DNA of 64,000 nt from an uncultured bacterium (GTDB lineage Bacteria > Cyanobacteriota > Vampirovibrionia > Gastranaerophilales > Gastranaerophilaceae): NCBI GenBank assembly GCA_949284985.1, contig CASDWY010000029.1:62001-126000 (forward strand). The letters run 5' to 3'. Positions 1 through 64,000 of this stretch are shown here, in pieces. Numbering within the stretch: position 1 is the first letter of the stretch; each line of letters starts with the position of its first letter. The position numbers were made by a program, and so were the translations under genes. The notes under the pieces are model-generated. The model ran no database searches, had not been told where the DNA came from, and worked only from the letters and a program-made list of their open reading frames with translations.

Positions 1-341
1 TCATCTATGTCTAAATTGTCTATGTACAAATGATTAAAAAGAATGGGTAGTATTTTAATTTTGGAATTAAAATTTTTTATATCAACAATTGTTTGACCAT
101 TTTGTTGAAGATTAACTTTTAGTGCTGATATACTTAATGAAAAGTCTGGATTTGTTTTGTATTTTAAATTTAAAATAACAGGGGAAGCACTTGTTTTTTT
201 TTGAAGTTGTTGTTCAATGATTTCTGAGGAGAGGTATTTGTTTAATGCAAATTTTGCACCGAACAGCCAAATTAAATCTAGGGCTGTAATAACCCCCAAA
301 AAAATTACTATGAGTTTGATTATACAATTCCTCAACTTCAT
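1..341 (-). CDS. AsmA-like envelope protein, N-terminal part (runs off the left edge)
   Basis: Translation from the ATG at 341 downwards gives about 113 uninterrupted residues: MKLRN, a hydrophobic anchor at about residues 6-28, then a beta-rich segment alternating polar and hydrophobic residues (for example 'SLSISALKVNL' and 'NHLYIDNLDI'). This organisation is typical of AsmA/DUF748/TamB-like envelope proteins, anchored in the inner membrane and thought to help move lipids towards the outer membrane. The rest of the gene lies left of the window. There is no Shine-Dalgarno; TAAAAT (349-354) lies 7 bases before the ATG, so it may be leaderless. It is transcribed divergently from ilvC. Family assignment rests only on the N-terminal pattern. 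Confidence 0.6.
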   Translation of the reverse strand, partial: MKLRNCIIKLIVIFLGVITALDLIWLFGAKFALNKYLSSEIIEQQLQKKTSASPVILNLKYKTNPDFSLSISALKVNLQQNGQTIVDIKNFNSKIKILPILFNHLYIDNLDID

Positions 342-430
342 ACATGTTATTTTACACTAAACTAATTTATATGGTTATTTTGTAACTGTTATAAATATTA
401 ATTTTGAGGAATGAAAAAATTGTTAAATAA

Positions 431-1525
<1,095 letters not shown>

Positions 1526-1536
1526 TTATAGTTATG

Positions 1537-1570
1537 AAAGAAAGCCCCCAATTTGGGGGCTTTCTTTTTT
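1537..1570. terminator. Bidirectional intrinsic terminator between ilvC and atpC
   Basis: A GC-rich stem (AAAGCCCCCA pairing with TGGGGGCTTT) extended by A-T pairs, followed by a T-run on the plus strand. A-rich sequence on the other side means it may also serve the convergent atpD-atpC unit. Confidence 0.85.
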
Positions 1571-1586
1571 ATTTAATTATTTAAAT

Positions 1587-1997
1587 TTAGGCCTTTTTGG
1601 CAGAAGCTTTTAATCTGGCAACTGCTTTTGCTAAAGCTATTTCAGCTCTGCGTCTGTCCAAAGCGGTATCTTGAGAGCCTAATCTTGCTTCTGCCCGATC
1701 TTTTGCCTCTTTAGCTCGAGCTACATCAATATCTTCAGCTAATTCTGCGACATCACTGAGTATAATAGCTTCATTATCCTTGATTTGGAAGGCACCTCCC
1801 ATAATAGCGATAAATACGGTGTTTTCGCCAATAATTGCTCTTGTTACGCCTATTTTCAGTGCTGTCATAAAAGGAATGTGTCCGGGTAGCACTCCGAATT
1901 CTCCTTTTTCTCCGGAAGCATAAATGGCATCTACATCGCTGTCAAAGACTACTTTTTCATGGGTTAAGACTTTTAAGTGTAATTTTTTTTCACTCAT
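1587..1997 (-). CDS. atpC: F1 ATP synthase subunit epsilon
   Basis: 136 residues, normal for the family. The N-terminal beta-sandwich (LHLKVLTHEKVVFDSDVDAI, then GEFGVLPGHIPFMTAL) is followed by a C-terminal helical hairpin rich in Ala, Lys and Arg (about 88-136). Epsilon couples the central stalk to the c-ring and inhibits ATP hydrolysis. It lies 2 bases downstream of atpD and is co-transcribed with it. The pairing of beta and epsilon alone, without atpBEFHAG alongside, is the arrangement known from cyanobacteria (called atpB-atpE there). Confidence 0.95.
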   Translation of the reverse strand: MSEKKLHLKVLTHEKVVFDSDVDAIYASGEKGEFGVLPGHIPFMTALKIGVTRAIIGENTVFIAIMGGAFQIKDNEAIILSDVAELAEDIDVARAKEAKDRAEARLGSQDTALDRRRAEIALAKAVARLKASAKKA

Positions 1998-1999
1998 AG

Positions 2000-3467
<1,468 letters not shown>

Positions 3468-3485
3468 GTTATTAATATTTCTTTA

Positions 3486-4442
3486 TTAATGCGTTATTTT
3501 ATAATAGATTAATTTAGGCAGAGAAGAGTAGATTTCATTTATTATTTTTTTGTAGTGTTTTGTTGAATAAAGATTTTCAAGTTTTAGCCGATTTTCTTTA
3601 AAGAACGAGAGTAAATCTTTATATAAATTTATTTGGTTTTTAAAGTAATTCTTCCGAGCTGCATTCGAGTTGTATTTAGTATTTCCCATGATGTAGTTGC
3701 AGGCACCTGCATTTTTTCCATGTCTTCTATACAAAACAAGTTGGTCGTATATTTTTATACTGCCACCAATTAAGTGTAGGTAGTTAAACATTAGTTTATC
3801 AGGTGAGGTTCTCCAATTGTTGGTTTGAGTAAAGGTTAAAAGCGGTTGAATAGCAGCTTTTCTGAATACACCGCAACTTGTTGGTGCCCACCACCAACCA
3901 CCAAAAAAATTGTGTTTTTTATCTAAAATTTTTATAGTACTGCTTTTTTGAATTTCTTGGTATTTGACTTTAATTTTATCTATAACTGTTCCCTCTGTTT
4001 CTTTGGGGGTAGCCGGTGAATTGAGTGAATGGAGTACGGAGTTTGAATCTATCTCTGCCAGCTCGCAAACCGTCAGTGCACAAGGTTGAAAAAGATGTAT
4101 GGCTATGTGGGTAAGTGCATAGTCAGGAGTAATTTTATCATCAGAATCTATACAGGCTATAAATTCACCTGTTGCTGCAAATATACCGTCAAAAATAGAG
4201 GCGAGTTGTCCTTTGTTTCTATCGTGAGCAATAAGTCTTATATTAACTTGAGATTTATTATTATTTATTATATTTTTTATAACTTCAACAGAGTTGTCTC
4301 TAGAGTGATCGTCTACAATTATTATTTCAATATTTTGGTAAATTTGTGAAATTATGCTGTCAATACATTCTTCTATATATTGTGCGTAATTGTACGATGT
4401 AACAATAAAAGATATTTTAGGCATGTTAAATAAATGTTTCAT
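3486..4442 (-). CDS. Family 2 glycosyltransferase
   Basis: 318 residues. The N-terminal GT-A domain begins ISFIVTSYNYAQYIEECIDSI and contains IIIVDDHSRDNS and the metal/nucleotide-sugar site CIDSDDK. It probably adds a sugar to a cell-surface glycan; donor and acceptor cannot be read from the sequence. The C-terminal part (about 220-318) is basic and rich in Lys, Tyr and Asn. The ATG at 4442 is preferred because a near-consensus promoter places the transcript start at or next to it; an ATG at 4424 has no ribosome site either. No other polysaccharide gene is adjacent. Confidence 0.88.
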   Translation of the reverse strand: MKHLFNMPKISFIVTSYNYAQYIEECIDSIISQIYQNIEIIIVDDHSRDNSVEVIKNIINNNKSQVNIRLIAHDRNKGQLASIFDGIFAATGEFIACIDSDDKITPDYALTHIAIHLFQPCALTVCELAEIDSNSVLHSLNSPATPKETEGTVIDKIKVKYQEIQKSSTIKILDKKHNFFGGWWWAPTSCGVFRKAAIQPLLTFTQTNNWRTSPDKLMFNYLHLIGGSIKIYDQLVLYRRHGKNAGACNYIMGNTKYNSNAARKNYFKNQINLYKDLLSFFKENRLKLENLYSTKHYKKIINEIYSSLPKLIYYKITH

Positions 4443-4448
4443 AACTTA

Positions 4449-4477
4449 ATTATATTCTTATATAAGGTTTAGTGCAA
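4449..4477 (-). promoter_or_regulatory. Near-consensus promoter, predicted leaderless, for the GT2 gene
   Basis: On the minus strand TTGCAC (4472-4477), a 17-base spacer, TATAAT (4449-4454), then only 6 bases to the ATG (4440-4442). Transcription is expected to begin at or within a base of the start codon. The -35 lies inside the 3' end of the preceding gene. Confidence 0.65.
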
Positions 4478-5200
4478 TTGTAAATTGTTGTATTCTTGCA
4501 TAAGACCGTCTAAGAGAACAAAGCGTCCTAACTTGTTAACTTTAACATATTTGGAGAGTGAATCAGTAAAACATTTATTGTCACAAAAACCTCCTGACAA
4601 ATATATTTCTTTGGGTTTTTTAGCAAATGACCAGGCATTGTATGCGATACCATGTAAAAATTTTGATATAGCTAGGTTAGCTTTTTCTCCATTTGCTATA
4701 TCGTCCATAATTTTTTCTAGTCCAAAAATTCCGCAAGTGATATTATACTTTTCATCTGTAACTTCAAGTTCATCTACAGAAACTTCGTAAAACTTTAAGA
4801 GCATTTCTATAGTTGCTCCTGTTGCACTAGCACAAGAATTGTTCCAATCAAGATCTTTAAATTTACCGTTATTGAATTTAACCCATTTTGCATCTCTTGA
4901 ACCCAAATCAAGAATTAAACCGCTTTTTTTATCATTATTGACGAGAAAGCCTTTTGATAGTGCAATTACTTCATTCATATAGTTATTTTCGTTTGCAAGA
5001 TTAATTTTTGACATGTGCCCTGTTGCAGCAGTAAAATTAAACCCAGCATTTTTAAGTAAATTAGATGGAATTATATAATATTTTCTATTGTCTTTAGTTA
5101 ATTTTAAATATTTTTTAAATTTATCTTCAAATAAACTCTCACAAGGGGAGAATTCACAAACTTTTGACCAAGTTGTTCCGGCGTCTACGTATAAAATCAT
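4469..5200 (-). CDS. Small activase-like ASKHA ATPase (BadF/BadG/BcrA/BcrD, HgdC-like)
   Basis: 243 residues with the ASKHA fold: phosphate-1 loop DAGTTWSK (6-13), phosphate-2 loop LDLGSRDAKWV (98-107 region) and the adenosine motif SGGF (202-205). It also has the two cysteines that hold the shared [4Fe-4S] cluster in 2-hydroxyacyl-CoA dehydratase activators: C123 in NSCASATGAT (family NDKCAAGTGR) and C156 in NITCGIFG (family STCAVFAES). Family members form homodimers and use ATP to push a low-potential electron into a partner enzyme. It overlaps the upstream gene by 4 bases, so the two are translationally coupled. No ordinary dehydratase subunit is in the window, so the target is unknown. 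The family call is firm; substrate is not assigned. Confidence 0.82.
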   Translation of the reverse strand: MILYVDAGTTWSKVCEFSPCESLFEDKFKKYLKLTKDNRKYYIIPSNLLKNAGFNFTAATGHMSKINLANENNYMNEVIALSKGFLVNNDKKSGLILDLGSRDAKWVKFNNGKFKDLDWNNSCASATGATIEMLLKFYEVSVDELEVTDEKYNITCGIFGLEKIMDDIANGEKANLAISKFLHGIAYNAWSFAKKPKEIYLSGGFCDNKCFTDSLSKYVKVNKLGRFVLLDGLMQEYNNLQLH

Positions 5201-5928
5201 CTTAGTTTTATAAAAGCCTCAATTTTGTATTTAACAGAGTTTGTAACCATATCATCTATGTCTACATATAGCCCATTGTACTTGTCTGCAAGATATTTTG
5301 CAAGTTGAGTTTTTGCACAAAATGCTTGGGCGTAAAATACTGTTGGAACATCTTTGTCTACAAACATTTCAAGCTCAATATCTCCCGGTACGCCTGCTTC
5401 TACACACCTTGTCCATCCGTAAACATGCGTATTATCGGGAAATAATTCAAGTACGCTTAAATCATTTGGCGGTACTCCCCAAAAACCGAATTCTGGCTTT
5501 GATTGTTCATAATGTGGGTGTTTTTGCTCAATAATATCTGCTGTTATAAGTTCAAATTTTTTTCTTAACGGAAGATTAGAGGTGGATATGGAAATTTTAT
5601 TTCTTCTGGTAAGTTGTTCGTAGATTGATTCTTCAACTTTAAAGCCCATATCTTTAAGAAGCTTAGCTGCAAACCATCCGCTGTCACATTTTTCTTTTCC
5701 GATTGGGGCAATAATAATATCAATTCTATCCTTTAGCCAAATTGCATTGTATATCATATTTTTTACAATTTTACAATATGCATCCGGCAGAATGCCTAAT
5801 TTAGGGCATCCATAGTCTATATCTAGGTCAATCCATTCATGATTTGGATATATTGACTTGTATTTATTGATTAAATCTAGTGACGGGTAGCCCCAAAATC
5901 CTATAATTCGTCTTTTTTTATTATTCAT
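5197..5928 (-). CDS. Unknown cysteine-containing protein with internal duplication, coupled to the activase
   Basis: 243 residues, no family recognised with confidence. Two halves seem related: GFWGYPSLDL (10-19) and GFWGVPPNDL (148-157), each followed by a Pro/Asn stretch (YPN, FPDN) and by cysteines (C41, C52, C81; then C175, C204). The halves are joined by a basic linker (about 97-145). No signal peptide or membrane segment. Its start overlaps the symporter stop by one base (TAATG) and its end overlaps the activase start, so it is probably the activase's partner or target. HgdA/HgdB-type dehydratase subunits are much longer (about 380-480 residues), so this is not a normal one. Function unknown. 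Confidence 0.75.
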   Translation of the reverse strand: MNNKKRRIIGFWGYPSLDLINKYKSIYPNHEWIDLDIDYGCPKLGILPDAYCKIVKNMIYNAIWLKDRIDIIIAPIGKEKCDSGWFAAKLLKDMGFKVEESIYEQLTRRNKISISTSNLPLRKKFELITADIIEQKHPHYEQSKPEFGFWGVPPNDLSVLELFPDNTHVYGWTRCVEAGVPGDIELEMFVDKDVPTVFYAQAFCAKTQLAKYLADKYNGLYVDIDDMVTNSVKYKIEAFIKLR

Positions 5929-7274
5929 TAGATTACTTCTTTGTAGGACTCAGGATTGTTTAATAATTGGTAATCAATTTCATTTTCATTATCTGCTATA
6001 ATAGCAGCTACTACAGCGTCTGAGGTTACGTTAACCATTGTTCTAAACATATCCATAACGCGCTCAAGCGCCATTAAGAAAGCAAAACCAAGAACAAGTT
6101 GTTCCGGAGTTAATCCTAAGCCATTTAGTACAAGAGCAATTGTAATCATTCCGGCACCTGGAATTCCAGCTGCAGTACTTGATGCAATCATTGCAAGTAC
6201 AGCTATTTGAATTATTTGAAATATTGTTAATTCTACACCGTAAGCTTGAGTTAAGAAAATTACGGCAACAGTTTGGAAGAGGGCTGTTGCGTCCATATTT
6301 AGTGTTGCTCCCAGTGGTAATACAAAGCTACATACCTTGTGAGATATGCCACGTCTTTCGCAGCAAGCCATCGTTAAGGGTAATGTTGCAGAAGAGCTTG
6401 CTGTACCAAAAGCCACCATCATTGCTTCTGCTATTGCTGAATAAAATGTTGTAACCGGTACTTTTGAAAATACTTTCATAAGTGTGGGATAAACTACTAA
6501 AAGTTGTATTAAAAATCCTACTAAGACTACTGCTAGATATTTTGAAATTGAACCGAATATTGACATTCCAAAACCGGCTATAGCTGTTGCGCTAAGAGCA
6601 AAAACCCCGGGAACAGCAAAAAACATAATCCAGTCTGTTACTTTCATTGTTGCTGCAAAAACCGATTCAAAAAAGGACACTACTGGTCTGTTTATATCTC
6701 CTACTTTTGCAAGCGCAATTGAAAATATTAATACAAAGAATATTATTGGAATCATATCTCCTTTGGCAATAGATTCTAAAGGGTTTTTGGGAATTAATAA
6801 TAATGCTTGATTTAACAAGTTAGATTTACTGTTAGATAATTCATGTGCAACTACTGCTTGTATTTCAGAGGAAGTTTGGTTGTTAATAAATGATTGTACC
6901 CCTGCTCCGGGATGGAATGTGCACACTAGTATTGCACCTATAACGACGGCTGCGACAGTAATAATCCCATAGTATAACAGCATTTTTGTCCCAAATTTAC
7001 CAAGTTGTTTGTTATCACCTACACTTGCAACTCCAATAACAATTGCTGATACTACAAGCGGAATGACTACCATTTGGATTAATCGAATAAATGCTTGTCC
7101 AATAAAGTTTAAAATTGCCATTATAGTATTAGTGACTTGTGGATTATGATTGTTTATAATGTTTGTATGTAATACTGCACCTACAATCATACCTGCAATT
7201 AGCCCAATAAAAATATGTGCATTTCTCTTTATTCCTAAGCCTAATGCAATGGCTACTTTCATTCCTATTTTCAT
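5928..7274 (-). CDS. Dicarboxylate/glutamate:cation symporter (DAACS family)
   Basis: 448 residues with about eight membrane helices and the two re-entrant hairpins of the GltP/DctA fold: the serine-rich motif GTASSSATLPLTM, the helix-7 segment GATLNMDATALFQ and the second hairpin GIPGAGMITIALV. It imports glutamate, aspartate or C4-dicarboxylates with H+ or Na+; the precise substrate cannot be read. AGAGGAA precedes the ATG at 7274. It leads an operon with the duplicated Cys protein and the activase, which suggests the imported acid feeds that module. Its promoter seems to share a -35 with the divergent P-loop ATPase gene. Confidence 0.93.
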   Translation of the reverse strand: MKIGMKVAIALGLGIKRNAHIFIGLIAGMIVGAVLHTNIINNHNPQVTNTIMAILNFIGQAFIRLIQMVVIPLVVSAIVIGVASVGDNKQLGKFGTKMLLYYGIITVAAVVIGAILVCTFHPGAGVQSFINNQTSSEIQAVVAHELSNSKSNLLNQALLLIPKNPLESIAKGDMIPIIFFVLIFSIALAKVGDINRPVVSFFESVFAATMKVTDWIMFFAVPGVFALSATAIAGFGMSIFGSISKYLAVVLVGFLIQLLVVYPTLMKVFSKVPVTTFYSAIAEAMMVAFGTASSSATLPLTMACCERRGISHKVCSFVLPLGATLNMDATALFQTVAVIFLTQAYGVELTIFQIIQIAVLAMIASSTAAGIPGAGMITIALVLNGLGLTPEQLVLGFAFLMALERVMDMFRTMVNVTSDAVVAAIIADNENEIDYQLLNNPESYKEVI

Positions 7275-7310
7275 CTATTAAATTCCTCTAATTCTTTATT
7301 AGCTTTATTA

Positions 7311-7362
7311 ATATTACTATCTATTTTAAATGATTACAACTATTTAATAAAATTTTTATACT
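7311..7362. promoter_or_regulatory. Divergent promoters sharing one -35 hexamer (symporter / P-loop ATPase)
   Basis: TTACAA at 7334-7339 serves the plus strand with a 17-base spacer and TATACT (7357-7362). Read on the minus strand the same hexamer is TTGTAA, followed by 17 bases and TAATAT (7311-7316). RNA polymerase could bind only one side at a time, which would couple the two units. Confidence 0.5.
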
Positions 7363-7405
7363 TTTGTTATAAAATGGTATTAAAGGACATAATATTAGGT
7401 GAATA

Positions 7406-8080
7406 ATGAGAAAGCTTGAAGTATATGCTGGAGCTTATGCCAGTGGAAAATCAGAAACGTCGCTAAATAGAGCATTACAATACGTAAAAGAAAATAAAAA
7501 GATTACTTTGGTTGATTTGGATACCGTTGAACCAGCATATACATTGAGACCAATTGAAGCTAAACTTGTTAAAAGAGGTATAAATGTTATTACTCAGCCG
7601 GAGTATGAGGGGTTGGGTGAGGCAGCTAACTATGTTAATTCACGACAATTAAATTGTCTTAGCGAATCCGGGGATATTATTATTGATGTTGGTTATGGTG
7701 CTAGCGGTTTGGATATTTTAGATATTATTGAAGGTATTGATAATGAAAAAAATATGGAAATTTTTATTGTTATTAATACTGCAAAATTTGAAACTTTTTC
7801 AAAAGAAAATATTATTGAGTATGTCTCTTTTGCAGAAGGTTTGGAAAAAAGACCTTGGAAAAGGTTTTCAGGCATTATATCTAATACGCATTTGGGTGAT
7901 GAAACAACTAAAGAAGATATTATTCGTGGGTATGATATAACCAAATCAGCAGCCAAAGAATTAGGGCTTCCTATTAGAGCAATAGGCGTTTCAGAAGTTT
8001 TAAAATCAGAATTTGATTCGACTTATGATGGTGTTGATGTTTGGTTTTATGAGCGAATGATGCCTGAGGCTTTTTGGTAG
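7406..8080 (+). CDS. P-loop ATPase of MinD/ParA-like type, divergent from the activase module
   Basis: 224 residues. The Walker A loop is GAYASGKSE (9-17). It is followed by KITLVDLDTVEPAYTLRP, the 'switch' region of MinD/ParA-like (SIMIBI) ATPases, and a Walker-B-like strand IIIDVGYG. FSGIISNTHLG may be the base-recognition loop. Ribosome site AGGTG precedes the ATG. From memory it resembles ATPases with a GSGKTE loop and a VDLDIVNPYFRS motif found beside iron-sulfur enzymes in clostridia; this could not be checked. The divergent arrangement with the symporter/activase operon suggests a role in the same process, possibly cofactor or cluster delivery. Confidence 0.75.
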   Translation: MRKLEVYAGAYASGKSETSLNRALQYVKENKKITLVDLDTVEPAYTLRPIEAKLVKRGINVITQPEYEGLGEAANYVNSRQLNCLSESGDIIIDVGYGASGLDILDIIEGIDNEKNMEIFIVINTAKFETFSKENIIEYVSFAEGLEKRPWKRFSGIISNTHLGDETTKEDIIRGYDITKSAAKELGLPIRAIGVSEVLKSEFDSTYDGVDVWFYERMMPEAFW

Positions 8081-8089
8081 TTTAACTAT

Positions 8090-8626
8090 TTATTGTTCTA
8101 TTATCATAGAAGTAACTTCTATATTAGAATCAAGTTTTTTTCTACCGTTTAGAAAACCCAGTTCCATAACAAAGGCAACACCTAAAATGTTTGCGCCTAA
8201 ACGGTTAACCAACTTACATGCAGCTTGTGCCGTTCCCCCTGTTGCAAGCAGATCGTCTATTATTACAACATTTTTCCCGGCTTCTATTGCGTCTTCGTGA
8301 ATTTCAAGACTATCAGTACCGTATTCCAGTTCATATGTTTCAGAAATAGTTTTGTAAGGGAGTTTGCCCGGTTTTCTTATTACAACAAATCCGCACCCAA
8401 GTCGATCAGCCAAAGCTGCTCCAAAAATAAATCCTCTTGATTCCATTCCGGCTATGTAGTCTACTTTTTTGTCTTTGTATTTGTTTTCAAAATATGTAAT
8501 AACTGCACTAAAAGCATCTTTGTCTTTGATTACAGTTGTTATGTCTTTAAAAATTATTCCTGGTTTGGGAAAGTCAGGGATGTTGCGAAATTTTGATGCT
8601 ACTAGTGCTTGTGGTGTTTGTATCAT
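8090..8626 (-). CDS. apt: Adenine phosphoribosyltransferase
   Basis: Salvages adenine to AMP with PRPP. 178 residues, with the PRPP-binding signature VVIIDDLLATGGTA, the N-terminal FRNIPDFPKPGIIFKDIT block and AGMESRGFIFGAALA. The ATG at 8626 is chosen because GAGGAG lies 7 bases ahead; the ATG at 8641 sits within that ribosome site. It follows the REC-GGDEF*-REC gene with its ribosome site next to that gene's stop, so a kinase-regulator-apt transcript is likely. Confidence 0.96.
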   Translation of the reverse strand: MIQTPQALVASKFRNIPDFPKPGIIFKDITTVIKDKDAFSAVITYFENKYKDKKVDYIAGMESRGFIFGAALADRLGCGFVVIRKPGKLPYKTISETYELEYGTDSLEIHEDAIEAGKNVVIIDDLLATGGTAQAACKLVNRLGANILGVAFVMELGFLNGRKKLDSNIEVTSMIIEQ

Positions 8627-8640
8627 TTGTATACTCCTCA

Positions 8641-9954
8641 TTAATAATTAAAATCTTTAATTAGCTTTGCTATCCAACTGTATATTGTGATAAGATCATA
8701 TGGCTTTGGCAGATAAATATCTGCTCCGCAATTCATAATTTCTTCTTTATTGTGTAAATTTGATGTAAGAATTATTTTTGTTGTAGAAAGGCATCGATCA
8801 GATTTTATTTTACGGCATAGATCAAGCCCTTCTTTGTGTTCAGTGTCACCCATATCAAGTATAACTACTGCGGGTTGCTTTTGGTGAAATTTTTCTATTA
8901 TTTCATCCGAATAATCGTGTTGTGATGCTTTATAGCCTTGCATTTGAGCTGTTGTCGCCAGTAGAAAACATAATGATGCATCAGGTTCAATAATAGCAAT
9001 TGTATCATTATAATTTGTATTTTCTATACATTCATTTGTCGGAAATTTTATTCTATCAACGGCGTAACTGGATTTTTTTTGATTTTTTGTAAGTTTTAAT
9101 GTTGCTAAAAGGTCGTTAAGAAGTGTTTTTATGTTAGTGTATTTTTTTTGTTCATTTTTAACTATTGCTATTTTTGTCTTTACAAGACCTATTTTTTCTT
9201 CTGTAGAATTGTCATTTTTTCTAAGTATAAAGTGATTTTTAGCATCTTTTTCGGAATAAAATTTTTCTGCTACCGTATCAAAAGCAAAAACGAGGTATGC
9301 TGCAATTTTTTCGGCTTTTTCAATTGAAGTTATCACAAGAAACTCGCTTGATGAAAGTTGCCCAAGAAAATCATTGTCTGTTAATGAGGAGTTTATAATT
9401 GCTGCATAAGTTTGCATAACTTTGTCTGCTGCGATTGAGCCGTATATCTCTTTATAGGGCTCAAAATTATCAAGTGTAATAAGCAAGATTGAGTATGGTT
9501 TAGATTCACTTATAGATCTTTTTAATACAACCATAGACAGCTTATTTCCGTAAAAATTTGTTGTTTCTGAGACATTTGTTTCTATTATTCTTCTAAAGTG
9601 TGCTTTAATTCTTGCTTGTAATTCTTCTGTAGAAATTGGTTCAGACAGATAGTCGTCTGCTCCATTTTCCAGTGCTTTAAGTTTATCGTCAATTAAGTCT
9701 GACTTTGAGATATAAACTATGGTTGGTCTGTAGTTTTGTGTAAAAATTTTAATTTTTTGGGTTATATCACTAAAATCATTGGCGAAACTGTCAGAAATTA
9801 AGATTAAATCCGGCTCATAATGAAGTAAAACATCAAATGCGGTTTCGAGTTGAGACTCAAGAAAAACTTTTGAAATAAATTTTTCACAAGTTTTTTTATA
9901 TTTAGTTCCGAGCTCTAAGCGTTTGTCTAAAATTAACATTGAGGTTTTAATCAT
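8641..9954 (-). CDS. Response regulator: REC, degenerate GGDEF, REC
   Basis: 437 residues. The first receiver (about 1-120) has lost the acceptor: the usual Asp position reads DLILIS, followed by Asp one residue later. The middle (about 135-290) has the size and pattern of a GGDEF domain, but the active-site loop is GQLSSSEFLVI instead of GG(D/E)EF, so it should not make cyclic di-GMP. The second receiver (about 318-437) looks competent: EPD pocket, acceptor in VVILDMGD, TSN and the PKP lysine. It overlaps the upstream histidine kinase by 8 bases, its probable partner. Output may be protein-protein interaction rather than catalysis. Confidence 0.85.
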   Translation of the reverse strand: MIKTSMLILDKRLELGTKYKKTCEKFISKVFLESQLETAFDVLLHYEPDLILISDSFANDFSDITQKIKIFTQNYRPTIVYISKSDLIDDKLKALENGADDYLSEPISTEELQARIKAHFRRIIETNVSETTNFYGNKLSMVVLKRSISESKPYSILLITLDNFEPYKEIYGSIAADKVMQTYAAIINSSLTDNDFLGQLSSSEFLVITSIEKAEKIAAYLVFAFDTVAEKFYSEKDAKNHFILRKNDNSTEEKIGLVKTKIAIVKNEQKKYTNIKTLLNDLLATLKLTKNQKKSSYAVDRIKFPTNECIENTNYNDTIAIIEPDASLCFLLATTAQMQGYKASQHDYSDEIIEKFHQKQPAVVILDMGDTEHKEGLDLCRKIKSDRCLSTTKIILTSNLHNKEEIMNCGADIYLPKPYDLITIYSWIAKLIKDFNY

Positions 9955-10696
9955 TTTGCACCGCCTTTAGTTTATATTGTGCTATATTTTCGGCAGTAGC
10001 AATTGGAAAATATATTGTAAAAGTTGTATGTGAGTCTTTACTTTCAACATCAATTTTACCGTGCATTTTTTTTGTCATATTTGAAGCAAGGTATAGCCCC
10101 ATTCCGCTTCCTTGTGTAAGTCTTGTCATTGGGTTATCCAAGCGTGAAAATTTTTCAAAAATTTTAGTTTTATTTTTTTCTTCTATAGTTTCACCTTCGT
10201 TTGAAATTGCTATAGCTACAAATTCATTGTTTGTACAAGTTAAACTTATGTTAACATTAGAATTTTCATATGAATATTTACAGGCATTTTCTATAATATT
10301 TATTAAAACTTGTTCAAATTTATCTTCATCCACTAAAATTTCCGGTAAAAAATCAATGCTGTTTATAAAGATATCCTTACGAGGATATTTTTGTTTAATA
10401 ATTGAAATTGTTTTTTCTAATACAGATATTGCATTAACTGATTTAAGTACATATATTTCTTCAGCAGAAGCTTGAGCGGTAGCAGAAAGAAGGTTTTCAA
10501 CAAGACTAATTAATCTGTTTGATTGATCTTTAATAATATTCAAAAATTTCATTTGTTGCTCTAAAGACAATTGGTCGTGTGATGCAATTAGTGTTTCAGC
10601 AAAACCTCTAATGCTTGTAAGCGGGGTTCTTAGTTCATGGCTTACTGTTGATATAAAATCAAGTTGTAACTGATCAAGATTACTATTTCTTTCCAT
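9947..10696 (-). CDS. Histidine kinase without a sensor domain
   Basis: 249 residues holding only a HisKA dimerisation domain with phospho-acceptor His20 (STVSHELRTPLTSI) and a HATPase domain: N box IIENACKYS, G1-like AISNEGE, F box and the G2 loop TQGSGMGLYLA. There is no membrane segment, PAS or GAF domain, so it is cytoplasmic and must get its signal from a partner. It overlaps the downstream multi-receiver gene, whose second receiver is the likely phosphate acceptor. No ribosome site is present; a consensus-like promoter ends 6 bases before the ATG, so the mRNA is probably leaderless. Confidence 0.93.
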   Translation of the reverse strand: MERNSNLDQLQLDFISTVSHELRTPLTSIRGFAETLIASHDQLSLEQQMKFLNIIKDQSNRLISLVENLLSATAQASAEEIYVLKSVNAISVLEKTISIIKQKYPRKDIFINSIDFLPEILVDEDKFEQVLINIIENACKYSYENSNVNISLTCTNNEFVAIAISNEGETIEEKNKTKIFEKFSRLDNPMTRLTQGSGMGLYLASNMTKKMHGKIDVESKDSHTTFTIYFPIATAENIAQYKLKAVQND

Positions 10697-10702
10697 AGGG
10701 CT

Positions 10703-10732
10703 ATTATAACATCTTTAGTAAGAAGTGTTCAA
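10703..10732 (-). promoter_or_regulatory. Promoter, predicted leaderless, of the histidine kinase operon
   Basis: On the minus strand TTGAAC (10727-10732), an 18-base spacer, TATAAT (10703-10708), then 6 bases to the ATG (10694-10696). No ribosome site lies upstream of the ATG. Confidence 0.65.
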
Positions 10733-10767
10733 GCTCGAATGTTATACTTTCAAAGCAATATTATTTG

Positions 10768-11178
10768 CTATATTTTTTTATATCTTTTTATATCTTTTAA
10801 AACATCTATAAGATGTTTTGAATCTATGATAGAAACTTTATTTTTAAAACATCTATTTGTGTATATGTTTTTTGTTGAAATCCCCTTGATGAGTGATAGT
10901 TTTATAGAATATGGATCTAATGATGTTGGTTTTTGGATACCGAACATTTCTCTTAAGTTAGCTGCTTCTTTGTGGTTTGAGCTAGGTTTATTTGTTAGGT
11001 TAAACGAGTCTACCATATTAAATAGGGTTTTTAATATACGTTTTAATTCTTTATTTTTAGTTGCATATGAGTGCAAGGCTCCAAAGTTTTGTTTATAGCC
11101 TGTGGGTGTATTAGTATGGGTGGTATTTTTAGTAAAAATTTGATTTGGATTTGATGCAGAATTAATTGTTAGTGTCAT
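10768..11178 (-). CDS. Small hypothetical protein
   Basis: 136 residues, basic, not recognised. The N-terminus (about 1-30) is polar, rich in Asn and Thr, and probably disordered, and is followed by QNFGALHSYATKN. The middle and end are Lys/Leu-rich and likely helical. No signal peptide or membrane segment. A strong ribosome site (GGAGGAAACT) directly before the ATG supports a real gene over the overlapping plus-strand frame. A short Asn/Thr-rich start leading into an 'FG' element recurs in other unknown proteins here (39097-39630, 49138-50745). Confidence 0.7.
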   Translation of the reverse strand: MTLTINSASNPNQIFTKNTTHTNTPTGYKQNFGALHSYATKNKELKRILKTLFNMVDSFNLTNKPSSNHKEAANLREMFGIQKPTSLDPYSIKLSLIKGISTKNIYTNRCFKNKVSIIDSKHLIDVLKDIKRYKKI

Positions 11179-11271
11179 AGTTTCCTCCAGAATTTTACTC
11201 TGGTATTAAGTCTGAAAAGAAAAGATTTTGACAATAAAACTAAATAATTTTACAATCCTTAATAATTTATT

Positions 11272-11304
11272 AAAAGAGTGTGAGATAGGTTCTTGCACTC
11301 TTTT
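11272..11304 (-). terminator. Hairpin downstream of the NarL-type regulator
   Basis: AAAAGAGTG (11272-11280) pairs with CACTCTTTT (11296-11304). Read on the minus strand it lies 18 bases after the regulator's stop and ends in a T-rich arm, so it can act as an intrinsic terminator. Confidence 0.55.
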
Positions 11305-11321
11305 ATATGTAATTAATCTTA

Positions 11322-12017
11322 TTATATAATATTTTCTTTAATAGCTTTTACTGCGGCTTGAACACGATCATCTACGCAAAGTTTTTGCAAGATAGAACAA
11401 ACATGGGCTTTTGCAGTGTGAACACTTACAATAAGTTCGTTTGCAATTTCTGTATTACTTTTTCCAGCAACAAGCAATCTTAAAACTTCTAGTTCTCGTT
11501 CTGTTAGTTGGGCTCTTGAATCAGTAAATACGCCTTGCGCCATAAGAGAAGGATCTTTGGGACGTGGAAATTGATTAAGTGCCCATTTTGCAATTCCGGG
11601 ATCTAGCCAACAGGCACCTTTTGCTACATTTTTGATAACTCCGGCTAAAGTCGCAGGATCTATATCTTTTAGACAATATCCTTTTGCGCCTGCACCTAAT
11701 GTAGCCATTACTTCTTCTTCTCTATCATGTGATGTTAGTGCTATGACGCTTGTGTTTGGAGAATTTTCGATTATTTTTTGTGTTGCTTCAATTCCGTTTA
11801 AACCTGCAAGACCTAAATCCATCAACACAACATCTGGTTTTAATTCAGTTACGACTTTGACTCCTTCTATTCCGTCATCGGCTTCTCCTATAACTTGAAT
11901 ATGTTCGTATTCGTTTAATGCTGCTGTGAGTCCTACTCTGGTTAGCTTATAGTCTTCTACTATTACAACTGTTATTGGTTTTGTTTCTGTTGGTCTTTGG
12001 CTTGTTACGTCAATCAT
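11322..12017 (-). CDS. NarL/FixJ-type response regulator
   Basis: 231 residues. The receiver (about 16-135) has the acid pair ED (21-22), acceptor D67 in VVLMDLGLAG, Thr in ALTSHD and the conserved Lys in YCLKD. The C-terminal LuxR-type helix-turn-helix (about 170-225) reads LTERELEVLRLLVAGKSNTEIANEL in sections, then VSVHTAKAHV. It should bind DNA as a dimer after phosphorylation. TAGGAGAA precedes the ATG. No kinase is adjacent; the kinase at 9947-10696 is nearby, but its coupled partner is the multi-receiver protein. The overall pattern resembles cyanobacterial NarL-type regulators. Confidence 0.93.
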   Translation of the reverse strand: MIDVTSQRPTETKPITVVIVEDYKLTRVGLTAALNEYEHIQVIGEADDGIEGVKVVTELKPDVVLMDLGLAGLNGIEATQKIIENSPNTSVIALTSHDREEEVMATLGAGAKGYCLKDIDPATLAGVIKNVAKGACWLDPGIAKWALNQFPRPKDPSLMAQGVFTDSRAQLTERELEVLRLLVAGKSNTEIANELIVSVHTAKAHVCSILQKLCVDDRVQAAVKAIKENII

Positions 12018-12067
12018 GTTTTATTCTCCTATTATCTTGTTTAAGTTAATAATATGGATAATATAGT

Positions 12068-13339
12068 TTACTGCAAATTAGCCATTTGGGCAGTTTTTTT
12101 TATCCCATTTATTAAATCTTTGTACATATCACCGATAGCATACAGCGAACCGGTTATTATTACTGGGGTTTTAGTCGAAATATTTTCTTGCGCCAACTTT
12201 ATTATTTCTTCTGTGTTGTTTATGAGTTTTAGTTTAACTTTTGTAAAATTAGCTAATTCTTTTACGGAAACCGCATTAATTCTTTTAAAATCGTAAAAAT
12301 ATATTTCATCATTGGAGTGGAGTAGTGTTGTAATAATTTTTTTGTAGTCCTTTGTATTTATGGTGGCGTATATAAAAATTATTTTTTTATTGGGGAAAGT
12401 TTTATCAAGGGTTTCTCTTAATGCTCTTGCACCATCCGGATTATGTGCGCCATCTGCAATTAGGTTTATCCCATTTAATAACTCAAATCTTGCAGGATGT
12501 TTGACTGTTTTTAGTGCTTTTTGTATTGTTTTTTCGTCTATTTTATATCCTTGCAGTCGTAGTTGCTTAATTGCTTCAAACACTAGTTCAAGGTTTTCTT
12601 CTTGGTATTTTGCATTAAGGTTAAATATATATTTTTTTTGGTTTATAGTTGCTATATTATTCTCAATCAGGGCTGAGCTGCTCGGAGTAATTAATTTAGC
12701 TTGAAGTTTTTGAGCAGTTGATTTTAGTGTACTTATTTCTTTATTTTGTGCAGTTGTAATACAAATTGTTTTAGGTTTTATTATGCCTGCTTTTTCAAAA
12801 GCTATTTTCTCAATAGTATTACCTAAGCGATCGGTGTGGTCTAGTGAAATGGAGGTAATTATTTCAAGAATTGGTTTTTTTATAATATTTGTTGCATCAA
12901 GTCTTCCTCCAAGTCCAACTTCTAGGATTGCAATATCAACATTTTCTTTTTTAAACCAAATAAGTGCAATAACAGTCAGAAGTTCAAATTCAGTCAGGGG
13001 GATATTTTCTTTTTTTGCTTTCTTTTGTACTTCTTTTATTAGGGATAAAAATTCTTTGTCTGAAATATTTTTATCATTTATTTTAAGTCTTTCTGTATAT
13101 TTTAAAATGTGAGGACTAGTAAAAAGAGCTGTTTTGTATCCTTGTTTTGTAAGAATTCTGCTTAAAATAGTACAAACAGAACCTTTTCCGTTTGTCCCTG
13201 CAACGTGTATAATTTTAAGCTTATCCTGTGGATTATCAAAGTACTTTAAGATGTTTTTTACTCTATCCAGTCCTAAAGATATATGAAATTTTTCTTTGGC
13301 TGTTAATATTTCAACAGCTTTTTTATATGATATGGTCAT
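12068..13339 (-). CDS. folC: Folylpolyglutamate synthase / dihydrofolate synthase
   Basis: Mur-ligase-family enzyme adding glutamate to (dihydro)folate with ATP, 423 residues. P-loop HVAGTNGKGSVCTIL, then the EVGLGGRLDATN block, SLDHTDRLGNTIEKIAFEKAGI in sections, and the C-terminal-domain ADGAHNPDGARAL. The ATG at 13339 is chosen; a TTG twelve bases upstream lies within the end of murG. It is the last gene of the cell-wall cluster, with its ATG 1 base beyond the murG stop. Being fused to a mur operon is unusual but the enzyme belongs to the same superfamily. Confidence 0.95.
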   Translation of the reverse strand: MTISYKKAVEILTAKEKFHISLGLDRVKNILKYFDNPQDKLKIIHVAGTNGKGSVCTILSRILTKQGYKTALFTSPHILKYTERLKINDKNISDKEFLSLIKEVQKKAKKENIPLTEFELLTVIALIWFKKENVDIAILEVGLGGRLDATNIIKKPILEIITSISLDHTDRLGNTIEKIAFEKAGIIKPKTICITTAQNKEISTLKSTAQKLQAKLITPSSSALIENNIATINQKKYIFNLNAKYQEENLELVFEAIKQLRLQGYKIDEKTIQKALKTVKHPARFELLNGINLIADGAHNPDGARALRETLDKTFPNKKIIFIYATINTKDYKKIITTLLHSNDEIYFYDFKRINAVSVKELANFTKVKLKLINNTEEIIKLAQENISTKTPVIITGSLYAIGDMYKDLINGIKKTAQMANLQ

Positions 13340-13340
13340 T

Positions 13341-14459
13341 TTAGCTTGCAATTTCCTTTAGTTTTTCAGTAATTTCTATAGTTGCATTAGGTTTGCTAAA
13401 GTTTTTCATTGCATTCGACATGCATTTGAGCATTTGTGGATTTGTAATAAGATTTTCAACGCTTTTTAGTAGTATATCTTGGTTAAGTTCATTATCATCA
13501 ATATATAAAGCAGCGCCTGCTTCTTCATAGCATTTTGCATTTTTTCTTTGGTGGTCTGCAGCTGCATATGGAAAAGGAATAAGAATAGCCGGAAGTTCCG
13601 ATGCCGCAAGCTCTGACAGGCTTAATGAGCCTGCGCGTGATATAGCTAAATCAGAGGCTTTGAGAGGAATTGCCATATTGCTGAAATATGGTGCAATAAT
13701 TATCTTTTTTGTTTTTTTGTATTCCGGGTATGTTTTTTCAAGAAGGTCTAATGTTGCATCGTAATTTTTTTTACCGGTTTGTAGAATAATATTTATTTTA
13801 AGTTTTTCTACAAAGTATTGTAAGCAACTGATAACAGTATGATTTATATTCATTGCGCCTTGTGAGCCGCCCATTATTACTAGTGTCGGTTCTTTTCCTA
13901 AGTTTAATTCTTTTTTTGCCACTTCTTTTGTTGTTGAAAAGAATTCTGCCTTTATTGGATTACCAAAAACTTTTATATTGTTGTTAGTAATAAACTTTTT
14001 GGCATCTTCAAATGCTATAGAAACACATTTTGCGCCGTGTGAAACGTATCTTGATACAATTCCTGGGTGTGCATCTGAGTCATGAATCATATAAGGAGTG
14101 TTTGATAGCCAAGCACCAATAATAGCAGGAGCTGAAACATAACCTCCTGTTCCAAATACAGCATTTGGCTTGTATTTGTAAATATAGAACAGTGCTTTCC
14201 AAGTTGCAGCATCAAGCTGAAACCCCCATTTTAAGAAATCAAAGTTGAATTTTCTTGGCATTGATGAAATATTTATAGGTAAAAATTCAAAACCTTCATC
14301 CTTAGCTATTGATGCTTCCAATTTATTGGGGTTTCCAACATAATATATTTTTTTTGTATTTTTATCTTCTCTGAGTTGTTTTGCAACAGCAATAGCAGGA
14401 TAAATATGCCCGCCAGTGCCGCCGCCTGTTATAAAATATACTTTTTTATCTTTGTTCAT
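13341..14459 (-). CDS. murG: UDP-GlcNAc:undecaprenyl-PP-MurNAc-pentapeptide GlcNAc transferase
   Basis: Peripheral membrane GT-B enzyme turning lipid I into lipid II. 372 residues. N-terminal GGGTGGHIYPAIAVA, GTGGYVSAPAI, the domain linker region with GGSQGAMNIN, and the sugar-nucleotide site SRAGSLSLSELAASELPAILIPFPYAA read in parts. The ATG at 14459 overlaps the ftsW end by 14 bases; GGAGG lies 13 bases ahead, a long spacing, so coupling to ftsW translation is likely. Confidence 0.97.
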   Translation of the reverse strand: MNKDKKVYFITGGGTGGHIYPAIAVAKQLREDKNTKKIYYVGNPNKLEASIAKDEGFEFLPINISSMPRKFNFDFLKWGFQLDAATWKALFYIYKYKPNAVFGTGGYVSAPAIIGAWLSNTPYMIHDSDAHPGIVSRYVSHGAKCVSIAFEDAKKFITNNNIKVFGNPIKAEFFSTTKEVAKKELNLGKEPTLVIMGGSQGAMNINHTVISCLQYFVEKLKINIILQTGKKNYDATLDLLEKTYPEYKKTKKIIIAPYFSNMAIPLKASDLAISRAGSLSLSELAASELPAILIPFPYAAADHQRKNAKCYEEAGAALYIDDNELNQDILLKSVENLITNPQMLKCMSNAMKNFSKPNATIEITEKLKEIAS

Positions 14460-15609
14460 CGATATTGTTTATCCTCCGAATTCTTTTTCTTGAGATATTT
14501 AAAAGAATTCCCATCATAGCTAAATTAACAATCAGAGAAGTTCCCCCATAACTTATAAATGGAAGCGGCACACCTGTAGCTGGTAGAAAAGAGCTGGCTA
14601 CACTCATATTGAGACCGGCTTGAAATCCTATCATAATAGTTATACCAACAGCTACAAGCTTTCCATATATTTCAGGGCAGCGAGATGAAATTATTAACCC
14701 ACGATGAATTAATCCAAAGAAAAGACAGATAACTAATACACATCCTATAAAACCGAATTCTTCACCAATTACTGCAAAAATAAAATCGGTATGACCTTCC
14801 GGGAGCCAAGCAAGTTTTTGTTTGGAATTTCCATATCCGACTCCCCAAAATCCGCCTGCGGCAAATGCAAGTTTGGATTGAATTACATTGTACCCTTGTC
14901 CGAGTGGGTCTGATTCGGGATTGAACCATATTTTTACACGATTAAGTTGATAAGGTTTTATAAATATTGATAATATTCCTGCGCCTGCAGCCCCTGCACC
15001 AAGTATCATTTTTAGCGGACCTCCTGCCGAAATGTACATTATTAGACCCGTTACAAATAAAAGAATTATCATTGACAGATTTGGTTGTTCATAAATAAGA
15101 AATACCATTGCTAATATTGGTATATAATATTTGAATTTTTCACCACTAAAAAGTTCACTGTTTTTGTAAAAGGCATTTCCTAAAAGTAGTATTATGGCAA
15201 TTTTTGCAAGTTCTGACGGCTGAAATTGTAAAGGTCCTAACATCATCCATCGCTTTGCACCATTTACCATAACTCCAAGTGGAGTGTAATCAACTAGTGC
15301 CAATAAACCTGCAACAAGCCAGGAAAAATTGAGTGCATGGTTTGCAAGTTTTTTGTAATCATATTTTATAAAAAACTTCATTACAAAAACACCAATTATA
15401 AGACATAATAATTGTTTTAGTACATAAGATGCTGGATTATGGCTTTCGTCAATTGCTTTTTGTGCAGTTGCTGAAAAGATAGCCATTATTCCAAGAACAA
15501 CAAGAAACGAAATAATAATTATAAGAGCACTATCTGGCTCTGATAATATTGTTGAGTTAGGAATTCTTCCTTTTCGCTTTTGTGGTTGCCTATACCTTTG
15601 TTGAGACAT
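14446..15609 (-). CDS. ftsW: SEDS-family peptidoglycan glycosyltransferase FtsW
   Basis: 387 residues with about ten membrane helices, preceded by a basic cytoplasmic N-terminus (SQQRYRQPQKRKGRIP). Conserved SEDS blocks are visible: NGAKRWMMLGPLQFQPSELAKIA in parts, GQGYNVIQSKLAFAAGGFWGVGYGNSKQK in parts (with the catalytic-loop region), LPEGHTDFIFAVIGEEFGF, and the C-terminal PFISYGGTSLIVNLAMMG. The ATG at 15609 lies inside the murD 3' end (20-base overlap). Position among mur genes favours FtsW over RodA. Confidence 0.94.
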   Translation of the reverse strand: MSQQRYRQPQKRKGRIPNSTILSEPDSALIIIISFLVVLGIMAIFSATAQKAIDESHNPASYVLKQLLCLIIGVFVMKFFIKYDYKKLANHALNFSWLVAGLLALVDYTPLGVMVNGAKRWMMLGPLQFQPSELAKIAIILLLGNAFYKNSELFSGEKFKYYIPILAMVFLIYEQPNLSMIILLFVTGLIMYISAGGPLKMILGAGAAGAGILSIFIKPYQLNRVKIWFNPESDPLGQGYNVIQSKLAFAAGGFWGVGYGNSKQKLAWLPEGHTDFIFAVIGEEFGFIGCVLVICLFFGLIHRGLIISSRCPEIYGKLVAVGITIMIGFQAGLNMSVASSFLPATGVPLPFISYGGTSLIVNLAMMGILLNISRKRIRRINNIDEQR

Positions 15610-16939
15610 AGTTTTTGAATACCTCTCCTCTTGTTTCGTAATTGTCAAACATATCAAAGCTTGCACAAGCCGGTGAAAGCAGGCAAATTTCATTATTTAA
15701 TTCGATAGATTTATCAATTGCATTTTCAAGGCTTGCAGCTCTGTGGATATTATTATAACCCTTGCTTTTTAATGCAGCATCAAACCTGTCTGCAGCTTCT
15801 CCTATTAGAATTACATCAGAAATGCATTCTTTTATTGATTGACAAAATTCATCCAGTCCGGTCATTTTGTCTCTTCCACCTGCTATAAGGGAAACTTTTT
15901 TCCCTCCAAAAGACCTTATTGCAACAATAGCTGCTTCAGGATTTGTTGCTTTTGAGTCATTATAAAAAGATATACCGTTTATTGTTTTTACAAATTCGCA
16001 GCGGTGTTCAACTGCGTGAAAAGACATTATTGCAGATCTTATTTCTTCATTTTCAAGACCTATTATTTTTGCTGCTATAATTGCTGCCATTACATTTTGA
16101 TAATTGTGTTCTCCAACTAGAGGTACATCTTGGAGCTCTATAATTTTTTCAGGCAAGTTGTTTCGTTTATAAAAAATGGCGCCATTTGATTCATAACAGC
16201 AATTTTTATCTAATTCTTTCCCAAAGTAAAAATTTTCGCTTTCAGTGGTTTTTGAAAATTCAAAAACACGTTCATCTAGCGCATTAAATATGCTAAAAGC
16301 TGGTGTTTGAGGAGATCTAAATATTTTTGATTTTGAAATAAAGTAATTTTCTAGTCCGCCATGCCAGTCAAGGTGATCAGGTGTAAAATTTAAAAACATT
16401 GCAATTTGTGCTTTAAAACTGGGGCTGTATTCTATTTGATAGGAACTAAGTTCAACTACCAAATAATCATTGTTATCTTCTAGCAACGATGTCGGAGGAA
16501 TACCAATATTTCCGCAAGATGGTGCTTTGTATTTTGTTGATAGTATGTGTGAGCATAGTGATGTCGTTGTTGTTTTTCCGTTTGTACCTGTTATTGCTAT
16601 AAAAGGTGTTACTGTTTCTAAATAGGCAAGCTCTACTTCGCTTATAATTGGAATGTTTTCTTCTTTTAGTCGGTTAATAATTTCAGAATGTGGTGCAATT
16701 CCCGGACTGGTTATTGCAAGCTGCGCCCCTTCAATAAAGTCTTGAGAATGTCCCATAAACTCTGTTTTTATACCTAGGCTGTTTAATTCTTTAACGAGTT
16801 GTGCGTCTTTATCTTTCATTGCACTTTTCTCGGTAATATAACAATCTGCTCCTTTATTTATAAGATATTTGGCAGCGGAAATACCACTTCTGGAAAAGCC
16901 AAGTACAAGAACTTTTATATCAAACCAATTTCTTTTCAT
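15590..16939 (-). CDS. murD: UDP-N-acetylmuramoyl-L-alanine:D-glutamate ligase
   Basis: Adds D-glutamate to UDP-MurNAc-L-Ala with ATP in the cytoplasm. 449 residues, with an N-terminal Rossmann-like domain (VLVLGFSRSGISAAKYL), P-loop AITGTNGKTTTTSL, then NFTPDHLDWHG and the C-terminal-domain NDSKATNPEAAI and IAGGRDK. The ATG at 16939 overlaps the mraY stop by one base (TAATG) and has AGGAGTT ahead. A longer in-frame extension upstream runs inside mraY and is not credible. Confidence 0.97.
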   Translation of the reverse strand: MKRNWFDIKVLVLGFSRSGISAAKYLINKGADCYITEKSAMKDKDAQLVKELNSLGIKTEFMGHSQDFIEGAQLAITSPGIAPHSEIINRLKEENIPIISEVELAYLETVTPFIAITGTNGKTTTTSLCSHILSTKYKAPSCGNIGIPPTSLLEDNNDYLVVELSSYQIEYSPSFKAQIAMFLNFTPDHLDWHGGLENYFISKSKIFRSPQTPAFSIFNALDERVFEFSKTTESENFYFGKELDKNCCYESNGAIFYKRNNLPEKIIELQDVPLVGEHNYQNVMAAIIAAKIIGLENEEIRSAIMSFHAVEHRCEFVKTINGISFYNDSKATNPEAAIVAIRSFGGKKVSLIAGGRDKMTGLDEFCQSIKECISDVILIGEAADRFDAALKSKGYNNIHRAASLENAIDKSIELNNEICLLSPACASFDMFDNYETRGEVFKNYVSTKV

Positions 16940-17913
16940 TATACAACTCCTGTCTCTATTATAAGATAAATTGCTGTGCCAAGTACAGAAAATAATAGTG
17001 TTATTATAGAAAAAACACACACAACTTTAGTTTCCGGCCAGCCCAATAACTCAAAGTGATGATGAATTGGAGACATTTTAAAAACTCTTTTGCCGGTTAA
17101 TTTAAAGCTTGTAACTTGTATCATTACTGATAAAGTTTCAATTATAAAAATTATGCCAAGGAACAATAAATACAACTCAAATTTACCCATTACAGCAACT
17201 GTTCCAAGCAGTCCTCCCAGAGCAAGAGATCCAGTATCTCCCATAAATACTGTTGCAGGATGTCTGTTAAAATATAAAAATCCTAAGCAAGAGCCTGCAG
17301 TTGCAGCACATATAATTGCAATATCATAATTCTTTGTTGCGAGAGAGATAATAGCACAACAAGCAAAAGCAAGTACACAGTTTGAAGCTGCGAGTCCGTC
17401 AAGACCATCGGTTAGATTTACAGCATTTGATGCACCTGTTATTACAAACAAAGAAAATATAGGATAAATCCATCCAAGATTTATGCTATGCCCGAATATT
17501 GTTATTTGAGTGTGTCCATTCATAAACATGTATAAAGTGGGAAGCAGTGCAATCGTTACTTGTAAAAAGAGTTTCCCTCTTGGTGAAAGCCCTTTGTTTT
17601 GATTCTTTGTAATTTTTTGCATGTCATCTTGAAACCCAGTTAGAGTAAAGAAAGCTAATGTAACTAATATTAAAAAAGCTTGTGGGGTTGTAACCTGCTC
17701 CATTGGTAATGCAATTAATGTTGCAAATATAATAGCCAGAATAATGGTAACCCCTCCTGTTGTTGGTGTTCCGCTTTTTTGAGCATGAGTTTCCGGGGCA
17801 TCCTCTAATACCGGCTGGTTATATAGCTTTTTCTTTAAAAAATCTATGTACACTACGCCGAATAAAAGTGATAAAACTAATGCCACAAGAGCTGATACTA
17901 TTGTTATTATCAT
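16939..17913 (-). CDS. mraY: Phospho-N-acetylmuramoyl-pentapeptide transferase
   Basis: Integral membrane enzyme making lipid I from UDP-MurNAc-pentapeptide and undecaprenyl phosphate. 324 residues, about ten helices. Signature motifs: THAQKSGTPTTGG, FTLTGFQDDMQK (the DD motif), NAVNLTDGLDGLAAS, FMGDTGSLALGG and the cytoplasmic histidine motif MSPIHHHFELLGW. Its ATG overlaps the murF stop by 4 bases, with GAGGAG as ribosome site inside murF. Confidence 0.98.
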   Translation of the reverse strand: MIITIVSALVALVLSLLFGVVYIDFLKKKLYNQPVLEDAPETHAQKSGTPTTGGVTIILAIIFATLIALPMEQVTTPQAFLILVTLAFFTLTGFQDDMQKITKNQNKGLSPRGKLFLQVTIALLPTLYMFMNGHTQITIFGHSINLGWIYPIFSLFVITGASNAVNLTDGLDGLAASNCVLAFACCAIISLATKNYDIAIICAATAGSCLGFLYFNRHPATVFMGDTGSLALGGLLGTVAVMGKFELYLLFLGIIFIIETLSVMIQVTSFKLTGKRVFKMSPIHHHFELLGWPETKVVCVFSIITLLFSVLGTAIYLIIETGVV

Positions 17914-19226
17914 TTTTTTATCTCCTCGATTATTTCTTCAAGTTTCATTGATCTTGACCCTTTAAGCAAAAGTGTTGTGCCTTTTTCTGCTTTTTTAAGC
18001 CAAGCTGCAGCCTCCTTGTTTGTTGTAAAGTGTTTGCTCGGATGGCTTGTATTATCCGATATGCTTTTCGCAAGGTTACCTATAGTTACAAGGTTAACTT
18101 GCTTAAAATTGTTTAAATAATTACCTATTTGTGCATGGTATTCTTTTTCTTCAGCTCCAAGCTCTTTCATATCTGCAAGAACTAAAATTTTGTTGCCGTC
18201 GTATAGTTCAAGAAAAGTTTTTATTGCTGCTTTCATTGATTCAGGATTTGCATTGTAACTGTCATTAATTATGTTTAGACCGTTTACAATGTTTTTTTCA
18301 AAACGTTTTTCTATCGTATGATAGGCCTTAAGACCCAATTGAATTTCATTCGGAGTTAGACCATATAAAAGAGCAGTCTCTATTGCAAGCAGTGTATCAT
18401 CAACAAGGTATTCGCCGCCTTCATTTATACTATATGTGCTTGACTTGTATTCAAATATGGTCTGCTCTTTGCTCATAGATATCATTTTAAAGTGTTTAGA
18501 TTTGTCAATAATAATGTGTGTACCTGTAAAATTAGCCAATGTGCTTGTGTAAAGCTCGTCCGGAAAAGTAATAAGCAATCCGCTTGGTTTTAGATGTGAT
18601 ACAATTTCACATTTTGCCTTCGCTATGTTTTGTCTGCTGCCAAGCCGACCTATATGAGTAGTTCCAATGTTAGTGATTATGGCGTAATCCGGTTGTGCGT
18701 ATTTGGATAGTAGTTCTATTTCACCAAGTCCCCTCATTCCCATTTCAATAATCAAAATTTCTGTATTTTCCGGCATTGAAAGCAATGTCTGACATAAACC
18801 TATTTCGTTGTTATGGTTAAGTTTTGATTTGTGTGTGCGTCTGTTAGCGCTAAAAATTGAGTTTAATATCTCTTTTGTAGTCGTTTTTCCCGAAGAACCA
18901 GTTATTGCTATTGTCTTGGGAGAAATAATATTTTTATATGCACTTGCCAGTTTTAAATATGCAATTTTGGTATCATTAACTTGTAGAGAAAAAATTGCTT
19001 TGTTTTCTGAAATAAAATTTTTTGACGTAAAATATCCTGCTGCGCCTTTTTCAATAGCAGCTTCAATAAATTTTTCGCCGTCAAAGTTTTCGCCGGATAA
19101 TGGTAAATATACTTGTCCTGGCAAAAGTTGTCTGGTATCTGTGCAGATAGAATAAAGAGTTTTATCGGTTTTATTAACTCCTGTAGCGTTTGTAATTTTT
19201 TTTAGTTGTTCATATGAAAAATTCAT
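17910..19226 (-). CDS. murF: UDP-N-acetylmuramoyl-tripeptide:D-alanyl-D-alanine ligase
   Basis: Last cytoplasmic step of the pentapeptide precursor. 438 residues. N-terminal uridine-binding domain with ICTDTRQLLPGQVYLPLSGENFDGE in sections, P-loop AITGSSGKTTTKEIL, the EMGMRGLGEIELL block, TNIGTTHIGRLGS, and NDSYNANPESMKAAI. First gene of the tightly overlapping murF-mraY-murD-ftsW-murG-folC unit. GGGGAA precedes the ATG. murE, murC, murB and ftsQAZ are not in the window, so the dcw cluster is split in this genome. Confidence 0.97.
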   Translation of the reverse strand: MNFSYEQLKKITNATGVNKTDKTLYSICTDTRQLLPGQVYLPLSGENFDGEKFIEAAIEKGAAGYFTSKNFISENKAIFSLQVNDTKIAYLKLASAYKNIISPKTIAITGSSGKTTTKEILNSIFSANRRTHKSKLNHNNEIGLCQTLLSMPENTEILIIEMGMRGLGEIELLSKYAQPDYAIITNIGTTHIGRLGSRQNIAKAKCEIVSHLKPSGLLITFPDELYTSTLANFTGTHIIIDKSKHFKMISMSKEQTIFEYKSSTYSINEGGEYLVDDTLLAIETALLYGLTPNEIQLGLKAYHTIEKRFEKNIVNGLNIINDSYNANPESMKAAIKTFLELYDGNKILVLADMKELGAEEKEYHAQIGNYLNNFKQVNLVTIGNLAKSISDNTSHPSKHFTTNKEAAAWLKKAEKGTTLLLKGSRSMKLEEIIEEIKK

Positions 19227-19246
19227 TTGTATTATTCCCCAAGTTT

Positions 19247-19274
19247 ATTGTACAGCAAGAATACTACGGGTAAA
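19247..19274 (-). promoter_or_regulatory. Probable promoter of the murF operon
   Basis: On the minus strand TTTACC (19269-19274), 16 bases, TACAAT (19247-19252). A short leader with GGGGAA leads to the murF ATG. Confidence 0.45.
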
Positions 19275-19504
19275 TTTTTTAATATAATGTAATATTAATT
19301 TAATTAATTAATATGAAGCGTATTTGTAAACTTATGTAAACAGATATGATATATTTTATGTTTTAATTAAAATCTTTACATAACTGTGTAAAAAAGTTGA
19401 ACAGATGTCTGAAACACCTTTCATAACTGAGCATTATATATATTAAAAATTGTAAATATTAAGCATAAAATAAAACATTTATGAAACATTTCTTAACAAA
19501 GGTA

Positions 19505-19533
19505 TTGAAATAATATATACCTTATGATATATT
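19505..19533 (+). promoter_or_regulatory. Probable promoter of the sigma factor gene
   Basis: TTGAAA (19505-19510), 17-base spacer, TATATT (19528-19533). The predicted leader is about 70 bases and contains both copies of the TTAGGTATGT direct repeat. Confidence 0.5.
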
Positions 19534-19540
19534 GTAAATG

Positions 19541-19583
19541 TTAGGTATGTTGTTTATAAAAAGTTACGTTAAATTAGGTATGT
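19541..19583 (+). repeat. Direct repeat TTAGGTATGT, two copies 33 bp apart
   Basis: Exact ten-base copies at 19541-19550 and 19574-19583, start to start 33 bases (about three helical turns), between the promoter and the ATG of the sigma gene. They could bind a regulator on one DNA face, or act in the leader RNA. Confidence 0.5.
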
Positions 19584-19609
19584 GTTAATAAAATAGGAGT
19601 TATGTGTTT

Positions 19610-20515
19610 ATGTCCGAAACTTTATCTTTTAGAAAAAATTCTTTAACTAATCCTGCAAGAAATGAAAATGTCCCTCCTTGCACAGAAGATGCTTTTAAAC
19701 TATATGTAAAAGAAATTTCTAAAATTAAATCTTTGAGTGCTGCTGAAGAAAAAATTATTGCAAAAGCTGCTTATGACGGCGATATGTCTGCAAGACAACG
19801 ATTGGTTCAAGCTAATTTAAAATTAGTTTTAACAATAGCTAAAAAAGTTATACATGTTGCTAAGTTACCAATGGTAGATTTAATTCAGGAGGGCAACATA
19901 GGCTTAATGATTGCAGCTGAAAAATTTAACTACAAGCTTGGTTATAAGTTTTCTACTTATGCAGCTTGGTGGATTAAGCAGTCTATGTTTAAGGCTATAT
20001 CTGAACAAGCTTATTGTATGAAAATTCCTGTTTATGTCCAAGAAACTCTTTCAAAGTTTTCAAAGATTAAAACAAGATTGGAACAAAAATATAATTGTAG
20101 CATTAAGAATGAAGATGTTGCTAGGGAAATGAATATTGAACCAAACAAAATCGATTTATTTCTTAATGCTTATAACAAATCACTGTCTATTGAGAGTGAA
20201 TTTGAGCTTAGCAGTGGAAAAGAAGTGACTATGGCAGATATTCTTGTTGATGAAAATGCTTCTGTAGCAAGAGATATTGAATTTGAGTCTTTAAGAAAGG
20301 ATATTGTATTTGTAGTAAACAAGTTAAAAGAAAGGGAAGCAGAAGTTGTCCGTCTTCGTTATGGACTGGACGAGTTAAAAAAGCATACTCTTGAAGAGAT
20401 CGGTAATATTTATGGCGTTACAAAGGAATGTATTCGTCAGACAGAACTTCGTGCTATAAAGAAGATAAGAATGCTTGTAGAAAATGAAGGCTTACTTGCA
20501 GGTTATGCTTCATAG
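19610..20515 (+). CDS. RNA polymerase sigma factor, RpoD-like group 2 type
   Basis: 301 residues without region 1.1 or the large spacer of vegetative sigma factors. Region 1.2/2: DAFKLYVKEISKIKSLSAAEE in parts, LVQANLKLVLTIAKKV, DLIQEGNIGLMIAAEKF, and YKFSTYAAWWIKQSM for region 2.3-2.4. Region 3 follows, then region 4 with VVRLRYGLDEL and the helix-turn-helix TLEEIGNIYGVTKECIRQ. Canonical vegetative factors read YATWWIRQA and VTRERIRQIE, so both DNA-reading helices are altered here. This fits the group 2 sigma factors abundant in cyanobacteria. The ATG at 19610 has AGGAGT 9 bases ahead; a GTG at 19604 is too close to it. Monocistronic with its own terminator. Confidence 0.92.
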   Translation: MSETLSFRKNSLTNPARNENVPPCTEDAFKLYVKEISKIKSLSAAEEKIIAKAAYDGDMSARQRLVQANLKLVLTIAKKVIHVAKLPMVDLIQEGNIGLMIAAEKFNYKLGYKFSTYAAWWIKQSMFKAISEQAYCMKIPVYVQETLSKFSKIKTRLEQKYNCSIKNEDVAREMNIEPNKIDLFLNAYNKSLSIESEFELSSGKEVTMADILVDENASVARDIEFESLRKDIVFVVNKLKEREAEVVRLRYGLDELKKHTLEEIGNIYGVTKECIRQTELRAIKKIRMLVENEGLLAGYAS

Positions 20516-20545
20516 TAAGTGAGTATGCAGTTTATATTCCGTCTT

Positions 20546-20569
20546 GGCAGGGGTGAACCCTGCCTTTTT
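20546..20569 (+). terminator. Intrinsic terminator of the sigma factor gene
   Basis: Stem GGCAGGG (20546-20552) and CCCTGCC (20558-20564), loop GTGAA, then five T. It abuts the convergent mtnA stop at 20571. Confidence 0.9.
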
Positions 20570-20570
20570 A

Positions 20571-21629
20571 TTAGTTAATTGATAATGCTTTTTTAATGCT
20601 GGAAGTATAGTTGGGGCGTAAAATTCCTTTTTCTGTAATAATTCCGGAAATTAATTCATTTGGAGTTATATCAAAACTTGGGTTTATTATTTTTACGCCG
20701 TCAGGGCATATTTTTTTACCATTAATATGTGTAACTTCGTTATGATCTCTTTCTTCTATAATTATTTCATCACCCGATTTTATATTTGAGTCGATTGTTG
20801 ATAATGGTGCTGCAATGTAGAAAGGAATATTATGGTATTTTGCTGCAATAGCAACGGTGTAAGTTCCAATTTTATTTGCAGTATCACCATTTGTAGCAAT
20901 TCTATCTGCGCCTACAATAACAATATCAATCATCTTTTTCTTCATAAAATATGAGCACATTCCATCTGTAATTAAGGTAGTGTCTATTCCGTCAGTTATA
21001 AGTTCAAAAGCAGTTAGTCGTGCACCTTGTTGTCGTGGACGTGTTTCGTCTGCAAAAACTTTAATGGTCTGATCTTTTGCGTATGCAGATCTAATGACGC
21101 CAAGAGCTGTTCCGTAGCCTACTGTTGCCAATGCACCGGCATTACAGTGAGTTAGAATTGTTGCGCCTTTGGGAACTATTTGGGCTCCATATTCACCGAT
21201 TTGTTTGTTAATTTCTATATCTGCCAGCTCCATTGCTTTGCCGTTTTTTACTATAGCATCTGTAAGTCCATACACTGTTGAAATTGTGTTGTGGGCGATT
21301 TCCAGTTGTTTATCTATTGCCCACATTAGGTTAACTGCTGTTGGTCGAGCTGATTTTAAATATTGTGCTTTTTCTTCTAATTTTTTTAAAAATTCGTTAA
21401 CGTCGTTTGTAATTTTTGCCAATTCTAATGCCGCCAATGAAAGTCCTTGAGCACCAGCTATTCCTATTGCAGGTGCACCTCTTACTATCATGTTTTTAAT
21501 TGCGTTATACATTTCATCACATGTTATTATGTCTACTGTTTTCAGCTCATATGGTAATAATGTTTGGTCTATCATTCTGGAGGTATTATTTACCCATTCA
21601 ATTGTTTTAATTTTAGATGTAAATTCCAT
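20571..21629 (-). CDS. mtnA: S-methyl-5-thioribose-1-phosphate isomerase
   Basis: Converts methylthioribose 1-phosphate to methylthioribulose 1-phosphate in methionine salvage. 352 residues of the eIF2B-like fold: MIVRGAPAIGIAGAQG, the catalytic cysteine segment ILTHCNAGALATVGYGTA, FADETRPRQQGARLTAFEL and the catalytic aspartate motif VGADRIATNGDTANKIGTY. The product of mtnP (47062-47859) is its substrate, so two steps of the pathway are in this window though 25 kb apart. No strong ribosome site is seen. Confidence 0.95.
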   Translation of the reverse strand: MEFTSKIKTIEWVNNTSRMIDQTLLPYELKTVDIITCDEMYNAIKNMIVRGAPAIGIAGAQGLSLAALELAKITNDVNEFLKKLEEKAQYLKSARPTAVNLMWAIDKQLEIAHNTISTVYGLTDAIVKNGKAMELADIEINKQIGEYGAQIVPKGATILTHCNAGALATVGYGTALGVIRSAYAKDQTIKVFADETRPRQQGARLTAFELITDGIDTTLITDGMCSYFMKKKMIDIVIVGADRIATNGDTANKIGTYTVAIAAKYHNIPFYIAAPLSTIDSNIKSGDEIIIEERDHNEVTHINGKKICPDGVKIINPSFDITPNELISGIITEKGILRPNYTSSIKKALSIN

Positions 21630-21643
21630 TTTAGTATTCCATT

Positions 21644-22096
21644 TTATTGTTGATTATCTGTATTTTGTGATTTATATAGTTCTATTAAATAGGATGTTGT
21701 CATTGCGCCAAAGCCGTTCATAAGAGCAGCAATAAGTCCTACAAATATAACGATTAATATTAATATTGGTAAACTCATTTTAAAAATTATAGAAACACCA
21801 AGATAATATGAAGTTTTTATAATAATTCCTATGAGAGTTGCTAGTGGTACAAACGTTATGCAAAAGCCTAAAAATGTTACAAAGCCGCTTATTGAACCAT
21901 AAATAGTCCATAATTTTATATCAAGTTCACCCACAAGCTCGAGATGTTTCATATAAATTAAAATAGCGCTGCCTGCTGCAAAAACGCAAAGTAAAAATGA
22001 TAAAATTGCAATATATGGGATTAAGCTTATTACGCCCAATACTGCCCCAACTATAAGACTAAGTATTGATATTTGTTTAAGCAATAAAATATTCAT
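21644..22096 (-). CDS. Small polytopic membrane protein of unknown function
   Basis: 150 residues with four hydrophobic segments (about 8-50 as a hairpin, 65-95, 105-135) and a short polar C-terminus ending KSQNTDNQQ. No motif recognised. The ATG at 22096 has a perfect ribosome site (GGAGG, 5 bases ahead); the longer frame upstream runs into ruvC. It lies between ruvC and mtnA on the same strand, with short gaps, so co-transcription is likely. Confidence 0.75.
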   Translation of the reverse strand: MNILLLKQISILSLIVGAVLGVISLIPYIAILSFLLCVFAAGSAILIYMKHLELVGELDIKLWTIYGSISGFVTFLGFCITFVPLATLIGIIIKTSYYLGVSIIFKMSLPILILIVIFVGLIAALMNGFGAMTTSYLIELYKSQNTDNQQ

Positions 22097-22110
22097 TTTG
22101 CCTCCATGTT

Positions 22111-22602
22111 TTATAGGTTTATAGCTTTTGAGTAAAAACTTCTGGCGCAGCATATTGCTATTGCAATAGAGTCTACTGTGTCATCAAGTTTGGGTATATT
22201 ACAATTATTTAAGCATACTTTAACAAGTTTTGCTACTTCATCTTTTGTGGCTCTTCCGTAGCCGGTTAGCGACTGCTTAACTTCAATTGGTGTATATTCA
22301 TTAATTTTTAGTCCATATTCTGCAAGCGCTAAAACTATTACTCCTCTTGCTTGTGAAACCGGCATGACTGTTTTTTGGTTTTTAAAGAAAAACAGTTTTT
22401 CTATTCCTGCTGTTTGTGGCTTAAATTTATCAAGGATTTGTTTTATATCATTGTATATTTCAAGAAGTCTAATCGGTTCAGAATCTTTGCTTGAGGTTTG
22501 AATTGAACCTGATGATACAAGATTAAGTTCACCTGATTTACTAATGTCTAAAATACTGTATCCGACAATAGCCATGCCGGGATCTATGCCAATAATTCTC
22601 AT
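22111..22602 (-). CDS. ruvC: Holliday junction resolvase RuvC
   Basis: Endonuclease that cuts four-way junctions with RuvAB. 163 residues. Catalytic acidic residues are visible: D7 in IIGIDPGMAIVGY, E in AGIEKLFFFKNQKT, and DTVDSIAIAIC near the C-terminus; the VSQARGVIVLA helix is also conserved. There is no ribosome site; TATAAT ends 7 bases before the ATG. ruvA and ruvB are not adjacent. Confidence 0.96.
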   Translation of the reverse strand: MRIIGIDPGMAIVGYSILDISKSGELNLVSSGSIQTSSKDSEPIRLLEIYNDIKQILDKFKPQTAGIEKLFFFKNQKTVMPVSQARGVIVLALAEYGLKINEYTPIEVKQSLTGYGRATKDEVAKLVKVCLNNCNIPKLDDTVDSIAIAICCARSFYSKAINL

Positions 22603-22609
22603 AATTATT

Positions 22610-22637
22610 ATTATAATGCCTTTGCTTCTTTTAGCAA
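22610..22637 (-). promoter_or_regulatory. Promoter, predicted leaderless, of ruvC
   Basis: On the minus strand TTGCTA (22632-22637), 16 bases, TATAAT (22610-22615), then 7 bases to the ATG (22600-22602). It lies inside the 3' end of the TPR gene. Confidence 0.5.
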
Positions 22638-24377
22638 CTCTTTTGCTTCTTCGTGATCGGGAAAAATTGACAGGGTTTTGTTTATAGTATTTATAGCTTC
22701 TTGCTTATTGCCGGTCTTAAGGTAACATTTTGATAGTGAAAGCATTATATTAATATTTTCGTGAAACTTTTCAAGAATTTTTTTATAAATTTCTATTGCT
22801 TCAGTATATTCTTTTTTTTCGTAAAGAGTTAGTGCCAAAAGATTTTGAGCATCGATATCTTGAACCTCAAGCATTTGTAGCATTTCATAGGCTTTATCGT
22901 AGTTTTTAAGATAGAAATTTGCACGTGCCAAATGATAAATGTTAACATCGTTTTGCTCAAGTTCTACAGATTTTTCAAAAGCAGCTTTTGCATTTTCAAG
23001 CTCATTTAAAGCAAGGTGATTTAATCCTTTATAAAAGTATATTTGAGCATTTTGTTCAGTTTCAGATAGTTTTATTGCTTCATCGTAAAGTATTTTAGCA
23101 CCCGCATAATCAGCTGTTGCATAAAGAAAATTTGCAAATTCAAATGTAATATTTGGATTCTTAGGGGCATATTTTAATGCTTGTTCAAATTCATCTTTTG
23201 CATAATCAAAAAGCCTTTGTGATAAATATATAACGCCTAAATCCTTGTGAGCATTTGCATTTTGTGGTTCCATAGAAATAACTTTTTTTAAAATTTTAAT
23301 TGCCTTATCTGTATCTTTTGTTTTTACACAGATTAGTGCATACTTGTAGTAGGTTTCAGCCGATACTTTACCTTTTTTAATCAGTAGTTCGTATATTAGT
23401 TTAGCGTCTTCATTTTCACCAATTTGAATATAAGCGTTAGCCAATTGTTCGGCTATTGTTACAGATTTTGGATTAAGTACGAAAAGCTTTTTAAGTATAG
23501 AAATAGCTTCTTTAAATTGATTTAACTTAATTAGGGCAAATGCTAGATTATATTGATAGTTTTGTTTCTCAGGATGCATTACAAAAAGGGTTTTGTAAAG
23601 AACTGCTGCATCTTCGTATTTTTCTGCCTTTAGGGCACTATATGCTAGTGCATTAAGATGCAGTGTTGAAGGATTATTGGTGTAAGCTATTTGAAAATGT
23701 TTAAATGCGTCATTATATTGTTTTTTAATTTGAGATATATTGCCAAGATGATAGTGTGCTATTGGGTTTTTTTCATCAAGAGCAATTGACATGTTAAGTA
23801 TTTTTTTTGCATCATCAAGTCTGTTTAATGCAAAGTATGCTGCAGCAAGGCTATTAAAAATAGATGGATTTGATTGGTTTAAGCCAATAGCTTTTTCGTA
23901 TTGCTCTGCTGCCGTTTTGAAGTCTTTTTGAGATATAGCAATGGAGCCAAGCATGTAGTAAGGTTGATAATCCAAAGGATTGAGTTCTGAGGCTTTAAGG
24001 GCATACTTTTGTGCTTTTGGTAGCAGTTTATTTTTGAGATAAAGAATGGCTAGGTTTTTATAAGCGTCAGTATATTCTTCCCTAAGCTCAATTACTTTTA
24101 TATAAGCGTTTTCTGCTTTTTCAAAATTGTTCGTAGTATCATACAAGCTTGCAAGATAGTACCAACAGGTTGCATCAGTATCTAAAAGAGAGACTGCTTT
24201 TTCTAGTGCGGTAATAGCATCATTGGTATTTTTTAGATTAATATAGCATAGTCCGAGAAGTTTATATTCTTCTGAATTACTGTTATCAGAGATGTTTGAT
24301 TCTAAAATGGACTTAGCATCTTCAAAGTTGCGTTCAGCGATTAAGTTGTTAGCTTTATCTATGTAATTGGCAGTCAT
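22611..24377 (-). CDS. Tetratricopeptide repeat protein
   Basis: 588 residues, almost entirely TPR units of 34 residues (about sixteen), for example IAHYHLGNISQIKKQYNDAF and NAHKDLGVIYLSQRLFDYAK with the usual W/L-G-Y-A-F-A-P pattern. No signal peptide and no additional catalytic domain. TPR arrays form protein-binding superhelices; the partner cannot be read. Its start overlaps the end of the PLP-enzyme gene by 23 bases, so it is translated from the same transcript. Confidence 0.93.
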   Translation of the reverse strand: MTANYIDKANNLIAERNFEDAKSILESNISDNSNSEEYKLLGLCYINLKNTNDAITALEKAVSLLDTDATCWYYLASLYDTTNNFEKAENAYIKVIELREEYTDAYKNLAILYLKNKLLPKAQKYALKASELNPLDYQPYYMLGSIAISQKDFKTAAEQYEKAIGLNQSNPSIFNSLAAAYFALNRLDDAKKILNMSIALDEKNPIAHYHLGNISQIKKQYNDAFKHFQIAYTNNPSTLHLNALAYSALKAEKYEDAAVLYKTLFVMHPEKQNYQYNLAFALIKLNQFKEAISILKKLFVLNPKSVTIAEQLANAYIQIGENEDAKLIYELLIKKGKVSAETYYKYALICVKTKDTDKAIKILKKVISMEPQNANAHKDLGVIYLSQRLFDYAKDEFEQALKYAPKNPNITFEFANFLYATADYAGAKILYDEAIKLSETEQNAQIYFYKGLNHLALNELENAKAAFEKSVELEQNDVNIYHLARANFYLKNYDKAYEMLQMLEVQDIDAQNLLALTLYEKKEYTEAIEIYKKILEKFHENINIMLSLSKCYLKTGNKQEAINTINKTLSIFPDHEEAKELLKEAKAL

Positions 24378-25623
24378 TTTTAAACTCCTGATTAAAAATC
24401 TCGTTTATTACGCCTTTTAGGGCAATTTTTACGTGTGCATAGTTAAGCCCGCCTTGCATGTAAGCAGCATAAGGAGGTCTAACTGGTCCGTCTGCAGATA
24501 ATTCTATTGTTGAACCTTCAATAAAGCTTCCTCCAGCCATAATTAGGTTGTCATCATATCCCGGAACTTCATCTGGAATAGGTGTTAGGTATGACTCAAT
24601 TGGAGAATTAAATTGCAGTGCCTTACAAAAATCAAGCAAAGGTTGTTTTTCTCCGAATGTAATCGTTTGAATTATATCTGTGCGATGTTCATTAAATTTC
24701 GGTGTTGAAATAAAGCCTACTGCTTCAAAAATTTTTGCGGCAAGGATAGCACCTTTTAGTGCTTCAGAAACAACAGAAGGCGCCATAAAAAAACCTTGGA
24801 GGATTAGGCGTGATTGATTTAACATAGCTCCGCCTTTAGAACCAATACCTGGCGCAGTAAGTCTCATTGCAGATTGTTCAACAAAATATTTTTTCCCTGC
24901 TATGTATCCACCTGCTTCAACAATACCTCCGCCGGGATTTTTTATCAGTGAGCCTGCTATTAGATCTGCTCCAACATCTGTAGGCTCAAGGGCTTCTACA
25001 AATTCGCCATAACAGTTGTCAACAAAACAAATACAATTCGGATTTGCTTTTTTTGCTATTTTAATTACCTCTTTAATTTCTTCAATGCAGATTGATTTTC
25101 TCAGTGAATATCCTCTTGAGCGTTGAATTAAAATCATGTTAGTTTTGTTGTTTAGTGTTTGTGCGATCTTATCTAAATCGAGTTCATAATCATTTTTTAG
25201 CGGAACTTCAATATAGTTAATGCCATGTCCAATCAATGAAGCTCTTTTATCGCCCCTTGTTCCAATAACTTCTTCCATAGTATCGTATGGTTTTCCAGCT
25301 ACAGAGACAAGTGTATCGCCAAATCTTAAATTACCAAAAAGAGCACAAGCTAAGGTATGGGTGCCTGACACAAAGTGGTTTCTTACTATTGCTTTTTCTG
25401 TATGAAAAGTATCTGCAAAGACTTTATCAATTGCTTCTCTGCCAATATCATCATGACCATAACCACTTACTGTAAAAAAGTGTTCTGCTCCAATTTTATT
25501 TTTTTGAAATGCTTTAAGTACTTTTTCTTGGTTTATTTCTTTGATTTTATCAGCTTTTTTAAACTGTTCTGTAACAGCTTGCTCACATGTTTCAAATAAA
25601 TTATTAATTTCTTCTCTATTCAT
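24355..25623 (-). CDS. PLP-dependent enzyme of the 'methionine gamma-lyase / aluminium resistance' family
   Basis: 422 residues, fold type I PLP enzyme. The Asp that binds the cofactor nitrogen lies in CICFVDNCYGEFVE, and the Schiff-base lysine in DLIAGSLIKNPGGGIVEAGG; FFTVSGYGHDDIGREAID is another conserved family block. This family (Pfam Met_gamma_lyase) is common in cyanobacteria and Firmicutes; the annotated aluminium role is historical and the true substrate is not settled. No ribosome site; TATAAT ends 7 bases ahead of the ATG, so leaderless transcription is likely. Confidence 0.88.
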   Translation of the reverse strand: MNREEINNLFETCEQAVTEQFKKADKIKEINQEKVLKAFQKNKIGAEHFFTVSGYGHDDIGREAIDKVFADTFHTEKAIVRNHFVSGTHTLACALFGNLRFGDTLVSVAGKPYDTMEEVIGTRGDKRASLIGHGINYIEVPLKNDYELDLDKIAQTLNNKTNMILIQRSRGYSLRKSICIEEIKEVIKIAKKANPNCICFVDNCYGEFVEALEPTDVGADLIAGSLIKNPGGGIVEAGGYIAGKKYFVEQSAMRLTAPGIGSKGGAMLNQSRLILQGFFMAPSVVSEALKGAILAAKIFEAVGFISTPKFNEHRTDIIQTITFGEKQPLLDFCKALQFNSPIESYLTPIPDEVPGYDDNLIMAGGSFIEGSTIELSADGPVRPPYAAYMQGGLNYAHVKIALKGVINEIFNQEFKNDCQLHR

Positions 25624-25630
25624 AAAATTA

Positions 25631-25660
25631 ATTATAACTCAAACCTGGTTGATGGAGTAA
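25631..25660 (-). promoter_or_regulatory. Promoter, predicted leaderless, of the PLP-enzyme gene
   Basis: On the minus strand TTACTC (25655-25660), 18 bases, TATAAT (25631-25636), 7 bases, ATG (25621-25623). The -35 match is only fair. Confidence 0.45.
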
Positions 25661-26825
25661 TTTTTTCTTTACCAATAAAATATGGTTCCAGGATTTTGTT
25701 TAGCTCATTTATTTTTTTATAGTAATTTTCAGGTATTTCATTAACCATAGCGTTGTCATTTATTTTAAGAAATATATTAGCATTTTTAGGTTTTTGGGAA
25801 TTTAAATAAATTTTTGAGTAAGCAACATCTTTTCTAGCAGGAGTAATCAAGCCGCATTCTGTCATCTTATTTATTGCGTATCTGGACGATAAAAATTTTA
25901 TAAGTTCCAAGGCAAGTTTCTTGTTTTGTGATGATTGGGAAATTGCCCAACCAGAAGCATCAGAACCAGCTATTGAACCATATTTGCCTTGGGGCAGATT
26001 AATTATGTCCCAGTCAAAATTAGCTTCTGATCTGTATTTGGGCACCAACCATCTTCCTGAAATTTGCATGGCAATTTTTTGGTCCAAAAACATTTGTGCC
26101 ATAGTTCTGTTGGCACTTTGAAGTCTGCTTGGAGCTACTTTGTTTATAGTTCTTAGTTCAATATAGTATTTTAGGGCGTCTTTACTTTCTTTATTATTTA
26201 AATTTAGTTCTCCATTTGAGTTAAAAAGCTTACCTCCATATGACCAAAGAATCGGCTCCCAAAAAAGCGGTTCTTCCTCAAATCCTATTCCAAAAGTTTT
26301 TTCATCAGTTAATTCTTTTGCAGTATTTAGAAATTCATCATAAGTCCAGTTCATTTGAGGATAAGGCAGATGTTTTTTGTCAAAAAGATCTTTATTATAA
26401 TAAATAACAAGATTTGAAATATCTCTAGGAATAGCATAATTATTGCCGTTTACGCTTAAGGCGTCTATTGCATTTGAAAAGTAGTTTAGTTTTTCTTTTG
26501 GGGTTAAAAATTCAGATAAAGTTGTAAGTAATCCTGCTTTAGCGTATATTGGAAGATAATAATTATTTAAAAATATTACATCAGGAGCTTGTTTAGATGC
26601 AAAAAGAAGATGAAGTTTTTGAAAATAATTTTGGGGTATATGTATAAGTTCAATTTTAGCATTGTATTTTTTTTCAAATTCGGATAAGAGAGGCTTAAGA
26701 ATTTTAATTTCTGATTGAGACCCCCAGGTAGAAAACTTAAGCATATCAGTATTATGTTGATGATTACATCCAACACTGAATATGCATAATGTAATAATAA
26801 ACATGAAAATAAATATTTTTTTCAT
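25632..26825 (-). CDS. Extracellular solute-binding lipoprotein (ABC family 1)
   Basis: 397 residues. Signal peptide with lipobox FSVGC (lipidated Cys20), followed by the family-1 binding-protein fold: KFSTWGSQSEIKILKPLLSEFEKKY in parts, APDVIFLNNYYLPIYAKAGLL, YAIPRDISNLVIYYNKDLF, the SGRWLVPK block and GSDASGWAISQSSQNKKLALELIKF in sections. These receptors usually bind sugars or oligosaccharides for an ABC importer. No permease or ATPase gene is adjacent, so it is an orphan here. It lies 1 base beyond the AMIN-like gene. Confidence 0.9.
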   Translation of the reverse strand: MKKIFIFMFIITLCIFSVGCNHQHNTDMLKFSTWGSQSEIKILKPLLSEFEKKYNAKIELIHIPQNYFQKLHLLFASKQAPDVIFLNNYYLPIYAKAGLLTTLSEFLTPKEKLNYFSNAIDALSVNGNNYAIPRDISNLVIYYNKDLFDKKHLPYPQMNWTYDEFLNTAKELTDEKTFGIGFEEEPLFWEPILWSYGGKLFNSNGELNLNNKESKDALKYYIELRTINKVAPSRLQSANRTMAQMFLDQKIAMQISGRWLVPKYRSEANFDWDIINLPQGKYGSIAGSDASGWAISQSSQNKKLALELIKFLSSRYAINKMTECGLITPARKDVAYSKIYLNSQKPKNANIFLKINDNAMVNEIPENYYKKINELNKILEPYFIGKEKITPSTRFEL

Positions 26826-26826
26826 A

Positions 26827-28596
26827 TTACAGGTTAATTAAAGTTTTCATTTCGTCTTTTGAAACTTGAACCAAGGCTTTGTAGTCATCGGATCTGACAA
26901 GATAAATGTCAGCGCCGCGTTTTTTCTCAGTTAAACGAGTTTGAACATAGGATTGGTTTAGGTTATTAAATGAATGAATAAAGAAAATTTTGTCTTTTAT
27001 ATAGCCGACAAGAGCAACTTCATTTTCGTATCTAATCAAATAAAAGCCTTTTGTTTTAGATATTTTAGCTTGATTAATAAGCGTCGGTTCAATATCAGGT
27101 TTAGTTGCGTATTGTTCGTTAATTTCAACTGTAAATTCGAGGTCTTCTTTATTTGGTGCTTGTTTGTATAGCTCGTCTACAGCAGGTTCAATGTCTGATA
27201 TGTCACTTAGTTCTTCTAAATCAAGATCTTGTTCTTTAATTGAAACAACTTCAGATGGTGCCTCAATATATTGTTTATTAGCAGGTTCAAATCCTTCATT
27301 TATAGGTGCGGCATTAAGATTAAACGGATCAGTTATTGTTGAGTTCAAAGATTGACTTTGTTCATTTTCTGCTTCGTTATTTTCAACGGTATTTGTGTCA
27401 GAAATGCTTTGTTTTATAATGCTGTCTTTTTCTGTATCCGAGGTCTCATTGTAGATGTTATCAAGATTGTTTGAAATTTCTTTTTGATATTCTTCTGTTT
27501 GTTTAACTAAATTTGCTTCTTCTTTTTCTTTCATAAACTTATACTTCTCCTGCCAAGACATATTTTTAATTTCATTTGGAATTTCAGTTTTTGTTTCTTC
27601 TTCAAAATGAATAGATTTTGAAGTTTTAGGTTTAGAGTACGTTTGTGACGTTTTTGCAAAGACTTTAACCAGCAAGCCTAAAAGTGATATTGAGGCAACA
27701 ACTAGAACAACAATCGCTGTATTCTCATTATTAGCAGCGGATTTTAAAGATTTTATTATCTTGTCTGTAAAGCTCAATTGTTTTTCTTCAATTGGTTTTA
27801 CAAGTTCTTTTGGAGGCTCAAGCGGAGTTGTAACCGGTGCTGGAATAATTGGTGTTTGCACCGCAGGTGTTTGGGTTTTAGTAGGTGTTTTAGCTGTCTG
27901 AACAGGCTTTATGCTCTGTTGCGGTTTAGCTTTAACAGGTGCTGATTTTGCCACTGGTTTAGTGTATTGTTTTGGTTTAGTTTGAGTAACTTTTTTAACT
28001 TGTTTTGATGTTGATTTTTGTACAGTTTTCTTGGTTGTTTGTTTTTTAACAGTGGTGTTATTTTTTTGTGCAGCAGCTTTTTTAGTTTGCACAGTTTGTT
28101 TAGCGGCTTGTGCTTTTGGACTCTGAACTGTAGTTGGTGTTAGTTTAATTGGTTCATTTTGTTCAATTTTTTCAAGTAGCATGTCATCTTTTGCAATTTT
28201 AGTTGTTACATAGGAGGCATGCGCATTAAATATTACAGGTCTGGTAGTTTTTATGACAATTTTAGTATAGCCATTGGAATTTTCTTGGTTAAAGTATGGA
28301 ACAAGTTTAGCACTGGCACTTCTAATATTTAGTGCGTTTATTGTACTAATAGAGGTTATTGAATGATAGGTTTCGGGTAAAAGAATATTATATTCGTTAT
28401 TTTCTTTGTAAATAACTTTTACCGGGTCAGTGTATGGCCGTTCAAAAACAAGCAAAACGCTTACTCTGTTATCTGGAGTTTGATTGAGTTCGACATTTAA
28501 TAAATTATTTTTGTACTTTGATTCAATTGCGGGCGAACTTATTGCCGCAATGAAAAATAGTGCTAGGATTACTATATAACTTATAAGTTTTTTCAT
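26827..28596 (-). CDS. Secreted/anchored protein with AMIN-like N-domain and cytoplasmic C-domain
   Basis: 589 residues in clear blocks. Signal peptide or anchor (1-22), a beta-rich AMIN-like domain (about 28-150, RVSVLLVFERPYTDPVKV and YTKIVIKTTRPVIFNAHAS), a low-complexity linker rich in Lys, Thr, Gln and Pro (160-265), a membrane helix (293-315), an acidic stretch (about 320-500), and a small C-terminal domain (about 510-589, KGFYLIRYENEVALVGYIKDKIF). AMIN domains bind peptidoglycan or pilus/secretin parts, so it may link wall and cytoplasm. The end of the gene abuts the lipoprotein gene. Function not known. Confidence 0.75.
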   Translation of the reverse strand: MKKLISYIVILALFFIAAISSPAIESKYKNNLLNVELNQTPDNRVSVLLVFERPYTDPVKVIYKENNEYNILLPETYHSITSISTINALNIRSASAKLVPYFNQENSNGYTKIVIKTTRPVIFNAHASYVTTKIAKDDMLLEKIEQNEPIKLTPTTVQSPKAQAAKQTVQTKKAAAQKNNTTVKKQTTKKTVQKSTSKQVKKVTQTKPKQYTKPVAKSAPVKAKPQQSIKPVQTAKTPTKTQTPAVQTPIIPAPVTTPLEPPKELVKPIEEKQLSFTDKIIKSLKSAANNENTAIVVLVVASISLLGLLVKVFAKTSQTYSKPKTSKSIHFEEETKTEIPNEIKNMSWQEKYKFMKEKEEANLVKQTEEYQKEISNNLDNIYNETSDTEKDSIIKQSISDTNTVENNEAENEQSQSLNSTITDPFNLNAAPINEGFEPANKQYIEAPSEVVSIKEQDLDLEELSDISDIEPAVDELYKQAPNKEDLEFTVEINEQYATKPDIEPTLINQAKISKTKGFYLIRYENEVALVGYIKDKIFFIHSFNNLNQSYVQTRLTEKKRGADIYLVRSDDYKALVQVSKDEMKTLINL

Positions 28597-28655
28597 GACA
28601 ATTTAACGATACATCTTTATATAAATTTTATCACAACATAACGCCAAGTTAACGA

Positions 28656-32440
<3,785 letters not shown>

Positions 32441-32451
32441 AGGAGTTCAAA

Positions 32452-33177
32452 ATGATAAAGAGAAAATTGGTTGCAGCTTTAGGCGTTTGCATTTTTGTAG
32501 TTGGCGCAATTTCAGCAGGTGTGGCTGCTGAACCGGGGTATATTAGTGTAAGCAGTTCTGCTACAAAAGAAGTTGATCCAAATCGTGCAGAAGTTAATTT
32601 TTATATTGAAACAACGGAAAAAACAGCTCAGCTTGCTTCAGAAAAAAATAAAGAAGTGGCTAACAAGGTTATTAACGCATTAAAACCCGAACTTGCAAAG
32701 AATTCTGCTGATTCTATTAAGACTTCAGCTTTTGTAGTTCGTCCTGAATATTATTGGACAAAGGATAACAAAAAAAATCTTAGAGGATATGTCGCTACAA
32801 ATACAATTTATGTAGTAACAAGTAATATTCAAAATGCCGGAAAAATAATAGATGCTGCATTAAATGCAGGCGCATCAAGAGTTGATAGTTTTAATTTGAC
32901 ATTGGATAACCCGAATAAATATTGCACTGATGTTATCCAAGAGGCAGTGAAAGATAGCCAGTTTAAAGCTTCTTCTATTGCTAAATCACTTAATACCTCT
33001 CTTTTAGGAGTTAAATCAATTTCTACATCATGTTCTACACAAAGTGTAAGTAATCATATGTTGAGGTTTGCAGCTGCTAATGATTCTTTGTCTAGTGCTA
33101 AAGAAGCATCTACGCCAATAGAAGCAGGAAAAATTAAAATATATGCAAATGTTAATGCCAGTTATAATATAAAGTAG
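32452..33177 (+). CDS. SIMPL-domain (DUF541) periplasmic protein
   Basis: 241 residues: signal peptide (cleavage near GVAA-EPGY, about residue 27) followed by a SIMPL domain: ISVSSSATKEVDPNRAEVNFYIET in parts, LRGYVATNTIYVVTSN, and GASRVDSFNLTLDN. Members (E. coli YggE, BP26) are periplasmic or outer-membrane-associated, sometimes linked to oxidative stress. AAGGAG precedes the ATG. Likely co-transcribed with the small membrane protein upstream (11-base gap). Confidence 0.88.
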   Translation: MIKRKLVAALGVCIFVVGAISAGVAAEPGYISVSSSATKEVDPNRAEVNFYIETTEKTAQLASEKNKEVANKVINALKPELAKNSADSIKTSAFVVRPEYYWTKDNKKNLRGYVATNTIYVVTSNIQNAGKIIDAALNAGASRVDSFNLTLDNPNKYCTDVIQEAVKDSQFKASSIAKSLNTSLLGVKSISTSCSTQSVSNHMLRFAAANDSLSSAKEASTPIEAGKIKIYANVNASYNIK

Positions 33178-33193
33178 TTGAGACTAATTTGTT

Positions 33194-34402
33194 ATGTTAA
33201 AAACTCCCAAGTCTTTGAGATTACAAATTGGTATTTTTGGTCGTACAAATGTTGGTAAATCAACATTAATAAATGTATTAACAAATCAGTACACAGCAAT
33301 TACCTCATCACATCCAGGTACTACTACTGATCCTGTTGAAAAGTCAATGGAAATGCTGCCTATTGGACCGGTTACGCTTATTGATACAGCAGGAATAGAT
33401 GATAGTGGCGAATTGGGAAATGAAAGAATTGAAAAAACACTACAAGTTATATCCAGATGTGATATTGCTGTACTTGTTTGCGATTATCGTGGTTGGGGAA
33501 AGTATGAGCTAGGCTTGTTTGAAAAACTTAGTAGTGCCTCTGTCCCTGTTGTTGCACTTATAAATAAGCTTGATATTAAGGCAATTTCTCAAAAAAACTA
33601 TTCTAAAATTAAAGATTATTGTCCAGAACCGATTTTAGCGTCTCTTGACCAGAATAAAGATATAGTGCCAGTTATAAAAGAACAAATTGTTAAAAATTTA
33701 CCAGAGGATGTTATGGCTTCTCAATCAATAATTGGCGATTTGATTTCGTCTGGAGATACTGTGGTAATGGTTACGCCTATTGATAAAGAAGCACCAAAAG
33801 GGAGGCTTATACTTCCACAAGTTCAGCTTTTGCGTGACATCTTGGATAATGATGCAAAAGCAATTGTTGTAAAAGTTGACCAGTTAGAAAGTGCATTAAA
33901 TAATCTTGTAACTCCGCCTAAGCTTGTTGTTACGGATTCACAGGTTTTTGAAGAAGTTTCAATGATTATTCCATCACATATACCGCTTACTTCCTTTTCT
34001 ATACTTTTTGCAAGATATAAAGGCGATTTGGGTTCTTTTGTTAGTGCAGTTAATGTGCTTAGTTTACTTCCTTATAATGCTAAAATTCTTATTGCTGAAA
34101 GCTGTTCTCATCATCCTATTGAGGATGATATAGCCAGAGTAAAAATTCCTAAATGGCTAAAAGAAAAAACAGGTAAGGATTTTTCATTTGACTATGTTAG
34201 AGGTCATGATTTTCCCAAAGATTTATCAAAATATAATTTAATAATTCATTGTGGCGGCTGTATGACTAACAGACGTGAAATATTATCACGCATATATAGG
34301 GCAAATTCTCAAAACGTTGCGATTACTAATTATGGAGTTATAATCGCTTACTGTAAAGGAATTTTAGAAAGATCAATCCAAGTATTTAAAGAAAATATGT
34401 AA
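33194..34402 (+). CDS. hydF: [FeFe]-hydrogenase maturation GTPase HydF
   Basis: Scaffold on which HydE and HydG build the 2Fe subcluster of [FeFe]-hydrogenase. 402 residues: GTPase domain with P-loop GRTNVGKS (16-23), G3 DTAGIDD and G4 NKLD; a dimerisation domain; and a C-terminal iron-sulfur domain with the family ligands CxH (in ESCSHHP) and HCxxC (in IHCGGCM). The CxH...HCxxC set separates it from Era/EngA GTPases. hydE, hydG and hydA are not in the window, but HydF implies them elsewhere and hence hydrogen-evolving fermentation. Confidence 0.95.
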   Translation: MLKTPKSLRLQIGIFGRTNVGKSTLINVLTNQYTAITSSHPGTTTDPVEKSMEMLPIGPVTLIDTAGIDDSGELGNERIEKTLQVISRCDIAVLVCDYRGWGKYELGLFEKLSSASVPVVALINKLDIKAISQKNYSKIKDYCPEPILASLDQNKDIVPVIKEQIVKNLPEDVMASQSIIGDLISSGDTVVMVTPIDKEAPKGRLILPQVQLLRDILDNDAKAIVVKVDQLESALNNLVTPPKLVVTDSQVFEEVSMIIPSHIPLTSFSILFARYKGDLGSFVSAVNVLSLLPYNAKILIAESCSHHPIEDDIARVKIPKWLKEKTGKDFSFDYVRGHDFPKDLSKYNLIIHCGGCMTNRREILSRIYRANSQNVAITNYGVIIAYCKGILERSIQVFKENM

Positions 34403-34494
34403 CATAACTTAATATTTAGTTTTAATATAGCAATTATCTTGGTCTTAAAGTTTTTATTAAAATAAGAGAAATAATTAACCACACGAGGAATAAG

Positions 34495-34914
34495 ATGGGA
34501 TACGCTATTTTTGCAGCACGAAAATTAATGTTGAATACTCGGATAAACAATTTGCAGTTTAGAATAATGAGTTTATCTCAACAACAGCAATCTTTATCTG
34601 AGCAGTCAGGAATGATTCAAAGTTATTTTTCGCAACAAGGAATGCTTCTTGGTAATCAAACAGGAGGAATCTTTGGACAAAATATGGGCGATTATAGGCA
34701 GTTTATGTCCTATATGGGAGTGGTTTCTTCATATCAAAGTATGCTAAATGCAGCTCAACAAATGATGCTAAAACCTGTCGCTATCCAAGAAAATCAAATT
34801 GATAATGAACGCAAGAGATTGGAAACCCAATTAAAAGCAGCAACGACAGAGCTTGAAAAAGTTGAACAAGCAGAAGATAAACAAATAGAAAGATCAGCAC
34901 CAAAATTTGCATAA
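34495..34914 (+). CDS. Small hypothetical coiled-coil protein
   Basis: 139 residues, Gln- and Met-rich. N-terminal helix (about 1-45, NTRINNLQFRIMSLSQQQQS), a Gly/Phe-rich middle, then a charged coiled coil (about 100-135, NERKRLETQLKAATTELEKV). The shape resembles helical secreted or structural proteins, but no family is recognised. ACGAGGAATAAG precedes the ATG and a strong terminator follows, so it is a single-gene unit. Confidence 0.72.
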   Translation: MGYAIFAARKLMLNTRINNLQFRIMSLSQQQQSLSEQSGMIQSYFSQQGMLLGNQTGGIFGQNMGDYRQFMSYMGVVSSYQSMLNAAQQMMLKPVAIQENQIDNERKRLETQLKAATTELEKVEQAEDKQIERSAPKFA

Positions 34915-34916
34915 TG

Positions 34917-34940
34917 AAACCGCCGGTTGGCGGTTTTTTT
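34917..34940 (+). terminator. Intrinsic terminator
   Basis: AAACCGCC (34917-34924) and GGCGGTTT (34929-34936), loop GGTT, then T-run. Directly follows the stop at 34914. Confidence 0.9.
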
Positions 34941-35025
34941 ATTGAGTAAAAATTTATATTTAGCTTGAACCTGATGTGTTTTTGTGGTTGAATAAACAAT
35001 AAATGTACGAAATCAGAGGTTTAAT

Positions 35026-36123
35026 ATGTTAAGAGCAGGAATCGTAGGATTGCCAAATGTTGGGAAGTCAACGCTTTTTAATGCGTTAACAAGTTCAAAA
35101 AATGCTGAAAGTGCAAATTATCCATTTTGTACAATTGAGCCAAATGTTGGTGTAGTTAGTGTTCCTGATGAAAGGCTTTATATATTAAAAGATATTGTTA
35201 AGACTCAAACTGTTATTCCTACTGCTATAGAGTTTGTAGATATAGCAGGCCTTGTTAAAGGTGCAAGCAAAGGTGAAGGACTAGGAAATCAGTTTTTAGC
35301 TAATATAAGAGAAGTTGATGCAATAATTCAGGTTGTTAGATGTTTTGATGACCCAAATACGGTTCATGTTAGTGGAAAAGTTGATCCTGTAGATGATATA
35401 GAAACTATAAATACAGAGCTTGCGTTGGCTGATTTAGCATCTATAGAAAAACGCCAAGCAAGAATATCAAAAATTGCAAAGTCCGGAGATAAGGCTGCAC
35501 AATTAGAAGATAAAGTTTTAACAAGACTGAGTGAACTTTTGTCCGAGGGTAAGTTTATTAAACCGGAAGATTATTTTGAGGATGATGAGCTTACTCTTGT
35601 TAAGTCTATGCATTTATTGACAATTAAACCTATTATTTATGCAGCAAATGTGTCAGAGTTTGACTTAAAAGACGGAAATGCATATGTAGAAGAAGTTAAA
35701 AGCTATGCTCAAAGCCATAATGCTGATGTTGTAATAATTTCTGCAAAAATTGAGCAGGAATTAGTTGAGCTTGATGCTGATGAAGCAGCAGAATATTTAA
35801 AGGATTTAGGTGTTAAAAATTCTGGAATAGAAAGAATGATTCAATCGGTATATAGACTTTTAAATCTTAGAACATACCTTACTGCTGGAGAAAAAGAAGT
35901 TCGAGCGTGGACTATTCCAAGTGGTGCAAAAGCACCTCAGGCTGCCGGAGTTATTCATACTGATTTTGAAAAGGGATTTATCAAGGCAGAAGTTGTATCT
36001 TACGAGGATTTTGTTAAATGCAACGGCTGGAATGGCGCAAAAGAAAAAGGACTTGCAAGACTTGAAGGCAAGGAATACGTTGTTAAAGACGGTGATATCA
36101 TGTTGTTTAAATTTAATGTGTAA
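35026..36123 (+). CDS. ychF: Redox-regulated ATPase/GTPase YchF (OBG family)
   Basis: 365 residues. G1 [10 protein letters not shown]3 [19 protein letters not shown], the G4-like NVSEFD that makes the family prefer ATP, and a C-terminal TGS domain ([20 protein letters not shown]). It is ribosome-associated and broadly conserved. GAGG precedes the ATG. It sits 5 bases ahead of lepA, a second translation-linked GTPase. Confidence 0.97.
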
Positions 36124-36128
36124 AAGAA

Positions 36129-37931
36129 ATGAAGTATATTGAAAACGTTAGAAATTTTTGTATAATTGCGCATATTGATCATGGAAAATCAACCCTGGCT
36201 GACCGATTACTTGAGCATACTGGTACTGTCGCACAAAGAGATATGCAAAATCAAATTTTAGATTCTATGGATATTGAAAGAGAACGTGGAATTACTATCA
36301 AGCTAAACGCGGCCAGAATGAACTATAAGGCAGAAGATGGAAAGGAGTATATTTTAAATCTAATTGATACTCCAGGACACGTTGATTTTTCGTATGAAGT
36401 TTCACGCTCATTGGCTGCATGTGAGGGTGCACTTTTAATTGTTGATGCTACGCAAGGTGTTGAAGCTCAAACTCTTGCAAATGTTTATTTAGCAGTAGAA
36501 CAGAATTTGGAAATAATCCCAGTAATTAACAAAATAGACTTGCCATCTGCTGATGTTGAGCGTGTAAAACAAGAAATTGAAGATGTGCTTGGTATAGATG
36601 CCAGTATGGCTATACCTGTTAGTGCAAAAGAAGGTATTGGAATAAAAGAAGTGCTTGAGTCTGTAGTTAATTTTATTCCCCCACCGGAAGATACTTCAGA
36701 TAAACCATTAAGGGCTTTGGTGTTTGATAGTGCCTATGATCAGTACTTGGGAACATTATGTTTTTTTAAAGTAGTTGATGGCTCTATTAAGCTTGGGGAC
36801 ACCGTTAAATTTATGGCAAGCGGAAAAGAATATGAAGTAGTTGAGTTAGGTTACCAGACACCAAGAAGAGTTTCTGTTAATGAACTTAAAACCGGTGATG
36901 TTGGATATTTTGCAGGTTCGATAAAAGAATTAACAAGGTTTGTCGGTGATACAATTACAAACAAAAATGAGCCTGCGAATGAACCGCTTGCAGGGTATAA
37001 AGAGGCATTACCTATGGTGTTTTCAGGATTGTATCCTGTTGATAATGATGAATATCAAGATCTCAAAGAGGCGCTTGAAAAACTTAAGTTAAATGACAGT
37101 TCTATTTCATTTGAGCCGGAAACGTCATCTGCGTTGGGATTTGGATTTAGGTGCGGTTTTTTGGGAATGTTGCATATGGAAATTGCTCAAGAACGCCTTG
37201 AACGTGAATATAATATATCATTGGTAACTACAGCGCCATCTGTTGTTTATCGTGTACATAAAACTAACGGTGAAGTTGTTGAAATAGATAATCCGGCAAA
37301 TCTCCCTGCAGCTCAATATCGCGACTATATAGAAGAACCGTATGTTAGAGTAAGTATTATTACCCCCAATGATTATACAGGTACATTAATGGATCTGTGC
37401 CAGTCTAAGCGAGGTATTTTTATAAATATGACATATATTGATAAAATCCGAGTAAATTTAGAGTATGAAATACCTTTGAGTGAAGTAATTACTGATTTTT
37501 ATGATCAACTTAAGTCGCGTACAAAAGGTTATGCATCTATGGATTATGAGTTTAAAGATTACAAGCGTTCTAAACTTGTTAAGCTTGATGTGTTGCTTGC
37601 AGGAGAAGTTGTAGATGCATTAAGTGCTATTGTGCATGAAGATAATGCATTTTATGTGGGACAAAAGTTAACGGCAAAACTTAAGGATATTATTCCTCGT
37701 CAAATGTTCGAAGTGCCTATTCAAGCAGCAGTTGGTGGAAGGATTATTGCAAGAACAAATATTAAAGCATTGAGAAAAAGCGTTTTGGATAAGTGTTATG
37801 GGGGAGACATATCTCGAAAGAGAAAACTCTTAGAAAAGCAGAAAAAAGGCAAAAAACGTATGAAAGCTGTTGGTAGAGTTGAAGTCCCTCAAGAAGCATT
37901 TATGGCTGTTTTGAGTCTTGATGAGGAGTAA
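36129..37931 (+). CDS. lepA: Elongation factor 4 (back-translocase) LepA
   Basis: 600 residues, the normal length. G1 [14 protein letters not shown], switch region ERGITIK, G3 [13 protein letters not shown]4 NKIDLP, then domains II and III and the family-specific C-terminal domain ([38 protein letters not shown], read in parts). It acts on stalled ribosomes. Only a weak ribosome site (AAAAGAA) precedes the ATG, so translation may be coupled to ychF. Confidence 0.98.
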
Positions 37932-37932
37932 T

Positions 37933-38838
37933 ATGAAATGGTATTTTGCCTGCAGTAGTGAGTCTGTATATTTTTTCCCATTAATTAAAGCAGCGGTTAA
38001 TTCTGCTCTTGTTAATACGACATTGAAACCCTGTTTTATATATGACGGTGAGCCAAATGAGCTTACTCAATGGTTGGAGTCGCATAAAGTAGAAGTTATA
38101 TTTCACAAATTGAGTTTTGAAGCTTGCATTAAAAAGCATTTTAATGTGAATGATCGACATATTCCGCTTGGTGCATATTTGCGTTGCGATATTCCTATTA
38201 TAGAAAAAGAAGATGAAGTTGTTCTTTATACAGACTGTGATGTGCTATTTTTAAAGGATATTAAAGAAACAAATATACAAAAACCGGAATTCTTTTCCTG
38301 TAGCTCACAATTTAACAAGAACGATTTTGTTGATTTTAACACCGGTGTTATGTTTATGAACGTTAAGCAGTTGGCAAAGTCGCATTCAAAATTTGTTAAA
38401 TATATTGAAAAAAACATAAATAAATTTTCTGTATTTGATCAAAGTGCATATCAAAGTTTTTATGGAAGAAAAAATACCCCACTTGATGTAAAATATAATC
38501 ATAAACCTTATTGGGGAATAGATGATGATGCTTTTATTTTACATTTTCATGGTCCTAAACCTTTAGATTTTTCTACAGATAAAGCTTTAAAAGAATTTCG
38601 TTTATCATATTATGTTTTGTACAAAAAAAATATTGAGGGGTATCAATATTATTTAAAATTGTTTAAGACATATCTACCGGAAATTGAATATAGTGAGTCT
38701 ATTGAGCTTTTGAACAATGGGAGCTATCCTATAAATAAAACATCTAATAGACCAATTAGAGTTAGAGCAGCCAATTTTATAAGAAAAAAATACAATTTTA
38801 TTAAAAGCTTACTAAAATCAAATTTTAAAATAACTTAA
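37933..38838 (+). CDS. Family 8 glycosyltransferase-like protein
   Basis: 301 residues. GT8/glycogenin-like GT-A features: an N-terminal strand WYFACSSESVYFF, PLGAYLRCDIPII, the metal-binding DxD-type motif VVLYTDCDVLFL, FNTGVMFMNV, DQSAYQSFYG, and the late histidine in ILHFHGPKPLD. It would transfer a hexose to a surface glycan. The ATG at 37933 has GATGAGGAG just ahead; it lies 1 base after the lepA stop. No other sugar gene is adjacent. Confidence 0.85.
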   Translation: MKWYFACSSESVYFFPLIKAAVNSALVNTTLKPCFIYDGEPNELTQWLESHKVEVIFHKLSFEACIKKHFNVNDRHIPLGAYLRCDIPIIEKEDEVVLYTDCDVLFLKDIKETNIQKPEFFSCSSQFNKNDFVDFNTGVMFMNVKQLAKSHSKFVKYIEKNINKFSVFDQSAYQSFYGRKNTPLDVKYNHKPYWGIDDDAFILHFHGPKPLDFSTDKALKEFRLSYYVLYKKNIEGYQYYLKLFKTYLPEIEYSESIELLNNGSYPINKTSNRPIRVRAANFIRKKYNFIKSLLKSNFKIT

Positions 38839-38911
38839 TTTTTCTTTACCAAGATTAAAGTTTTTACTAAATATTCCGATAACAAATATACAGGGATACA
38901 TAGGAGTAAAT

Positions 38912-39115
38912 ATGTTAAAGGAATTTATAAAGAATGTTCACAATTTGGAAGACTTGTTGGTTGAGTGTGCAGAAATGAGCAATTTCAACAGTGGTATCAG
39001 CAAGCTGTTAATGAATAAAAACCTAGCCTATCTTAAGGAGAAAGAGGCTGAAAAAGAAAGAGCATTGGTTGATTTAACAAACTGCGAAATGTTTCGTTAT
39101 CTAAGCGCTACGTAA
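38912..39115 (+). CDS. Very small hypothetical protein
   Basis: 67 residues, charged and helical (LAYLKEKEAEKERALVDL), no signal peptide or membrane segment. ATAGGAGTAAAT precedes the ATG, a good ribosome site. Its last 19 bases overlap the convergent gene at 39097. Unknown function. Confidence 0.6.
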   Translation: MLKEFIKNVHNLEDLLVECAEMSNFNSGISKLLMNKNLAYLKEKEAEKERALVDLTNCEMFRYLSAT

Positions 39116-39630
39116 TTTTTTAGTAGATGAAAAAGCTTTGCAAATGGTGAAAAAACAATTGATTTAAGTTGCCGACTTTGGTATTCGGCAACTAATCGTT
39201 GTATTTCTGCTTCCATTTTCTGTTGAATTTCTAGTAATTTTTGATAATGACTTTTGTCTGACTTTAAAAAAGATGATTCTACAATTTTTTTATGTTCTTC
39301 GAGTTCAAGGCGAAGTCTTGCAATTTTGATTTTAAGCTTTAATTCTTTATCATTGATTTTATGAAACTTTGAGTTTGAGAGAATTTCCGTATCAAAACCA
39401 TCAATTATTGAATTATCCTGATTAATATTTAAAGTATTTAAATCAGGAGTCTTTTGACTAGATTGGACAGTCAAATTGCCAAACGGCGGAATGCTTGATT
39501 GAGAAAATATGTTTGAATTTTTAATAGGTGCAGTTTGAAGATGGTTCTTTTGCAGCTCGCTATTTTTAGCAGACGGCAATAGTCCATTTTTATCTATATT
39601 TTCCAGAAAGATTTTATGATTATTATTCAT
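39097..39630 (-). CDS. Hypothetical protein with C-terminal coiled coil
   Basis: 177 residues. The N-terminal half is polar and disordered (rich in Asn, Ser, Gln) with PPFGNLTVQ. A Lys/Glu/Leu-rich coiled coil (about 92-155) follows, then a short basic, aromatic tail (SPFAKLFHLLKNYVALR) that may be amphipathic. No ribosome site; CATAAT ends 6 bases before the ATG. Not recognised; likely lineage-specific. Confidence 0.62.
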   Translation of the reverse strand: MNNNHKIFLENIDKNGLLPSAKNSELQKNHLQTAPIKNSNIFSQSSIPPFGNLTVQSSQKTPDLNTLNINQDNSIIDGFDTEILSNSKFHKINDKELKLKIKIARLRLELEEHKKIVESSFLKSDKSHYQKLLEIQQKMEAEIQRLVAEYQSRQLKSIVFSPFAKLFHLLKNYVALR

Positions 39631-39688
39631 AACAACATTATGAACTGATTTAAAAAAAATTAAACCGTATAAATGTTGGAGATGCTAA

Positions 39689-40135
39689 TTATTGTTTTCC
39701 TGTAGATCCAAAACCGCCAGCACCGCGCAAAGTTTCTGAAACTTTTAATACGGGAATAATTTGGGGCTGTTCAACTTTAGTAATTACCATTTGAGCAATT
39801 CTTTCATTTGGTTCAATAGTATAAGCGTCTTTAGAGAGATTTACAACTGCTATTTTAACTTCACCCCTATAATCTTCATCAATAGTGCCTGGAGAATTAA
39901 TCATTGAAATACCATGCTTAATAGCCATGCCAGAACGAGGTCTGATTTGTGCTTCATATCCTGCAGGAAGTTCAATTTTAAAGCCTGTAGGAATAAGTGC
40001 TCTTTCTAATGATTGTAGTGTGATTGGCTCATTAATAGCTGCACGAATATCCATACCTGCAGAGCCGGGTGTTTGATATTGCGGTAGTTCTTTACAGTGA
40101 GCTAATTTTTCTATTTTTAATTCTAAATTTTCCAT
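39689..40135 (-). CDS. dut: dUTP diphosphatase
   Basis: Trimeric enzyme hydrolysing dUTP to dUMP and pyrophosphate. 148 residues with all five motifs: [36 protein letters not shown] and the C-terminal P-loop-like [10 protein letters not shown]. The ATG at 40135 gives the normal length; the frame extends further upstream into the divergent promoter. No ribosome site, but an exact TATAAT ends 6 bases ahead. Confidence 0.97.
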
Positions 40136-40141
40136 AAAATT

Positions 40142-40191
40142 ATTATATCTTGAAATTTTTATTTGTACAAATATAAAAATTAGTTTATAAT
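40142..40191. promoter_or_regulatory. Back-to-back leaderless promoters sharing palindromic TTGTACAA
   Basis: TTGTACAA (40163-40170) is its own reverse complement. On the plus strand TTGTAC (40163-40168), 17 bases, TATAAT (40186-40191), 7 bases, ATG at 40199. On the minus strand TTGTAC (40165-40170), 17 bases, TATAAT (40142-40147), 6 bases, ATG at 40135. Both -10 boxes are exact, both spacers 17, and neither gene has a ribosome site. Confidence 0.75.
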
Positions 40192-40198
40192 ATATTTT

Positions 40199-41080
40199 AT
40201 GAATTTGACAAAAGAACAAACTGAAAAAATTATAGAATTAGCAGGAGTGGACTTGGAGTATGAAAGTTTAACCCCTAACGATATTACGAAAGCATTGATC
40301 AGAATTGAAGAAAAGTTGTCATGCTTGGTTGATGCGTGTGATATTACTGCTAGCAATGCAAAAGTACTTATTGTAGATGATTTGGAGTTGTCTACATACC
40401 AGCTTTCTACTTTATTGAAGAAAATAAAAGTATGTCCTGTTGTTGTCCATTCTAAATTAGAGGCACTAAGTGAAATAAAAAAACAAAAATTTGATTTTAT
40501 ATTTGTAGATTTATTTTTGCCGGATGAAGAAGATGGGCTTGCGGTAATGAAGTTTGCAAGCAGTTTTAGAACTGAGAATGAAAAAAATTATAAAATTATA
40601 GCTATCTCAGGAACAGATGACTTAAACCTTGTTACAGATTGCTTTAACGCTGGTGTTGATGAATTTGTCTCTAAAAGTGCTAAGTGGCATGAGCAAGTTT
40701 TGAAAATTATTGTTGATAAAAATCAACCTTATACGAGAAAAAACTTTATCAGGTATGATATAGATGATAAAACAGTTACATATAATGTTAAAAGCTTGTC
40801 TAAAGAAGACTATGTGGATGAGCTTTATCACAATGTTATTTCTGTTTTACTTGCAGGTGCTGTAAATGTTATATTGAACTTGGAAAATATTAAGACTTTC
40901 CCAATGGAATATGCCAGATTATTTACAGAAGTGTATAAAAAATGCAGTGAAGTAAATGGAATGTTTATAATATTGAACCCATCAGAACCGGTAAAAGAGG
41001 TATTAGAGTTTGCGTGTCTTTCGGATATTATAACAACTGTGGATTCTGCAGAAGATGCGTTTGCACTATTAAATGGTTAG
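40199..41080 (+). CDS. Receiver-STAS two-domain regulator
   Basis: 293 residues. A short helical N-terminus (1-50) precedes a receiver (about 53-170) with the acid pair D60-D61, acceptor D104 in [14 protein letters not shown], the Ser/Thr in ISGTDD and the Lys in FVSKSA. The C-terminal 95 residues have the STAS (anti-sigma-factor antagonist-like) pattern: [20 protein letters not shown] and [19 protein letters not shown]. This suggests a phosphorylation-controlled partner-switching protein. No kinase or anti-sigma gene is adjacent. Probably leaderless; divergent from dut. Confidence 0.8.
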
Positions 41081-41196
41081 ACTCTTTTTAGTTAATTTTT
41101 AAATACTTAAAATATCATTAATTTTTTATCTATGAGGTTAATTTTGTATTATACTTTTATTAGGCTTAAAGATAGAGAAAAAATTGGAGTAAAAAT

Positions 41197-42012
41197 ATGT
41201 GGGATTACTCAGAAAAAGTTATGGAACATTATAGAAATCCAAAAAATGTTGGATCGATTGATAATGCAGATGCTATTGGTGAAGCAGGTTCGTTAGCCTG
41301 TGGTGACATGTTAAAATTATATTTAAAAATTGATGATAATGGTATAATAACTGATGCAAAATTTCAGACTTTTGGCTGTGGTTCAGCAGTTGCAAGCTCA
41401 AGCATTTTGACTGAAATGATTATAGGAAAGCATATAGATGAAGTAAAAAAAATAACTAATAAAGATATTGTAGATGAGCTTGGAGGTTTACCGCCGGAAA
41501 AAATGCATTGTTCCGTAATGGGACACGAAGCATTAGAGTCAGCAATAGCAAACTATTATGGAGAAGAAGTTTCGGCATGTCCCGAAGAAAAAATTGTATG
41601 TTTGTGTGCATTTAAACCAGAAAATGAGATTCGCAAAGTAATTAAAGAAAAAAATCTAAAAAGTATAGAAGAAGTAGTAGCAGAAACAGGTGCTGGTAGC
41701 GGTTGTGGGCGTTGCCATGCCAACATTGAAAAGTTGATTAAAGAAGCACAAAAACCGGTTATTGAGCTTTCAGGAATGAGTAAAACTCAGCAGATTATAA
41801 AAATAAATAACGTTATTGAGCGATTTATAGCAGACGAACTTCGTAAAGATGGTGGAGACATAGAACTTGTTGATGTAGACGGAAATAATGTTTATGTAAA
41901 ATTAAGAGGTGCTTGTGCAAGTTGTAAAAACTCTGTTATGACTTTAAAATATTTTGTGGAAAACACTTTACGTGATCATATTTCTCCAGACATAGAAGTG
42001 GTGGAGGTGTAG
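41197..42012 (+). CDS. nifU: Iron-sulfur cluster scaffold NifU (three-domain)
   Basis: 271 residues in the full NifU layout. IscU-like N-domain with C35, C61 and C105; a central BFD-like [2Fe-2S] domain with C134, C136, C169 and C172 (VCLCAF...GCGRC); and a C-terminal Nfu domain with C239xxC242 (GACASCKNS). It assembles Fe-S clusters with sulfur from NifS, whose ATG follows immediately. GGAG precedes the start. No nitrogenase genes are present; as in many anaerobes, this pair likely serves general Fe-S maturation. Confidence 0.95.
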   Translation: MWDYSEKVMEHYRNPKNVGSIDNADAIGEAGSLACGDMLKLYLKIDDNGIITDAKFQTFGCGSAVASSSILTEMIIGKHIDEVKKITNKDIVDELGGLPPEKMHCSVMGHEALESAIANYYGEEVSACPEEKIVCLCAFKPENEIRKVIKEKNLKSIEEVVAETGAGSGCGRCHANIEKLIKEAQKPVIELSGMSKTQQIIKINNVIERFIADELRKDGGDIELVDVDGNNVYVKLRGACASCKNSVMTLKYFVENTLRDHISPDIEVVEV

Positions 42013-43203
42013 ATGGATAAAGTAGTTTATTTAGATAATAATGCAACAACAAAAGTTGATCCAAGAGTTGTAGAGGTGATGAGTCCGTATTTTTCGGAAT
42101 TTTATGGAAATCCATCTTCTATGCATGATTTTGGAGGAAAAGTTGGTCAAAAGATTAAAGAAGCACGAGAACAAGTTAAGAATTTTATGGGAGCTGCCCT
42201 TGCCAGTGAAATTGTTTTTACTGCTTCCGGCTCTGAATCTGCCAATATGGCTATTAGGGGTGTTTTAGAAGTTAGTAAAAAATTAAAACATATAGTAACT
42301 ACAAAAATTGAGCATCCATGTGTTTTAAATCTTTACAAATCACTTGAAAAAGAAGGATATAAAGTTGATTATCTTTCAGTTGATAATGAGGGCAATATTG
42401 ATCCGCAAGAACTTGAGGATGCAGTTAATGAGGAAACTGTCTTGGTTAGCATAATGTATGCTAATAATGAAACAGGAATTATATTTCCAGTGGAAAAATT
42501 TGCAGAAATAGTTAAAAAGAAAAATCCTAAAACAAAGTTTTTCGTAGATGCTGTTCAAGCAGCTGGTAAAATTAAATTAGATGTAAAAAATACACAAATT
42601 GATTTAATGGGAATTTCAGGGCACAAAATTCATGCACCTAAAGGAATTGGCGCATTATATATAAGAAAAGGTACAATAGTTATGCCTCTTATTGTTGGTG
42701 GACATCAAGAACGAGGTAAGCGAGCAGGAACAGAGAATGTCCCTTATATTATAGGACTTGGAAAAGCTTGCGAGCTTGCTCAAGCTTATTTGGAGGATGA
42801 AGTAAACAGAGTAAAATGCCTTAGAGATAAATTAGAACAGGGGATAATTTCTTTAATTCCTAATGCAAGGCTTAATGCTGCAGTTGAAAATCGAGTTCCC
42901 AACACATCAAATATTGGTTTTCAATATATCGAAGGAGAGTTAATTCTTTTACATATGAGTGATGCCGGAATTTGTGCAAGTTCAGGCAGTGCTTGTACTA
43001 GTGGAAGTCTTGAGCCAAGCCATGTTCTTCGTGCTATGGGCATACCTTTTACTGCTTTGCATGGCTCTATTCGTTTTAGCTTAAGCAGATTTACAACTGA
43101 AGCTGAGATAGATTATGTATTGGAAAAATTACCGGGTATTATTGCCAAATTGAATGCGCTTTCGCCTTTTCAAAAAGAACTTAAAGCAATTAATGCATTG
43201 TAG
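42013..43203 (+). CDS. nifS: Cysteine desulfurase NifS/IscS
   Basis: 396 residues, class V PLP enzyme that takes sulfur from cysteine. N-terminal YLDNNATTKVDPRVVEVM, the Schiff-base motif DLMGISGHKIHAPKG, RAGTENVPYIIGLGKA and the catalytic cysteine loop ASSGSACTSGSLEPSHVL. Its ATG abuts the nifU stop, with GGAGGTG as ribosome site, so a two-gene operon is clear. Confidence 0.97.
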   Translation: MDKVVYLDNNATTKVDPRVVEVMSPYFSEFYGNPSSMHDFGGKVGQKIKEAREQVKNFMGAALASEIVFTASGSESANMAIRGVLEVSKKLKHIVTTKIEHPCVLNLYKSLEKEGYKVDYLSVDNEGNIDPQELEDAVNEETVLVSIMYANNETGIIFPVEKFAEIVKKKNPKTKFFVDAVQAAGKIKLDVKNTQIDLMGISGHKIHAPKGIGALYIRKGTIVMPLIVGGHQERGKRAGTENVPYIIGLGKACELAQAYLEDEVNRVKCLRDKLEQGIISLIPNARLNAAVENRVPNTSNIGFQYIEGELILLHMSDAGICASSGSACTSGSLEPSHVLRAMGIPFTALHGSIRFSLSRFTTEAEIDYVLEKLPGIIAKLNALSPFQKELKAINAL

Positions 43204-43265
43204 GTTTTATCTTGTAGTTTATTTGAAGTATAATATTTATAGAATAAAGACTTGGAATTTATGCA

Positions 43266-44657
43266 ATGCTGGCTGAAAAAACAAAAAATAAATTTATAGT
43301 AGATTTGGAGAGAATAATAGGCAAAGCTGCTGTTTTGCATAGTGTTGAAGATATATACAGCTATGCTAATGATTCAAATTGTAAAATTTCAAATCAAGAA
43401 AAACCAATGGCAATAGTACTTCCATCCACTATAGAAGAAGTTCAAAGCATTGTAAAATATTGTTATGAGAAAGAAATTCCTATTGTAGCAAGAGGAGCGG
43501 GAACAAACCATGTTGGTGGTTGCGTTGCCAAAGAAGGTGGAATTATTATACATTTTTCAAGAATGAATAAAATTCTGGAAATATCAAGAAAAAATCTTAC
43601 AGCAAAAGTTCAACCCGGAGTTGTTGTAGGAGATGTTCAATCTGCTGTAGAGAGAAAAGGACTTTTTTATCCGCCAGATCCGTCAAATTTAAAAGTTTCT
43701 ACAATAGGAGGTGCACTTGCTTTGTCTTCTGGTGGTCCAAGGGGACTTAAGTATGGGACGGCAAAAGACTATGTCTTAAATTTAAAAGTGGTTCTTTCTG
43801 ATGGAAGTTTAATAACAACCGGCAGTGATTGTTCTAAAAGTGTTACTGGGTATAACTTGACCCAATTATTTATAGGTTCTGAGGGAACATTGGGTATTAT
43901 AGTAGAAGCAACATTAAAGTTAATACCTAAGCCCAAAACAAGTAAAATATTACTAGCATATTTTGATACTATAGAAGATGCTTCATGTGCAGTAAATACA
44001 GTTCTCGAAGCTGGGATTGTACCGTCTGTTATTGATCTTTTGGATAAATTTACACTTCAAACTATTGAAGATTTCAGACCATCAGGACTTATTACCAATA
44101 AAGAAGCAATGCTTTTTATTGAGTTGGATGGTGATGAAAGTGCTATTGCGCAATGTGAAGCAGATATATTAAAATTGTTGAGCAATGCACAGTTTCAAGT
44201 TGTACAGACAAAAGCGCAAGCGGAAGTGTTTTGGACTGCTCGGCGAGCTTCTTTTGCTGCTACTTCAAAACTTAAGGGAAATGTTATAACTGAGGATGTT
44301 GTAGTTCCCAGAACTAAAATTCCAGTTTTAATAAAAGAAATAAAAAAAATTAATGAAAAATATTCATTAACAGCTTGTATAATGGGTCATGCCGGTGATG
44401 GCAATATTCATCCTAATTATGCTTTGGATTTTGATGATGAAGATGAAATGAATAGGTTTTACTTAGCAAAAGATGAGCTTTTTAAAGTGGCTGTAAATTT
44501 AGGCGGAACACTATCCGGCGAGCATGGAATTGGTTTTGAAAAAGCAAAATATTTGAGTTTTGCCGTTGATAAAAACGTTATAAAAATTTCGAAACAAATT
44601 AAACAGATATTTGATCCCAAAAATATATTAAATCCGGGAAAACTTTTTATTGAGTGA
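43266..44657 (+). CDS. FAD-linked oxidase of GlcD/LldE type (glycolate or D-lactate dehydrogenase)
   Basis: 463 residues. FAD_binding_4 domain with IPIVARGAGTNHVGGCV and PSNLKVSTIGGALALSSGG, then the C-terminal FAD-oxidase domain with IMGHAGDGNIHPNYALD and GEHGIGFEKAKYL. Oxidises a 2-hydroxy acid; glycolate and D-lactate cannot be told apart from sequence, and it may work with an electron-transfer flavoprotein. No GlcE/GlcF subunit is adjacent. Several ATGs lie near the start; 43266 keeps the frame. Confidence 0.9.
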   Translation: MLAEKTKNKFIVDLERIIGKAAVLHSVEDIYSYANDSNCKISNQEKPMAIVLPSTIEEVQSIVKYCYEKEIPIVARGAGTNHVGGCVAKEGGIIIHFSRMNKILEISRKNLTAKVQPGVVVGDVQSAVERKGLFYPPDPSNLKVSTIGGALALSSGGPRGLKYGTAKDYVLNLKVVLSDGSLITTGSDCSKSVTGYNLTQLFIGSEGTLGIIVEATLKLIPKPKTSKILLAYFDTIEDASCAVNTVLEAGIVPSVIDLLDKFTLQTIEDFRPSGLITNKEAMLFIELDGDESAIAQCEADILKLLSNAQFQVVQTKAQAEVFWTARRASFAATSKLKGNVITEDVVVPRTKIPVLIKEIKKINEKYSLTACIMGHAGDGNIHPNYALDFDDEDEMNRFYLAKDELFKVAVNLGGTLSGEHGIGFEKAKYLSFAVDKNVIKISKQIKQIFDPKNILNPGKLFIE

Positions 44658-44660
44658 ATT

Positions 44661-45488
44661 ATGAATGAATTAAATCGAGCTTTAAAACAAAAACTTATTC
44701 AATTTATGCGTAGAGAAGGTGTAGATTTACGTACTGATACTAAAGCAAGGGGTAATTTAGGGTTGTTTTCCGAGAATAGAATAGATATTCATAGAAAACT
44801 TGATGACGAAAAGTTTATTGAAGTTTTGCTGCATGAATACGCGCATTTAATTCACAAATCATTAGAAAATGACATGGCAAAAACCGGCGGACACCTTGAA
44901 GTACTGTTTGATTTATCTGATATAAGTCTTATTAAGGAAGAATTAATTAATGTAACTTGTCTTGTTGATGAAAATGCTTTGTTAAAAAAGTTTGAGTCAA
45001 AAAAGTATGCCTGTAAAATCAAAATTAAAGCATATGAAAATCTTATAAAAAAAGAATACCCTGATTTTTTAAAAAGCAAGCCATTTAAACCTTTTGAAAA
45101 ATATATTAAGCATTCTGACGCGCGTTTTTTGCTTAGATACGATAAAGTAAAAATTGTTACTCCGTTTTTAAGAAGAGAAAAAAGTTATTCAATAGAAAAT
45201 TTAGAAAAAGATTTCCCTAAAATGCCAAGAAGCTTTGGGCTTTACATAAAAATTTGTTCTTTGACCAGAAAATCTAAAAATCTGCAAAAACGTAAAAATA
45301 AGTTAAAAAAGTATTATGAGCGTCCATCAGAATTGTTTGCTCGCTTTGTACAAGGATTTTTTAAGCACAGTGATGAAATACCACGAATTGCACCTGTGAC
45401 ATACTCACGCTTTTGTGAGCTGCTTGAAAATGGATATTATGGCAGGTTAAGTAAAGTAATTGCCTTTTTGAGCGAAAATAGTTTATAA
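44661..45488 (+). CDS. Putative zinc metalloprotease (HEYAH zincin)
   Basis: 275 residues, no signal peptide. HExxH at 58-62 in LLHEYAHLIHKSL, preceded by NRIDIHRKLDDEKFIEVLLHEYAH in parts. Near residue 220, YERPSELFARFVQGFF resembles the (R/S)xxExFARxFE element of zincin-like domains in phage polyvalent proteins, whose Glu could be the third zinc ligand. The middle part is very Lys-rich. It starts 4 bases after the GlcD-type gene, with GAGTGAA as weak ribosome site. Substrate unknown; ImmA/IrrE-like or SprT-like proteins are alternatives. Confidence 0.62.
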   Translation: MNELNRALKQKLIQFMRREGVDLRTDTKARGNLGLFSENRIDIHRKLDDEKFIEVLLHEYAHLIHKSLENDMAKTGGHLEVLFDLSDISLIKEELINVTCLVDENALLKKFESKKYACKIKIKAYENLIKKEYPDFLKSKPFKPFEKYIKHSDARFLLRYDKVKIVTPFLRREKSYSIENLEKDFPKMPRSFGLYIKICSLTRKSKNLQKRKNKLKKYYERPSELFARFVQGFFKHSDEIPRIAPVTYSRFCELLENGYYGRLSKVIAFLSENSL

Positions 45489-45513
45489 TTTAATGTAACT
45501 TAGGAGAAATTTT

Positions 45514-46140
45514 ATGAAAATAAAAGCTTTTACTTTAGCAGAAACACTTATAACGCTGGTTATTATTGGAGTTATTGCTGTACTTATGTATAGCAATTAT
45601 ATAAACGTGATTCCGGAGGAAAATTCTTCATTATACAAAAAGGCATTTTATACTATACAAGATGTTATTCGATCTTTGGCAAATGATACAGTAAAGTTTC
45701 CAAGTTCCACACTGTTATTTATGGCGGAGCCAATGACGGAAGACAATATGACTTATCAACAGTATTTTTGTGAACAGGTTGCAACGTCATTAAATACTTT
45801 AGGAAAAATTAACTGTGGCACAAGTGGTAACGATGCTAGTGATGGAGCTTTTAGTGAAAATATTGACGATTATGAGTTTAAATTAACTAATGGTATGACG
45901 TTTACTGGATTTAATCAAGAGTTTGAAGATGAAGATAGTAATGATATGACCTCGGACTCTATAACGGTGCTTGTTGATGTAAACGGATTGGACAAAAACC
46001 CAAATGCTCTATGTAAGACAAGTGCTGCAAATTGCGATAGATACAGAATAAGGATCCATGCTGACGGTAAGGTTTCAACTGATGAAAGTTGGACGATAGA
46101 AAATCAAATACTCGAAGATCCGCATTATGGAATAAATTAA
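45514..46140 (+). CDS. Type IV pilin-like (pseudopilin) protein 1
   Basis: 208 residues. Type III prepilin signal with cleavage expected at KIKA|FTLAETLITLVIIGVIAVL read in parts; the mature protein starts with Phe and has Glu5. The residue before the cut is Ala, not the usual Gly. The C-terminal domain has TSLNTLGKINC and SITVLVDVNGLDKNPNALCK, then YRIRIHADGKVS. It is paralogous to the next gene. GGAGAAA precedes the ATG. It could be a minor pilin or a secretion/uptake pseudopilin. Confidence 0.87.
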   Translation: MKIKAFTLAETLITLVIIGVIAVLMYSNYINVIPEENSSLYKKAFYTIQDVIRSLANDTVKFPSSTLLFMAEPMTEDNMTYQQYFCEQVATSLNTLGKINCGTSGNDASDGAFSENIDDYEFKLTNGMTFTGFNQEFEDEDSNDMTSDSITVLVDVNGLDKNPNALCKTSAANCDRYRIRIHADGKVSTDESWTIENQILEDPHYGIN

Positions 46141-46162
46141 ATAAGAAGTAGGCAAGTTATTA

Positions 46163-47050
46163 ATGAAAAAAGCATTCACATTTGTAGAAGTAATGTTAGC
46201 TCTGTCAATAATAGGAGTGTTAGTTTCTATATTAATTCCCGTTCTTGATAATACCAAACCTGATGATACTACTATTAATTTTCGTAAAACATTTTTTGCA
46301 ATTGAAGAAAGCGTAAGTGCAATTATAAATGACATAAAACTTTATGATAGTGGAGATTTAGCAATACCAAATGGTAGCGCAACTGATGAAAATGGAAGAA
46401 TATTATGCTATAACCTTGCAAATACACTTAATACAATAGGGAAGGTAAATTGCCCGGGAGATAGTGGATTTGATAGTGATTATAAATTATTAAATTCTGA
46501 GGGGGAAACTGGGGAAAATTTAAGCGCAGAGGATGTAAATTTTAGACTTTCCAACGGTGTTGCAGTAGGAGGAATACATGGTAGCTGGAGTAATGTAAAT
46601 GATGATTTGTCAGTTATTTCTGAAGATGAACCCAAAAAGTATTTTATAACCCTTTGTGTCGATATAAATGGAATGGAAGAAGGCCCAAACATCGGTTGTA
46701 AAACAGATGATAGAGCAGATGTAAACAGAGATCAATTTAGATTAAGATTTTCACGTGATGGAAAAGTGTATTCGGGTAGTTCTGCCGGTGCAAATAATTG
46801 GTATGTAGAAAATTTAATGCTGATTAATCCACATTTGATTTTGAAAGTGAAAAGACATTGGACAGATAAACAAATTGAAAATCTTGTAAGACCAGCATCA
46901 AGTAATAATAAGCCTGATCTTAAAAATCGAGCTGAAAATCTCGATGAAATTGGTTATATATGGGTGCAGACAGGTTCTACTGCTAATGATGGAATTTGGA
47001 CTTTTACAGGCGGTGAGGTGCCTGAAAGCAAAGTAATAGAAACTAAATAA
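46163..47050 (+). CDS. Type IV pilin-like (pseudopilin) protein 2
   Basis: 295 residues. Prepilin start KKA|FTFVEVMLALSIIGVLV with Glu5 retained. The C-terminal domain repeats the elements of the preceding protein: ANTLNTIGKVNC, ITLCVDINGMEEGPNIGCK and FRLRFSRDGKVY, with an added tail of about 75 residues (LRNRAENLDEIGYIWVQTG region). It follows its paralogue by 22 bases; mtnP is 11 bases downstream, so it may share their transcript. No assembly ATPase or prepilin peptidase gene is nearby. Confidence 0.86.
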   Translation: MKKAFTFVEVMLALSIIGVLVSILIPVLDNTKPDDTTINFRKTFFAIEESVSAIINDIKLYDSGDLAIPNGSATDENGRILCYNLANTLNTIGKVNCPGDSGFDSDYKLLNSEGETGENLSAEDVNFRLSNGVAVGGIHGSWSNVNDDLSVISEDEPKKYFITLCVDINGMEEGPNIGCKTDDRADVNRDQFRLRFSRDGKVYSGSSAGANNWYVENLMLINPHLILKVKRHWTDKQIENLVRPASSNNKPDLKNRAENLDEIGYIWVQTGSTANDGIWTFTGGEVPESKVIETK

Positions 47051-47061
47051 AGGGAAAATTT

Positions 47062-47859
47062 ATGGAAAAAACAGCAGATATTGGAATTTTTGGCGGTTCA
47101 GGTTTTTATAAGTTCTTAGAAAAAATAGAAGAAGTTAAAATAGAAACTCCATTTGGTCAGCCATCAGATAGTGTTTTTATTGGGCAAATTGGAGTACATA
47201 AGGTTGCATTTATGCCCAGGCATGGTAGAAATCATAATATTCTTCCGCATAAGATAAACTATCGTGCTAATGTATGGGCGATGAAGTCTTTGGGATGTGA
47301 AAGAGTTATTTCTCCTTGTGCTGCAGGTAGTTTGCAAAAACACATTAAGCCGGGTGAGTTTGTCATATGTGACCAGTTTGTGGACTGGACAGATGGACGA
47401 ATTTCAACTATATTTGACGGCCCGGTGGCAACACATGTTTCTTCTGCGGATACTTATTGTCCTGAAATGCGAGCTTTAGCTCTTGATGCCGCAAAAAAAT
47501 TGGGTATTGCAGTACATGATGGAGGAACTGTTGTTGTAATAAATGGTCCGAGATTTTCTACTAAAGCAGAAAGTAAATTTTTTACTGCTCAAGGATGGGA
47601 TGTAATTAATATGACTGCATTTCCAGAAGCATATTTAGTCAAAGAGATGGATATGTGTCCATTAAATATATCTTTAATAACCGATTATGATGCCGGCTTG
47701 GTGGGTGATGTTCCGCCTGTTTCACATCATGATGTTATAAAGGTTTTTAATGCAAATATTGAAAATCTTAAAAATTTATTATTTGAGCTTGTTGAGTCTA
47801 CTCCATTGCAAAGAAATGCATGTAGTTGTGCTTACACTGTTAATAATTCAAGATTTTAA
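47062..47859 (+). CDS. mtnP: S-methyl-5'-thioadenosine phosphorylase
   Basis: Splits methylthioadenosine to adenine and methylthioribose 1-phosphate. 265 residues: GIFGGSGFY, PRHGRNHNILPHKINYRAN, SPCAAGSLQ, and the substrate-defining NMTAFPEAYLVKEMDMCPLNISLITDYD read in parts. AGGGAAAA precedes the ATG. Its two products are used by mtnA and apt, both in this window, so adenine and the sugar are recycled. Confidence 0.94.
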   Translation: MEKTADIGIFGGSGFYKFLEKIEEVKIETPFGQPSDSVFIGQIGVHKVAFMPRHGRNHNILPHKINYRANVWAMKSLGCERVISPCAAGSLQKHIKPGEFVICDQFVDWTDGRISTIFDGPVATHVSSADTYCPEMRALALDAAKKLGIAVHDGGTVVVINGPRFSTKAESKFFTAQGWDVINMTAFPEAYLVKEMDMCPLNISLITDYDAGLVGDVPPVSHHDVIKVFNANIENLKNLLFELVESTPLQRNACSCAYTVNNSRF

Positions 47860-47874
47860 GTTTAAGGAGATAAG

Positions 47875-48141
47875 ATGAGATTATCGATACTTTTATATTA
47901 TATTTTTCAAATATATTTTTATTTGCTAATTGTTAGGATATTTTTGACTTGGATACCAACAATAGACTGGAATAAACCATTTCTTAAAAAATTAGCTGAA
48001 ATAAGTGATATATACTTGTTTCCATTTAGAAGAATTATACCTGCACTAGGAGGTTTGGATTTTTCACCTATTGTAGCGTTGTTGTTTTTGCAGTTTGTTC
48101 AGTGGGCATTGTGCAGTTCTCTTTTAAGAATGGGCTTGTAG
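47875..48141 (+). CDS. YggT-family membrane protein
   Basis: 88 residues, two membrane helices flanking a conserved loop: IVRIFLTWIPTIDWNKP and YLFPFRRIIPALGGLDFSPIVALLFL. YggT proteins are linked with cell shape, osmotic stress or division-plane positioning, and in cyanobacteria with nucleoid/thylakoid placement. AAGGAGATAAG precedes the ATG. Confidence 0.9.
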   Translation: MRLSILLYYIFQIYFYLLIVRIFLTWIPTIDWNKPFLKKLAEISDIYLFPFRRIIPALGGLDFSPIVALLFLQFVQWALCSSLLRMGL

Positions 48142-48201
48142 ATAAAAACCGGTTATCTTTTTGGGTATGGTTGTTGAATAAATTTAATACTTTTTGGGCA
48201 T

Positions 48202-48228
48202 GTAAACTGTTTACTCGCTTGCGATAAT
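48202..48228 (+). promoter_or_regulatory. Promoter with palindrome GTAAACTGTTTAC
   Basis: Perfect inverted repeat GTAAAC-T-GTTTAC (48202-48214) where the -35 would be, followed by an extended -10 (TGC-GATAAT; hexamer 48223-48228) 6 bases before the ATG at 48235. The repeat looks like an operator. Confidence 0.5.
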
Positions 48229-48234
48229 CTTTAT

Positions 48235-48402
48235 ATGAGTATAAAAAGATTATATAGAGATGTATTTGAGCGAATAGAATTTCTTGATAAAAATGTTGAA
48301 AATCCATTTTTAAAAAAATCAAGTCATTCAAATCCTTTTGCAGAATTCTTTGGGGGAACTTATGTTTGGATTGAGCAACCCGAAAAAAAATCCAAAAAAT
48401 AA
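48235..48402 (+). CDS. 55-residue hypothetical protein
   Basis: Begins MSIKRLYRDVFERIEFLD and ends with basic EKKSKK; aromatic middle NPFAEFFGGTYVWIEQ. No membrane segment. No ribosome site, but a GATAAT box 6 bases before the ATG suggests a leaderless message. Codon use is as in its neighbours. It lies between yggT and the convergent gene at 48410. Unknown. Confidence 0.55.
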   Translation: MSIKRLYRDVFERIEFLDKNVENPFLKKSSHSNPFAEFFGGTYVWIEQPEKKSKK

Positions 48403-48409
48403 ATTTTTA

Positions 48410-49138
48410 TTATTTATTTAGATATTGTGATAACAAGTTTCCGGTTTGGTTTACATTGCTTTGTGCAGAAAATGATTTTATATGTTCGGATTTTTCGTTA
48501 TTAACAATATCTGTTTTATTTTCTTTAGGTTTATTAGTTATTTTGCCTTTATTTAATATCTTTTCTTGTGCCCAACTTGCCATTGGAGTTGCAATAAATG
48601 GGACAATAATACGTTTTGCTATTGTAGTTGAGGCAATTAATGAGGTTAAAAAGCTAAAAGTGTCTTCTGAAGTAGTACGTATAGAGTTAAAAGCTTTATC
48701 AACTTGGGCCTTTGAAACTTTATCCATTCCTGGTTGGCTTCTTAGATAAGTTGTATAAAGATTTTTAGATTTTTCTGAAAATACTTTGTTAAATATTTTA
48801 CCAAAAATTGCTTTTTGAACTTTTTTATTGCTTATACTGAAAAACATTAATAACTGAGATAAAATCATAAGTCCGCCATTTGTAAGATCAAGCGCTGCAA
48901 CAAATGACCTTTTTTCTTCAGGTATTTTTTCATTATTTAAACTTTGTTTAACGTACATATAGCAGCCAATACTGTCTTTACCGACTATAGATGCAATCGT
49001 TGTAAATGCCATAGCTTTCTCAGGTGTAATGTCAAATTTATTACAAGCCATTTGCATTGGCTTACTGTTAGCAATCCATTTAAACGGTTTAGAAGCATAG
49101 TTAAGAGCGTTTATGAGTATTGGCGAGGAGACTTTCAT
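48410..49138 (-). CDS. Lineage-specific protein with hydrophobic segments, paired with upstream gene
   Basis: 242 residues, not recognised. Hydrophobic stretches at about 43-58, 84-105 and 160-190 could be membrane helices. The C-terminus is polar and Lys/Asn-rich. Its ATG overlaps the stop of the 535-residue gene by one base, with GAGGAGG at the end of that gene as ribosome site. The two are therefore coupled and likely work together. Confidence 0.68.
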   Translation of the reverse strand: MKVSSPILINALNYASKPFKWIANSKPMQMACNKFDITPEKAMAFTTIASIVGKDSIGCYMYVKQSLNNEKIPEEKRSFVAALDLTNGGLMILSQLLMFFSISNKKVQKAIFGKIFNKVFSEKSKNLYTTYLRSQPGMDKVSKAQVDKAFNSIRTTSEDTFSFLTSLIASTTIAKRIIVPFIATPMASWAQEKILNKGKITNKPKENKTDIVNNEKSEHIKSFSAQSNVNQTGNLLSQYLNK

Positions 49139-50745
49139 TATTTACCTCCTCTTGCTTTTATTTTGGCTTTTTCTTCCGGAGCTTCACACTTATCATTGCG
49201 TGCAAGATTTGGGAAAAATATATCCATAAATCGTGGATATACCCAGTTAAGTGTAGTACATGTTACCGGCAGTGTAATAAATAAACCAAATAATATATTT
49301 GTAATTTGTTTAAATGCTTTAACTCTTCCACCTACTGTTTTTTCCCAAGTTTTGAACATATCCTCAGAAAAATTCTTTTGATTAAAATTAAATACTTTAG
49401 TTTTTAAACTTTGTATTAATTCTTTGGCTGTTTGAGTTGCAGATTTCGGATTTATTTTTAGTGAATCAATTATTTTTAATTGATTAAGTAAATTGTCACC
49501 CATGTCTTTGTAGTAAGCTTTTTGGTATAATTCTATCAACTTAAATTTATCACCATTGCAATTTTTAATTTCATTTATTCTGGCAATTATTTTTTGTGCG
49601 TATTCTTTTTTATCTGCGTCATTAACTCTTGCTGAGAGTGAATTTGCTATTGCTTGAAAAAGTGAATTTTTATCTTTCTCTGTGGATATTTCTCTAATTT
49701 GTTTAATAGCAGATTCAATGTTGTTTGATTTATTATTTACAATGTCAGATAATATTTTTTTTAGATTTTCAGCATTATCGCATATTGCGTCACAAGACTC
49801 TACTGCGTTATTGTATAGGGTCATTTTTTTAAGAGTACCTTCAACTCTATGCTTAATAGCTGGAAGTGTGGCGCGATCTTTAAATTCTTGAGCAAGCTTT
49901 ACTATATCAGCGTTATCGTCTTTTAACCATATATCTAAAACTTTGCTTACATCTTCTTCGCGTGTAATAGAATTTAAATCGTTACACATGCTTTTGATTT
50001 TAAATTCATTATTTGGATTGATTAAAAGCTTTGCTCTTTCTACTTTTTGTGTTATTTCTTTAGCAGAATTTTTTTCAATTAATTCCTTAATCTCTGTTTT
50101 ATATGATTCAAGTGTTTTATTCATTAAATGAATTACGTCGTCTTGCTGAAGTTGTTTATTAGCATTGAACTTTATAGTGCCTTCTTCTTCAAGTGCTTTT
50201 ATAATTTGTATTGCTTGCTCTTTAACTTTAGAATCTGCATATGCTTGGGCTTGTGCTCCGGTAATACCTAACTTTTTGCATTCTTTTATAAAGTATGCAT
50301 GATCCTTTAAATTAGATTTGTCAAAGTAAGGAGAATTACCTAAAATACCATTATTGGACATGTAATTATAGAACATATCGAGTGGTTTTGTAAGTCCTGC
50401 TTGAATAAGTATTGCCAGTACAGCAGAAACAGGTTGACGCATTGCTGTATATTTTTTAGTTTTTTCATCTGCTTTTGACAAAGGGTTAAAAGCAATAAAT
50501 ATAGGTGCTACAAGCCCTGTACCAAGAGCATTAATAATAATTCCTCCAGCTTCACCTTTTAGGCATCTTAATTTATCCATTATTTTAATTGCGCTTGGCA
50601 TGCCATCTTTAATAGTGTCAGCAATTTTTTTTGTACTTTGTTGGGTATATGAGGTAATTGTTTTTTCAACCCCACCAAAACTAGTAGTTTGTGGCATTTT
50701 TCTGCTATCAAAATTAACATGTGGATTGATTTCATTTACTTCCAA
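49138..50745 (-). CDS. Large lineage-specific protein, membrane-associated, unknown
   Basis: 535 residues. N-terminus polar with QTTSFGG (about 19-25). A hydrophobic segment (about 67-88, ALGTGLVAPIFIAFNPLS) is followed by MRQPVSAVLAILIQAGL (about 99-116). A long Lys/Glu/Asn-rich helical region (about 150-480) follows, and then a second hydrophobic stretch (about 490-520, LFGLFITLPVTCTTLNW). The start is probably TTG at 50745, with GGAAGG 9 bases ahead; the next in-frame ATG would remove 16 residues. I recall similar proteins in Gastranaerophilales genomes, without known function. Confidence 0.7.
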   Translation of the reverse strand: MEVNEINPHVNFDSRKMPQTTSFGGVEKTITSYTQQSTKKIADTIKDGMPSAIKIMDKLRCLKGEAGGIIINALGTGLVAPIFIAFNPLSKADEKTKKYTAMRQPVSAVLAILIQAGLTKPLDMFYNYMSNNGILGNSPYFDKSNLKDHAYFIKECKKLGITGAQAQAYADSKVKEQAIQIIKALEEEGTIKFNANKQLQQDDVIHLMNKTLESYKTEIKELIEKNSAKEITQKVERAKLLINPNNEFKIKSMCNDLNSITREEDVSKVLDIWLKDDNADIVKLAQEFKDRATLPAIKHRVEGTLKKMTLYNNAVESCDAICDNAENLKKILSDIVNNKSNNIESAIKQIREISTEKDKNSLFQAIANSLSARVNDADKKEYAQKIIARINEIKNCNGDKFKLIELYQKAYYKDMGDNLLNQLKIIDSLKINPKSATQTAKELIQSLKTKVFNFNQKNFSEDMFKTWEKTVGGRVKAFKQITNILFGLFITLPVTCTTLNWVYPRFMDIFFPNLARNDKCEAPEEKAKIKARGGK

Positions 50746-50889
50746 TGCAGCTACCCTTCCTATGCCTACATATAAAATAAAACAAAAATATTAAAAAAAT
50801 TGCTACTAAAATAATGTTTTATACACCAAAGTATTAGGCAAAAGTTTAATGGCAAATCTTGTAATTTTAGAAAATTATACAATGAAAAT

Positions 50890-50975
50890 AATTTAAATTA
50901 CAAGTAATATGAGGTTATTAAATCCTCAACTCTTCTGATTGCTTGTGTACGGGAACATTAAGTTCCCATTTTTTT
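50890..50975 (+). ncRNA. Candidate small RNA ending in a plus-strand terminator
   Basis: There is no plus-strand gene between 48403 and 53949, yet a plus-oriented terminator lies here: GGGAAC (50951-50956), loop ATTAA, GTTCCC (50962-50967) and seven T ending at the serA stop. A second hairpin, TGAGG (50910-50914) with CCTCA (50924-50928), lies upstream. The 5' end and promoter are not clear. Only a 9-codon frame (from 50909) is present. Confidence 0.35.
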
Positions 50976-52566
50976 AAATATTAATATTAATGCATTTAGG
51001 ATTTCTAACGCCGTCAATTTCTTCTATTTGATCTAAAACTTCCTGTAAAACTGCGTCATCAGTGTTAATAATCATAATAGATTCATTATCGATTTTGCCG
51101 GATTTTTGCACAACCTCCATTCTTGTAATGTTATGATTGTTTCCACCTAAAACTGTTGCCACTTTTGCAATCATAGACGGTTTATTTTCATGCGGTACAA
51201 GCAAAATGTGTTTTGCAGGTTTAATACTTGTTTTATATGAATTAATTTGTACAAAACGAGGTGAGTCTTCATTTATAAGTGCTGCTTGTATTATATTTTC
51301 GTCGTTATCAGTAATAATTTTTAATGTAATAGAACCTAAGTAATTGCAGGCAGCTTTTGATTTTGCAGTTAAAATATTAATTCCTTTGTTTTTTGCAATA
51401 ATAGGTGCATTGACATAGTTAACACCTTCTCCCAAAACTGAAAAAGCACCTTTTATAAGAGCAATTTCCAATGGAGAAACGTCATGCTCTGAAAGAGCGC
51501 CGTTAACAGTAATTTCTAATGATTTTAGGTTACCTTTTGTAATTTGAATACCAAATTCACCGAGGTATTCAGCCAGTTTCATATAATCTTTAACCGGTTC
51601 AAGTTTTTCAGGTTTAAGCGCAGGAATATTAACCGCAGCATGTGCAGAGCCACCTGTTAGAACTTCTTTTATTTGTTCAGCAACGTCAATTGCAACATTT
51701 AGCTGGGCTTCTGACGTACTTGCACCAAGGTGCGGAGTCAAAAGCACATTGCCTTGACAAGCTACAAGAGGTGATTGTGCAATGTTGGGTTCATTTTCAA
51801 AAACATCAATTGCTGCAGATTTCACTTGACCTGATTCAATTGCTTCTTTAAGTGCTTCCTCGTCTATAATTCCGCCTCTAGCACAGTTTATAATTCTAAC
51901 TCCTTTTTTCATACGATTAAGTGTATTTTTGTTAATGAGGTACATTGTTTCTCTGGTTTTGGGCGTATGAATAGTTATGTAGTCGCATTTTTGCCAGAAA
52001 TTATCAAGGCTTTCAATATATTCAGCACCAATTTTTTCTACTGCTTCTTTTGAGGTATATGGGTCAGAAACAATTACTTTCATACCAAGAGCAATGGCAA
52101 CTTTAGCTACGTGTTGTCCAATTTTACCAAAACCAATAATACCAAGCGTTTTCCCAAAAACTTCGCATCCGGTGTATTTTGATCTTTCCCAAAGTCCTTC
52201 TTTTGTTGTCTTAGCAGCTTGAGGAATATTTCTTGACATAGCAAGCATCATAGCAATTGTATGTTCTGCTGCAGCAGTTGTATTCCCGTCTGGGGAGTTA
52301 ACCACAATTATACCGTTATTTGTAGCTGCTTCAATATCAACATTGTCAACGCCTACACCCGCTCTACCTATAATTTTTAGGTTTTTACCAGCTTCAATAA
52401 TTTTTTTTGTTATTTTAGTTTGAGAACGAATCATTATTGCATCGTATTCGGCAATAACCTTACAAAGCTCATCTTCCGGCATTGTCGGTAAAAATACTGC
52501 TTCTGCGGCGTCACCAATGATTTGACCTGCTATTTCGTTAATTTTATCTGTTATCAAAACTTTCAT
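50974..52566 (-). CDS. serA: D-3-phosphoglycerate dehydrogenase, long form with ASB and ACT domains
   Basis: First step of serine synthesis. 530 residues: substrate domain, NAD-binding domain (GRAGVGVDNVDIEAAT, LGIIGFGKIGQHVAKVA), catalytic arginine/glutamate/histidine blocks (INCARGGIIDEEAL, LTPHLGASTSEAQ), then an allosteric substrate-binding domain (about 320-445) and a C-terminal ACT domain (about 455-530, HNITRMEVVQKSG) that usually senses serine. GAGGC precedes the ATG. Together with the aminotransferase 25 bases upstream it forms a serine operon. Confidence 0.96.
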   Translation of the reverse strand: MKVLITDKINEIAGQIIGDAAEAVFLPTMPEDELCKVIAEYDAIMIRSQTKITKKIIEAGKNLKIIGRAGVGVDNVDIEAATNNGIIVVNSPDGNTTAAAEHTIAMMLAMSRNIPQAAKTTKEGLWERSKYTGCEVFGKTLGIIGFGKIGQHVAKVAIALGMKVIVSDPYTSKEAVEKIGAEYIESLDNFWQKCDYITIHTPKTRETMYLINKNTLNRMKKGVRIINCARGGIIDEEALKEAIESGQVKSAAIDVFENEPNIAQSPLVACQGNVLLTPHLGASTSEAQLNVAIDVAEQIKEVLTGGSAHAAVNIPALKPEKLEPVKDYMKLAEYLGEFGIQITKGNLKSLEITVNGALSEHDVSPLEIALIKGAFSVLGEGVNYVNAPIIAKNKGINILTAKSKAACNYLGSITLKIITDNDENIIQAALINEDSPRFVQINSYKTSIKPAKHILLVPHENKPSMIAKVATVLGGNNHNITRMEVVQKSGKIDNESIMIINTDDAVLQEVLDQIEEIDGVRNPKCININI

Positions 52567-52591
52567 TTTTTTTTTGCCTCATTATTTAATT

Positions 52592-53740
52592 TTATACTAA
52601 ATTTTCAATTGCTGCTTTTACCCCTGAGCCTAAGTCAAACTTATGTCCAAGCTTGTAAAGTGATGCTTCCAAAGCAGCAATTGCAGCCAAAAGATCTCTA
52701 TCACAAACAAAACCTAATGTACCCATTCTGAATATTTTATCTTTAAGAGCATTTTGACCATTAGCAACCACTATATCATAATCTTTTTTAAGAGTTGCTC
52801 TTATTTCAGGAACACTTATTCCCATTGGAGGTAAAATAGCTGTAATAGCATAACTGGCAATACTTTCATCTTTAACAAATAATTCCAGACCTATAGCTTT
52901 TATTGCAGCACGTAGTGCTTTTGCTAGTTTTTTATGGCGTGCATGTATATTTTCAAGTCCTTCCGTTTTCATAATTTTCAGTGCTGTATGAAGTGCCACA
53001 AATAAGTTTACAGCAGGCGTATAAGGTGTGGAAGCATCTCTAACCGATTTTCTGTATGCTGCCCAGTTAAAATAAAAACTTGGATGTTTGCATTGCTCAA
53101 ATACACTATATGCTTTGTCTGAAACAGCAATAAAAGCTAAACCCGGTGGAATCATAAACCCTTTTTGTGATCCTGAGACAAGCACATCAATTCCCCAGTC
53201 ATCCATTGGACAAGGTAGAGCTGCAATACTTGTTACTCCATCGACTACAGATAGTGCGCCATGGGACTTAATTAGAGAAACGAGTGTTTTTACATCGTTT
53301 GTAACGCCTGTAGCAGTCTCATTATGTGTTAGGGTTACTATTTTAATTTCTTTATTAATATCTGCTTCAAGTCTTTCCTTTAAGCTTTTAGGATTTATTG
53401 CACAGCCAAAATCTACAGTCATTCTTTCTACATTTGCGCCACGAGCTTCTGCTATTTTTGCCCACCTTTCTCCAAAGTTACCTATTACAAGTGAAAGAAC
53501 TTTATCACCTTCATTAATTAAGTTAGATAAAGCTGCTTCCATTGCTCCTGTACCGCTTGATGTAAGAACAAAAACATCATTTTGGGTTTGAAAAACATCT
53601 TTTAAGTCTGAATAAACTTCTTTAAGAATACTCGAGAACTCTGAACTTCTATGTCCAATCGGATGTTTTGCCATGTCTAATAGAACACTTTCCGGCACAG
53701 GTGTCGGTCCTGGTATCATTAAAAAAGTTTTGTCTTTCAT
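52592..53740 (-). CDS. Class V aminotransferase (alanine/serine-glyoxylate type), probable phosphoserine aminotransferase role
   Basis: 382 residues. N-terminal MIPGPTPVPESVLLDMAKHPIGHRS in parts, VLTSSGTGAMEAAL, cofactor Asp in VVDGVTSIAALP and the Schiff-base Lys in VLVSGSQKGFMIPPGL. Homologues are annotated alanine- or serine-glyoxylate aminotransferase. Being the first gene in an operon with serA suggests it aminates 3-phosphohydroxypyruvate here; that is inference from context. The ATG at 53740 has CAGGAGGAG ahead. Confidence 0.9.
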   Translation of the reverse strand: MKDKTFLMIPGPTPVPESVLLDMAKHPIGHRSSEFSSILKEVYSDLKDVFQTQNDVFVLTSSGTGAMEAALSNLINEGDKVLSLVIGNFGERWAKIAEARGANVERMTVDFGCAINPKSLKERLEADINKEIKIVTLTHNETATGVTNDVKTLVSLIKSHGALSVVDGVTSIAALPCPMDDWGIDVLVSGSQKGFMIPPGLAFIAVSDKAYSVFEQCKHPSFYFNWAAYRKSVRDASTPYTPAVNLFVALHTALKIMKTEGLENIHARHKKLAKALRAAIKAIGLELFVKDESIASYAITAILPPMGISVPEIRATLKKDYDIVVANGQNALKDKIFRMGTLGFVCDRDLLAAIAALEASLYKLGHKFDLGSGVKAAIENLV

Positions 53741-53775
53741 TGTAACTCCTCCTGTAGTAATTAATATGCTTTTCA

Positions 53776-53803
53776 ATTGTAGCAGACTTTTGAGGATTGT
53801 CCA
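53776..53803 (-). promoter_or_regulatory. Promoter of the aminotransferase-serA operon
   Basis: On the minus strand TGGACA (53798-53803), 16 bases, TACAAT (53776-53781) with an upstream TGC extension. The leader of about 30 bases carries AGGAGGAG. Confidence 0.6.
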
Positions 53804-53949
53804 GTTATGTTAAGTTTCTTTTATTTTTATATCTCAAATAATTTTTATTTTTTTAAGCATTATTAGATTAAACATTAGGATTGTATTAATTATGGTGTTT
53901 GTAATTTTTTTGAGATGCTTAAATATTAATGATTGATGAGGGGTTATAT

Positions 53950-54651
53950 ATGAGAGTAAAAAAAATAGTTATTAGTGCTTGCGTTAGCATGTTTATAGCT
54001 GCCAATTTTCAAATGGTTTATGCACAATCTTTTTTAAAAACAAAGTACAGTTCAGATGAGATAGTTAATATCAATGTATATGAAAAATTGAATCCGGCAA
54101 TTGTTTCAATTGATTGTGATTTGGCAGACGGAGTATCAAGCGGAACAGGATGTATTATTAGTGATAACGGAGTTATTTTAACAAGCTCGCATGTTATTGA
54201 CGGCGCAAAAGAAATAGAGGTGACTACTGCTAACGGAAGAGTATACAAAGCTAAAGTTTTATCAGTTATGGGGAAAGAAAATGATTTAGCGCTGTTAAAA
54301 ATTGAAACAACTGAAAAACTTCCGACCGTTGCGCTGGGTGACTCTGGAGAAGTGAAAATAGGACAAAAAGTTCTTGCTATAGGTAATCCCTTTGGTTTTA
54401 ACGGTACATTAACAAGTGGCATTGTTTCTCGAATTGATTATACAAGAAATAAAATTCAGACTGATGCTGCAATTAATCCTGGCAGTTCGGGCGGACCTAT
54501 TGTCAATGTTGCAGGTGAAGTTATTGGAATAAGTCAATCAATTTTTAACCCGGATAATAATAAATCAAATATTGGAATTGGTTTTGCAGTTCCTGTTAAT
54601 GAAGCAAAAAAATTTATTAAACTTTCCAAAGTGCCAATTAGTCAGTTATAA
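53950..54651 (+). CDS. HtrA/DegP-like serine protease lacking a PDZ domain
   Basis: 233 residues. Signal peptide (1-26, ending VYAQ), then an S1C protease domain with catalytic H81 (LTSSHVID), D112 (ENDLALLKI) and S180 (INPGSSGGPIVN). The oxyanion and substrate loops IGNPFGFNGTLTSGIVS are intact. The chain stops right after the protease domain, while typical HtrA proteins add one or two PDZ domains. It should be exported. The ATG at 53950 is chosen (GAGGGG 8 bases ahead). Confidence 0.9.
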   Translation: MRVKKIVISACVSMFIAANFQMVYAQSFLKTKYSSDEIVNINVYEKLNPAIVSIDCDLADGVSSGTGCIISDNGVILTSSHVIDGAKEIEVTTANGRVYKAKVLSVMGKENDLALLKIETTEKLPTVALGDSGEVKIGQKVLAIGNPFGFNGTLTSGIVSRIDYTRNKIQTDAAINPGSSGGPIVNVAGEVIGISQSIFNPDNNKSNIGIGFAVPVNEAKKFIKLSKVPISQL

Positions 54652-54723
54652 AGAAGTTAATCAAACTTATAAGTTTTTTATAGTTATGCATATATTTTAA
54701 ATTTATTATGTTAAAATAATTGT

Positions 54724-55227
54724 ATGAATAAATTGGGTTTAGTTGTACTAAGTTTGTATTGTTTTTTAAACAGCAAGTTTGCTGTAGCAGCTGTTTCTGC
54801 TCAAAGCGAGATTACACAGCAGGATGTGGCGCTTGAAAATATACTTTCACATGGAACAATAAATGAGGGTGGAGTGCTTCGTGCAGCAATTTCACTTCTT
54901 ATAGTTATTTTGCTTATCTATATGACTGCTTGGATTTATAAGAAACTTAATGTGTTTAATTTTTCCAAATTTACTGCAAATGATAAGCAGCTTGACATAA
55001 ATAAGTTTAAATTAATTTCTACGCAGTCACTCGGTGCAAATAAAAATTTACACGTAGTAGAAATTAACGGAAAATATCTTGTAATAGGTTCTACGCCTAA
55101 TAGTATTAATTTAATTAAAGAGTTTGATAAAAATACTCCTTTAGAATGCAATCAATATACAGAAAAGATTGTAGTTGATGATTTGTTGGACAAGTATAAA
55201 GGAAATGACGAAGATAATGCAAAGTGA
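54724..55227 (+). CDS. FliO-like protein of the flagellar export apparatus
   Basis: 167 residues. Signal-like hydrophobic start, periplasmic stretch, one membrane helix (about 57-78, ISLLIVILLIYMTAWIYKK), and a cytoplasmic beta domain with the FliO pattern ISTQSLGANKNLHVVEINGKYLVIG in parts. FliO aids assembly of FliP in the type III export gate. No other flagellar gene is in the window. No ribosome site; TAAAAT with a TGT extension lies 6 bases before the ATG. FliO is short and divergent, so the call is moderate. Confidence 0.62.
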   Translation: MNKLGLVVLSLYCFLNSKFAVAAVSAQSEITQQDVALENILSHGTINEGGVLRAAISLLIVILLIYMTAWIYKKLNVFNFSKFTANDKQLDINKFKLISTQSLGANKNLHVVEINGKYLVIGSTPNSINLIKEFDKNTPLECNQYTEKIVVDDLLDKYKGNDEDNAK

Positions 55228-56083
55228 AATAAAAATAGCAGATCAGATTATATCAAAAACTGCTCCAACATTTATAATTGCAGAAATAGGAATTAATCAC
55301 AACGGAAGTGTTGAACTGGCAAAAAAACTTATTGATATAGCGCAAACAGCTGGTTGTAACGCTGTAAAGTTTCAAAAAAGAACTGTTGAAAAGGTATATT
55401 CACCTGAAGAGCTCGCAATGCCACGTGAAAGTGTTTTTGGTATGACTAATGGTGATTTGAAGCGCGGACTGGAGTTTTCGTATGAACAGTATAAAGAAAT
55501 AGATTTATATTGTAAGAGTAAAGGTATATTGTGGTTTGCATCTTGTTGGGATGAGGAGTCAGTAGATTTTATTGACCAATTTAACCCACCTTGCTATAAA
55601 ATAGCATCTGCTTCACTTACAGATGATAAGCTTTTAAAGTATACTCGCTCTAAAGGAGTGCCAATTTTATTGTCAACAGGAATGAGCACCATAGAGCAGA
55701 TAGAGCATGCAGTAAGTATTTTAGGGAAAAAGGATTTATTAATTTTTCATTGCACATCTACGTATCCAACAGAGCATTCAGAAATTAATCTTAATGTAAT
55801 TGGTGAATTTGAACGTAAATTTGATTGCTTAGTAGGATATAGCGGACATGAAAGAGGGCTTATTCCGACAGTAGTATCTGTAGTTAAAGGTGCTGTAGCA
55901 GTAGAAAGGCATATAACCACTGATAGGACGCTTTGGGGTAGCGATCAAGCTGCAAGTCTTGAACCGGGAGGTTTGTACAGACTTGTAAGAGATATTAGAA
56001 CTTTACCTCAAATTTATGGTGATGGTAAAAAAATTGTTTATGAAAGAGAAAAACCTATTATAAAAAAACTTAGGAAGGTCTGA
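55217..56083 (+). CDS. NeuB-family nonulosonate synthase without SAF domain
   Basis: 288 residues. TIM-barrel core of sialic/legionaminic/pseudaminic acid synthases: IIAEIGINHNGSVELAKKLI, AVKFQKRTVEKVYS, SCWDEESVDFI, ILLSTGMSTIEQIE, FHCTSTYPTEHSEINL, GYSGHERGL, VAVERHITTD. It condenses phosphoenolpyruvate with an N-acyl-hexosamine. The chain ends just after the barrel (YEREKPIIKKLRKV); the antifreeze-like SAF domain that most NeuB enzymes have is absent. The ATG at 55217 overlaps the FliO-like gene by 11 bases. A KdsC-like phosphatase follows 1 base later. Confidence 0.87.
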   Translation: MQSEIKIADQIISKTAPTFIIAEIGINHNGSVELAKKLIDIAQTAGCNAVKFQKRTVEKVYSPEELAMPRESVFGMTNGDLKRGLEFSYEQYKEIDLYCKSKGILWFASCWDEESVDFIDQFNPPCYKIASASLTDDKLLKYTRSKGVPILLSTGMSTIEQIEHAVSILGKKDLLIFHCTSTYPTEHSEINLNVIGEFERKFDCLVGYSGHERGLIPTVVSVVKGAVAVERHITTDRTLWGSDQAASLEPGGLYRLVRDIRTLPQIYGDGKKIVYEREKPIIKKLRKV

Positions 56084-56084
56084 T

Positions 56085-56561
56085 TTGATAAAAATTAAAA
56101 ATAGAATTAAACTTATTATTAGCGATTTTGATGGTATATTTACGGACGGCAAAGTTATTGTTAACCAGGATGGAAGTACGTCCAAAAAACTTTCATTCCT
56201 CGATATTATGGGTGTAAGTTTGTTAATAAAAAATGGGTATAAAGTTGCTATAATTTCAGGGGACAAATCTACGGCTATTGATTATTTAGCAAATAAATTT
56301 GATATGGAAGATGTGCATCAGGATATAAGGATAAAGGAGCCTATAGTAAAGTCATTGATGAAAAAATATTCGTTGAACCCCTCAGAAGTAGCATATATTG
56401 GAGATGATTTTAACGATATAGATGCACTAAATTCTGTAGAAAATCGTTTTACTGTGCCAAATGCTAATTTTCGAGTTAAAAACGTAGAAAATATTCAAGT
56501 TACAGAGGCACAAGGCGGAAACGGGGCGTTTAGAGAACTTGCAGATGCAATTCTCTTTTAA
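56085..56561 (+). CDS. KdsC-like HAD phosphatase
   Basis: 158 residues, HAD superfamily without a cap domain: motif I ISDFDGIFTDGKV, motif II AIISGDKSTA, the conserved Lys (VKSLMKKYS region) and motif III AYIGDDFNDIDAL. Relatives remove phosphate from Kdo 8-phosphate or nonulosonate 9-phosphate. The start is TTG (56085), with AGGAAGG 8 bases ahead. One base after the NeuB-like gene, so the two probably make and dephosphorylate the same nine-carbon sugar acid. Confidence 0.88.
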   Translation: MIKIKNRIKLIISDFDGIFTDGKVIVNQDGSTSKKLSFLDIMGVSLLIKNGYKVAIISGDKSTAIDYLANKFDMEDVHQDIRIKEPIVKSLMKKYSLNPSEVAYIGDDFNDIDALNSVENRFTVPNANFRVKNVENIQVTEAQGGNGAFRELADAILF

Positions 56562-56576
56562 AATTATAATTGCTTC

Positions 56577-56605
56577 TTGCTTAATCACCTAAAATTTTGT
56601 AAAAT
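56577..56605 (+). promoter_or_regulatory. Promoter of glgC
   Basis: TTGCTT (56577-56582), 17 bases, TAAAAT (56600-56605). AGGAGG follows in the short leader. Confidence 0.5.
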
Positions 56606-56624
56606 AAAAATATTAGGAGGTTCT

Positions 56625-57860
56625 ATGCTAGTAAATGATGTATTGGTTATGATTTTGGCCGGTGGTGAAGGAAAAAGACTTTATCCGCTAACCAGAGATC
56701 GTGCAAAACCTGCGGTGCCTTTTGGCGGTAGGTATAGAATTATTGATTTTGTTATTAATAATTTTGTTAACTCAGGGTTTTATAAAATTAAAATTTTAAC
56801 TCAGTATAAGTCAGATTCACTTAACAAACATATTACAAGAGGTTGGGTATTGTCTCCATTTTTAAATCAGTATGTTGATTTGGTTCCTGCGCAAATGAGG
56901 ACAGATGGTGCTTGGTATAAAGGGACAGCAGATGCAATTTTTCAGAATTTAAATCAAATTGATGATGAACACGCAAAATATATTTGTGTTTTTGGAGGAG
57001 ACCACATTTATAAGATGGATGTTACTCAGATGCTTAAGTATCATAAACGCAGAAAGGCTGACTTAACAATTTCAGCAATTCCTGTGCCCATTGAACTTGC
57101 TTCAGAATATGGCATTATAGAAGTTGATGAAGACTGGAGACTGACCGGATTTATTGAAAAACCGCAGCATAGACCTAAGACAATTCCTGGAAGAGATGAT
57201 TATTGTCTTGCTTCAATGGGAAATTATATTTTTAATTCATCAAGCATAAAAAAAGAATTAATAAATGATAGTAAATGCTTTGAATCTAATCATGATTTTG
57301 GAAAAAATATTATACCTAATATGCTTGAGAATGGCTCAAGGGTTTTTGTTTATGATTTTTCAAAAAATGAGTTTGCAGGAATGAGTCCGTCAGAAGCCGG
57401 CTATTGGCGAGATGTTGGGACTGTAGATGCATATTGGCAGGCTAACATGGATTTATTGAGCTATCAACCTGAGCTTAATTTGTACTCTGAATATTGGCCG
57501 TTGAGAACATTTAATTATAATTATCCGCCTGCTAAGTTTATTTGGGAAGAAGGTGAACGTGTAGGAACAGCAACAAATTCAATGGTTTCAGAAGGATGCA
57601 TAATCTCTGGGGGAAGCATTTCACGTTGCGTCTTATCTCCTAAAGTTCGGATTAATAGTTTCTCAAATGTTGTTGATTCTATACTAATGGAAAATGTCAA
57701 TATTGGCAGACATTGTGAGATTAGAAAAGCGATTATTGACAAAAATGTTGATATTCCTGCTTATACAAAAATCGGATTTTCTCGAGAAGATGATGTAGCA
57801 AGAGGTTTTTATGTTTCCCAAGGCGGTATTACAGTTGTTCCAAAAGGTGCTAAATTGTAA
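56625..57860 (+). CDS. glgC: Glucose-1-phosphate adenylyltransferase
   Basis: Makes ADP-glucose for glycogen. 411 residues: ILAGGEGKRLYPLTRDRAKPAVPF in parts, YKGTADAIFQNLN, VFGGDHIYKMD, the sugar-binding GFIEKPQHRP and YWRDVGTVDAYW, and a C-terminal left-handed beta helix (about 300-411). TTAGGAGGTT precedes the ATG. No other glg gene is adjacent. The last gene before a clear terminator. Confidence 0.96.
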   Translation: MLVNDVLVMILAGGEGKRLYPLTRDRAKPAVPFGGRYRIIDFVINNFVNSGFYKIKILTQYKSDSLNKHITRGWVLSPFLNQYVDLVPAQMRTDGAWYKGTADAIFQNLNQIDDEHAKYICVFGGDHIYKMDVTQMLKYHKRRKADLTISAIPVPIELASEYGIIEVDEDWRLTGFIEKPQHRPKTIPGRDDYCLASMGNYIFNSSSIKKELINDSKCFESNHDFGKNIIPNMLENGSRVFVYDFSKNEFAGMSPSEAGYWRDVGTVDAYWQANMDLLSYQPELNLYSEYWPLRTFNYNYPPAKFIWEEGERVGTATNSMVSEGCIISGGSISRCVLSPKVRINSFSNVVDSILMENVNIGRHCEIRKAIIDKNVDIPAYTKIGFSREDDVARGFYVSQGGITVVPKGAKL

Positions 57861-57865
57861 ATAAT

Positions 57866-57888
57866 AAAAGCCCAAAATTGGGCTTTTT
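57866..57888 (+). terminator. Intrinsic terminator of glgC
   Basis: AAAAGCCCAA pairs with TTGGGCTTTT followed by a further T; starts 6 bases after the stop. Confidence 0.88.
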
Positions 57889-57908
57889 GATGTGAATTAG
57901 AAAAAACC

Positions 57909-57936
57909 TTGCATGCGCTAATTTTGATAGTACAAT
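57909..57936 (+). promoter_or_regulatory. Promoter of the EamA permease gene
   Basis: TTGCAT (57909-57914), 16 bases, TACAAT (57931-57936). The ATG at 57966 follows with GGGGAAAAG. Confidence 0.5.
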
Positions 57937-57965
57937 ATTGCTTATTGAAGTTAGTGGGGAAAAGA

Positions 57966-58946
57966 ATGCTAAAAGTTCTTACTACAGGAGATAATAACAA
58001 AAGACGTGAAATGTTTGCATATATTTCACTTTTCTTTTGTATGATTACATATGGTGCCTCTTTTTTAGCTATGAAGGTTGTTCTTTTTCAATATTCCCCG
58101 ACAACAATGATGATGTTTAGAATGTGTATTTCAAGCACAGTGTTTATTCCATTTATGCTTACTGTGTATAAAAATATTAAGATACGCAAAAGTGATATAG
58201 GTCTTTTGTTATTGATGACAATATGCGAGCCATGCTTGTATTTTTTATTTGAAGCAAATGCTTTGAGTTTTACTACCTCATCACAGGCTGGGATTGTATA
58301 TTCTATGCTGCCGCTATTTATTACAATAGGTGCAATAATAATTCTTCGTGAAAAAGTTCCTTTGGCAGCTTTTGGGGGGTTTTTGATTGCAATAGTAGGT
58401 TCGATAATGCTTTCTTGCGGTTCTACAGCAACTGAAATTGCTCCAAGACCACTGTTGGGAAACACTTTAGAGTTTATGGCAGTTATAATGACTACTGTGA
58501 GTATTATAACCACAAAATATCTTATGGATCGTTACCCGCCATTTTTTTTAGCAGCATTTCAGACAATATCTGGTGCAGTTTTTTTTACAGCACTTAATAT
58601 AGTACAAGGGCATAGTTTTCATTTGAATTTAAATATGACTACGTTTGTAATAATTTACCTGGGTATTGTTACTGTTTCAGATTATGCATTATACAACTTT
58701 GCTATGTGTACGCTTTCTGCAAGCAAAGCATCAGCATTCCTTTACCTTCAACCTGTTTTTGCTATTTTCTTTGGAGTTGTTTTCCTTAATGAATTTCTTT
58801 CTCCTATACAAATTGTTGCAGTAATAATGATATTTGTAGGATTAATATTAAGCCAGAAAAAAATGCTTGTTCGAGCAAGGCGTATTGCTCGAAATATTAA
58901 ATCCACCATTAGGAGCGACATAGGAGCTATTAAAATTTACAAATAG
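57966..58946 (+). CDS. EamA/DMT-family permease
   Basis: 326 residues, ten hydrophobic helices in two EamA repeats (about 18-155 and 165-300). Family marks include ITYGASFLAMKVVL near the N-terminus, FTTSSQAGIVYSMLPLF, and ASAFLYLQPVFAIFFGVVFLNE in the second repeat. Such proteins export metabolites or amino acids; substrate unknown. The C-terminus is basic and cytoplasmic. Single-gene unit between terminator and RND operon. Confidence 0.9.
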   Translation: MLKVLTTGDNNKRREMFAYISLFFCMITYGASFLAMKVVLFQYSPTTMMMFRMCISSTVFIPFMLTVYKNIKIRKSDIGLLLLMTICEPCLYFLFEANALSFTTSSQAGIVYSMLPLFITIGAIIILREKVPLAAFGGFLIAIVGSIMLSCGSTATEIAPRPLLGNTLEFMAVIMTTVSIITTKYLMDRYPPFFLAAFQTISGAVFFTALNIVQGHSFHLNLNMTTFVIIYLGIVTVSDYALYNFAMCTLSASKASAFLYLQPVFAIFFGVVFLNEFLSPIQIVAVIMIFVGLILSQKKMLVRARRIARNIKSTIRSDIGAIKIYK

Positions 58947-58970
58947 ACTTATTTTTAAATTTATGATATA

Positions 58971-58993
58971 TGTTATTATAATAACATTATACT
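58971..58993 (+). promoter_or_regulatory. Palindromic operator in the RND pump promoter
   Basis: TGTTATTATAATAACA (58971-58986) is a perfect 16-base palindrome. It is followed by a -10-like TATACT (58988-58993), so a bound repressor would sit between -35 and -10. The pump genes begin at 59019. Confidence 0.5.
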
Positions 58994-59018
58994 AGTTAAC
59001 TTGGCATGGAGAGAATTA

Positions 59019-60185
59019 ATGAGTAAAAATAAGAATAAAAAGATATTAACGATAATAGTTGCTATAGTATTTATAGCAATGTTTGTTATGGCAGCAAAGA
59101 GAATAATTATAAGTAAGTGGTCTGCAGAATCAAATAAACGCCCTGTTGGAGTCGAAATGGCGGCTGTTGAAGAACGAGAAATATATGACAAATTAAGTTC
59201 AACAGGAAGAATTGAGGCTAAATATTCTGTAGATGTTGTTGCTAGGGTTCAAGGTTGGATAAAAAAATCTTATTTTACTGAAGGAGCATATGTTAATAAA
59301 GGTAATTTACTCTTTTTAATAGAGCCGGATAATTATGAAATAGCTGTTAATCAAGCAAAAGCTGATTTGCAAAAAGCTCAAGCAGATTATGTTAATGCAG
59401 AAAAAGATTTAAAAAGAGCACAAGAACTTGTTAAACTTGACTATGTAAGTAAATCTTATTATGACCAAGCCTTGTCAAAGCGAGATATGGCAAAAGCATC
59501 AGTAGCAGCAGCAAAAGCAGCACTTTCAAATGCAAATCTAAATCTTAGCTATACAAGAGTAGTTGCTCCTGTTACTGGAAAAGTCGGCAAGATACTTATT
59601 ACGGAAGGAAACCTTGTTGATCCAAGTGCAGGTGCTTTGACGAAAATTGTTAGTACAACACCTATTTACGCATACTTTAATGTTAAGAGTGAAGATTACT
59701 TAAACTTTCAAAAACATGAAGATAAACAGTTGAAAAACAGCATGGTAGAATTAACCCTTGCAGATGGGTCAATATATCCTTATAAAGGTAAAGTAGAGTT
59801 TGTTAATAACGAAGTTGATCCTTCAGTGGGAACAATTGGTTTGAGAGCTACATTTGATAATCCGAACTCAATACTTGTTCCAAGCGATTATGTAGATGTC
59901 ACTATAACTTCACAAAATCCACGAAAAGTACTGCTTGTACCACAAGAAGCAGTGCAAGAAAGCAAAGATGGAATGCTTGTTTATACAGTTGATGATGAAA
60001 GCAAGGCAATTCCGGTAATTATTAAAACCGATGGTCAGTATGATGGACAGTGGATAGTTACAGAAGGCTTAAATGCAGGTGATAAAGTTATTTCAAAAGG
60101 GCTTTTAAGTGTAAAACCGCAAGCTAAGGTAGCTGTAGTTGAGCCTAAAGAACAAAACAATAAAAATAATGACGAAACAAAATAA
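59019..60185 (+). CDS. RND efflux periplasmic adaptor (HlyD/AcrA family)
   Basis: 388 residues. N-terminal membrane anchor (about 8-28) without a lipobox, lipoyl half-domains (VDVVARVQGWIKKSYFTEGAYVNKG in parts), an alpha hairpin (about 105-165, Ala/Lys-rich), and the beta-barrel and membrane-proximal domains with VVAPVTGKVGKILITEGNLV. It bridges the inner-membrane pump and outer-membrane channel. The ATG at 59019 has GGAGAG ahead. First gene of a three-gene efflux operon. Confidence 0.94.
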   Translation: MSKNKNKKILTIIVAIVFIAMFVMAAKRIIISKWSAESNKRPVGVEMAAVEEREIYDKLSSTGRIEAKYSVDVVARVQGWIKKSYFTEGAYVNKGNLLFLIEPDNYEIAVNQAKADLQKAQADYVNAEKDLKRAQELVKLDYVSKSYYDQALSKRDMAKASVAAAKAALSNANLNLSYTRVVAPVTGKVGKILITEGNLVDPSAGALTKIVSTTPIYAYFNVKSEDYLNFQKHEDKQLKNSMVELTLADGSIYPYKGKVEFVNNEVDPSVGTIGLRATFDNPNSILVPSDYVDVTITSQNPRKVLLVPQEAVQESKDGMLVYTVDDESKAIPVIIKTDGQYDGQWIVTEGLNAGDKVISKGLLSVKPQAKVAVVEPKEQNNKNNDETK

Positions 60186-60204
60186 CAGATGAGAAGAGAG
60201 AACA

Positions 60205-63200
60205 ATGAGTAACGATAAAAAGCAAGCAAACGGTAAAGACTGGTATATATTTATTACAAAGCCAAGATTTGCTATTGTAATTTCAATATTTATTACACTA
60301 GTAGGTGTGCTTGCAATGATGAGCTTAAAGCTGGAGAAGTATCCGGACATTACACCGGTACAGGTAGCAATTTCTGCTTCATATCCTGGAGCAAGCGCTG
60401 ATGTAATTGAATCATCTGTTGCGTCATTAATTGAGTCACAGGTAAATGGTGTTGAAAACATGATTTACATGACTTCTGTTTCAAAGGACGATGCATACAC
60501 AGCAACAGTATATTTTGATATTGGTACAAATAAAGATATTGCTCTTGTTAACACGCAGAACAGAATATCTCAAGTTGAACCAAGGCTCCCAGAAGATGTA
60601 AAGAGGCTTGGGGTAACGGCAAAAACTAAGGTTTCGGGTGCCGGACTTATGATTTTAGCTGTATATTCGCCTGACAATAGCGTTTCACAGCTTGATGTGT
60701 CAAACTATGCTTCTATATTTATTAAAGATGAGTTAGCCCGTATTAAGGGGGTTGGCGAAATAACTGTATTTGGTACTGGGGAATATAGTATTAGAATATG
60801 GTTAAATCCTCAAAAAATGGCAAACCTTAATGTTTCAACTACAGAAATACAATCTGCTGTAACAGCGCAAAATACACAAGTTTCTGCCGGGTCTTTTGGT
60901 CAGTTACCGATGTTAGATCCGCAAAAACTTCAAGTAACTTTGCGTACAAAAGGACGTTTAGTTGAACCTGAAGAATTTGAGTCAATTATTATCAGAGAAA
61001 ATAACGATGGCTCAAAAATATATCTTAAAGATGTTGCAAGAGTTGAGCTTGGAGCACAAACTTATGCCTCTATTGGTCGCTTTGATGGTGCGCCTACTGC
61101 AATGATGCAAATTATCCAAGTCCCGGGTGCAAATGCAATTCAAGTTGCTGATGAGGTTAAAAAAGAGCTTAAAAGAATTGAAAAAACACTTCCTGATGGT
61201 ATTAAGATAGAAATTGCCAGAGATGAAACAATGTTTGTAATAGAGTCTATGGCAGAAGTTACAAAAACAATTTTTGAAGCATCTGCAATAGTAATTGCTT
61301 TAACCTATCTTTTCTTGGGATCTGTCACAGCAACATTAGCTCCGCTGTTTGCCATTCCGGTTTCACTTGTTGGTACATTCTCGTTCTTACCGGTTTTTGG
61401 TATGTCTATAAACACTTTAACATTATTTGCGATGGTATTGGCTGTTGGAACAGTTGTAGACGATGCAATTGTTGTTGTGGAGAACGTTCAACGACATATT
61501 GAAAATGGTAAACCAACAAAAGAAGCAGTGCAGCTAACTATGGAGGAAGTTGGTGGTGCTCTTGTTGCAATGGCGTTAGTGTTGATGGCAGTATTTGTCC
61601 CGGTTGCGTTTGTACCTGGTTTGTCAGGGCTTATGTACAAACAGTTTGCTGTGTGTATTGCGGTTTCTATTATGCTTTCTGCAATTGTTGCACTTACTTT
61701 ATCTCCAGCAATATGTACGATTTTTATGCGCCAAGAATCAGAAGAAAGCAAGCCAAAATTTGTCAAACTTTTTGATAATTGGTTTAGGAAATTTACAGAA
61801 GAAACATATATGAAAGCTGTTAAGGTCTTTGTTTATAATAAAAAATTGACAGGTACAGTCTTTGTTGGGTTATGTCTTCTTACATTAATATTGTTTAAAA
61901 TTACACCAACAGGCTTTATTCCAAATGAGGACCAAGGTGTATTGATGGGTTCAATAAACTTGCCTGCAAGTACTTCACTGAACAGAACTGATGATTATGT
62001 TCGTAAGATTGAAGCTGCTGCAGAAAATATAGATGGAATCGAAAAAGTAATGGCATTTGTCGGAATGAATGGATCCAATACAGCGTTTATGGTATTCCAG
62101 CTTAAGGATTTTGATTATCGTGAGCTTAGTGTTTTTTCAAAATTTTGGCGATTAATTCAAGGAAAACCTACTGATCTTTCGGATCAAGCTATACAAAACA
62201 GAATATATCAAGCAATTGCTCCTTATAAAGAAGGTTCTACATATTTGATTGTACCACCGGCAATTTCAGGACTTAGTATGTATGGTGGATTTGAATTTCA
62301 AATGTTATCAAAAGGTGAGTATACACCTCTTGAACTTTCTACCATGGCTAATAATTTTATGGTAAAAGCTAATCAAGACAGCAATTTAAGCAATGTATTT
62401 AATACCTATCAAGCTAATATGTTGCAATATTATGTAGATATAGATATAGCTAAAGCCTTAGCACAAGGAATTAACTTGCAGGATCTTTATTCTACATTGG
62501 CGTCTAATTTTGGTACTTATTATATAAATGACTTTAATAAATTGGGTCGTGTATTTAGGGTTCAAATGCAAGCAGACTCAATGTATAGGCGGAATCCTGA
62601 TGATTTGGAAAAAATATATGTAAAAAATAATGCAGGAAAAATGGTTCCAATTGCGACTGTTGTTTCGCTTAGAAAAGATATAGGAGCAACAGTTATTAAC
62701 AGATACAATCAGTATCGATCAATTCAGTTTAACGGAAACCCTGCAACAGGAAAAAGCTCCGGTCAAGCGATGAAAGCTATGGAAGATTTGGCTGTTAAAG
62801 AATTTCCAAAAGATGTTGGATTTGAATGGTCCGGTACATCTAAACAAGAACTTGAATCTTCAGGAAGTACAGGTTATGTCTTAGGACTTTCATTACTGTT
62901 TGTTTATCTCTTCCTGGTTGCACTTTATGAAAGTTGGATGATACCGGTTGCGGTTCTTTTGATTACTCCTGTTGCAACTGTTGGGGCGTTAGTTTGTGTT
63001 TTTGTTGCCTCGCTTACTATGGGACAGGCTTTTGATCTTTATTCCCAAGTAGGGTTGATTATGTTAATAGGTTTAGCCGCAAAACAAGCTATCTTGATTG
63101 TTGAATTCGCGAAAGTACAGCACGAAGAAAATGGAAAAAGTATTGAAGACGCAGCAATTGAAGCAGCAAGACTACGTTTTCGTGCGGTTTGTATGACAGT

Positions 63201-63411
63201 TATTGCTTTTGTTTTGGGTGTATTGCCACTACTTCTTGCAAAAGGTGCTGGCGCAGAATCTCGTATATCTGTTGGTATAACTGTATTTGGCGGTATGCTT
63301 GCTGCCGGTACTGCAGGTACACTTTTAGTTCCGGCATTTTATGTAATTGTTCAAGATTTTACAAATAAAGTTATGCAATTTGTCAAAAAAAAGATGCATA
63401 ATGTTGATTAG
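60205..63411 (+). CDS. RND multidrug efflux transporter (AcrB/HAE1 type)
   Basis: 1068 residues, twelve helices with two large periplasmic loops. Porter signature [20 protein letters not shown] near the start, [21 protein letters not shown], and the proton-relay aspartates in [18 protein letters not shown]; the TM10 lysine is in [14 protein letters not shown]. It exports hydrophobic or amphiphilic compounds using the proton gradient. GAGAAGAGAG precedes the ATG, 19 bases after the adaptor stop. Confidence 0.96.
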
Positions 63412-63432
63412 TTAACAACGAGTTAAGGGAAA

Positions 63433-64000
63433 ATGAAAAAGATATTTATTACAACATTAATAATGATACTGTCACTCGAAGCAGCACTACCAGCTATTTC
63501 ACAAGATAGCACTTTGCCGTCGGGTATTAATGATATTGTTCAGCCAGAACCTGTCGCAGCTACTCCTGTTACAACTAAACCATCATTTTGGAAAAAATTT
63601 AAGTTAAATAAACTTAAGTCTAAAAAAATTGTACAAGCAAAACATAAAAATCAACAGCAAGAACCATCACAAGATGCGGCTGGAGTTGTTGCAAATGAAG
63701 GAAAAAGCGTATTTAACTCAGAGACCATAGCGACAAAATCATCTGATAAAGAAATTAAATCTATTGCTCAAATACAGGAAGATTTTAAGAAAAAAAGTTG
63801 GAGTGAAAAACGAAAAGCAAAAAGTGCTGAAAACGATATGACAGTGAAAGAACGTCAAGTTGCATTAGCAGATAAAATTAATAGTGATGTTTTGAATGAA
63901 GATATTATTGAATCATCAACATCATCAACATCATCAACTTTAACCATAAAAGGCGGAGTTGAAGAAAATGTTTTAGTATCTGTTGATGATTGTATAAAGC
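63433..64000 (+). CDS. TolC-family outer-membrane channel, N-terminal part (runs off the right edge)
   Basis: 189 codons are visible. A signal peptide (1-23, ending PAIS) is followed by a long basic, low-complexity extension (about 25-165) with FWKKFKLNKLKSKK and a Ser/Thr tract. The mature-domain start follows: LVSVDDCIK matches the usual TolC opening (L-(S/T)-L-x-x-A-I-x-L-A). Position after adaptor and pump supports the role of outer-membrane exit duct. AAGGGA precedes the ATG. The extension between signal peptide and TolC domain is much longer than normal. Confidence 0.75.
   Translation, partial: MKKIFITTLIMILSLEAALPAISQDSTLPSGINDIVQPEPVAATPVTTKPSFWKKFKLNKLKSKKIVQAKHKNQQQEPSQDAAGVVANEGKSVFNSETIATKSSDKEIKSIAQIQEDFKKKSWSEKRKAKSAENDMTVKERQVALADKINSDVLNEDIIESSTSSTSSTLTIKGGVEENVLVSVDDCIK
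63909..63938 (+). repeat. In-frame TCA-TCA-ACA microsatellite in the TolC-like gene
   Basis: About three 9-base units (TCATCAACA) encode Ser-Ser-Thr three times, in phase with the reading frame. The repeat can change length by 3 residues without breaking the frame. Confidence 0.7.

What the first reader, a model, noticed from the sequence alone, without database searches (positions are those of the whole stretch)
48410..50745. Coupled pair of large lineage-specific proteins
The 535- and 242-residue proteins overlap by one base and both have hydrophobic blocks. They match nothing I can name. The first begins with a TTG and a polar leader containing SFGG, similar to FG elements at the N-termini of two other unknown proteins here. 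They could be components of an undescribed envelope structure.
Basis: partly seen in the sequence, partly recalled or inferred. Interest (0 to 1): 0.52.

Follow-up and report, generated by a model that had tools for sequence, protein, structure and literature searches.

The report
Paired membrane proteins with shared tag
Two neighbouring genes of unknown function, found so far only in a group of non-photosynthetic gut relatives of cyanobacteria, always travel together and probably make one membrane-linked complex, and the first protein starts with a short tag that also recurs on many unrelated proteins of these bacteria.

Summary
Window 49138-50745(-) (A, 535 aa, TTG start) and 48410-49138(-) (B, 242 aa) overlap by one base (TAATG). 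Neither matches a known family at a meaningful score. They are an obligate pair: B lies directly downstream of A in 80 of 80 named relatives examined, all bacteria of the Gastranaerophilales type. Predicted structures are all-helical. Each has three moderately hydrophobic helices around a strongly conserved loop; A carries an extra, fast-evolving ~320-residue helical insert. The disordered N-terminal leader of A is unalignable except for a [P/T][N/S]F[T]G motif (64 of 70 orthologues; shuffled mean 2.7). The motif recurs, 3-4 times over background when families are pooled, at the N-termini of unrelated proteins, including an extra guanylate kinase and a 5'-nucleotidase without a Sec signal. In the window's own genome alone the enrichment is not significant (p = 0.09). 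Best reading: a co-translated heteromeric membrane-associated complex whose A subunit bears a lineage-wide targeting or docking leader. What reads the leader is unknown. A second, non-flagellar flagellar-type export gate, found in all genomes of the order tested, is a candidate but unproven.

The parts
49138..50745 (-). Gene A, 535 aa, TTG start; N-terminal leader + 3-helix membrane-type core interrupted by a large helical insert
50755..50760 (-). GGAAGG, likely ribosome-binding site of A upstream of the TTG
   Evidence: read directly
50638..50745 (-). Disordered N-terminal leader of A (residues 1-36)
   Evidence: pLDDT < 50
50671..50682 (-). SFGG, FxG leader motif (residues 22-25); F23 in 24 of 24 aligned orthologues and >= 90% of 70
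50353..50565 (-). Conserved core 1 of A (residues 61-131): two hydrophobic helices and the loop NPxxxxxxxTxxYxAxRQPxSA, mean identity 0.58 over 61-130
49372..50352 (-). Variable all-helical insert of A (residues 132-458), mean identity 0.24, length 263-383 aa among 70 orthologues
49201..49371 (-). Conserved core 2 of A: long third helix with LP.TC..LNW.YPRFMD..FP (residues 459-515), mean identity 0.51
49145..49150 (-). AGGAGG, likely ribosome-binding site of B inside the 3' end of A
   Evidence: read directly
48410..49138 (-). Gene B, 242 aa; start overlaps the stop of A by one base (TAATG)
48833..49024 (-). Conserved core of B (residues 39-102): two helices and the loop QSxxNxxIPExxRxFVAxxDLxNG, mean identity 0.65
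48545..48712 (-). Third long helix of B (residues 143-198, KR.IVPFIATPLA)

Best explanation
A and B are two co-translated subunits of one heteromeric, all-helical, membrane-associated complex specific to Gastranaerophilales. Shown: strict gene order with overlap, three moderately hydrophobic helices per protein around a near-invariant polar loop, and a disordered leader on A whose only conserved element is an FxG motif (consensus [P/T]-[N/S]-F-T-G, F about 28 residues from Met). Also shown: the same motif is over-represented at the N-termini of unrelated proteins of the lineage. Inferred: the helices insert into or lie on a membrane with the conserved loops at the A-B interface or an active surface; the variable insert of A is the soluble part that faces a changing partner; the FxG leader is a short targeting or docking signal read by one common receptor.
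For: 80 of 80 named loci have B within 400 nt downstream of A. Of 76 gene-called pairs 50 overlap by 1 nt and 18 by 4 nt. 19 of 19 distant loci, including the short A'B' form and other families, keep the pair. Models: A pLDDT 85, pTM 0.73; B pLDDT 80, pTM 0.58; the same order of two helices, loop and long third helix. Three hydrophobic segments in each family. Cores 0.46-0.65 identical against 0.24 for the insert. Leader: 64 of 70 with the strict motif against 2.7 shuffled (maximum 8 in 300 shuffles). A position matrix trained on A only finds N-terminal excess in other families: 26 hits per 49,283 windows against 33 per 260,648, and 3.4-3.6 fold per F site, family-weighted. An N-terminal head M-[KRNQ..]-[IVT].. 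goes with the motif (30 of 112 against 336 of 2,779, p = 3e-5). Some B proteins that gained an N-terminal extension carry F-G-S/A or F-E-G there. Leader proteins include a second guanylate kinase beside the leaderless housekeeping copy in genus g10 (second copy in 3 of 3 genomes; leader read in 2) and a UshA-like 5'-nucleotidase in the window's own genome.
Against: B's segments peak at only 1.42 on the 19-residue Kyte-Doolittle scale, so it may not be transmembrane. No complex was predicted; the A-B interface is inferred. For single genomes the N-terminal excess is significant in G140 (p = 1.6e-4) and G253 (p = 0.003) but not in the window's own genome (p = 0.09) or G006 (p = 0.15). The 57 leader proteins scanned against Pfam were picked by eye. 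Sequence homology of A to B is not shown (hhalign probability 9, 0.3 and 2%).
Confidence: 0.55

Rival explanations
1. The leader is an export signal and A-B are a secreted, membrane-inserting pair (translocator-like), exported by the second, non-flagellar flagellar-type gate that these bacteria carry.
For: Second FHIPEP gate protein in 192 of 192 order genomes. FlhB- and FliP-family genes in 12 of 12, while only 5 of 12 have flagellin. Operon FliE-FliF-x-FliH-FHIPEP-ATPase in G000. The leader resembles the two-part signal of early flagellar subunits: hydrophobic residues at the extreme N-terminus and a second site about 30 residues on (PMC8983047, abstract and passages). Weakly hydrophobic helices and enzyme paralogues with leaders would fit secreted proteins.
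Against: A hydrophobic residue at F+4, expected for the FxxxPhi form of the gate motif (form recalled), is not enriched: 41% in A, 30% in others, background 37%. The pair is not next to export genes in the loci read. No chaperone or secretin was looked for. B is not detected in 43 of 192 genomes that all have the gate.
Confidence: 0.12
2. The leader docks A to a cytosolic partner (adaptor, protease or scaffold); A and B are ordinary inner-membrane proteins.
For: A disordered tail with one conserved short motif is typical of a docking peptide. Leader proteins are functionally mixed: guanylate kinase, M16 peptidase, CheR, GGDEF, helicase, HNH, hydrolase, 5'-nucleotidase. The M16 protein has a second FxG in its interdomain linker, which suits docking better than N-terminal export.
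Against: No partner identified. Extra enzyme copies and a normally exported 5'-nucleotidase are not explained by docking alone.
Confidence: 0.3
3. The FxG motif is a family-specific feature of A, and its recurrence elsewhere is compositional coincidence.
For: No significant excess in the window's own genome or in G006 when tested alone. The curated list was chosen by the motif.
Against: Excess measured per F site and per family (3.4-3.6 fold), with a matrix trained only on A. Head association p = 3e-5. Second guanylate kinases with a leader beside leaderless copies. Head-plus-motif rate 48 of 1,121 in three family genomes against 4 of 364 in a relative of another family (p = 0.003).
Confidence: 0.15
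4. A and B are a defence, toxin-antitoxin or prophage pair.
For: Coupled two-gene layout; a weak PADLOC match of B to ZorB (E = 0.011).
Against: No PHROG match and no viral fold match at E <= 0.001. Usually one copy per genome, present in 27 to 30 of 41 genera of the family, no mobile-element context in the loci read.
Confidence: 0.04

Closest known systems
Two-part N-terminal export signal of early flagellar rod/hook subunits (FlgD: residues 2-5 and gate recognition motif 36-40)
   Same: Non-polar residues at the extreme N-terminus and a second short site tens of residues on, in an unstructured N-terminus, no Sec signal
   Different: Here the second site is S/N-F-x-G without an enriched hydrophobic residue at F+4, and it is found on enzymes and large membrane-type proteins; no export shown
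Type III secretion hydrophobic translocator pairs (YopB/YopD, IpaB/IpaC type; recalled, not tested by sequence)
   Same: Tandem genes, helical, marginally hydrophobic segments, coiled helical region, no Sec signal
   Different: No sequence or fold match, both partners have three segments, no chaperone gene beside them by eye; host-directed role not suggested by any data
Lineage-wide sorting tags in general (LPXTG, PEP-CTERM; recalled)
   Same: A short motif shared by many unrelated proteins of one lineage, which implies one common reader
   Different: N-terminal, no adjoining hydrophobic helix or charged tail, reader unknown
BAR-type three-helix bundles (top rows of the structural second look)
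   Same: Three long helices in similar order
   Different: Z at most 7.8 for A and 6.9 for B, below what the tool treats as meaningful for helical bundles; these helices are hydrophobic

Membership tests
Any Pfam/NCBIfam/PHROG/PADLOC family | Match over the curated cut-off or clearly significant | tested here: not met
   Best Pfam 15.1 bits against cut-off 27; best NCBIfam 14.6 against 51.85; PHROGs none; PADLOC E >= 0.011
Early flagellar (type III) export substrate | Non-polar residues at the extreme N-terminus | tested here: met
   A orthologues begin mostly MKV/MKI
Early flagellar (type III) export substrate | Gate recognition motif with a hydrophobic residue four after the F (form recalled) | tested here: not met
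   41% (A), 30% (other leaders) hydrophobic at F+4, background 37%
Early flagellar (type III) export substrate | Wide spacing between the two signals (about 30 residues in FlgD) | tested here: met
   F at median residue 28, range 17-46 in A; shorter, down to about 7, in some other leader proteins
Early flagellar (type III) export substrate | Actual export through the gate | not testable with these tools
   Needs an experiment
Type III translocator pair | Class II TPR chaperone gene adjacent | not tested
   Neighbours were read by eye only; no chaperone profile was run
Sec-exported or lipoprotein | N-terminal signal peptide or lipobox | tested here: not met
   Leader of A is polar and disordered; the first hydrophobic segment peaks at residue 77. 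Judged by eye and hydropathy; no dedicated predictor was available
A and B as members of one family (paralogues) | Profile-profile similarity | tested here: inconclusive
   hhalign probability 9, 0.3 and 2%, always the same loop aligned; 2 of 19 distant B proteins hit the A profile at E 0.0035-0.005; same helix order
BAR-domain fold | Structural match well above unrelated rows | tested here: inconclusive
   Z 6-8, among unrelated helical proteins

The most novel reading that the evidence does not exclude
Gastranaerophilales run a second, non-flagellar, flagellar-type export system present throughout the order, and the FxG leader is its substrate signal. A-B would then be a conserved exported pair that inserts into a membrane, and dozens of leader-bearing enzymes, including spare copies of housekeeping ones, would be its cargo. 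This would be a protein export pathway with its own N-terminal code in a major lineage where genomes without flagellin had been read as having lost flagella.
Probability: 0.12. Interest if true: 0.88.

Novelty: new variant of a known kind. Interest (0 to 1): 0.58.

Why it matters
The pair defines two protein families without known relatives in the libraries searched, conserved across most genera of a major gut lineage that is largely uncultured. More important, it exposes a short N-terminal leader shared by unrelated proteins: if one receptor reads it, the location of many unknown proteins of these bacteria becomes predictable from sequence. The export gate found on the way gives one concrete, testable candidate reader, and the unflagellated genomes may not be mere relics of motility.

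Tried and rejected
Homology of A and B: three profile comparisons gave probabilities of 9, 0.3 and 2%, so I do not claim it. Known folds: Foldseek against PDB and BFVD gave nothing at E <= 0.001. The second look gave BAR domains and receptors at Z < 8, usual for long helices; no library of predicted cellular proteins was on hand. PDB sequence profile matches of A (best E = 0.0037, to a designed helical bundle) cover the helical insert only and look like coil bias.

FxG as the flagellar gate motif FxxxPhi: rejected in that exact form, because F+4 is not hydrophobic more often than background. Clustering of leader genes near short A'B' pairs: 9 of 111 against 48 of 1,121, p = 0.063 and chosen after looking; not used. 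A first count of N-terminal FxG in the window's genome with longest-ORF starts showed no excess, and the later per-site test is still not significant for this genome alone (p = 0.09). A loose regular expression for leaders caught many false cases and was dropped. Promoter and terminator scan of the locus: no more than shuffles.

Literature, negative: listings only. For Melainabacteria with type III secretion, 3 papers were listed; passages were read in two of them (PMC7018530, PMC11319675), neither describes such a system, and the third (PMC7203096) was not opened. PMC4040986 was read in passages only. The library lacks most subscription papers.

Full report
OBSERVATION. The two ORFs are real and on the minus strand. 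A is 49138-50745 (535 aa, TTG) and B is 48410-49138 (242 aa); the stop of A and the start of B share one base (TAATG), with AGGAGG just upstream of B's ATG. Orthologues start MKV/MKI/MDV where A starts MEV, which supports the TTG. Neither protein matches Pfam, NCBIfam, PHROGs, PADLOC or PDB sequences in a meaningful way.

DISTRIBUTION AND COUPLING. With single sequences, A is found in 114 of 191 and B in 126 of 191 genomes of the family, 27 and 30 of 41 genera. With a profile, B is in 149 of 192 genomes of the order, including 16 of the 22 sampled from other families. With a profile, A is in 133 of 289 genomes of the class; outside the order there is one marginal match (E = 4.7e-4). A scan of named species genomes found 184 relatives of A, of which the best 80 loci were kept; most are titled as Gastranaerophilales, Melainabacteria or uncultured gut bacteria, and a few carry other names that look like mislabelled bins. 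In 80 of 80 of these loci B lies within 400 nt downstream of A on the same strand. In 76 pairs with clean gene calls, 50 overlap by one base and 18 by four; the two other called A genes (L112, L162) had B only in the six-frame search. Nineteen more distant loci (L229-L247; a twentieth fetch of 1 kb, L248, was not used) keep the pair in 19 of 19. Ten of these (L229-L238) carry a short form, A' 164-179 aa and B' 181-216 aa, which in several genomes coexists with the long pair.

ANATOMY. AlphaFold2 on 70 and 67 sequences gave all-helical models: A pLDDT 85, pTM 0.73; B pLDDT 80, pTM 0.58. In A residues 1-36 are disordered. Helices 65-85 and 94-131 are followed by a ~320-residue helical insert and a long helix 459-510. 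In B the order is 39-67, 74-102, short helices, then 143-198. Both families show three hydrophobic segments, moderate in strength compared with known membrane proteins of the genome. Conservation is concentrated in the helical cores (A 61-130 0.58, A 456-515 0.51, B 39-102 0.65, B 143-200 0.46 mean identity), while the insert is at 0.24. The near-invariant residues sit in the loop between helices 1 and 2: A N87, T96, Y99, R103-Q104-P105, S107; B Q65, N69, I72-P73, R77, F79, D84, G88. The helix order suggests that A and B share a fold, but sequence comparison does not establish it (weak cross-hits in 2 of 19). No solved or viral fold matches well.

THE FxG LEADER. The leader of A cannot be aligned except for one spot. 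F23 is present in 24 of 24 sequences of the first alignment and in at least 90% of 70. 64 of 70 leaders carry [PTVLQAI][NSAQGHYTK]F[TSKGRQ][GAS], against a mean of 2.7 and a maximum of 8 in 300 shuffles; F lies at median residue 28, range 17-46. A matrix trained only on A leaders (79 sequences) was then run on proteins outside the A family. At score >= 9 it gave 26 hits in 49,283 N-terminal windows (17 families) against 33 in 260,648 interior windows (25 families). Counted per F site and weighted by family in a larger pool (3,010 proteins, 1,096 families; 119 A-like proteins left out), the excess is 3.4-3.6 fold. Proteins with the motif more often start M-[KRNQESHD]-[IVT]-x(1-2)-[IVN] (30 of 112 against 336 of 2,779, p = 3e-5). 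Genome by genome the result is uneven: G140 22 of 664 F sites against 31 of 2,758 (p = 1.6e-4), G253 of another family p = 0.003, but G006 p = 0.15 and the window's own genome p = 0.09. By a head-plus-motif rule the three family genomes have 48 of 1,121 genes and G253 4 of 364 (p = 0.003). Some B proteins with a longer N-terminus carry the motif there too.

WHICH PROTEINS CARRY IT. Of 57 leader-like proteins chosen by eye, Pfam named some: 5'-nucleotidase (2), CheR methyltransferase (2), guanylate kinase, M16 peptidase, GGDEF, DEAD/Hel308-type helicase, hydrolases, HNH and others (NCBIfam agrees). Two cases are telling. Three genomes of genus g10 have a normal guanylate kinase and a second one. 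Where I read it (two of the three) the second has a ~50-residue leader MQINSI...NVEFGT, while the housekeeping copies have none. The 5'-nucleotidase-like protein of the window's genome (L084:10685-12205) starts MNKILPHNVNFSGG with no Sec signal, although relatives of that family are usually exported (general knowledge).

A CANDIDATE READER. All 8 genomes first tested have an FHIPEP export-gate protein, and a 701-aa version from an unflagellated genome matches 192 of 192 genomes of the order, at 77-98% identity in the listed best matches other than itself. Not every one of the 192 matches need be this version: a few weaker ones (for example G045, G063, G124) may be partial or flagellar copies. 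FlhB-family and FliP-family genes are in 12 of 12 genomes while flagellin is in only 5 of 12; flagellin-bearing genomes tend to have an additional set. In the window's genome the operon reads FliE, FliF, an unmatched protein, FliH, FHIPEP, T3SS-type ATPase (L261:11746-18924), apart from a second, flagellar set (L263). Soo et al. 2014 read the partial flagellar gene sets of most Gastranaerophilales genomes as unable to encode a flagellum (PMC4040986, passages); the conservation here suggests instead a separate system in use. The layout of the leader recalls the two-part export signal of early flagellar subunits (PMC8983047, abstract and passages), but the expected hydrophobic residue at F+4 is not enriched, 43 of 192 gate-bearing genomes lack a detectable B, and no gate-free genome of the class could be used as a control. 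I therefore keep this link as an open, bold reading, not as the explanation.

MOST LIKELY WORKING. A is made, then B by coupled translation; they fold together as a helical, membrane-associated complex. The conserved loops form the shared working surface, A's insert meets a lineage-variable partner, and the FxG leader takes A to, or holds A at, a place shared with other leader proteins. Coupling of the genes, predicted helix layout, conservation pattern and leader motif are shown; complex formation, membrane location and the leader's function are inferred.

Noticed in passing
L261:11746-18924; L264, L265, L266, L267, L268 (same operon in five other genomes): A second, non-flagellar flagellar-type export system (FliE-FliF-x-FliH-FHIPEP, ATPase in G000; FlhB and FliP elsewhere): FHIPEP in 192 of 192 order genomes, FlhB and FliP in 12 of 12, though 7 of 12 lack flagellin.
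   Followed up: partly
L085:7417-8904 (27-29 kb downstream of the window on the same contig): Orphan 495-aa protein carrying only the C-terminal (cytosolic) part of FHIPEP; a similar truncated match occurs in 8 of 8 genomes tested.
   Followed up: no
L255-L257 (genus g10 genomes): Second guanylate kinase beside the housekeeping copy in 3 of 3 g10 genomes; a ~50-residue FxG leader was read in two of them, L256 and L257.
   Followed up: partly
L084:10685-12205: UshA-like 5'-nucleotidase of the window's genome with a short polar FxG leader in place of a Sec signal.
   Followed up: partly
window 10768-11178 (-): Unknown 136-aa protein with a clear FxG leader (QNFGA); window 39097-39630 (-) is a doubtful second case.
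   Followed up: partly
L262:14401-15743: Two adjacent unknown proteins (222 and 213 aa) with textbook leaders (KPAFTG, NPSFQG), lying between the two export-gate loci of the window's genome.
   Followed up: no
window 34495-34914; L263:13734-14063; L085:8974-9489; L268:12806-14608: Recurrent proteins whose N-termini look, by eye, like axial (flagellin-type) helices (e.g. ASQARLLSLTQRINNNELE); the window one has no Pfam match. Possible substrates of the second export system.
   Followed up: no
G000:C28:23102-23512 and G016:C16:36986-37396: Flagellin N-terminal domains inside open frames of 3,249 and 2,238 codons, far longer than normal flagellins.
   Followed up: no
G195:C3 near 191999: A weak B match lies in an open frame reported as 24,078 codons long, an extraordinary length.
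   Followed up: no
L107:16751-19567 and relatives L126, L138, L148: About 938-aa two-domain M16 peptidase with an FxG-like motif in the leader of some members and a conserved one in the linker between the two domains (about residue 495).
   Followed up: no
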